This document shows positions 1-32,983 of a stretch of DNA of 32,983 bases, in pieces. The notes below the pieces were generated by a model that searched no databases, was not told the origin of the DNA, and was given only the letters and a program-made list of their open reading frames with translations. The stretch's first letter is position 1. Each line of letters opens with the position of its first letter. The position numbers were made by a program, and so were the translations under genes. Origin of the DNA: a virus; the IMG/VR virus record IMGVR_UViG_3300030333_001444, positions 787 through 33,769 of that record; one strand, given 5' to 3'.

Positions 1-367
1 TGAACGTCGCATGATTGATAACACAATGACTAAGCTGAGATCACTCGTTGAAGAGTTAGGCTTCAGTCTTATCATCGTGTCGCATTTGAAGCGTCCTGAT
101 GGCAAGGGTCATGAAGAAGGCGCTCGCACTACCTTGGCTCAACTGAGAGGCAGTGCTGCCATAGCACAACTGAGTGACATGGTCATCGGCCTTGAACGTG
201 ATCAGCAGGATGTTGAGAAAGGCAAGATAACAACCGTAAGGGTGTTGAAGAACCGCTGGTCTGGTCAGACCGGAGTTGGCTGTTTCCTTGAGTTTAATGA
301 GGACACAGGAAGGTTAACTGAAACCGCTGAACCTGAAACAGACGACGATGAGACGAGCGATTTTTGA
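1..367 (+). CDS. DnaB-type replicative helicase (T7 gp4-like), C-terminal part
   Basis: This is the 3' end of a gene that begins before the window; the frame is open from base 2, so the methionine at 11 is internal. The translation aligns by eye with the end of T7 gp4 primase-helicase: ERRMIDN..MTKL, then the histidine loop IIVSHLKRPDGKGHEEG, the DNA-binding loop TTLAQLRGSAAIAQLSDM, and VLKNRWSGQTG, which contains the arginine-finger position. In the family this domain forms a hexameric ring that moves 5'-3' on the lagging strand using dNTP hydrolysis. The last residues (PETDDDETSDF) form an acidic tail ending in phenylalanine, like the T7 tail that docks on the DNA polymerase. The gene overlaps the polymerase gene by 20 nt. 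Whether a primase domain is present cannot be seen. Confidence 0.95.
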   Translation, partial: ERRMIDNTMTKLRSLVEELGFSLIIVSHLKRPDGKGHEEGARTTLAQLRGSAAIAQLSDMVIGLERDQQDVEKGKITTVRVLKNRWSGQTGVGCFLEFNEDTGRLTETAEPETDDDETSDF

Positions 368-2198
368 CATTGAAACTGACGGCCTTCTAGATACATGTAC
401 GAAAGTATGGTGCTTGGTTATCAGGGATATAAATGCCGAAGAGACACTCACCTTTGACATCACTTCACAGGACATTGCACAAGGTGTCCAGCACTTGATG
501 AAGTACGATGAAATCATAGGTCACAACATCATCGGCTTTGATATTCCTGCGTTAGTTCAACTAGGACTAGCGGACTATGACAAGTTACCCAAGGTCACTG
601 ACACGTTGGTAGCCAGCAGGTTGTTCAACACTGACATAGGTGAAGAAGATCGGGAGGCCTTAGTTAAGAATAAGAAGTACATGCCTATGCGACTAGCGGG
701 ATCACACTCGCTGAAAGCATGGGGGTACAGGTTAGGTGAACTGAAAGGTGAGTTCGGAGAGGAACACGGTTTTGATGAGTGGTCTGTAGAAATGCTGACC
801 TACTGCAGGCAAGACGTTTCAGTTACAGCAGCCTTGTACGACTCATTCAGGACTCGGCTGTACGATTACCGACAAGCCGTGGACTTGGAACATGATTTCG
901 CATGGTGCATCCAGAGGATGGAGCGCAATGGGTTCAGGTTTGACGTGGATGAAGCACGCAAATTGTACGTCACTCTCTCCACACGTAAGATGGAGTTAGC
1001 TGATGAACTGAAGGTCATGTTTCCTGACGACAAGCTGCCTATGAAGTCACACTTATTCTGTGCTGCTGATGGACATCTGTTTCCTACTAAGAAGGCTGCG
1101 AAAGAGGCGGGATGGAAGGAGAAGGAAATAACTAAAGGGCCACGTAAGTATAAGTCAGTGGCTTTTAATCCTGCCAGCCGTGATCACATAGGAGACCGCC
1201 TGCAACGCTTGGGATGGAAGCCAAGTGAATTCACTTCAGCAGGTAAACCTAAGATTGATGAAGGCATCCTCACTAAGATCAAACTTGATGAGAAACACCA
1301 AAGTGCTGTTGAACTACTCAATGAATACTTGCTGCTAGTCAAACGCATGGGCCAGCTAGCTGAAGGTAAACAGGCTTGGTTAAAACTAGAGGTAGAAGGC
1401 AGGATGCATGGCCGAGTGAATACTAACGGAGCCGTGACGGGACGGTGTACCCACAGCAATCCTAACGTAGCCCAAGTGCCTCGCGTTGGATCACCTTACG
1501 GTCGTGAGTGTCGCTCATTGTTCCGCGCCAGCGAAGGTAAGGTTCTCATAGGTTGTGATGCCTCTGGGTTAGAACTTAGATGTCTCGCACACTACTTAGC
1601 ACGCTACGATGACGGCGTGTATACCAAGAAGCTACTTGAAGATGACATTCATACAGTTAATCAAAAAGCTGCAGGCCTTCCTGACCGTGATGCAGCCAAG
1701 AGGTTTATCTACGCTTTCTTATACGGTGCAGGCGATGCCAAGATAGGAGAGGTTATAGGTAAAGGACGTGCTGCTGGTAAGAAGATCAAAGCAAAGTTCC
1801 TTAAAGGATTACCAGCGTTAGCTAAATTAAAGACTTGCATTAATGACACGCTTGAATATAGGAATCACCTCAAAGGGTTAGATGGTAGGGACTTAGTTAT
1901 ACGTCAGAGCCACGCAGCGCTTAACACGTTGCTTCAATCAGCAGGCGCTGTAATCATGAAACAAGCTACCGTTCACCTTTATGAGTCACTGACTAGCAAA
2001 GGGCTGGTACATGGCAGAGAATGGAGTTTAGTAGCACATGTGCATGACGAATACCAATGCGAAGCACAGCCTGAGTGGAGTAGACTTGTGGCTTCTGAGG
2101 CAGTTAGCGCAATCAAACAATCAGGGATCACCCTTGGATTTAGGTGTCCACTTGATGGAGAGTCTAAAATTGGATCAAACTGGGCTGAAACACATTGA
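348..2198 (+). CDS. Family A DNA polymerase with 3'-5' exonuclease (T7 gp5-like)
   Basis: Replicative DNA polymerase, 616 aa against about 704 in T7. The proofreading exonuclease motifs are present: DIETDG (D7, E9), HNIIGFD (59-65) and YCRQD (152-156). The polymerase motifs follow: TGRCTHSNPNVAQVP (364-378), motif A CDASGLELR (403-411), motif B KRFIYAFLYGAG (451-462) and motif C HVHDE (564-568), whose D567 is catalytic. The position equivalent to E. coli Pol I Phe762 and T7 Tyr526 is Tyr455, as in T7. Ala456 replaces the next glycine of T7. The thumb stretch before FNPASRDHIGDRLQRLGW (273-290) is short, so the thioredoxin-binding insertion of T7 is probably reduced or absent. The ATG at 348 lies inside the helicase gene, suggesting coupled translation. 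Confidence 0.96.
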   Translation: MRRAIFDIETDGLLDTCTKVWCLVIRDINAEETLTFDITSQDIAQGVQHLMKYDEIIGHNIIGFDIPALVQLGLADYDKLPKVTDTLVASRLFNTDIGEEDREALVKNKKYMPMRLAGSHSLKAWGYRLGELKGEFGEEHGFDEWSVEMLTYCRQDVSVTAALYDSFRTRLYDYRQAVDLEHDFAWCIQRMERNGFRFDVDEARKLYVTLSTRKMELADELKVMFPDDKLPMKSHLFCAADGHLFPTKKAAKEAGWKEKEITKGPRKYKSVAFNPASRDHIGDRLQRLGWKPSEFTSAGKPKIDEGILTKIKLDEKHQSAVELLNEYLLLVKRMGQLAEGKQAWLKLEVEGRMHGRVNTNGAVTGRCTHSNPNVAQVPRVGSPYGRECRSLFRASEGKVLIGCDASGLELRCLAHYLARYDDGVYTKKLLEDDIHTVNQKAAGLPDRDAAKRFIYAFLYGAGDAKIGEVIGKGRAAGKKIKAKFLKGLPALAKLKTCINDTLEYRNHLKGLDGRDLVIRQSHAALNTLLQSAGAVIMKQATVHLYESLTSKGLVHGREWSLVAHVHDEYQCEAQPEWSRLVASEAVSAIKQSGITLGFRCPLDGESKIGSNWAETH

Positions 2199-2595
2199 TG
2201 ACGCCTCGGACTCTTCGTTTGTCGGAGAATGTGGGGAACAAGTAGTGAAGACCAAACTTCTTACACTAGGATTTGCGGTAAGTCAACCTACAGTTACGAC
2301 AGGATATGATTTCATCACTGATTGGCACGGGGTACTCAACCGAGTCCAAGTCAAGACGACCAACAGCCTGACGACGCATCCCAGAACGAAGACCACTTAT
2401 TACCGCTTCAGGTCTAGGAATGCGCTGGGAAATTACACCATATTAATCGGCTACGTAATCCCTACCAATGATTTCTACGTCATACCTTGGGACATAGCTA
2501 AGGACAAACACATGATTAACATTCCTGTAGGCAGGGCTGATAAAAAGTACCATGCTTACAAAAACAACTTCAAACTACTAAAGGAGACACACTGA
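2155..2595 (+). CDS. PD-(D/E)XK-like nuclease, possible Holliday-junction resolvase substitute
   Basis: The frame is open further upstream, to about 2038, but that would place 160 nt inside the polymerase gene. I chose the ATG at 2155, preceded by TAGGTG, giving 146 aa and a 44-nt overlap. Visible motifs are GECGEQVV (24-31), TTGYDFIT (48-55) and RVQVKTT (63-69). An acidic residue in a first helix, then D, then QxK is the signature of the PD-(D/E)XK nuclease fold, so likely catalytic residues are E28, D52, Q65 and K67. Proteins of this type include archaeal-type resolvases and small endonucleases. T7 carries its unrelated junction-cutting endonuclease I (gp3) upstream of the helicase. This gene sits between polymerase and exonuclease, so a role in resolving replication or recombination branches is reasonable inference. 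Substrate specificity cannot be read from sequence. Confidence 0.75.
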   Translation: MESLKLDQTGLKHIDDASDSSFVGECGEQVVKTKLLTLGFAVSQPTVTTGYDFITDWHGVLNRVQVKTTNSLTTHPRTKTTYYRFRSRNALGNYTILIGYVIPTNDFYVIPWDIAKDKHMINIPVGRADKKYHAYKNNFKLLKETH

Positions 2596-3338
2596 TGGGA
2601 ATGACCCTTTTATTGGACGGTGATATCTTTGCATACAAGCACGCATCAGGTTCCGAAGTAGCTACTGATTGGGGTGATGACATCTGGACTCTGTGGACTG
2701 ACGCACGACAAGCCAAGCAGCAAATGGATTCAGACATAAGAGGCACTGCTTCCTTATTAAAAGCTACGACAATTATCATAGCACTTACGGGACAAAAAAA
2801 TTTCCGCAAAGACATAGACGCAACTTACAAGAACTCACGCAAATCAAGTCGTAAGCCTATGGCACTCAATGAGTTAAAGCAGCATTTAATCAAGGAATGG
2901 CAGGCTGAAGTGCTTGAACCCCTTGAAGCTGACGATTTGCTAGGCATCTGGGCCACTGATCCTGAGTACTGCAAGGGGTCTCGCAAAGTAATCGTAAGTT
3001 CCGACAAGGACATGCGTACAATACCATGTGAGTTATTCAATCCTAACAAACCTGAACTAGGCGTCCAACAGGTGACCGAAGAACAGGCTGACAGGAACCA
3101 CTTGCTTCAAACATTAGTAGGAGATTCAACTGACGGGTACGCAGGTTGTCCTACGATAGGGCCAACACGGGCTGAAAGGATACTGAATGAGAGTCCCACA
3201 TGGGATCGTGTCCTTGAAGCCTACGAACAGCAGGAACTGTCTGCTGCAGACGCACTGACCCAAGCACAACTGGCTAGAATTTTACGGGTAGAGAACTACA
3301 ATCCCGTAACCAAAGAAATAACATACTGGAAACCATGA
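2595..3338 (+). CDS. 5'-3' exonuclease, FEN-like (T7 gp6-like)
   Basis: 247-aa nuclease of the 5'-nuclease/flap endonuclease family, which in T7 degrades host DNA and removes primers. Acidic metal-binding clusters are visible: LLLDGD (D8, D10), LEADDLLGIWA (E111, D113, D114), VSSDKDM (D137, D139) and GDSTDGYAGCPTIGP (D177, D180). The last one runs into the helix-three-turn-helix GCPTIG. YKNSRK (78-83) is the basic stretch of the arch region. The start codon overlaps the preceding stop (TGATG) and is preceded by AAGGAG, one of the best ribosome sites in this part of the window. It overlaps the next gene by 4 nt. Confidence 0.93.
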   Translation: MGMTLLLDGDIFAYKHASGSEVATDWGDDIWTLWTDARQAKQQMDSDIRGTASLLKATTIIIALTGQKNFRKDIDATYKNSRKSSRKPMALNELKQHLIKEWQAEVLEPLEADDLLGIWATDPEYCKGSRKVIVSSDKDMRTIPCELFNPNKPELGVQQVTEEQADRNHLLQTLVGDSTDGYAGCPTIGPTRAERILNESPTWDRVLEAYEQQELSAADALTQAQLARILRVENYNPVTKEITYWKP

Positions 3339-3880
3339 AAATCATAGGACTATCGGGAAAAAAACGATCAGGAAAAGACACTGTCTACCAAATAGCAGGG
3401 GATATGCTGTTCAGGCAGGGGATAAAAGCAGGGAGAGTGGCATTCGCAGACCCTTTGAAGCATGAAATTGCTGAAATTACTGGGTTTAATGTAGATTTTA
3501 TAGAGAAAAACAAAGAACAACTGCGAAGTTTACTTCAGGTTTGGGGTGCTGACTTCAGGCGTAACTTCTTTGGGGCTGACTATTGGATTGAAAAGATGAA
3601 GCCAATCGTTGCCAAAGCTAAGTTGGATGTACTGTTTATCACAGACTGCAGGTTCATAAACGAGGCTGACTTTGTTAAAAGTGTAGGGGGTTTTCTTGTC
3701 AAAGTAGAGAGGAGGGAGACAGGATACCCTGAAAGCGTAGACGGACACTCTTCCGAGAATGACCTGAATGAATACGGAGGGTTTGACTACGTGTTGAACA
3801 ATGACAAAGACCGCCTTGAACTGGAGTCGTCAGTAAAACAGATGCTAGAGGCACTGGAGATTGTAAAAAATGCCGCTTGA
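3335..3880 (+). CDS. Deoxynucleoside monophosphate kinase
   Basis: 181-aa P-loop kinase. A Walker A-like loop GLSGKKRSGKDT spans residues 5-16. Other family-like blocks are LLQVWGADFRRNFFGADYW (66-84), FITDCRFINEAD (101-112), VERRETG (124-130) and GHSSEND (137-143). This pattern fits phage dNMP kinases (T4 gp1 type), which phosphorylate dNMPs recovered from degraded host DNA for phage replication. Its position after the exonuclease makes metabolic sense, since one frees nucleotides and the other recycles them. In T7 the dNMP kinase (gp1.7) is in the early region, so the location differs. The ATG overlaps the exonuclease stop by 4 nt. Confidence 0.88.
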   Translation: MKIIGLSGKKRSGKDTVYQIAGDMLFRQGIKAGRVAFADPLKHEIAEITGFNVDFIEKNKEQLRSLLQVWGADFRRNFFGADYWIEKMKPIVAKAKLDVLFITDCRFINEADFVKSVGGFLVKVERRETGYPESVDGHSSENDLNEYGGFDYVLNNDKDRLELESSVKQMLEALEIVKNAA

Positions 3881-4088
3881 CCTTCCTGTCAATTATGCTA
3901 CTGAGAAGTTGCCTCCAGTATCAGAGGAATTAATCATCTGGTTGAAGGCTGTGTACCCTGATAGGCTACCTGATGTGGAAGATGACATTGAATCTATAAG
4001 GGTAAAGCAGGGTCAACAACAAGTAGTACGTACTTTAATTAGCGTTAGAGAGGAAACAGAAAATGTGTTTGGGAGTCAAGCCACCTAA
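3870..4088 (+). CDS. Small protein of unknown function before the head genes
   Basis: 72 aa, not recognised. It begins MPLDLPVNYATEKLPP and contains an amphipathic acidic middle (LPDVEDDIESIRVKQGQQQ). It has no signal peptide, membrane segment or cysteine. The ATG lies 11 nt inside the kinase gene and the end overlaps the next gene by 26 nt, so it is part of a tightly packed, probably translationally coupled chain. Its position just upstream of the gp7.3-like gene and portal suggests a head or host-takeover accessory protein, but this rests on context only. Confidence 0.7.
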   Translation: MPLDLPVNYATEKLPPVSEELIIWLKAVYPDRLPDVEDDIESIRVKQGQQQVVRTLISVREETENVFGSQAT

Positions 4089-4290
4089 GATTCAACCGCC
4101 GCCTGCTTTAATGAAGAAGCCAGAGCCGCCTAAGAAAACTGCACAGGTCACTAAGAAACCTAGCAGGGACGTAGGTTCTGGTAAAAATAAACGAAGACGA
4201 GGCATGTCCCGTCAGGCTTTAGTTGTTAACAAACCCACGCCTCCATCAGGAGTTAACAATAGTTCAGGGGGAGTAGGCGTGTACAACTAG
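4063..4290 (+). CDS. Small basic protein, T7 gp7.3-like tail assembly/virion protein
   Basis: 75 aa, rich in Lys, Pro and Arg in the first two thirds (PPKIQPPPALMKKPEPPKK). It ends with a basic stretch GSGKNKRRRGMSRQAL and a glycine-rich tail NSSGGVGVYN. T7 gp7.3 has the same layout just before the portal: a Lys-rich start, a GRKKARAGGKKSL-like block and the tail SSGGGINI. gp7.3 is a small virion protein needed for tail assembly and host adsorption. The match is by layout and the C-terminal motif, not overall identity. The start has GAGGAAA upstream. The protein is probably disordered in isolation. Confidence 0.6.
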   Translation: MCLGVKPPKIQPPPALMKKPEPPKKTAQVTKKPSRDVGSGKNKRRRGMSRQALVVNKPTPPSGVNNSSGGVGVYN

Positions 4291-4303
4291 GCTGACATAA
4301 AAC

Positions 4304-5878
4304 ATGAACGAAGGTTCTCTCAAAAACTACTACCAAACCTGCGAAGCACAAAGAGATTCATTTCTCCGACGTGCGCGGGACGCTTCCGAATTAACGATTC
4401 CATTCCTGTGTCCACCTGATGGACATTCAGAAGCTACTCACTACAAAACACCTTACCAAAGCATAGGAGCGAGAGGTGTTAACAATTTATCTTCTAAGTT
4501 ACTGCTGGCTTTACTGCCGCCTAACTCACCGTTCTTCAGGTTAGTCATAGATAAGTTCGCCTTGAAGGAGGAGGCTGACTCTATGGATGCTAACCTTAAA
4601 ACTGAATTGGAACGAGGGTTGGCTGAGATAGAACGAGCCGTACAATCTGAAATAGAAACTAGCGCTATCCGAGTGGGAGTGTTTGAAGCACTGAAGCAAC
4701 TGCTTATCGCAGGTAATGTGCTTTTATATGTACCAGACAAGGGAGGACTTAGAGTGTTCAATCTGGATAGGTACGTAGTCAAGCGTGACCCAATGGGAAA
4801 CGTGCAGTCTATTATTGTACGTGAATCTCTGTCTCCTAGTACACTCCCTCAATCAGTCAAAGCTGTACTACAAACACAGGAGGAGACAACGCACGACAGG
4901 AAGTCGGTTGAGGTGTACACTGCTATTTATAGGGATGATAAAAAATGGGTGGTAAGACAGGAGGTTGCTGGCGAAGAAGTGCCTGAGGCAGGGGGAACCT
5001 ACGCACTAGATAAGAACCCGTGGATTCCTCTCCGGTATAGTCGGATTGAAAATGAAGACTATGGTAGAGGGTTCATTGAGGAGTACATGGGAGACCTGCA
5101 GTCCTTGGAAGGATTGACACGTGCTATCGTAGAGGCCAGTGCAGCCGCAGCAAAAGTATTATTCTTAGTAAATCCAAATGGAACAACTCGCCCACGCATT
5201 CTTGCTAATAGTCCTAACGGCGCTATTGTGCAAGGTAACTCACAGGACGTCACGGTCTTGCAGATGGAGAAATTTGCCGACCTCCGAGTGGCTCAAGAAA
5301 CTATAGGTCAGATCAAAGAACGACTTGGCTTTGCCTTCTTAATGAACACAGCTATTCAGAGGCAAGGGGAACGAGTCACTGCTGAAGAGATACGTTTCAT
5401 GGCACAGGAACTAGAGGATGTACTTGGAGGTGTGTACTCCATTCTATCTCAAGAGTTCCAGTTACCATTAGTCAACAGGCTGATGGATCGGATGTCAAAG
5501 TCGGGGCGCTTACCTAAATTGCCCAAGAAAATCGTCAAAACGACTATTGTAACGGGGCTTGAGGCACTTGGTAGGGGTCACGACTTGAACAAACTGGACT
5601 CGTTTGTAGCAGGTGCGAGTCAATTGCTTGGCCCTGAGTTTTCTACTTACGTAAACATAAGTGACTACCTGAAACGAAGGGCCACTTCACTTGGTATTGA
5701 TACTGAAGGTTTGATCAAAACTGAAGAGGACATACAACAAGAACAGCAAGAAGCACAACAGCAACAGATGATGAGTCAAGTGGCTCCTAACGTAGTCAAC
5801 GCTGCTGGTAAGATGGCTCAAGATAACCCAGAACAATTTCAACAGATGGCTCAAGCAGCCTCACAGCAAGGACAGTAA
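4304..5878 (+). CDS. Portal protein / head-tail connector (T7 gp8-like)
   Basis: 524 aa against 536 in T7. The protein would form the dodecameric ring at one capsid vertex through which DNA is packaged and ejected, and onto which the tail tube builds. The N-terminus shows the family's start: an R-rich helix (RDSFLRRARDASELTIP, 17-33) and NNLSSKLLLALLPPNSPFF (60-78). LRVAQETIGQIKERLGFAF and TAEEIRFMAQELEDVLGGV in the second half match T7-type portals. The C-terminus is strongly glutamine-rich from about residue 475 on. The Shine-Dalgarno sequence is weak. The stop overlaps the ATG of the 41-aa peptide that follows (TAATG). Confidence 0.95.
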   Translation: MNEGSLKNYYQTCEAQRDSFLRRARDASELTIPFLCPPDGHSEATHYKTPYQSIGARGVNNLSSKLLLALLPPNSPFFRLVIDKFALKEEADSMDANLKTELERGLAEIERAVQSEIETSAIRVGVFEALKQLLIAGNVLLYVPDKGGLRVFNLDRYVVKRDPMGNVQSIIVRESLSPSTLPQSVKAVLQTQEETTHDRKSVEVYTAIYRDDKKWVVRQEVAGEEVPEAGGTYALDKNPWIPLRYSRIENEDYGRGFIEEYMGDLQSLEGLTRAIVEASAAAAKVLFLVNPNGTTRPRILANSPNGAIVQGNSQDVTVLQMEKFADLRVAQETIGQIKERLGFAFLMNTAIQRQGERVTAEEIRFMAQELEDVLGGVYSILSQEFQLPLVNRLMDRMSKSGRLPKLPKKIVKTTIVTGLEALGRGHDLNKLDSFVAGASQLLGPEFSTYVNISDYLKRRATSLGIDTEGLIKTEEDIQQEQQEAQQQQMMSQVAPNVVNAAGKMAQDNPEQFQQMAQAASQQGQ

Positions 5879-6003
5879 TGTGTAAGAACAAAGATTGTTT
5901 TGACGACACCTGCAAGGGTGGATGCACTCGTCCTAAGAAAAAGAAATCTAACAAAGAAGACTGGCCTTGGTATAGGCAGGTCACCACAAACAACAATAAA
6001 TAA
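5878..6003 (+). CDS. 41-aa cysteine-rich peptide of unknown function
   Basis: The ATG at 5878 overlaps the portal stop as TAATG, and AAGGACA stands just before it. The frame stays open to TAA at 6001-6003. It encodes 41 residues with four cysteines near the start (C2, C7, C12, C16; spacing 4-4-3), then PKKKKSNK and DWPWYRQ. Without it the interval between portal and the next gene would be a 127-nt gap in an otherwise gap-free region. The cysteine spacing could hold a zinc ion or disulfides, but no family is recognised. Being so short, it could still be chance, though the coupled start and full coverage of the gap argue for a real gene. Confidence 0.6.
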   Translation: MCKNKDCFDDTCKGGCTRPKKKKSNKEDWPWYRQVTTNNNK

Positions 6004-6005
6004 AA

Positions 6006-6554
6006 ATGGCAGACTCTAAAGAAAAACAACGGGCTAACCGGAGGCGTATGCTAAAGGTTAAAATGGAAGGTCTTCGCAAAGAAGGCAAAGTTTGGGAGAA
6101 CGAGATCAAGAAATTAAGCCGCAAGGAACTAGGTGCTAAAGCCTTAATCGCTGCTGATACTGCAGCAGGTGTAGTAACTGGAACTGCTGCTATTAAAACT
6201 GCTGCTAAAGCTGCCGCTGCTAAAGCCGCTTCCAAAGTTGCTGCTAAAAAGAAAACAGATGCTAAGAAAGCACTGACTTCTCCTTCAAGGCGTAGGCAAG
6301 TTCGTAAAAAATTACACGCAAACCGAAAAGCTGCCACTCCTAAACCTAAAAAACAAAGACCTAACGCTGACGAGTGGAAGCACCTCCAGCGCGAGGCTGA
6401 ACTGGAGAGGTACGACGGTATGTCTGCTGCACAAAGGGCGAGAGGTTATTCACTGCCACAAAGTAGAGCTAGGGTATCCCAGCGAAAACGTGCAGTTAAA
6501 AAGAGTGACCGCAAAGAAGCAGCAAGGTTAGAGAGTAACCGGCGAAAGAAATAA
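6006..6554 (+). CDS. Highly basic Ala/Lys-rich histone H1-like protein
   Basis: 182 aa, extremely rich in Lys, Arg and Ala. Residues 41-89 hold an alanine-lysine tract (for example AAIKTAAKAAAAKAASKVAA) resembling the tails of histone H1 and some bacterial nucleoid proteins. The flanks are rich in Arg/Lys helices (KEKQRANRRRMLK; SQRKRAVKKSDRK). No enzyme motif, signal peptide or transmembrane segment is seen. The tract comes from GCTGCTAAAG-like repeats in the DNA, so it may have grown by repeat expansion. Lying between portal and scaffold, it is probably a structural or DNA-binding virion component, although a role in binding host or phage DNA in the cell is equally possible. T7 has no counterpart here. 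Confidence 0.8.
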   Translation: MADSKEKQRANRRRMLKVKMEGLRKEGKVWENEIKKLSRKELGAKALIAADTAAGVVTGTAAIKTAAKAAAAKAASKVAAKKKTDAKKALTSPSRRRQVRKKLHANRKAATPKPKKQRPNADEWKHLQREAELERYDGMSAAQRARGYSLPQSRARVSQRKRAVKKSDRKEAARLESNRRKK

Positions 6555-6556
6555 CA

Positions 6557-6838
6557 ATGCCAGCTAAGTATAAAAAGTTTGGAAGGAACATTCCTTTTGG
6601 TTCTAAAAAATCACTGAAAGTAGAACAACGTCGTGCTGTACCTGACATAGATACAGGCAAGATGTCCAAGACAGTGAAGACGGGGGAACAGATGAGTCCT
6701 GCTGAACGTAGGAACTATTTATCTAAAGTTAAGTCAGCGCTGAAAGCCAAAGCTAACAAAGGTAAGAAACAGAAAGTCAGGCCTGAACACAAACATCTAG
6801 GCCGACAGAATATGGATCATTACAAGTACGCAAAATAA
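6557..6838 (+). CDS. Small basic protein of unknown function
   Basis: 93 aa, Lys/Arg-rich throughout (MPAKYKKFGRNIPFGSKKSL at the start; SALKAKANKGKKQKV and HKHLGRQNMDHYKYAK near the end). It has no recognised domain, membrane segment or cysteine. It follows the H1-like gene after two bases and precedes the scaffold by three, so the three are surely co-translated. Together with the H1-like and gp7.3-like proteins it makes three very basic small proteins around the portal. A minor head protein or DNA-binding role is inference from charge and place. Confidence 0.7.
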   Translation: MPAKYKKFGRNIPFGSKKSLKVEQRRAVPDIDTGKMSKTVKTGEQMSPAERRNYLSKVKSALKAKANKGKKQKVRPEHKHLGRQNMDHYKYAK

Positions 6839-6841
6839 TTT

Positions 6842-7585
6842 ATGGAGAGAGTATCACTAACCGACCAACCCACTGGCCCTGATGCACCTGAACAAATTCT
6901 TGACGAAGCGTTACAGGAAGCATCAGAAGAAACAGTACAGCAAGAAACCCAGCAAGAGGAAGAGGCAACAGAGAGACCTTCGTGGCTCCGAGATAAATTT
7001 TCCAGCGCTGAAGAACTTGCTAAAGCCTACGACAATCTTGAAAAGAAGATGTCTTCAAGGCAAGCGGAAGAGAAAGGCCTCCTTACTGAGGCTGACTTTG
7101 ACGAATACACAGCAGAGTACAATGAGAATGGCGGCTTGAGTGATGCCACTTATGATGCTTTAGCTAAGAAGGGATTGTCCCGTGATTTAGTAGACAACTA
7201 CATTGCAGGTCAAACAGTACGTGCAGAACAGGAGGCTGATGAGTTGTTCAATTTAGCTGGAGGAGAGGAAAGCTACAAAGGAATGACTGAGTGGATGTCA
7301 GAGAATTTGAGTGAAGATGAAGTAGAGACCTTTAACGATGCTATAGACGCCAGCACTGACATGGCTGCAATGGCTATCCGAGGTATGTACGCACAGTACA
7401 CTGCAGCAGTAGGAGGGACTGCAGAACCGAGATTGCTGCAGGGAGGTAAGGCAGAAGCACAAGGAGGTTATTCCTCTACGTATGAAATGAAGCAAGACAT
7501 GAAAGACCCACGGTATAAAGCAGGTGACCCTGCGTTTCATAACTACGTGGAGAGACGTCTGGCTGCTTCAGGAAATTTGATATGA
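6842..7585 (+). CDS. Capsid assembly scaffolding protein (T7 gp9-like)
   Basis: 247 aa against 307 in T7. It is very acidic in the first 60 residues (glutamate/glutamine-rich EETVQQETQQEEEATE), followed by WLRDKFSSAEELAKAYDNLE and long predicted helices. The C-terminus is more basic (DPRYKAGDPAFHNYVERRLA), a layout typical of scaffolds in which the basic end contacts the capsid protein. It occupies the gp9 position just upstream of the capsid block. The scaffold guides procapsid assembly and is released before or during packaging. Its stop overlaps the start of the next gene (ATGA). Confidence 0.88.
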   Translation: MERVSLTDQPTGPDAPEQILDEALQEASEETVQQETQQEEEATERPSWLRDKFSSAEELAKAYDNLEKKMSSRQAEEKGLLTEADFDEYTAEYNENGGLSDATYDALAKKGLSRDLVDNYIAGQTVRAEQEADELFNLAGGEESYKGMTEWMSENLSEDEVETFNDAIDASTDMAAMAIRGMYAQYTAAVGGTAEPRLLQGGKAEAQGGYSSTYEMKQDMKDPRYKAGDPAFHNYVERRLAASGNLI

Positions 7586-7860
7586 GTCAACAAGTAGAAA
7601 AGAAAGCAGGGTACAAGAGTACTGAGTTCTGGATGAGTCTAGCCGCAGTAGCCGTAGGCGCTGTCGCAAGCACTGGCATGGTGGAGGACAATGAGTTTGC
7701 GGCTAAGATCGTAGGCTTAATAACCGCCACTTTGGTAGCACTGGGATACACTGGTTCTCGGCTGACTCTGAAGAAACATGCACTAGATGCACAAGTTCAG
7801 ATAAATGCTGGAAATAATAACAGTAATACTGAAGGAGATACTAAAGCTCCTGCTGAATGA
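7582..7860 (+). CDS. Small two-helix membrane protein, holin candidate
   Basis: 92 aa. After a short charged start (MSQQVEKKAGYKSTEFW), two hydrophobic stretches follow at about residues 17-32 (WMSLAAVAVGAVASTG) and 42-56 (KIVGLITATLVALGY). They are joined by a short acidic loop, and a hydrophilic Asn-rich tail follows. Short length, two helices and a polar C-terminus fit small phage holins, which open the inner membrane at lysis. The gene overlaps both neighbours by ATGA junctions and is paired with a lipoprotein gene. T7 has its holin (gp17.5) elsewhere, and this window has a second candidate near 32223. A superinfection-exclusion or other membrane role is possible. Confidence 0.65.
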   Translation: MSQQVEKKAGYKSTEFWMSLAAVAVGAVASTGMVEDNEFAAKIVGLITATLVALGYTGSRLTLKKHALDAQVQINAGNNNSNTEGDTKAPAE

Positions 7861-8123
7861 TGCTGCGAAACCTGTCACGGCTACCGTTGCCCCTGCTGTT
7901 CCTCGCAAGTTGCGGGACGCTTGGGTTAACGGGATGCTTGACAAGTGGAAAAAAAGTAGTCTTCATTCACCCGAATGACAACTTGGTTCGCATAGGGCCG
8001 AATGTCAAAGGCCGTGTCTACGTCTGGGATGGAGATAAGTGGGAACTTAGTAGGAATAAGGTCTCACTACCAGAAGGATGGATGGCAGGGCCACTGAATT
8101 TACCCGAAGGGGAAGCTGAATAG
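7857..8123 (+). CDS. Small lipoprotein, possibly lysis- or exclusion-related
   Basis: 88 aa (87 if the second ATG at 7860 is used). A signal peptide with basic start (LRNLSR), hydrophobic core (LPLPLLFL) and lipobox LASC (residues 16-19) predicts lipidation at C19; a second weaker box, LTGC, ends at C27. The remaining part is short and beta-like (RVYVWDGDKWELSRNKVSLP, then EGWMAGPL). Small phage proteins ending in a GxW...LPEGW-type motif often sit beside holin-like genes, though I cannot name the family. The start overlaps the two-helix protein's stop (ATGA), so the pair is coupled. It is not proline-rich like Rz1, and a separate spanin pair exists downstream. A role in lysis or in blocking superinfection are both open. 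Confidence 0.65.
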   Translation: MMLRNLSRLPLPLLFLASCGTLGLTGCLTSGKKVVFIHPNDNLVRIGPNVKGRVYVWDGDKWELSRNKVSLPEGWMAGPLNLPEGEAE

Positions 8124-8239
8124 CCCGTTACGACGGACAACTTGGAAGCAATCTGAGGGATTGTTAGTTAGTTAGACTGCAGTGAGTGCTGTGGTCATGG
8201 TTAAGTTGTTTAGTAACATAATAAAAGAAAGGTTATACA
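8124..8239 (+). promoter_or_regulatory. 116-bp leader of the major capsid gene, longest non-coding stretch
   Basis: This is the only intergenic gap over 60 bp in the window and it precedes the gene expected to be expressed most. In T7 the strongest late promoter (phi10) lies at the same place, so a promoter here is likely by position. I do not recognise a T7-type promoter or a good sigma-70 pair: a CATAAT at 8217-8222 resembles a -10 box but has no convincing -35 box. Other visible elements are the short inverted repeat CCGT-TACG-ACGG, the run TTAGTTAGTTAG near 8164-8175, the palindrome ACTGCAGT and a ribosome site AAGAAAGG (8225-8232). Confidence 0.45.
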
Positions 8240-9457
8240 ATGGCGTTTTTAGATAACATCCACGGAGGAAGTGGAAACATACAGGGCCGCTTAGGTTCAG
8301 ACAAGTGGGGTTCAGATGTAGCAGGTCTTTTCCTGAAGAAATTCGCAGGAGAAGTCATGACTGTCTTTGATGAAAAGAACATCATGAAACCCCTTCACAC
8401 GATCCGCACGATCACTAAAGGTAAATCAGCGCAGTTTCCTGTAATCGGAACAGCGAATGCTGGGTATTACACTCCCGGCACGGATATCCTAAATATCACC
8501 GATGCGGGTTTAGGTGCTAATGGAGGGTTGAATTCGTTCAAGCAGACTGAAGTACTCATTAACATTGATAAAGTGTTGATGGCTTCTACCTTCATTTCAT
8601 CAATAGATGAGTTAGTATCTCACTTTGATGTACGCGCTCCCTACTCTCATCAACTTGGTGAGGCATTGGCTAACCAGTTTGACAAGAATGTCCTCGGCAT
8701 TGCTGTTAAAACTGGCGCTAAGACAGGAAATGACGGTGACAATGACGGTAACGGCCTTGTACCTTCAGACGAACTGATTGCTGATGTGACCAAACAGGGT
8801 TCTGTTGTTTACGCAGAACGTGCCAACAACGGCTCTAACGCTTATGCAAACCCTGCTGACACGGCCAACACTGCTTACGCAACCCCTGCTGATGTGGCTT
8901 ACGCTACTAATCAGAATGACGGTCGTGCGCTGCGTCAAAATCCAAAAGCTGCCTACATTCGTCGCGCTCTCTTTGAGTCTGCACGTTTGTTGGACGAGAA
9001 GGACGTTCCACAGTCTGATCGCTACTGCATCATGACACCTGCCATGTACTATGAGTTGATCAACAACTCGGCAGAGTCTGACGTGATCAAGAGTGTGATC
9101 AATAAGGACATCGGAGGTGAAGGTTCTATCGCTGCTGGTACGGTTACCCGTGTCGCTGGAATCACCATCTTGGTAAGCAACCACTTGCCTAGCACTGATC
9201 TCACCAGTACTGCTAATCAGTTCGGCACGACAGCCGCTAATGATTACAGGATAGACTGCACTGATCTGGCTGGCATCGTGTTCCAGAAGGGTGGCTTCGG
9301 TACATTGAAGTTGATGGACTTGACGATGGAGTCAGAGTACTTGATTCAACGTCAAGGTACGCTGATGGTATCCAAGTACAGCATGGGCCACGGGGCGCTT
9401 CGTCCTGAGTCTGTAGTTGTCTGGTCTGACGGTCGTCAAGACGAAGCCTCAGGCTAG
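8240..9457 (+). CDS. Major capsid protein (T7 gp10-like)
   Basis: 405 aa against 345 for T7 gp10A. HK97-fold shell protein. By eye it matches T7 gp10 at FLKKFAGEVMTVFDEKNIM, GKSAQFPVIGTANAGYYTPG, HFDVRAPYSHQLGEALANQ and SKYSMGHGALRPESVVV near the end. An extra central loop (about residues 197-224) holds an imperfect direct repeat of AYANPADTA/AYATPADVA. The ribosome site AAGAAAGG precedes ATG 8240. The stop is followed at once by the terminator, so there is no room for a long T7-like frameshift product (gp10B). Confidence 0.96.
   Translation: MAFLDNIHGGSGNIQGRLGSDKWGSDVAGLFLKKFAGEVMTVFDEKNIMKPLHTIRTITKGKSAQFPVIGTANAGYYTPGTDILNITDAGLGANGGLNSFKQTEVLINIDKVLMASTFISSIDELVSHFDVRAPYSHQLGEALANQFDKNVLGIAVKTGAKTGNDGDNDGNGLVPSDELIADVTKQGSVVYAERANNGSNAYANPADTANTAYATPADVAYATNQNDGRALRQNPKAAYIRRALFESARLLDEKDVPQSDRYCIMTPAMYYELINNSAESDVIKSVINKDIGGEGSIAAGTVTRVAGITILVSNHLPSTDLTSTANQFGTTAANDYRIDCTDLAGIVFQKGGFGTLKLMDLTMESEYLIQRQGTLMVSKYSMGHGALRPESVVVWSDGRQDEASG
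8840..8899 (+). repeat. Imperfect direct repeat in the capsid gene
   Basis: Two 27-nt units (8840-8866 and 8873-8899), separated by 6 nt, encode AYANPADTA and AYATPADVA; a partial third start (YAT) follows. They lie in a region with no clear T7 counterpart, probably an exposed loop between conserved shell elements. Confidence 0.7.
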
Positions 9458-9468
9458 TATAATTCACT

Positions 9469-9506
9469 GGGAACCCCTCTGAAATACGGGGGGTTCCCTT
9501 TTTTTT
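9469..9506 (+). terminator. Intrinsic terminator after the capsid gene (T-phi position)
   Basis: A perfect 9-bp GC-rich stem, GGGAACCCC (9469-9477) with GGGGTTCCC (9490-9498), encloses a 12-nt loop and is followed by eight T's (9499-9506). It lies 11 bp after the capsid stop and 6 bp before the tail tubular A start, exactly where T7 has its single T-phi terminator. In T7 this terminator is partly read through, so that capsid mRNA is abundant while tail genes are still transcribed; the same is expected here. Confidence 0.95.
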
Positions 9507-9512
9507 AACATC

Positions 9513-10319
9513 ATGGCATTCGGTGCAAATACAAGTAAGTTGGAGGCAGTCAATCAGATGCTGTCTACCATAGGTCAATCTCGTATCAACACACTGGCTT
9601 CCGCTGGCGAAGCTAACGATGCCCAAAAAATTCTTGAGGAGATTGACAAAGCAGTTCAGTCAGAAGGCTGGCACTTTAATCAGATACACGACGTAGAACT
9701 AGCTAAAGGGACAGTCAGTTTTACGCACTCAAACAGTGGGGCCAACATAACAACAACCACGCCACACTATTTATTTAAAAATGAGAAGCTGACTAACGGA
9801 GGTACAGACTTCACAGTAACTACAGTCACTTCCGACAAAGCCGCTACACTAAGTGGCAACCCTTCCGTAACTAAAAGTTTTTACGCTGAGAGAATCGGTG
9901 TTCCCACTGATGTCCTTGGTATTGATTTATCTATCTACAGCTACTCATCCATTGACCCTGTAGCTAGAGGCAAGTTTCTGTTTGATCGTAAAAGCAACAG
10001 CTACAAATTCACAGATGATGTAAAAGCCATCGTGACCTACTTGTTGCCTTTTGAAGTCACAGAAAATACAGGGGAAACTGCGTTGCCTGAATACGCTAGA
10101 AGGTACATAACCACAAAGGCTGCACGTGTGTTCGCACAGCGTCACGTAGGCGACCCTCAACTAGTTCAAATGGCTGCACTAGAAGAACGTGAGGCTAGAA
10201 TGAATTTAATCCACAGGGAATCAGAGAACGCAGACTACAGCATATTTAACAGTCCATTGTCTAACTACACTGTGTCAAGAGATGCTTCGTCTTCAATCTC
10301 TTACACTACTACAAGTTAG
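9513..10319 (+). CDS. Tail tubular protein A / gatekeeper (T7 gp11-like)
   Basis: 268 aa against 196 in T7. The N-terminus SKLEAVNQMLSTIGQSRIN (8-26), then DAQKILEEIDKAVQSEGWHF, is the family signature. The later EYARRYITTKAARVFAQRH also matches gp11. The protein forms the ring between portal and nozzle. The extra length lies in the middle (about residues 65-120), a Thr/Ser-rich beta-like stretch. The start is only 6 bp after the terminator T-run and has no clear Shine-Dalgarno site, so it depends on readthrough or an undetected promoter. Confidence 0.92.
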   Translation: MAFGANTSKLEAVNQMLSTIGQSRINTLASAGEANDAQKILEEIDKAVQSEGWHFNQIHDVELAKGTVSFTHSNSGANITTTTPHYLFKNEKLTNGGTDFTVTTVTSDKAATLSGNPSVTKSFYAERIGVPTDVLGIDLSIYSYSSIDPVARGKFLFDRKSNSYKFTDDVKAIVTYLLPFEVTENTGETALPEYARRYITTKAARVFAQRHVGDPQLVQMAALEEREARMNLIHRESENADYSIFNSPLSNYTVSRDASSSISYTTTS

Positions 10320-10321
10320 AC

Positions 10322-13300
10322 ATGCCGTTAATTAAGAATGCTGCAGCAACGCTAAACCAAGGGGTAAGTCAACAGACTGAATCCCAACGGTATCCTTCAC
10401 AGGCGTCTGAACAAATCAATGGCTACTCTTCTCACATAAAAGGGTTAGTCAAACGTCCTCCTACTAAGCACATAAGCGAGATAGGAGTCAACGCCACCAC
10501 AGGCACACAGAGTTTCATGCATCTCATGTACAGGGATGATGCTGAACAGTATGCTATTGTGGTCAACAAGGGTACAGAGACTAGGATTACCGGAGTTGAT
10601 CTAACCACAGCAAGAGATTGGGACGGGGCGGGTAACGCAGCTACAATCACAGGTTCACTCAAGTACACCAATGGCTCTGATCTTTTCACAGTAAATGATG
10701 CCGTCCAGTTTACCCGTGTTGAACTAGGTGACAGGTTTCCCACAGGCATAAAGGAGGGTGAGACATACTATGTCCACTCTGCTGGAGGCGACGGTACAAA
10801 CCGCTGGCTCATCCTGAAAACAACCACAGCTACTTCAACAGCTACCAATTACTTAACTCTGGGACACGTTGAGTTAACGTCAGTAGAACTAGGTTCTTCA
10901 ACAGCAGGTGATGAGTACAAAGCAGGGATGCTTATTGAATCTGTTCGCAATGCAGACGGGTCTTGGGTTGATGGCGTACTGACGGTTCGCTTCAGTTCAC
11001 CTAATTCAGGAACAGGACACTCGTTTTCCACTGGTGACTTCATCAACATTAAGAATTTACAAGGCACTGCAGCTTACATCTTAGGAGGACGTGAGTTAGT
11101 AGAGTTGAGCCAGCCTGCCAAAACAATGGGAGGCACAAACCTACGGTCTAATGAAACCTCTTTTAAGTTCTGGCTCAAGAAACCTAAAAGCATTTCAGCA
11201 GTTGCCACTAACTTTGGGTATCGCGTAGACGGTGACCAACTGCTTCAGATTGAAGATTATGCCAAGCGGTTTGAAGAAGGGGAATCAATCAGTGACTACA
11301 TTGATTTTTACTCTACTGCGACTACGTTTTCAGCAGATGGTAACGTACTGACAAAAGCATCAGGATCATTTGACGTCACCACACTTCCTGTAGGTAGCCT
11401 CATACGAGTAGGTAGCAACCCTAACAATCCAAGAGCCATAGTTACTGCTGTTTCTTCTACTGAAATAACATTAGCTGAAGGCATAGATGAGTTGTTTGAT
11501 AGCTTAGGGTCTGACGCCAATAATTCAGGAGACACGTTCACTGTATACTACTGGGCCAACCCCAAGAACACTTCAAAGTTCCGAAGCATTGGTCAGAACG
11601 ACTACAGGGAGACGAATGACTTTGCATATGTAGGTGATGACGGAGGAACCTGCAGTGCTACCAGTAGTTCTAAAGGCACTGGCCCTTATGTCACTGACCT
11701 TACATCAGGCACTACGTATCCCGTGGTTGCTGACAACACTTTTGGAAACCCATACAATTACTTACTTCAGGTCAACAACCCTGCAGATGAACTAAAGGCC
11801 AAAACAATCGGAGACTCTACGTTCATCGTAAACAAAACAAGAGAAGTACAAGCGAACGATTTCCCTGAACACATCCCAAATTACGAAGCATTCATCCGTG
11901 TCAAAACAGCAGACTACGGAAAGTACTACAGGATCAAAGTAGGTGCTGATGCTGTAGAGCGGACGTCTACTGCAGCTTCTGGAGAAACAGCCAAGGAAGC
12001 GTCAGTTCTTTTATATGGCAACAGCAGTACAGGAGCTAACGTGACTTCTCGTCCTGTCTGTAAGGTACGTGCTAAGAAAAAGGGAGGCCACTTCAATAGC
12101 TACCAGATTAGGCTGATGCAAAACTGGGCCTACGAAAGAGACCCTATTGAGGTTTTTACCGCTGATGGAGTCTTGGCCTCTTCCCAAGCTAGTCTCGGTA
12201 ATTCATACAAAGACATACTGGCAGGAGACGTCACAACATCAGGAGGTAAGTACCTAGAGAGTTCCAAACAAGACTTACGTAAAATACAAGCAGGTCTCCA
12301 GCTTGACGACACACAGAATGTAGAAGGAGACATAAGAACAGTAACTCAAGACCTTGACACAAAGTTCGTAGCACTACACTACAGCACTTCAGGTACAGGT
12401 CAGATTTTTATATGGGTTAACTTCTACTGGGCGCAGAATAACAGCAAGGTGACTGACAACTTGACCACTGTAGGTCACGTCAAGAATGCATTTGCAGAAG
12501 CGGCAGGTCAGTTAAGTGAAGAGTGGGAAATAGTACTTTGTGATGACACAGGCAAAGCTGCTGATGAAGCTGGATTCAACAGCGGAACAGTGTCCCAAGA
12601 AAGCTGGTACTTTTTAGATTCAGAACTAGGTTACACAGTGAGTCCAGACATCGCTGTAAATCGTGAAGAGTACGGGGACACTGAAAAGTATGAACACAAC
12701 GGAAAAGAGTACAGAATAGGACTTGATTATATTGTCAGGAGTTTCGGTATGTCGCTAGATGCTTGGGGAGGCCGCGACAAAGAGTACGTTAACCAAGGAC
12801 TTCAGTCGCCTTCTACACCTATTGCACGTTTAAACAGAGGACGTTCATTCACATCTGGAGGTGCAGGCACAGCTACACAAACCCGAATAAGTGGAGCCAA
12901 TAACAAAGTGTTTGATGGTGAGTTCTTTTACAAAACCCCAGTGTGGACAGGAAAGGATGAAGATCAAAAAGCAATAGGAACTGAAAGAATTGCAGAAGTT
13001 CTAGGAAGCAACGCTTTGATTATAGAAGGCAACTACCATGTACAAGGAGGTACAGGCAAGTTGTCACGTGCAGACGGAAGAACACTTCAAGATGATCAAG
13101 AAGTGTACAACGCCAGCCACAAGGAAGAAGCCATTGGACTGACGTTTAATCGGGCTGCTGTTACTGTAAACCAAATTTCAGGGTCAGGGATACCTACAAC
13201 CACTCTCAACACGCAGTTCTCCCAAGACCTTAACAAGGATAAGTTTCTTACCAAGTTCAGCAGTACTACAGGACAGACCTTAAAGAACCTGACGTGGGAG

Positions 13301-15052
13301 GTAACTCAATTAGGAAATGTCATTGCCATCAGGAATGCACAAAGAGTTCCTTTTGAAATACAAGTGTCTGATGACTTAGGCGGCGATGGCTTGGACTTAA
13401 CTTACTTTGAGGTCAGTGAAGAAGAAGAACTACCTTCAATATGCAGGCATGGCCATGTAGTTCGTGTCATTGGTCACGCACGTGAACAGGCTGACGATTA
13501 CTACTTACAATTTGTAGCTGACAAAGCTGACTCATCACAACTTCGGCATGGAAGGTGGGAAGAGTGTGTAGGCTTTGACACAGCAAAAGGCGTCGTAAGT
13601 GAAACCCTCCCCGTCATGTTGCAGAGAAACTTTAAGTCTGACGGGTCTAAAGAGTTTCGTTTGAAACACTGCAGTTGGAACAACCGCATAGCAGGAGACA
13701 AGTACACCAACCCTACTCCTTCTTTTGTAGGTAGCTTTATTAATGACATCTTCCTGTTTAAAAACAGACTAGGATTCCTCGCAGGCGAGAGTGTTATCCT
13801 TAGTGAAGCTGGTGAGTACTTTAACTTCTTCAGGAACACGGTTGCTTCCTTTCTGGATTCAGCACCGATTGATGTATCACTGTCGTCTGAAAAAGTATCT
13901 ACACTGCATTCAGCATTGACCTACGCTGACCGCTTGATTCTGTTCAGCAGGAGCCAACAGTTTTCACTGCAGGGGTCACAGTACTTATCTCCTAAGACCG
14001 TAAATGTCACACCCACTACTGACTTCCTAAACACAGGAGTGAAGCCAGTGTTGTCAGGTAACTCTGTGTTCTTTGCATTCCCTCGTACCAACTTCGGAGG
14101 AGTTGCTGAATACTTCCTGTCCAAGGAACAACTGGATAGCTTAGAAGCACAGGACATCACGGCACACGTTCCTAAGTACATCAAAGGTAACGTCATTAAG
14201 ATGACTACCTGTTCTTCTGAAAATGTCATGGCAGTGCTGACTGATGACACAGGATCAGGGAAAATCTACGTCTACAAGTACTTTACCAATAACGGTCAGA
14301 AGGTGCAGTCAGCTTGGTTCACGTACACCACAGGTGATTCTAATTCACAGATTCTCAGCATAGAATTTATTAAAAATATCCTGTACCTGATAATCAAAAG
14401 AGGAGGCACGGTGTACATTGAGAAGCTGACCTTTGAAGATGATCAGGTTGACACAGGAATGGACTATGAAGTCTTGCTGGATCGCAGGTTGTCCAAGAGC
14501 CAACTAACTGCAGGACTGACAGCCAACACAGTTACCCTGCCTTACAATGTCACCGCCAACACAAGGCTAGTGACGACAGACTCTAAACCATTCACCAGTT
14601 CAACCACAGGTAACAAAACATTTACTGTGGCTGATCTCACCTTGAATGACAATTCTGTTGATTTCTTTGTAGGAGAATTGTATGACTTTGAGTACACGAT
14701 GAGTCGTCCCTACCTGAAAAGCGACAGAGTCACCGAGTCAGGACGCTACCAGATACAAAGAGGAATCATAGAGTACGCCAACGCTAGATCATTTGAAGTT
14801 GACGTCATTCACAATCCTAACATGAGTAGCCCCAACAAGGTTACTGTGACTAACACCTACGCAAACGATGCCTTACATTCGTTACTGACAGGTAGTGCGG
14901 ATTTACAAGATGGGCAGTACAAGTTTGGCGTACAAGAAAAACACGACAAGCTGCAGATAAAACTAAAGAACGGGACACCGTACCCGTCTGATTTTCTCAG
15001 CATAGATTACGAAGCAGTTGCTTATGGCAGAGGAACACGATGGAGAGGTTAA
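10322..15052 (+). CDS. Tail tubular protein B / nozzle (T7 gp12-like), about twice T7 length
   Basis: 1576 aa against 794 in T7. The start matches gp12 (NQGVSQQTESQRYPSQASEQ; RPPTKHI). The block IGDSTFIVNKTREVQAND (about 494-511) matches T7 VADYTFIVNR. From about residue 1040 to the end the match is nearly collinear: VRVIGHAREQADDYYLQF, FVGSFINDIFLFKNRLGFLA, GESVILSEAGEYFNFF, APIDVSLSS and DITAHVPKYI. The extra length is concentrated in two places, about residues 95-490 and 545-1040, rich in Ser/Thr/Gly and probably beta-structured. In the family this protein forms the hexameric nozzle where fibres attach and the channel closes. The frame is unbroken. It overlaps the next gene by 29 nt. Confidence 0.94.
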   Translation: MPLIKNAAATLNQGVSQQTESQRYPSQASEQINGYSSHIKGLVKRPPTKHISEIGVNATTGTQSFMHLMYRDDAEQYAIVVNKGTETRITGVDLTTARDWDGAGNAATITGSLKYTNGSDLFTVNDAVQFTRVELGDRFPTGIKEGETYYVHSAGGDGTNRWLILKTTTATSTATNYLTLGHVELTSVELGSSTAGDEYKAGMLIESVRNADGSWVDGVLTVRFSSPNSGTGHSFSTGDFINIKNLQGTAAYILGGRELVELSQPAKTMGGTNLRSNETSFKFWLKKPKSISAVATNFGYRVDGDQLLQIEDYAKRFEEGESISDYIDFYSTATTFSADGNVLTKASGSFDVTTLPVGSLIRVGSNPNNPRAIVTAVSSTEITLAEGIDELFDSLGSDANNSGDTFTVYYWANPKNTSKFRSIGQNDYRETNDFAYVGDDGGTCSATSSSKGTGPYVTDLTSGTTYPVVADNTFGNPYNYLLQVNNPADELKAKTIGDSTFIVNKTREVQANDFPEHIPNYEAFIRVKTADYGKYYRIKVGADAVERTSTAASGETAKEASVLLYGNSSTGANVTSRPVCKVRAKKKGGHFNSYQIRLMQNWAYERDPIEVFTADGVLASSQASLGNSYKDILAGDVTTSGGKYLESSKQDLRKIQAGLQLDDTQNVEGDIRTVTQDLDTKFVALHYSTSGTGQIFIWVNFYWAQNNSKVTDNLTTVGHVKNAFAEAAGQLSEEWEIVLCDDTGKAADEAGFNSGTVSQESWYFLDSELGYTVSPDIAVNREEYGDTEKYEHNGKEYRIGLDYIVRSFGMSLDAWGGRDKEYVNQGLQSPSTPIARLNRGRSFTSGGAGTATQTRISGANNKVFDGEFFYKTPVWTGKDEDQKAIGTERIAEVLGSNALIIEGNYHVQGGTGKLSRADGRTLQDDQEVYNASHKEEAIGLTFNRAAVTVNQISGSGIPTTTLNTQFSQDLNKDKFLTKFSSTTGQTLKNLTWEVTQLGNVIAIRNAQRVPFEIQVSDDLGGDGLDLTYFEVSEEEELPSICRHGHVVRVIGHAREQADDYYLQFVADKADSSQLRHGRWEECVGFDTAKGVVSETLPVMLQRNFKSDGSKEFRLKHCSWNNRIAGDKYTNPTPSFVGSFINDIFLFKNRLGFLAGESVILSEAGEYFNFFRNTVASFLDSAPIDVSLSSEKVSTLHSALTYADRLILFSRSQQFSLQGSQYLSPKTVNVTPTTDFLNTGVKPVLSGNSVFFAFPRTNFGGVAEYFLSKEQLDSLEAQDITAHVPKYIKGNVIKMTTCSSENVMAVLTDDTGSGKIYVYKYFTNNGQKVQSAWFTYTTGDSNSQILSIEFIKNILYLIIKRGGTVYIEKLTFEDDQVDTGMDYEVLLDRRLSKSQLTAGLTANTVTLPYNVTANTRLVTTDSKPFTSSTTGNKTFTVADLTLNDNSVDFFVGELYDFEYTMSRPYLKSDRVTESGRYQIQRGIIEYANARSFEVDVIHNPNMSSPNKVTVTNTYANDALHSLLTGSADLQDGQYKFGVQEKHDKLQIKLKNGTPYPSDFLSIDYEAVAYGRGTRWRG

Positions 15053-15521
15053 GAGTTACAAGGAATTAAATGTTAGACCCTCACGAATACTGGATGCAAG
15101 ACGAGTTGCTAGAAACCTGCGACCCGCTGATAGACGTGAAATCGCTGCGTTCACAAGGGAGTCTGCTGTACGAGTGCTTGGAGATGGCATCCTCTCCTCA
15201 AGTCCTTGCTACACCATTACGTTATCTGACGGAAGACCAATCGGAATCTTCGGTACACGTGAGTCTGACCATCCCGAAAGCGCTCTTGTCTGGCTCCTCG
15301 GGACTAACGATCTCGTTACCCACTCTAGAACTTTCCTCCGATTCTCAAGACACTTTTTAGAACAGTTTCATGAAAAATATAGGCTATTGTACAATGTCAT
15401 TGACGCACGTAACACAGTTCATCTTAGATGGCTGGAGTGGCTTGGCTTTGACTTTGTGCAAGAGATTCCCAAGTACGGAGTAGAACAACGAAAATTCATA
15501 TTATTTAGAAAGTATGTGTAA
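15024..15521 (+). CDS. Internal virion protein A (T7 gp13-like, GNAT-like fold)
   Basis: 165 aa from ATG 15024; a TTG at 15018 in the same frame is an alternative, and there is no later reasonable start. Matches T7 gp13 (138 aa) in RHFLEQFHEKYRLLYNVID and the closing NTVHLRWLEWLGFDFVQEI, and in the core beta segment (TITLSDGRPIGIFG). The shape resembles GNAT acetyltransferases, but no enzymatic activity is expected in this family; in T7 gp13 is needed for the internal core or for infectivity. The Shine-Dalgarno site is weak. The start lies 29 nt inside the tail tubular B gene, and the end overlaps the next gene by 8 nt. Confidence 0.85.
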   Translation: MAEEHDGEVKSYKELNVRPSRILDARRVARNLRPADRREIAAFTRESAVRVLGDGILSSSPCYTITLSDGRPIGIFGTRESDHPESALVWLLGTNDLVTHSRTFLRFSRHFLEQFHEKYRLLYNVIDARNTVHLRWLEWLGFDFVQEIPKYGVEQRKFILFRKYV

Positions 15522-16056
15522 TCCAGCAGCAGTCTTTGCATCGTCAGTAGCCGTATCAGGTGCAAAAGCATACACAGGTTATCAGTCAGCCAAGGCTAAC
15601 GCTAAAGCTACTGAAGATTATCAAGGCCGTGTCGGTGAATCTATGGTTAACCAGCACAAACTTAACCTCAGTAACTCGCTGGCTAATCAGAATGCTGACA
15701 ACCTACGCGCTAGTAGAGATCGCAGTGCAATCATTAAGCGTGCATCTCAAGCGCAGTCACTTGCACGTACGTCAATGCTAGAAAGCGGAGTCTCAGGCAA
15801 CACATACGATGCTGTCATTGCAGACTACGATGCCAAGGAGGCTGAATTGCTTCACGCTGCGTCTTTGAATGAAGACCTAGCTGCTAACAGATACCGAAGA
15901 GAACGTGAAATGGCACGGGAAGCTACCAAAGCACGTCTTGTGTCTAACTACAGACCTATTAACCAGCCAAGTGTGGGTGCTGCTGTTTTGGAATTTGCAG
16001 GAGATTCACTGCAAGCAGCAGGCAGCTATTACGCAGCTACAGCAGACAAACCTTAA
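15514..16056 (+). CDS. Internal virion protein B (T7 gp14-like)
   Basis: 180 aa against 196 in T7. It begins MCNPAAVFASSVAVSGAKAY, like T7 gp14 (MCWAAAIPIAISGAQAI), with a short hydrophobic start that is thought to help insertion into the outer membrane. The rest is helical and Ala/Arg-rich (RASQAQSLARTSMLESGVSG; ANRYRREREMAREATKAR). In T7 gp14 leaves the head first during ejection and forms the outer-membrane pore of the ejectosome. It follows the gp13-like gene with overlap. Confidence 0.88.
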   Translation: MCNPAAVFASSVAVSGAKAYTGYQSAKANAKATEDYQGRVGESMVNQHKLNLSNSLANQNADNLRASRDRSAIIKRASQAQSLARTSMLESGVSGNTYDAVIADYDAKEAELLHAASLNEDLAANRYRREREMAREATKARLVSNYRPINQPSVGAAVLEFAGDSLQAAGSYYAATADKP

Positions 16057-16062
16057 TAAGAA

Positions 16063-19000
16063 ATGGCAGCTAAAAGAATAACACCTGATGTAGAGACATT
16101 AGGACAAGGCAGGATAACCACACCACAGTTAGGTAGTGCCAATGTTGTCGGTGCTGCTGGCCCTCCTGTTGGCCCTAGTGGACTAGAACAAATCACAAGA
16201 GCCTTGGGTAAGGTCAATCCAGCACTGCAGTCATTCGGCTATGCGATGTATGACCGAAAAAGACAGAGGAATGCAGATGAAGCAAAGGCTTACTTTGAAG
16301 AAATAGATAAGGCAGTAACAGAAAACAAGATTCTTACAGCACAACGCCTTAAAAAACTAGGTCTTGATTGGCACAACAATCCTGAAGTGTACCGTCAGGA
16401 ACTCATCAATTCAGGCAGCAACTGGGCTGTACGTGATTTAGACAAACTAGCCTCTAGTGATGATTTTGTGAAGATGATGACTTCGTTGTCACGTACGTCA
16501 CCTACAAATGAATTCGCTGATTCAGCACGGCAACTAATAGATGACAACTTCAGACCTTCCAAACGAGAAGCAGATGACCCTGCAGTAAGTAGGTACTTTG
16601 AAACAGGATACGGAGAATCGTGGATAAACAGACGAGATGCATATATTGAAAAATTTGCAGAGGTCAACCGAGCGCAAGAAGGCATCCGAATTCGCAGGGA
16701 ATTTTACACTACTTACCGCAACAAATTAAAGACACTACTCTCGCAACCTAGCGACAAATGGGAAGCAGGTTTTAGAGACCTACGTAAGTTCACATCACTT
16801 AGTTACGCAGGACATGCGGTTCCTGCAGGGACTCCCTTTGCTACTGACGTAATGGACAACGGAATCATGCCTGTCCTTTTAGAGTTAGCTGATGATCCCA
16901 ACAGTGATGTAAACCTAGAAGCTGCCTTTACCCGTATCATGGCAATGACCAGAGACAACGGGAACGGTGGACGCACAAAGATATTTAAAGAAGACTCAGA
17001 CTTCTCAGAAGAGGGAGGTGTTCAAACACAGACTGACCTTTGGAACAGAATCTACGACAGAGATCACGCAGCTTTCACTAAACAAAACAACAGACAAGTC
17101 GCACTGCAAAAATCTTTAACTACACAGGTTCAGCAGGCGCTCAACAACTGGCCTTCATTTTTAGAAAACAACCTTGAGTGGGCTGAAGATAATCAAGTGC
17201 AAGGTGCAGACCCTTCAGCTATTCGTGATCAAGCTAAGATAGCCACTGCCTTAGCATCGCATCCTGATTTTCATCTGCCTCCTGAAGTAAGCGCACAGTA
17301 TCAAAGCTACATGTTCAGTGACGCTGTAGAAGCAGCCCGTCGTATCATTTTACAAGGTGACTTAGCAGAATACTCTAACAAAGCGGACTACGCTAAAGCA
17401 ATCATTGACGGTCTAACAGGTGAAACTGAAGACACCATTTTAGAGTATTTGGCCCCTAGCCTTGCTAATGTAAAAGCTGCAATAGGCGACCCCAATTTAT
17501 CTAAAGAACAAGTGCAGGCTGCTGCTTTGAAGGCGCTTAACTCTGTTGAAGTCCAAGCGAATTTTAAAAAGAAGTTTCCCAATCTTACTGATGATCAAAC
17601 TGTGTTGAACGATGTTTTCAAAAAGGTCACCAACACAGCCATAATGTCTGCAGCAGAACAAGAGGCACAGGCGCTCATGCACACAGCCCAAGCTGCCGCA
17701 GATAACCCAGACACAGACACAGAACAACTGAATGATTTGATTCTGGAGTTACAGGATGCAGCTAACGAAATCCAAAACCCTTCTTTGGAAAAAGATTTAA
17801 AGGCTACAGAGGATGCGCTGAATCAAGCCAGAGACTTCTCTCCTTATTATTCTATTTCAAGAAGCGAGATAGTAACCTTAGCCAAAGAAGGCCTAAACAA
17901 AAACGCTGAAACAGAATTCGCTCGTTTACTTGCTATTGCTGCAGACAAACCACGTGGTGATGACATGGCAGGGATGACGATGGCATCAACAGACGATGAT
18001 GAATGGGCTGCTGTTACTGCGGCGTACGAAAAGTTTCTTCGTAAGGCAACCGTCATCTGGCGTGAAGAAGCCAAAAGAGTGTTAGTAGGCCTTGATCGCA
18101 ACGAGCGAGATACTCAATGGAGTGGGGGACTTGAAGATAAGGTCAAACAACGTGTAGCTGAAAGGCTGAACGCACAGCGAGATCAGTTCTACAAAGATTA
18201 CCAAGAAAACATGCGTCTGAATCCTGATGCAGCAGGGAGACTACAGCAGCAGGAAAATCAATTCCTGACACCTGAAGAACAACAGGTGCTTGAAGGTATG
18301 ACGGATTTCAGAGTTGAACTTCAGAACTCTGCTATTTACGAACCAGAGGAAGATAAGTTAATTGACGCTGACGTAACGATGGACGGCATACAGACACCGT
18401 CACATTCCATTCAGTTTTTCACAGGGCCGCGAGGACAGCAAAGGTACGACAACTTAGGAGCCAACCAGAGATTGTTGAAGCAGCGTCGTGGCGTGCTGGA
18501 GTCGGCTTTGTATGCTGCCAAAGGTGCATTTAAAAACGCAGAAACAAACGGAACACTAAGTGAACAGAACAGCGCTAGGCAGAACATGAATGCTGCAGAG
18601 CGGATGTACAAAGCACACATCAAATCTTTTGAAGGTCTGAACTACACAGAACTCATGAAGGATGAGGGACAGACGCACACTTTCACAGTCAAAGGCGGTG
18701 AAGAGTCAATCAACTTTCAAATAGAACGAGACAACATCAACCTAGAGAACACGCTTGTTTACTCAAGCATTGACCAACTAGGAAACGCACTGGAAAAATT
18801 GAACCAGTGGGAAGCAGAAAACGGAGGTGCAGATGCCGAAATCAGCCCTGACACTGTGCCTGATGATGTCAAAGAACACGCTAGGTTTATTAAACGTATA
18901 TCTTCTTTAGACCTGACAGCAAAAAGTCCAGTAGTACGGCAGCAGGCTATGCAAGAAATGGGACGACTTGCAATGGGACAAGCCAGCATGATTCACGTCA

Positions 19001-19704
19001 ATCACCCTGACAAACTGCCTCAAGAAATTTTCCAAGCCATACAGGATCAGGCACACAAGCAGTATATCAACTCCACAAGGAACACGTGGCAGAACGTGGA
19101 ATACGCACCTAGAGTTAAAGAATATGTTAAAACCATATTTGATTACAATCAGGACATACTAGGAGGGAAGTACACTGTTAAGGAAGGTATCTCTGGCAAG
19201 GACTACATGGAGTTGCACAAGAAATACTTTGGTGATCCTTCTAAAAAACAGTACACAATTGGTGCTAGGCAACCTGAACCTTTGCCGATATTCAGACCAA
19301 AAGGTTACGTAGACAAAAGGAAAAAGTACGTAGGCATGAACAGAAAGTTCGCAGGCAAGCCCAATGATGACGTGGCTTTTGTACTGGCACAGGAACTTGC
19401 GCTCATGGATGTAGGTTTTTCTGAAGTAGTCACAGAACGTGGAGGGTACAGAGAGCGCTTAGAAGAAATCACACCTACCCAAGAAGCTAGGTTTTACAAG
19501 AAATTTAGAAGCTACAAAGCCATGCTGGACAGTTCAGAAAAATCAAGTGATCTGGCACTAGCCTTAAATAAACTATTGGACTCAGAACCTGCTGCATTCC
19601 AACACCGCTTTGGTGTGCAGAATCCTTTTGGTTTAGCGCCACTTAGAATACCCTTTGGTGGACGGCCTGATCCGTTTGGAATTAACATACCTGAAGGAAA
19701 TTAA
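16063..19704 (+). CDS. Internal virion protein C (T7 gp15-like), enlarged
   Basis: 1213 aa against 747 in T7. A Pro/Gly-rich start (GAAGPPVGPSGLEQITRAL) is followed by long, mostly helical sequence. The conserved-looking block GYAMYDRKRQRNADEAKAYF (59-78) resembles the T7 gp15 start (YTAKEQRARDLADE). No enzyme motif or membrane segment is seen. The protein would form the periplasmic tube of the ejectosome with the gp16-like protein. The assignment rests on place between gp14- and gp16-like genes, length and helical composition rather than strong identity. Confidence 0.82.
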   Translation: MAAKRITPDVETLGQGRITTPQLGSANVVGAAGPPVGPSGLEQITRALGKVNPALQSFGYAMYDRKRQRNADEAKAYFEEIDKAVTENKILTAQRLKKLGLDWHNNPEVYRQELINSGSNWAVRDLDKLASSDDFVKMMTSLSRTSPTNEFADSARQLIDDNFRPSKREADDPAVSRYFETGYGESWINRRDAYIEKFAEVNRAQEGIRIRREFYTTYRNKLKTLLSQPSDKWEAGFRDLRKFTSLSYAGHAVPAGTPFATDVMDNGIMPVLLELADDPNSDVNLEAAFTRIMAMTRDNGNGGRTKIFKEDSDFSEEGGVQTQTDLWNRIYDRDHAAFTKQNNRQVALQKSLTTQVQQALNNWPSFLENNLEWAEDNQVQGADPSAIRDQAKIATALASHPDFHLPPEVSAQYQSYMFSDAVEAARRIILQGDLAEYSNKADYAKAIIDGLTGETEDTILEYLAPSLANVKAAIGDPNLSKEQVQAAALKALNSVEVQANFKKKFPNLTDDQTVLNDVFKKVTNTAIMSAAEQEAQALMHTAQAAADNPDTDTEQLNDLILELQDAANEIQNPSLEKDLKATEDALNQARDFSPYYSISRSEIVTLAKEGLNKNAETEFARLLAIAADKPRGDDMAGMTMASTDDDEWAAVTAAYEKFLRKATVIWREEAKRVLVGLDRNERDTQWSGGLEDKVKQRVAERLNAQRDQFYKDYQENMRLNPDAAGRLQQQENQFLTPEEQQVLEGMTDFRVELQNSAIYEPEEDKLIDADVTMDGIQTPSHSIQFFTGPRGQQRYDNLGANQRLLKQRRGVLESALYAAKGAFKNAETNGTLSEQNSARQNMNAAERMYKAHIKSFEGLNYTELMKDEGQTHTFTVKGGEESINFQIERDNINLENTLVYSSIDQLGNALEKLNQWEAENGGADAEISPDTVPDDVKEHARFIKRISSLDLTAKSPVVRQQAMQEMGRLAMGQASMIHVNHPDKLPQEIFQAIQDQAHKQYINSTRNTWQNVEYAPRVKEYVKTIFDYNQDILGGKYTVKEGISGKDYMELHKKYFGDPSKKQYTIGARQPEPLPIFRPKGYVDKRKKYVGMNRKFAGKPNDDVAFVLAQELALMDVGFSEVVTERGGYRERLEEITPTQEARFYKKFRSYKAMLDSSEKSSDLALALNKLLDSEPAAFQHRFGVQNPFGLAPLRIPFGGRPDPFGINIPEGN

Positions 19705-19706
19705 AC

Positions 19707-22700
19707 ATGCCTGTACGAAATTTATACGACAACAAATCTCAGTCCCAGCTAAACGCTTACGGACAGCAACTCCAAAGCGTGCTGGCGCAGATGCCTGACA
19801 GCCCTCAAAGCCAAAACTACAAAGCCTTTGAGATGCGTAACAGAGGTCACTTTGAAAACTTCTACAAAGGCGTAGGCAAAGGCGGTGCTAAAGCGTTGGA
19901 AAGTACGATTAATTTTATACCTGATGTTTTAGGAGCCAAAGATCGCTGGGCTACTTTCTCTGACTACATTGAGGACAACCCTCACAGCAGCCTTTTTCAA
20001 ATAACTGAAGATGCTGCACAGTTGCTTACCGGATTAGTAGGTGGAGGGTTTGTATTAAAAGGAGGTAAGGCGTTATTCAAAGGAGGTAAGGAAGTAGCTG
20101 AAGAACTTCGTGACCAGCAGTTGAAAAAAGCAGGACTACGTAGCCAACGCAAGTTCAGCAAAGGTGTAGAGATTGCCAAGCAAGGCGCTCTGCGAGGAAG
20201 TATTGCAGAGTCACTGGCATTCAGAGGCCAAGATGAAACACTGCTGATAAATCACTTCTTTGAAAAAAATCCTGAATGGATGGCAGCGCTGGAAGAAGTA
20301 ACAGCAAGTGACGATTGGGCCAGCAAATCTGTTCCTGAACTAGGAGGACAACTGGCACAATCATGGCACAACATAAAAGGCCGTGGCTCATTTGCACTTG
20401 AGGGAATGGTCGTAGGCGCTCTCGCTAACTTTCTAATGGCAGGCGTCAAGGTAGGCTGGAGATCAGCCACAGGTCAGTCAGACGCTGCCTTACGTAAAGC
20501 TGCAGCAGGTGAAGATGTCGTAGGAGAAGCAGGTGCTGACGCTACTGAAAAACAAGGACTCAGAGAAGGTACAAAGTCTGCTAGAATAGATAAGATTAAA
20601 GAGGCTCAGGAAAATGCAGCTAACAAAGAGTTGTCAGAGGCTTCTGAAAAACTAGAGGAAGCTACTGAAGCAGTTAAAGAAGAACTAAACAAAGGAAAGC
20701 CTACAGGCGAACCAACGCAGCGGGACACAAACATTGTTCCTGAAGAAGCTGACAGTCTTCTGGAAGGTGCTAAAGCAAGACCTGCAGGAATGAAGGTTGA
20801 CCTTGATGTAGAAATCTACCGTAAGCCTCCTGTAAAACGAGAGACACTTACCCAAGAAGAATCTGCAGTCTTAAAAGAAGGTTTAACTGCACTTGAAAAA
20901 GGCGTCATAAAGTACGATGCAGATGCTATAGCCAAACAGTTTGACGAGGCAGGTAAAGACCTTAAAAAAGCTACAGGAGACGATAGGTTTAACGCACAAG
21001 ATATCTTTGGAAAAGAAGGAGGCGATGATTATCGTCAGTACTTAATAATGAAAGAGAGGTCACGTCATGTGTTCCCTCAACTAAAAAACGAATCTGACCA
21101 AGCCTACAAACTACGCCTTGAAAAACACGCAATAAACGAAGCCAAACGGAATGGCCTTGGTCACTTCTACAAATACGAATTCAAAGCACCAGAACGCTTA
21201 AAACATCTCAAACTCACTAAAGAGGAAATTGAGATGATGTTTAAACCTGAAGCCGAAGGTAAGGTTAAGGATTTCATAAATAAACTAAGAGGGGAATTTA
21301 AAGATGCCAAAGGCAACACAGTAAGAGTGTCTCCCCAGCTTTTACTGAAAGAGGCTGAACAAATCCTAAGAGGTGACACTGTATTCACTGACAAAGGAAT
21401 GCAGTATTTTCAGAATAGGTTAATCTCTTTCTTTCAGGAACACCTTAGTAAGAACATGGAGAGTGTGTCAGATGCAGACACCTTTGCAAAAGCAGTAGGG
21501 TACATGAAGGATCGTTCCAGTGACAATCTAGGTGACATAATGGAGAGTCACTTGTTTGACAACTTGGACGACCTTGCCGCTGCGACAGGGCTGACAAACC
21601 GTTCTCTCTTGCACCGCATGATGAGAGGCAGAGGCAGCTTCTCGCAACTGTTCAACGCAATGGATAAACCTCCTCTGAAGGTTGCTGCCAAATTAGATGA
21701 AAAAGCCATGAAGGACTTAAACGTACGCATCATGGCTTACCGTATGGAACATGCATTAAGCATGAGGCAGTACAAAAATTTATCTAAAAAAATAGCAGAG
21801 ACTCCAGACGACATGCTTACCTTGGACAACCCACATGTTAAGCAGTACTTGCTGGAACTGGAGAAGCAGGCAGCTAAGATTGAAAACTTACAGAAGCTAC
21901 GCCAAGCGTCAGGACGTGTGCTGCGTGCGTGGCGGGACATCAGTGATAAAGGCATTGAGAAGCTGGGAATACAAAAGTTAGTCGCAGAACGTGGCGGCAT
22001 CAGTTCAATCAAGAAACACGCACAACGGTCTAACGCTATTTTTGAGGCGGCTGATGATGAACTGGCAGGAGCCGCAGCAGCTTCAGATTACCTGACGAAG
22101 ACTACTAATTGGATAGATGTTCATAATGAATACTGGATCAACTCCATCTTGAGTGGCACGCGAACCCAAGTTGTGAACATGTTATCTACAGGCCTGCACA
22201 TGTACTACAAGCCCCTTGAAGGCATGATCGGCTCAATAGGTAATTCTTCAGCAAGGCGTGGATTTACTAAGACTTTAGTGGAAACTGCGATGATAAACGC
22301 GCAGGTTACTCGTATTGTAGGCAAACTTGGCCTCAACAAATTACAGCGTTTAAGCAAACTTATTGACGAGGATTCGTACATGAAAAATCGTCAGGACATA
22401 TTTGCAGGAGGCAGTGGGAAAGCGACAGACAGCTACCAGCAAGCCTTAGGGGCTGTGGCAGGAGCGAGGAAATCATTGAGAACTGGGGAAGGTACACTAA
22501 CCAAAGGTGCTGACTTGTTTGACGTGGCTCCACCAAAAGCCATAACCAAAGATTTGCTAAGTGAAAACGCATCTGAAGTGGCTAAAGGCGCTTTGGATTA
22601 CATAGGTGGCATGATCAGGTTGCCGAGTCGGTTGATGATTGGCGCTGATGAGTTGTTCAAACAGATCAGTTTCAGAGCGGCTGCGATGGGACGTTTAGCT

Positions 22701-24392
22701 GCTGACGGAATAGACCAAGCTGCTGAACTAGGAGTCAAAGCCGATGCAGAGTATCTGGCTGATTACATAGGCACTAGGTTCAACGGAGTCATACGTGCTT
22801 CAGGCAAGCGCTACAACATCAAGAACTTGAGAGAAGAGGCACACGCAGAGTACGACAAAAACGTAGAGGCAGCACTTGAAGCTAAAGCTACTTTCTCAAC
22901 ACCTAGATCAGAGTTCGTTGCACAATACGTGCGTCGTCACCAACGTGACCAGCTAGATCAAACTTCTGAAATGGCAATGGACTACGCTTCTGACGTGACT
23001 TTCACTCGGTCGCTTGATGCTGATTTTAAAGCTGTTCAAGACCACGAATACATAGAAGGTCTGTCTCCTTTTAAACCTACTCACATAGATAAAGGAAAGC
23101 GTTCATTCTTAGCAGACATGCAGGACATGGTACATCGTCATCCTGCTTTGCGGTTACTCATGCCATTCATGAGAACTCCTATAAACATTCTTAAATGGCC
23201 TCTGCAAAGAATGTCCCTGATCGCAACACCACGGGGAACACTGCTAGGATCAGAAGTTAGCTGGCTCAAGAAAATGCATTTAAGGTATCAAGCTGATATT
23301 TTAAGTGGGGATTCAATGCGTGCAGGAGCCGCAAAAGGACGATTGTATGCAGGCTGGTTTTACTGGGGAGGTTTCATGGCAGCAGCTACCACAGGAACAA
23401 TCACAGGAGGTGGCCCAAGCAACCCTAGAGCGCGTAGAAATTTGATGGCAACAGGCTGGCGTCCTTACTCTGTGAAAGTAGGAGACAAGTATGTCAGCTA
23501 CGCACGCCTTGATCCATTCGCACTGCCACTAGGCCTAGCGGCTGACCTGTACGAGAAAGTGTCCAGCTTGGGTGAAGACGGTGACATTGATGACAACTGG
23601 CTTCAGGCGACTATGATGGCTGCAGCTTACTCTCTGTCTAACAACATGGCTGACAAGAGTTATTTGGCAGGTATTAACAACGTCTTACAAGCACTGGTGG
23701 AACCTGAAACTAAGTTCACAGCGCTAGTTAAAAAACAAGGTGCATCCTATATTCCAAAACTGGTATCGCAGTGGACGCCTCTCACAGATGATGTGTACAT
23801 GAAAAAGACCTACGGCATGTTGGACACCTTCATGAAGAACCTGCCGTTTGCTAACTCAGCCATTGAACCTATGCGTAACTACTTAGGTGAACCGATGGAA
23901 AGCATGTATCAACCCACAGCGTGGGCAGCAGGTCTCAATCCGTTTCTTGTTTCCAAGATGAAGAATGACCCTGTGCTGGAACAGATTGCTAACATAGGTT
24001 ATGGCTTTGGCGCTCCTTCTCCTCGCATTAAAGGAAGTAAATATCTGGATATGCGTAAGTTCCACAACCCTGAAACAGGCAGGTCAGCTTTTGACAGGTA
24101 TCAAGAAATAATAGGTGAAGTGACCTTAGGAGGAAGAAACATTCGCAAAACACTTGATAAGTTGTTTAAATCACGTGCATATCGGAGTGCAAACCAGTTA
24201 GCTGAACGAGGCACTCTGAAGTTTGAAGGGACGTACAGAGACCCTAGAGTTCAGGCTATTAAAAAGGTCATGGCAAAATTCAGAACAGCGGCAAAGATGA
24301 GGACTCTCAAAGAATACCCTGATCTTTTGAATGCTGTTAAAGGCTTTGATAAAACAGTTAAAGATCAATTACTTAACATAATTAGGATGTAA
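19707..24392 (+). CDS. Internal virion protein D (T7 gp16-like), no visible transglycosylase domain
   Basis: 1561 aa against 1318 in T7. It is assigned by position after the gp15-like gene, size, and long helical sequence with inserted hydrophobic stretches: about 103-118 (AAQLLTGLVGGGFVLK), 229-249, and 1210-1236 (near GWFYWGGFMAAATTG). These could cross or coat the inner membrane during DNA ejection. T7 gp16 starts with a lytic transglycosylase around Glu37. I see no comparable ES..NP-type motif in the first 150 residues, so wall cutting must be done otherwise or by a diverged domain. The segment at about 260-350 is charged and repetitive (Glu/Lys/Ala), likely coiled coil. AAGGA precedes the start. 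Confidence 0.86.
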   Translation: MPVRNLYDNKSQSQLNAYGQQLQSVLAQMPDSPQSQNYKAFEMRNRGHFENFYKGVGKGGAKALESTINFIPDVLGAKDRWATFSDYIEDNPHSSLFQITEDAAQLLTGLVGGGFVLKGGKALFKGGKEVAEELRDQQLKKAGLRSQRKFSKGVEIAKQGALRGSIAESLAFRGQDETLLINHFFEKNPEWMAALEEVTASDDWASKSVPELGGQLAQSWHNIKGRGSFALEGMVVGALANFLMAGVKVGWRSATGQSDAALRKAAAGEDVVGEAGADATEKQGLREGTKSARIDKIKEAQENAANKELSEASEKLEEATEAVKEELNKGKPTGEPTQRDTNIVPEEADSLLEGAKARPAGMKVDLDVEIYRKPPVKRETLTQEESAVLKEGLTALEKGVIKYDADAIAKQFDEAGKDLKKATGDDRFNAQDIFGKEGGDDYRQYLIMKERSRHVFPQLKNESDQAYKLRLEKHAINEAKRNGLGHFYKYEFKAPERLKHLKLTKEEIEMMFKPEAEGKVKDFINKLRGEFKDAKGNTVRVSPQLLLKEAEQILRGDTVFTDKGMQYFQNRLISFFQEHLSKNMESVSDADTFAKAVGYMKDRSSDNLGDIMESHLFDNLDDLAAATGLTNRSLLHRMMRGRGSFSQLFNAMDKPPLKVAAKLDEKAMKDLNVRIMAYRMEHALSMRQYKNLSKKIAETPDDMLTLDNPHVKQYLLELEKQAAKIENLQKLRQASGRVLRAWRDISDKGIEKLGIQKLVAERGGISSIKKHAQRSNAIFEAADDELAGAAAASDYLTKTTNWIDVHNEYWINSILSGTRTQVVNMLSTGLHMYYKPLEGMIGSIGNSSARRGFTKTLVETAMINAQVTRIVGKLGLNKLQRLSKLIDEDSYMKNRQDIFAGGSGKATDSYQQALGAVAGARKSLRTGEGTLTKGADLFDVAPPKAITKDLLSENASEVAKGALDYIGGMIRLPSRLMIGADELFKQISFRAAAMGRLAADGIDQAAELGVKADAEYLADYIGTRFNGVIRASGKRYNIKNLREEAHAEYDKNVEAALEAKATFSTPRSEFVAQYVRRHQRDQLDQTSEMAMDYASDVTFTRSLDADFKAVQDHEYIEGLSPFKPTHIDKGKRSFLADMQDMVHRHPALRLLMPFMRTPINILKWPLQRMSLIATPRGTLLGSEVSWLKKMHLRYQADILSGDSMRAGAAKGRLYAGWFYWGGFMAAATTGTITGGGPSNPRARRNLMATGWRPYSVKVGDKYVSYARLDPFALPLGLAADLYEKVSSLGEDGDIDDNWLQATMMAAAYSLSNNMADKSYLAGINNVLQALVEPETKFTALVKKQGASYIPKLVSQWTPLTDDVYMKKTYGMLDTFMKNLPFANSAIEPMRNYLGEPMESMYQPTAWAAGLNPFLVSKMKNDPVLEQIANIGYGFGAPSPRIKGSKYLDMRKFHNPETGRSAFDRYQEIIGEVTLGGRNIRKTLDKLFKSRAYRSANQLAERGTLKFEGTYRDPRVQAIKKVMAKFRTAAKMRTLKEYPDLLNAVKGFDKTVKDQLLNIIRM

Positions 24393-24393
24393 G

Positions 24394-24957
24394 ATGGGCT
24401 ACTCAAGATACATAGGAAGCGGCACAACAACAAGCGAAGGGGGTTTGGTAATTAGCGTGTCCAACCCAGATAATGGCAGTTTTAACTGGCTATCCCCTGA
24501 TCACATTCAAATACGAATTAGCCAGCCCAATCAAAGTGTGGCTGATTTTGAAGCTGCTTTGACAGCAGGAACTGTGAGTTTGTTCAACCCTTCTGACGGT
24601 TATACTTTAGTAGGTTCTACGTTAACCTTCAGCGGTCTGAACGCATCAGTTGTTTACAGGTTTCAAGTGAAGCGGGTAACTCCAAAATTGACACACTATG
24701 TGAACTTTCAAGCAGGCGCTCCCTTGACCGAAGTAGACCTTGACAATAGTAATAAATACACTCTATTTAGGGCGCAGGAGTTAGAAGATGACATTGACGA
24801 AAAAACAACAACACTGTCGCTGACTAACATGAAAACAACGGCAGGCATAACAGGCGATTTTGTGGACACTACCAGCGCACAAACCGTCACTAATAAGAAT
24901 TTCGCTGACTCAACATCAGTGTTTGATGGAGGGTCTTTAACCTTTCAAGGCGATTAA
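24394..24957 (+). CDS. Tail fibre adaptor, free-standing T7 gp17 N-terminal-like domain
   Basis: 187 aa. The core (STLTFSGLNASVVYRFQVKR, then LTHYVNFQAGAPLTEVDL at 99-116, then NKYTLFRAQELEDDI) corresponds to the N-terminal part of T7 gp17 that binds the tail. In T7 this is fused to a long fibre; here the gene stops soon after, with the tail ending VTNKNFADSTSVFDGGSLTF, a fibre-repeat-like piece that may hold the next subunit. It is thus a tail-side adaptor, and the distal fibres are separate genes downstream. AGGA precedes the start. Confidence 0.8.
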   Translation: MGYSRYIGSGTTTSEGGLVISVSNPDNGSFNWLSPDHIQIRISQPNQSVADFEAALTAGTVSLFNPSDGYTLVGSTLTFSGLNASVVYRFQVKRVTPKLTHYVNFQAGAPLTEVDLDNSNKYTLFRAQELEDDIDEKTTTLSLTNMKTTAGITGDFVDTTSAQTVTNKNFADSTSVFDGGSLTFQGD

Positions 24958-24981
24958 TAAAAACAAAAACCCCTCTAAAAA

Positions 24982-26619
24982 ATGGCAAATACATTACAAG
25001 TAAAACGTCACGATACGTACAACGTAAGCAAGAACCCCACTACCAATCAGTTAGCTGAAGGTGAGTTGGGCTGGAACAACCACGGTGGCAGGCTGTGGAT
25101 CGGAAAAAAGACATCAGGCAGCAATGTTGATGCTTATGAAATTAACCCAACAGCAAGTACATCTGCTAAAGGTTTAGCTTCATTTTCTAACAGCAACTTT
25201 TCAGTCACTGCTGGAGGTCAAGTTTCTATTACTGGCATCGCTACCTCTGCGCTGACAGGAACGATATCCAACGCACAGTTAGCAGGCAGTATCAGCAACG
25301 ACAAACTTGCAGGCAGCATCGCCAACAACAAGTTAGCCAACAGTTCAATTACTATAGGAGGAACAGCAACTGCACTAGGAGGCACAATAACCGCCCTGAC
25401 TGCGTTGACTGATCTTGATCTTACTTCAGGTAACAAAACTATTCTTGATGGTGTTGGTTCCAATACGCTGACAATAGGTGCAGCAGGCACGACTGTTAAG
25501 ATTGCAGGTAACCTGACTGTTGATGGCACACAAACAATTATTAATTCTACGACACTTACAGTTGACGACGATGTAATTGAAATTAAAGCAGGTAACGACT
25601 CACGTGCTAACGCTGACGGCTCTGGAATTAAGATTCCCTGTTCTGGTTCTGATTCAGACATCACTCTTGGTTGGCAGGACAGCACTTCATCTTGGTACTC
25701 ACCAGAGAACATTAAGTCCAATAATCAGATTATCGCAAGTGGCGGTAACTCCAGCCAATGGAACACTGCGTACAGCGACCGCTATAAGTGGGATGGTGCT
25801 GTCGGTGGGGTACTGAATGCAGCAACAGCCCGTGCCAGCCTTGATCTTGAAATTGGTACAGATGTACAGGCTTACGACGCTGGATTGACTGCTATTGCAG
25901 GACTGTCTGATGCTGACGGTAAGTTCATCGTAGGCAGTGCATCAGGCTGGGTTGCAGAAGATGGAGCCACAGCACGTGCTAGTTTAGGCGTAGACCAAGC
26001 AGGTACTGACAACTCCACCAATGTAACTCTTGCTGGCTCTTACGATTACATTACTGCAGGAGGCACGGGTAACCAGACCTTAACTCTTGGTCAAGTCAAC
26101 TTGACTACTGATGTAACCGGAAGTTTGCCTGACGGAAACATTGCTTCAGCAGCTACTTGGAATGCCAAACAAGCTGCATTAAACTTTGGAATCGCAGATG
26201 GGAACGCGCTTGAGGTTGACGGTTCCCCAAATGACAACGAGTACGCTAGGTTCACTTCTTCAGGTTTAGAAGGAAGGACTGCATCTGAACTGAAGTCTGA
26301 CTTGAGTTTAGGCAGTCTCGCTGACGCAAGTACCATCAGCAACAGCAACTGGTCAGGCACTGATCTTGCCGTGGTTAACGGTGGTACTGGTTCTTCTACT
26401 GCAGAGGGTGCGCGAACTAACCTCGGAGTGACTGCTTCATTTGTACAGAACAATCACGCTAGTTACGATTCTTACAACGTCACTACAACAGGTAAGCAGG
26501 TAATGGCTAACGTGACTGTCAATAACACAGGTCACGTCACAAGTGTTACTAAACGCACTACTACTTTTATTGAAGATGGTGACACTATTGACGGCGGTAC
26601 TGCCACTTGGACTAACTAA
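24982..26619 (+). CDS. Tail fibre protein 1
   Basis: 545 aa, Ser/Thr/Gly/Asn-rich. The N-terminus (MANTLQVKRHDTYN, then QLAEGELGWNNHGGRLWIG) is the common phage-fibre head domain with the AEGELxxN..GRLWIG pattern. It is followed by short repeats typical of trimeric fibre shafts: SNAQLAGSISNDKLAGSIAN (about 93-112), TLTIGAAGTTVKIAGNLTVD, and the ATARASL units. The C-terminus (VNNTGHVTSVTKRTTTFIED) resembles beta-helix fibre ends. The same head domain begins the next gene, so the two are paralogues. No Shine-Dalgarno site is obvious; the leader is an A-rich run containing ACCCCTCT. Confidence 0.86.
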   Translation: MANTLQVKRHDTYNVSKNPTTNQLAEGELGWNNHGGRLWIGKKTSGSNVDAYEINPTASTSAKGLASFSNSNFSVTAGGQVSITGIATSALTGTISNAQLAGSISNDKLAGSIANNKLANSSITIGGTATALGGTITALTALTDLDLTSGNKTILDGVGSNTLTIGAAGTTVKIAGNLTVDGTQTIINSTTLTVDDDVIEIKAGNDSRANADGSGIKIPCSGSDSDITLGWQDSTSSWYSPENIKSNNQIIASGGNSSQWNTAYSDRYKWDGAVGGVLNAATARASLDLEIGTDVQAYDAGLTAIAGLSDADGKFIVGSASGWVAEDGATARASLGVDQAGTDNSTNVTLAGSYDYITAGGTGNQTLTLGQVNLTTDVTGSLPDGNIASAATWNAKQAALNFGIADGNALEVDGSPNDNEYARFTSSGLEGRTASELKSDLSLGSLADASTISNSNWSGTDLAVVNGGTGSSTAEGARTNLGVTASFVQNNHASYDSYNVTTTGKQVMANVTVNNTGHVTSVTKRTTTFIEDGDTIDGGTATWTN

Positions 26620-26637
26620 TCCACACGTGAATGAACA

Positions 26638-29526
26638 ATGGGAAATACATTAAAACTAAACCACCATGCTACTAGTGGAAAAACGCCTACTAATCTTGCG
26701 GCTGGCGAGGTTGCAATCAACAGCGCGAACAAAAAGATATGGGTAGGAACCAACGGTACTACTGCTGGTCAGGTACTTGTATTTGACCATTCTATTTACA
26801 GTACCGACCTAACAGATAACAACGATAACTATTATCTGACGGGAATCACTAAAAGCAGCAACACGCTGACGTTTGCTGTTTCAGGGACTTCTAATGTTCA
26901 GTACACGTTTGGATCAAACGCTTTTACGAGTACGTCGATTCCTACGAACACCAACCAGCTTACTAACGGGGCTGGTTTTGTCACTAACAGCGGTGTAACC
27001 GGAATCAGCACAAGCGCAGGGTTAGACGGTTCAGGTACGTCAGGGACGGTGAACGTCAGCCTTGATCTGTCTGAATTAACTGACATGACGGCAGACGTAG
27101 TCGGGGCTAACGATGAGTTAATTCTATTAGATTCAGGTGCTGAACGCAGGAAAGCTATTAACGAAATAAAGTTAAGTCAGTTTAATAATGATGCTGGATT
27201 CATAACTGATGGTAACACCGGATGGAACAACTCATACGGGTTCGTTACTTCCAGCGGTGTAACGCAAATTAACACAGGGGCTGGATTAGACGGTGGTAGT
27301 TCCAGCAGTACAGTTTCTCTTAGTCTTGATCTGTCTGAACTAACTGACATGACTGACAGTTGGTCTAACAGTACTGATGAATTCATCGTCCTAGACAACG
27401 GAACACAAAAGAGAAAGCTGTCTTCAGAGATATTCGGTTCTAATGCTTTTAACAGTACTACGATCCCAACAAACACGAATCAACTGACAAATGGCGCTGG
27501 CTTTACTACAGCAGGAGGCCATAACCATGACAGCCGCTATTATACTGAAAGCGAAGTAGACACATTGCTTGCAGGTAAGTCATCTACTAGTCACAACCAC
27601 AACTCCACATACCTTTCACTTACTGGAGGTACTCTAAACTCTGGAGGCAACGATACTACATTAGCAATTCAATGTAAGGACGCAGGTCGCGCTATGCTTC
27701 AAATTGGAGATAGCACAGATGGAACCCAAGGGACGGGCGCACTTGAGTTGACTCAAGATGGAAGCTACGGAGGAGGAATGTCGTACAACGGTGACAACAA
27801 TCCTACGTTTGCAAGTGGCGAGACTTCGGATAACATAACCTTTTATAGGTTAAATAATGGTACAAGAACTGAAGTATTTCATTATCCTTACAATAGCAAC
27901 ACAGTAGGCTTTAATGGTGCGCTTACTTGGTCAGGCGGTGGTTCAGCAAATGCAAACACAGCTTATGGTTGGGGAAATCACGCAAGCGCAGGATATTCAA
28001 CCGCAAGTAATTCACAGACCTTTACGAATAAAGGAGGTAATATATCCCAATGGACTAATGACTCTGGTTATACCACCAATGTCGGTGACATCACAAACGT
28101 AAGTGTTGGAACTGGTTTAGACGGAGGAGGATCAAGCGGCGACGTTACTATAAGTCTTGATCTGTCAGAATTACCTGACATGACGCAGTCTTGGGCTAAC
28201 GGTTCAGACGAGTTTATTGTCTTAGATGGAGGCACTCAGAAGCGGAAGCTATCTTCAGAAATCTTCGGTTCTAACGCTTTTAACAGCACTACTATTCCGA
28301 CAAACACGAACCAACTAACAAACGGTGCTGGGTTCATTACAGACGGTAACACAGGGTGGAACAATACGTATGGATTTGTTACCTCAAGCGGAGTCACTTC
28401 AGTTGCTTCTGGTACGGGAATAACCGGAGGAACAATCACAGGAACAGGAACCCTTTCGTTAGCGTTAGGAGAGTTAACTGACATGACTTCATCATGGGAC
28501 AACTCTGTTGATGAGTTCATTGTTCTTGATAACGGGAGCCAAGCCAGAAAGCGTTCTGCTGAAATCTTCGGGTCTAATGCGTTCAATAGTACTACGATTC
28601 CGACTAACAACAATCAGCTTACCAATGGGGCTGGGTACACTACTAATGTTGGTGACATTACAAACGTAAGTGTCGGGACAGGCTTAGATGGAGGAGGTTC
28701 AAGTGGCGACGTTACCATAAATCTTGATTTGTCGGAACTGCCTGACATGACTCAGAGTTGGGCGAATGGCTCAGACGAATTCATTGTGCTAGATAGCGGT
28801 ACTCAGAAGAGAAAGTTATCTTCGGAAATCTTTGGTTCTAATGCTTTCAACAGTACTACGATCCCTACAAATACTAATCAGCTTACCAACGGGGCTGGTT
28901 TTACTACAGCAGGAGGTCACAATCACGACAGTCGTTATTATACTGAAGGCGAAGTAGACACCCTGATTAGTGGGTTTGTGTCTAGCAGCGGCGTAACGAG
29001 TGTTTCAGTAGGAACAGGTTTAGATGGGGGCGGTTCTAGCAGTTCAGTTACCGTAAGTCTTGATCTGTCAGAACTGGCAGACATGACTCAGAGTTGGACA
29101 AGTTCTGATGAATTCATTGTACTAGATGGAGGCGTTCAGAAAAGGAAACAGTCCTCAGAAATCTTCGGTTCCAATGCTTTTAATAGCACAACAATCCCCA
29201 CAAATAATAACCAGTTAACCAACGGCGCAGGCTACAGGACATCTGCACAAGTAGACACCGCAATTGGTGACTACGCAGGGACTATAGCTGCCACAGGTGC
29301 TTCGGCTTTATTTGGAGGAGGCTCAAGTGGCGTGACTAACCAAGGGTTAAGCAGGGACGTCGCTTACAAAATCATGACCAACACCAACTCCTCAGTAGCT
29401 TGTGTGACAACAACAGGCGGGAGTTCAGAGTATTACCTTCGCTATAAAAATGGAGGTAACTTTTCTTGGGAACGCATTGCGTGGAACCACATTGAAGGAA
29501 TGAGTACATTAGACCCTTTACCGTAA
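26638..29526 (+). CDS. Tail fibre protein 2, long repeat-containing fibre
   Basis: 962 aa. The head domain (MGNTLKLNHHATSG, AAGEVAINSANKKIWVG) matches that of the previous fibre. Six copies of a larger unit follow, each with an SLDLSELxDMT block, a DEFIVLDxGxQKRKxSSEI block and a 23-residue block starting GSNAF and containing NQLTNGAG. Between copies 2 and 3 lies a unique stretch of about 170 residues (GGHNHDSRYY, LSLTGGTLNSGG, GWGNHASAGYSTASNSQ). The C-terminal about 80 residues (VAYKIMTNTNSSVACVTT, YLRYKNGGNFSWERIAW) are unique and probably the receptor-facing tip. The protein should form a trimeric beta-rich shaft. The next gene starts 1 nt before this one ends. Confidence 0.88.
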   Translation: MGNTLKLNHHATSGKTPTNLAAGEVAINSANKKIWVGTNGTTAGQVLVFDHSIYSTDLTDNNDNYYLTGITKSSNTLTFAVSGTSNVQYTFGSNAFTSTSIPTNTNQLTNGAGFVTNSGVTGISTSAGLDGSGTSGTVNVSLDLSELTDMTADVVGANDELILLDSGAERRKAINEIKLSQFNNDAGFITDGNTGWNNSYGFVTSSGVTQINTGAGLDGGSSSSTVSLSLDLSELTDMTDSWSNSTDEFIVLDNGTQKRKLSSEIFGSNAFNSTTIPTNTNQLTNGAGFTTAGGHNHDSRYYTESEVDTLLAGKSSTSHNHNSTYLSLTGGTLNSGGNDTTLAIQCKDAGRAMLQIGDSTDGTQGTGALELTQDGSYGGGMSYNGDNNPTFASGETSDNITFYRLNNGTRTEVFHYPYNSNTVGFNGALTWSGGGSANANTAYGWGNHASAGYSTASNSQTFTNKGGNISQWTNDSGYTTNVGDITNVSVGTGLDGGGSSGDVTISLDLSELPDMTQSWANGSDEFIVLDGGTQKRKLSSEIFGSNAFNSTTIPTNTNQLTNGAGFITDGNTGWNNTYGFVTSSGVTSVASGTGITGGTITGTGTLSLALGELTDMTSSWDNSVDEFIVLDNGSQARKRSAEIFGSNAFNSTTIPTNNNQLTNGAGYTTNVGDITNVSVGTGLDGGGSSGDVTINLDLSELPDMTQSWANGSDEFIVLDSGTQKRKLSSEIFGSNAFNSTTIPTNTNQLTNGAGFTTAGGHNHDSRYYTEGEVDTLISGFVSSSGVTSVSVGTGLDGGGSSSSVTVSLDLSELADMTQSWTSSDEFIVLDGGVQKRKQSSEIFGSNAFNSTTIPTNNNQLTNGAGYRTSAQVDTAIGDYAGTIAATGASALFGGGSSGVTNQGLSRDVAYKIMTNTNSSVACVTTTGGSSEYYLRYKNGGNFSWERIAWNHIEGMSTLDPLP
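26911..29235 (+). repeat. Six-copy coding repeat in fibre protein 2
   Basis: A 69-nt (23-codon) block beginning GSNAF and ending NGAG(F/Y) occurs at 26911-26979, 27436-27504, 28267-28335, 28570-28638, 28834-28902 and 29167-29235. It is the most conserved part of a longer repeat unit of roughly 90-110 residues. Copies 2, 3 and 5 encode the same 23 residues. Copies 2 and 3 nevertheless differ at 11 of the 23 codons, all synonymous. Confidence 0.93.
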
Positions 29527-30491
29527 TGGGATTAGTAAGTTCAGACATACTTTTAATTGAAAGAGGCGGCACGGTTTACAGAGAAACTTTTGGCAACCGC
29601 GCTAACATAGAAGACAGCGATATACTGTTGGTTGAAGCGGCGTCTACTGACAATAGTAGAACAAACGGTAAAGTGTACAGATGCACCTATGGCGATTGGA
29701 AACAGGATATTTCTGGAGGAGGTGGAGGAGGAGGTGGCGGTGGCGCTACGCACGGCTGGGGATCGTCTAACACATCAATTAGCGGAGCGATTGATAATCT
29801 GACCTCCCAGTACAATCAGGCAGATTCAACACTCCCCTATAAAATCTTTTCACAATCCATGTCGGTTACAGGGGGAACTTCTGTTACTGGCAGGCTGTAC
29901 ATAGGAATGAGGATGCGAGGAACTACCACGTATTACCATGATTGGTCTCTAGCTATTGTTCAGATACTTCAAAGCAACGGTACATCCTTCAGGACTGACA
30001 GTACTTACTCAAATGGATATGATTGGAATGCTAGGGACTCATTAACTTCTCAATACGCAACAAGCGGCTTTTACAACTGGAGTACTAGCACAGGTTTCAC
30101 ACATTCTTATTCTGTAGACCCTAGTACTCATAGTTATGTGAGTATAGGTTCAGCTACTAACGCTAGATGGTCAAGAGGCTTGAGTACAGGCTCTACGTAC
30201 ACAGGGGCAGCAGACGGGATTTATTCTCCTTCAGGTTATTCAGGAGGAGGGGGATCAATTCTCCCTGCTTCTGGAACTGTTTCCCAAACTTCAAGCACTC
30301 CTTTCCTTTTTACAGAAACGTCAGGAAGCGGATATTTAATAGACGTCACTACGATATGGCTTAGGTCTCCTGAAATAACCGTTTATAATGGCGATATTTT
30401 GAGGATGGCATACCTTGGCGTCGGGGGAAGTAGCTCAACAAATGGAGTAGGACGCTACGATAATGACACTATTTACTTTAGATTTAAATGA
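29526..30491 (+). CDS. Fibre-associated protein with 10-Gly tract
   Basis: 321 aa. Residues 5-20 (SSDILLIERGGTVYRE) and about 31-59 (DSDILLVEAASTDNSR, then GKVYRCTYGDW) are two copies of a short beta motif. An uninterrupted run of ten glycines follows (29715-29744). After it comes a Ser/Thr/Tyr/Gly-rich region, probably the beta-structured binding part. The neighbouring gene carries the same motif and a Gly tract, so they are paralogues. I do not recognise the C-terminal domain. Position at the end of the fibre module suggests a short spike or fibre tip. The start overlaps the fibre-2 stop (TAATG) with no clear Shine-Dalgarno site. Confidence 0.82.
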   Translation: MGLVSSDILLIERGGTVYRETFGNRANIEDSDILLVEAASTDNSRTNGKVYRCTYGDWKQDISGGGGGGGGGGATHGWGSSNTSISGAIDNLTSQYNQADSTLPYKIFSQSMSVTGGTSVTGRLYIGMRMRGTTTYYHDWSLAIVQILQSNGTSFRTDSTYSNGYDWNARDSLTSQYATSGFYNWSTSTGFTHSYSVDPSTHSYVSIGSATNARWSRGLSTGSTYTGAADGIYSPSGYSGGGGSILPASGTVSQTSSTPFLFTETSGSGYLIDVTTIWLRSPEITVYNGDILRMAYLGVGGSSSTNGVGRYDNDTIYFRFK

Positions 30492-31204
30492 GTACACCTG
30501 TAGGAACAGATAGAATTTTAGTTGAAGCGAATTCAACCACAGGAGGCCGTACATCAGGTCAAATTTACAGGGAAACCAAAGCCAACTGGGATACAGCCAC
30601 CGGAACCGGAGGTGGCGGCGGGGGAGGCGGTGGTGGTGGCACTGCTACTAACAATCTCGCCATTCAGTTTGCTCACTCCTCTATGGGTGGCTATTCTAAC
30701 GCTGGTTCTCATTTCTATGCGTCAACAGGCAAACTGTATTATCATCGGCTTGATTCTAGTGGCGCGTATACTTTGTCATCCACGACCACAAACAGCAGTT
30801 CAACAAGGCCAAATACAAAATTAAAAATAGATAACACGTGGTATGAAATTGCCGCAGGCACAGCGTATACTCAAACTACGGGTGCTGGCCCTTTTAACGT
30901 CTACTATTACAGAAGTATGACCAGTTGGACTCTTACTGCCTCTGAGATTCAAACTGCATGTGGGGCGAGTTCAGGAACCATAAGCGGGATTGCTGTTAAA
31001 ATGGATGACGCACCTTCGAGGACTATGCCTAACCATTACATTGGTGTGAAGTTAGTCAGTTCAGGAAATGCAGACACAAACAACTCAGGAACCAACAACG
31101 GCAGTTACACTCAAGTATCTTTTGCAAACCCAAGAAATTGGGTTGGGGCGACTGAAGAGTCGTATGTAGAGATAACATTTTCAACTAACATTTCATGGAG
31201 TTAA
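30488..31204 (+). CDS. Fibre-associated protein with 11-Gly tract
   Basis: 238 aa. It starts with one copy of the short motif (DRILVEANSTTGGRTSGQIY, then RETKANW) that occurs twice in the previous gene, then an 11-glycine run (30608-30640). A Ser/Thr/Tyr-rich part of about 185 residues follows and ends EITFSTNISWS. The distal part shows no obvious identity to the previous protein's, so they share the anchor and hinge but differ in the presumed binding part. It overlaps the previous gene by 4 nt (ATGA). Confidence 0.82.
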   Translation: MSTPVGTDRILVEANSTTGGRTSGQIYRETKANWDTATGTGGGGGGGGGGGTATNNLAIQFAHSSMGGYSNAGSHFYASTGKLYYHRLDSSGAYTLSSTTTNSSSTRPNTKLKIDNTWYEIAAGTAYTQTTGAGPFNVYYYRSMTSWTLTASEIQTACGASSGTISGIAVKMDDAPSRTMPNHYIGVKLVSSGNADTNNSGTNNGSYTQVSFANPRNWVGATEESYVEITFSTNISWS

Positions 31205-31205
31205 C

Positions 31206-31529
31206 ATGGCATTAAAAGCAAAATACAAGAAACCCCTGCCTGAAGCACCTGACGGTAAGATAGACGCTTACTACAGAGTGTGTGATATACGTTGGAATTA
31301 CGATAAACCATTAGGCACATTCGCAGTTAAAAGCGTCACCTTTAGCGTTGAAGCCTTTACATGGGACGATCCAAGGGAATTACTCACAGATGATTGGCGA
31401 TACGATGAAGCTGTAGGTTCTTACTCTATTCCAGCGCCTGAAAACGGTACAAATGTGGACACTATTGTTGATTTAGCGTATGCACATTTGAAAACTCTTG
31501 ACCATTTTGCTGATGCAGAGGATTGTTGA
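31206..31529 (+). CDS. Small protein of unknown function after the fibre module
   Basis: 107 aa, not recognised. It is soluble-looking, with aromatic and acidic residues (YYRVCDIRWNYDKPLG; FTWDDPRELLTDDWRYDEA) and a helical end (VDLAYAHLKTLDHFADAEDC). It has two cysteines and no signal peptide or membrane segment. Located right after the fibre genes, it could be a fibre assembly helper or a small virion protein; this rests on position alone. GGAG stands before the ATG. Its stop overlaps the spanin start (TGATG). Confidence 0.7.
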   Translation: MALKAKYKKPLPEAPDGKIDAYYRVCDIRWNYDKPLGTFAVKSVTFSVEAFTWDDPRELLTDDWRYDEAVGSYSIPAPENGTNVDTIVDLAYAHLKTLDHFADAEDC

Positions 31530-31828
31530 TGGAGGGATTAGTGGAGGACAAGCTGCTAGAACAGGGGATAGCAGTAGTGGCTTTATTTGGAGTCAGCTAC
31601 TATGTCATTCGTTTGACTAATTTCCTATTCCGCACGCTTGCAGGAGGCCTTGATGAACACAAAGAGATTACTATAAAACAGATAGACGCCTTGAATCAAA
31701 TCAGGTCTACTCTGTGTGATCTCAAACAGGAAATGGTTAAATTACATGAACAAAATCGCATTTATCGGGATATTGACAATACTGTCTCTCAACGCTTGCA
31801 GAACACCGAGCGGCATAAAAGAAGTTGA
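31529..31828 (+). CDS. Inner-membrane spanin (Rz-like)
   Basis: 99 aa from ATG 31529; two upstream in-frame TTG codons (31523 and 31526) are less likely. One N-terminal membrane helix at about 13-34 (GIAVVALFGVSYYVIRLTNF) is followed by a charged, helical region (DEHKEITIKQIDALNQIRST; LKQEMVKLHEQNRIYRDIDN) likely to be a coiled coil in the periplasm. A second gene nested in another frame encodes a lipoprotein. Such an arrangement is typical of Rz/Rz1 spanins, which join inner and outer membranes and break the outer membrane in the last step of lysis. T7 has the same pair (18.5/18.7), placed between the two terminase genes. Confidence 0.82.
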   Translation: MEGLVEDKLLEQGIAVVALFGVSYYVIRLTNFLFRTLAGGLDEHKEITIKQIDALNQIRSTLCDLKQEMVKLHEQNRIYRDIDNTVSQRLQNTERHKRS

Positions 31829-31976
31829 TTTGTCCTTGACAGGACTAGAGATGGAGTTTTATGAACCTCCCGCGCCTGTAGTGGTTGTTACCAACAGCCC
31901 TATCCAACGTACAACTTGGGAATACATTCCAAATCAATTCCCGAAGTTGATGGACATGCGGCCAAAAAAACAATAA
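31746..31976 (+). CDS. Outer-membrane spanin lipoprotein (Rz1-like), overlaps Rz-like gene
   Basis: The frame is open from a GTG at 31716, but the ATG at 31746 gives a canonical lipoprotein signal: MNKIAFIGILTILSLNAC, with lipobox LNAC and lipidation at C18. The 76-aa product has a short proline/valine patch (EPPAPVVVV) and a C-terminus WEYIPNQFPKLMDMRP. The first 83 nt lie inside the Rz-like gene in another frame and the rest extends beyond it. This overlap plus the lipobox is the reason for the o-spanin call. AGGAAA stands about 12 nt before the start. Confidence 0.8.
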   Translation: MNKIAFIGILTILSLNACRTPSGIKEVDLSLTGLEMEFYEPPAPVVVVTNSPIQRTTWEYIPNQFPKLMDMRPKKQ

Positions 31977-31977
31977 C

Positions 31978-32223
31978 ATGTCAGAACATACTGTAAATAT
32001 GGAAGAGAAACGAGTCGTAGAAGCACTGAACAACGTAAACATGTTGTTTCAGGCATCAATAGCAAACAGCCCTGTAGGATTAGTCCCAGAGGCTGCAGAG
32101 GCACAACGAGCGGGTTTAAACAAAGCAGGTCAGCAGGTTGTTGACACATTGCAAAGTTTCCTACCACAAAAGGAAGACAGTGCAGTGCAGCTTGAACTAC
32201 CCCTTGACGATAAAAAGGGTTAG
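31978..32223 (+). CDS. Small protein of unknown function in the lysis/packaging block
   Basis: 81 aa, not recognised. It is helical and Ala/Gln/Glu-rich (KRVVEALNNVNMLFQ; AAEAQRAGLNKAGQQVVDTL) with an acidic end (LELPLDDKKG). It has no signal, membrane segment or cysteine. It follows the Rz1-like gene after one base and ends at the start of the membrane peptide. Function is open. Confidence 0.65.
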   Translation: MSEHTVNMEEKRVVEALNNVNMLFQASIANSPVGLVPEAAEAQRAGLNKAGQQVVDTLQSFLPQKEDSAVQLELPLDDKKG

Positions 32224-32390
32224 TGTTGGAAGAATACTTTAAAATCTTTGGCATCAATGGCACAGTGCTGGGTGTAGTGACCCTCACTGATGTTGAAGTA
32301 ATTTTAAAGATTGTTCTGCTGGTTGTCACAATTATGTGGACAGGAGGAAAGGCGGTAAACGAATGGCAAAAACTAAGGAAGAAAAACTAA
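32223..32390 (+). CDS. Small one-helix membrane peptide, holin candidate (gp17.5 position)
   Basis: An open frame of 55 codons running from GTG 32223 (overlapping the previous stop as TAGTG) or TTG 32226 to TAA 32388-32390. AAAAAGGG (32212-32219) precedes it; spacing favours TTG 32226. The peptide has a polar start (EEYFKIFG), a long hydrophobic stretch including VEVILKIVLLVVTIMWTG, and a basic end (EWQKLRKKN). One helix with a basic tail fits small class II/III-type holins or other phage membrane peptides. T7 has its holin (17.5) just before the small terminase, as here. It overlaps the small terminase start by 28 nt. The earlier two-helix protein is a rival holin candidate. Confidence 0.7.
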   Translation: MLEEYFKIFGINGTVLGVVTLTDVEVILKIVLLVVTIMWTGGKAVNEWQKLRKKN

Positions 32391-32599
32391 GTTCTTTGTT
32401 TGATTTAGTCTGTGACGACTTAACAAGCAGGATTGTCAGCGGAGAAGCCACGTCCTCCGATTTAAATGTATCTCGCCAGTTTCTGAAGGATAATGGGGTC
32501 ACTGCAACGCCTGCCGAGGACTCGCCCCTCAATGGCCTTGTGAATGCACTCCCATTTCCTTCGGCTGGCGAGGTTTCTCAAGCTGCCGAGGGTAACTAG
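32363..32599 (+). CDS. Terminase small subunit (T7 gp18-like position)
   Basis: 78 aa from ATG 32363; the frame also opens at GTG 32336, but AGGAGGAAAGGCGG (32342-32355) supports the ATG. The sequence AKTKEEKLSSLFDLVCDDL, then SGEATSSDLNVSRQFLKDNG, is like the small terminase subunits commonly seen in environmental T7-like phages. This subunit recognises phage DNA and regulates cutting by the large subunit. The identity to T7 gp18 itself is low; the assignment uses the adjacent large terminase and the characteristic SGEATxxDLxVxRQFLKDNG segment. Confidence 0.8.
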   Translation: MAKTKEEKLSSLFDLVCDDLTSRIVSGEATSSDLNVSRQFLKDNGVTATPAEDSPLNGLVNALPFPSAGEVSQAAEGN

Positions 32600-32617
32600 A
32601 CCCCAAAGCACTGAAAA

Positions 32618-32641
32618 GGCCTTAGAGAGGCATTCTCGGCC
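32618..32641 (+). promoter_or_regulatory. Stem-loop before the large terminase start
   Basis: GGCC (32618-32621) pairs with GGCC (32638-32641) and GAGA (32625-32628) with TCTC (32634-32637), with a TTA bulge and GGCAT loop: 8 bp in all. It ends 5 nt before ATG 32647 and contains the only purine-rich stretch (GAGAGG) that could act as ribosome site. No T-run follows, so it is not a terminator. Role in translation control is inference. Confidence 0.4.
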
Positions 32642-32646
32642 CCGCA

Positions 32647-32983
32647 ATGGCTTACACAGTACCGGAGGAACTCCAAGACTTTAGGAACTTCCTGTACCTC
32701 ACGTGGAAGCATCTAGGCCTCCCTGATCCTACAGCAACCCAATACGACATTGCAGAGTACGTGGATAAGGGGCCACGGCGGTGCTGCATACAGGCTTTCC
32801 GTGGTGTAGGCAAAAGCTGGATTACGTCAGCGTACGTATGTCACCAGCTACTTCTGAATCCCTCCCTGAACATACTGGTGGTGAGTGCCAGTAAGACCCG
32901 CAGTGATGACTTTTCTACTTTTACATTAAGATTAATCAGCGAGATGCCACTGCTGAAGCATCTGATTCCTAGAGAAGAACAGC
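32647..32983 (+). CDS. Terminase large subunit, N-terminal part (T7 gp19-like)
   Basis: The gene runs off the right edge; 112 codons are visible. The ATPase Walker A-like loop FRGVGKSW (51-58) is like T7 gp19 FRGIGKSF. LYLTWKHLGLPDPTATQYD (17-35) and LNILVVSASKTRSDDFS (74-90) also align with gp19. The protein is the packaging motor ATPase plus nuclease; the nuclease domain is outside the window. The 47 bp before it hold a hairpin and no good Shine-Dalgarno site. In-frame stop at 32623-32625 rules out a much longer start. Confidence 0.95.
   Translation, partial: MAYTVPEELQDFRNFLYLTWKHLGLPDPTATQYDIAEYVDKGPRRCCIQAFRGVGKSWITSAYVCHQLLLNPSLNILVVSASKTRSDDFSTFTLRLISEMPLLKHLIPREEQ

Follow-up and report, generated by a model that had tools for sequence, protein, structure and literature searches.

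A gene labelled fibre 2 carries six repeats which are near-identical in protein and differ widely in DNA, and the question it raises is whether such copies are simply old and held in place by constraint on the protein, or whether their codons have been selected to keep the repeats from recombining. A sequence-only reading had suggested the former and offered the latter as a possibility. The gene lies in a window of 32,983 nucleotides (the whole stretch of DNA analysed), which belongs to a virus record of 33.8 kb from a T7-like podovirus, a marine phage. Our analysis makes it very probable that the repeats are ancient mosaic tail-fibre cassettes which have undergone birth-and-death evolution with neutral saturation of synonymous sites, and the pattern can be accounted for without invoking selection on the spelling of codons.

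The repeat gene and its setting

The gene set of the window includes primase/helicase, DNA polymerase, exonuclease, head-tail adaptor, major head, tail and internal virion proteins, and the nearest annotated matches of the connector were from rhizobial, Pseudomonas, Bordetella, Roseobacter and Pelagibacter phages. The repeat gene sits among tail genes by the PF03906 fibre anchor, with an internal virion protein upstream, and the order is anchor protein, fibre-1-like gene, repeat gene and then two smaller proteins that contain runs of glycine (Table 1). That the gp17-type anchor is a protein of its own suggests that it serves as an adaptor for the assembly of both fibre 1 and fibre 2. The fibre-1-like gene showed 80.6% and 78.8% DNA identity over two stretches to the related contig L018. 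The two smaller proteins (29526-31204; 321 and 238 aa) are consecutive and share a similar N-terminal phrase (SDILLVE/DRILVEA...), followed by a long glycine run and then a distinct C-terminal domain, and they are possible tip proteins. Elsewhere in the window, a tail protein of 1576 aa (10322-15052) matches PHROG 457, with a best-scoring stretch of residues 856-1571 only and its N-terminal half mostly outside that stretch.

The repeat unit is about 81 aa long and ends in a 24-aa core, FGSNAFNSTTIPTNTNQLTNGAGF, of which there are six copies of the form FGSNAF...NQLTNGAG[FY], in addition to one divergent unit (W1b). In only one close relative, L001, a 7.2-kb fragment, are repeats of this type arranged as an array, and there the single-copy cassette stands ahead of the W2-type unit. 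The part of this cassette at residues 363-429 of the repeat protein (27724-27924) was also found in cyanophage tail fibres, with 58% identity for S-WAM2 and 52% for MED4-213.

Table 1. Positions of the repeat gene, its parts and the neighbouring fibre genes in the window
Feature	Position	Core	Strand	Evidence or nearest relative
Short stand-alone protein of 187 aa, T7 gp17-like fibre anchor domain	24394..24957		+	Pfam PF03906 Phage_T7_tail, E 5.8e-9
Fibre-1-like protein, 545 aa, 5' of repeat gene	24982..26619		+	PHROG tail fibre match, E 4.7e-5
Repeat gene (fibre 2), 962 aa: cassette array between conserved N- and C-termini	26638..29526		+	ORF; ends common to L001, L018, L043, L059
Core copy W1 (FGSNAFTSTSIPTNTNQLTNGAGF)	26908..26979	26908-26979	+	Orthologue is L001 copy 1: 1 aa and 2 synonymous differences
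Divergent unit W1b (...DELILLDSGAERRKAINEIKLSQFNNDAGF...)	26998..27216 (about)		+	L001 without W1b
Repeat unit W2	27259..27504	27433-27504	+	Nearest L001 aa 325-405, 0.87 nt identity; best paralogue 0.73
Single-copy cassette (HNHDSRYYTESEVDTLL...DSTDGTQGTG...GNISQWTNDSGY)	27523..28077		+	L001 aa 121-305 = window aa 296-480
Repeat unit W3	28093..28335	28264-28335	+	Whole unit 0.84 to L001 aa 514-594; best same-gene copy 0.81
Repeat unit W4	28396..28638	28567-28638	+	Nearest L001 aa 426-506, 0.88; next L079 (another phage) 0.72
Repeat unit W5	28660..28902	28831-28902	+	Nearest L001 aa 514-594, 0.85; W3 0.81
Repeat unit W6	28996..29235	29164-29235	+	Nearest L001 aa 514-594, 0.76; W5 0.75
Conserved C-terminal part of repeat gene	29311..29526		+	87.7% DNA identity to L018 C-terminus

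The whole repeat protein gave no Pfam match above the cut-off, and 63 copies of the repeat module searched against Pfam, the lambda Stf repeat included, matched no family and gave two isolated weak matches. The module found no match among PDB sequences and no usable match among PDB folds by structure search, and a structure search of BFVD returned weak matches to phage tail-fibre proteins, the best named-phage match being the fibre of phage P12053L. A search of IMG/VR with the module alignment gave 391 candidate related stretches, and a scan of bacterial genomes for the module gave two partial matches only. Among annotated phages, the DNA search returned only a 58-nt match, and in the protein search only the single-copy cassette was matched (cyanophages and a Vibrio phage); the module had no match there, though the low-complexity filter may hide some, since P12053L carries part of it. 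A single-chain model of the module (pLDDT 78, pTM 0.56) showed a short helix and two strands, located near EFIVLD and GTQKRK, with the conserved core in a low-confidence tail. On the basis of gene context and the weak family matches, the repeat protein is presumably a trimeric fibre.

Codon spelling of the repeat copies

The combination of near-identical protein and widely differing DNA was confirmed. The blocks at 27436 and 28267, which had first drawn attention, do encode the same 23 residues with 11 codon differences, corresponding to 11 nucleotide differences, all at third positions. This is not the extreme pair, as the identical 24-aa cores at 28264 and 28831 differ at 16 codons and those at 28567 and 29164 at 18. 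The repetition in protein is far above chance; for example, residues 471-571 are identical at 93/101 positions to the copy 189 residues downstream.

At residues identical between copies, the codon was the same in 376 of 921 codon pairs (0.408), in comparison to a random codon identity of 0.345 +/- 0.015 when synonymous codons were permuted within the repeat gene and of 0.348 when the codon usage of 14 other window genes was used. The paralogues are slightly above random (z about +3 to +4), and the codon spelling is thus no more scrambled than chance and slightly more alike than random. This small excess indicates that saturation is incomplete or that there has been limited gene conversion (W3/W5, and a patch at aa 540-572 of L001), since either residual ancestry or conversion from time to time would produce it, and weak selection on spelling may be hidden beneath the residual relatedness.

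If synonymous changes had been favoured for breaking the identity of direct repeats and so preventing the deletion of fibre segments, codon identity should be below random and exact runs should be broken up. The longest exact repeat within the gene is 20 nt, and among 48 repeat genes from related loci it is the 7th most diverged, both of which agree with such selection, but the codon identity is above random and the exact runs reach at least the expected length. Given the codon matches, there was one run of at least 20 nt in the window gene in comparison to 1.1 expected (z +0.48), and there were 480 in comparison to 379 expected for 44 genes together, with one of the 44 having a run z below -2. 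That gene (L037:14470-16587; z -3.05 in one of 44 tests) has exact runs shorter than expected, probably by chance or through regular spacing.

Across the 48 repeat genes, codon identity was spread over a continuum (0.37 to 0.97), and in none of them was it significantly below random (z below -2). Such a continuum is expected for repeats of differing ages, and the window gene is at its old end. Relatives moreover retain exact repeats of 41 to 104 nt, and cassettes have been shuffled at the repeats. The proposal of selection against recombination between direct repeats was therefore not borne out, and we regard it as highly improbable.

Descent and shuffling of the cassettes

Divergence between units was expressed as pS and pN from Nei-Gojobori counts. 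Among the window paralogues, pS was 0.72 to 0.96 (mean 0.79) and thus saturated, in comparison to a pN of 0.02 to 0.26 (mean 0.16) over the unit and of 0.04 between cores. The NG86 dS was infinite for most paralogue pairs, and dN/dS, reported only where dS could be estimated, was 0.01 to 0.06, far below the values near 1 which would have spoken against constraint. The saturated pS and low pN uphold the view that these are old repeats under strong protein constraint.

Between the window and L001, orthologous units had a pS of 0.28 to 0.52, except for the last unit, W6, which was also saturated. Five of six repeat units were nearest to a copy in another phage, W6 marginally so. For W4, the six nearest copies include none from the same gene, the best same-gene copy being below 0.68; W1b was nearest to a copy in L096. 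W3 is a mosaic, with its 5' part nearest to units 4 and 5 of L001 and its core and 3' flank nearest to unit 2. The maximum-likelihood tree grouped W2 with L1.2 (support 97), W4 with L1.3 (87) and W3 and W5 with L1.4 (88), and joined the last unit of L001 with L059 (99), to which it is 0.84 identical and nearer than to any paralogue. The nearest-copy identities together with the tree indicate that the duplications predate the split of the window phage and L001.

Ongoing gene conversion keeping the protein identical is a further explanation to be weighed. There are short conversion-like patches, such as L001 aa 540-572, which corresponds to window aa 513-545 and matches W3 at 0.92. However, synonymous sites between copies are saturated and the nearest copies stand in another genome, which is the opposite of concerted evolution as defined in PMC10457151; the nearest copies in other phages argue that there is no strong concerted evolution or general homogenisation. 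Concerted evolution as the main cause was rejected on the saturated pS, the nearest copies elsewhere and the tree, and we hold it to be very unlikely; slow or patchy gene conversion may have occurred.

The number of copies varies, with seven units in the window and six in L001 by HMM, and one module copy each in L018, L043 and L059, as read from translations. The L001 gene is the window gene re-ordered: aa 1-117 of L001 correspond to window aa 1-117, 114-305 to 289-480, 299-388 to 184-273, 382-532 to 544-694 and, downstream, 604-647 to 458-501 and 811-865 to 849-903. The switches in order fall in NGAGF, NDSGY, FGSNAF and SLDLSELPDM. Close to the switch at the first join, DNA identity between the two window copies, which may not be the true parents, is limited to runs of about 5 and 3 nt. 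Shared cassettes out of order were also found by BLAST in other contig pairs (e.g., L047/L051, L049/L063, L042/L044) with 84-90% DNA identity.

In comparison to the window and L001, three relatives show conserved ends with an exchangeable middle. In L018, where both gene ends and the neighbouring genes are kept, the middle is occupied by a different repeat family (SAGSGLSLSGTTFSHSDTSSQGS...), and L043 and L059 have window-type gene ends around a third family (DGGLTQKNFTTTLKNKLDGIA...). The DGGLTQKNFTTTLKNKLDGIA shafts (L059:3955-6522; L043:4264-6531) are themselves near codon saturation, at 0.41 and 0.43 in comparison to 0.36-0.37 for random spelling. The N-terminus of the repeat gene is nearer to L001 (pS 0.13, versus 0.44 to L018) and its C-terminus nearer to L018 (pS 0.26, versus 0.53 to L001), as are the downstream genes, and these different nearest relatives indicate that the repeat gene is itself a mosaic. 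Judged from these sequences, recombination in the array has clearly been frequent. The divergence between such contig pairs is within the tolerance of phage recombinases, which are reported to act on DNA that is not identical; recombineering was effective up to a mean divergence of about 17% (PMC3945230).

It could also be that several copies were imported from other phages, instead of being duplicated within this lineage, and had separate codon histories. This is compatible with descent from ancient cassettes and is quite possible, if somewhat short of an even chance. It agrees with the proximity of W1b to L096, with the second-nearest copy of W4 in L079 and the resemblance of the last L001 unit to L059, both nearer than any paralogue, with the differing nearest relatives of the gene ends and neighbour genes (L001 versus L018), and with the out-of-order sharing of cassettes among many phages. 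Most window units nevertheless group in the tree with the L001 set and not with unrelated phages, and W3 and W5, with their 93/101 identical residues, look like true internal duplicates.

As both the window and L001 are metagenomic contigs, misjoining of repeat copies by the assembler could in principle produce the same re-ordering. Exact repeats within each gene are, however, at most 20 nt, and the k-mers usually employed in assembly are longer than this; in addition, substitutions peculiar to the L001 copies flank the joins on either side, and similar shuffling is seen in many independent contigs. An assembly artefact is thus extremely improbable.

On the preferred explanation, the repeats are ancient cassettes that form the middle of a tail-fibre-like protein. 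The analysis showed that strong purifying selection holds the protein sequence of each copy and that synonymous drift has run to saturation, until any two copies resemble each other about as much as would two random spellings of one peptide. It also showed that the copies are older than the split between the window phage and L001, and that the array changes as whole cassettes are exchanged, lost, gained and put into a new order, between different phages as well, with switches occurring in the conserved joint motifs NQLTNGAGF, WTNDSGY, FGSNAF and SLDLSELPDM. We infer that these joints may let any cassette follow any other in the presumably trimeric fibre shaft, and that selection for a working fibre would retain only in-frame joins at the joints. 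More tentatively, and with considerable doubt, the joints might serve as a common protein connector across many marine phages, with joins needing little DNA identity, so that a shared pool of cassettes could be shuffled although homology has decayed to the level of random codons.

Significance and comparison with known systems

A striking pattern has thus been tested and given an ordinary explanation, providing a phage example of two known kinds of evolution, birth-and-death repeats and mosaic tail fibres. The comparison of codon identity with permutation within the gene is a simple test which separates old repeats from selection on spelling. The analysis also documents a repeat module, present on several hundred candidate stretches of uncultivated viruses and unmatched in Pfam and PDB, and shows its cassettes being shuffled from one phage fibre to another; this helps in reading and assembling the fibre genes of marine phages.

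Among repeats within one gene, polyubiquitin is a close comparison. Birth-and-death evolution under purifying selection was argued for it by Nei et al. 2000, as discussed in PMC10457151, which itself argues for concerted evolution of ubiquitin. The window gene resembles polyubiquitin under the birth-and-death view in its near-identical protein repeats in one gene, high synonymous divergence and lack of homogenisation, and differs from it in being a phage structural protein whose cassettes are also shuffled between genomes; the concerted evolution favoured in PMC10457151 is not seen in the window gene. A survey of protein repeats (PMC5120217) described accelerated divergence between copies in one protein, with individual repeats conserved between orthologues. 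The window repeats are likewise individually conserved between orthologues, but their copies are near-identical in protein despite saturated synonymous sites.

Among phage fibres, the tail fibre of the isolated Celeribacter phage P12053L (YP_006560940.1) shares the joint and the first part of the cassette (LTNDAGYTTNVGDITNVSAGTGLSGGGASGTVTIS); it then runs on with a different sub-cassette (HADTSSQGSVNNSG...) and lacks the DEFIVLD...SEIFGSNAF part. The mosaic tail fibre genes of P2, lambda (stf), T4 and relatives, cited in PMC3945230, are similar to the window gene in their conserved ends, exchangeable middle and exchange between distinct phages, and the window gene differs from them in exchanging small repeated cassettes within a single gene, with joins in a recurring protein motif.
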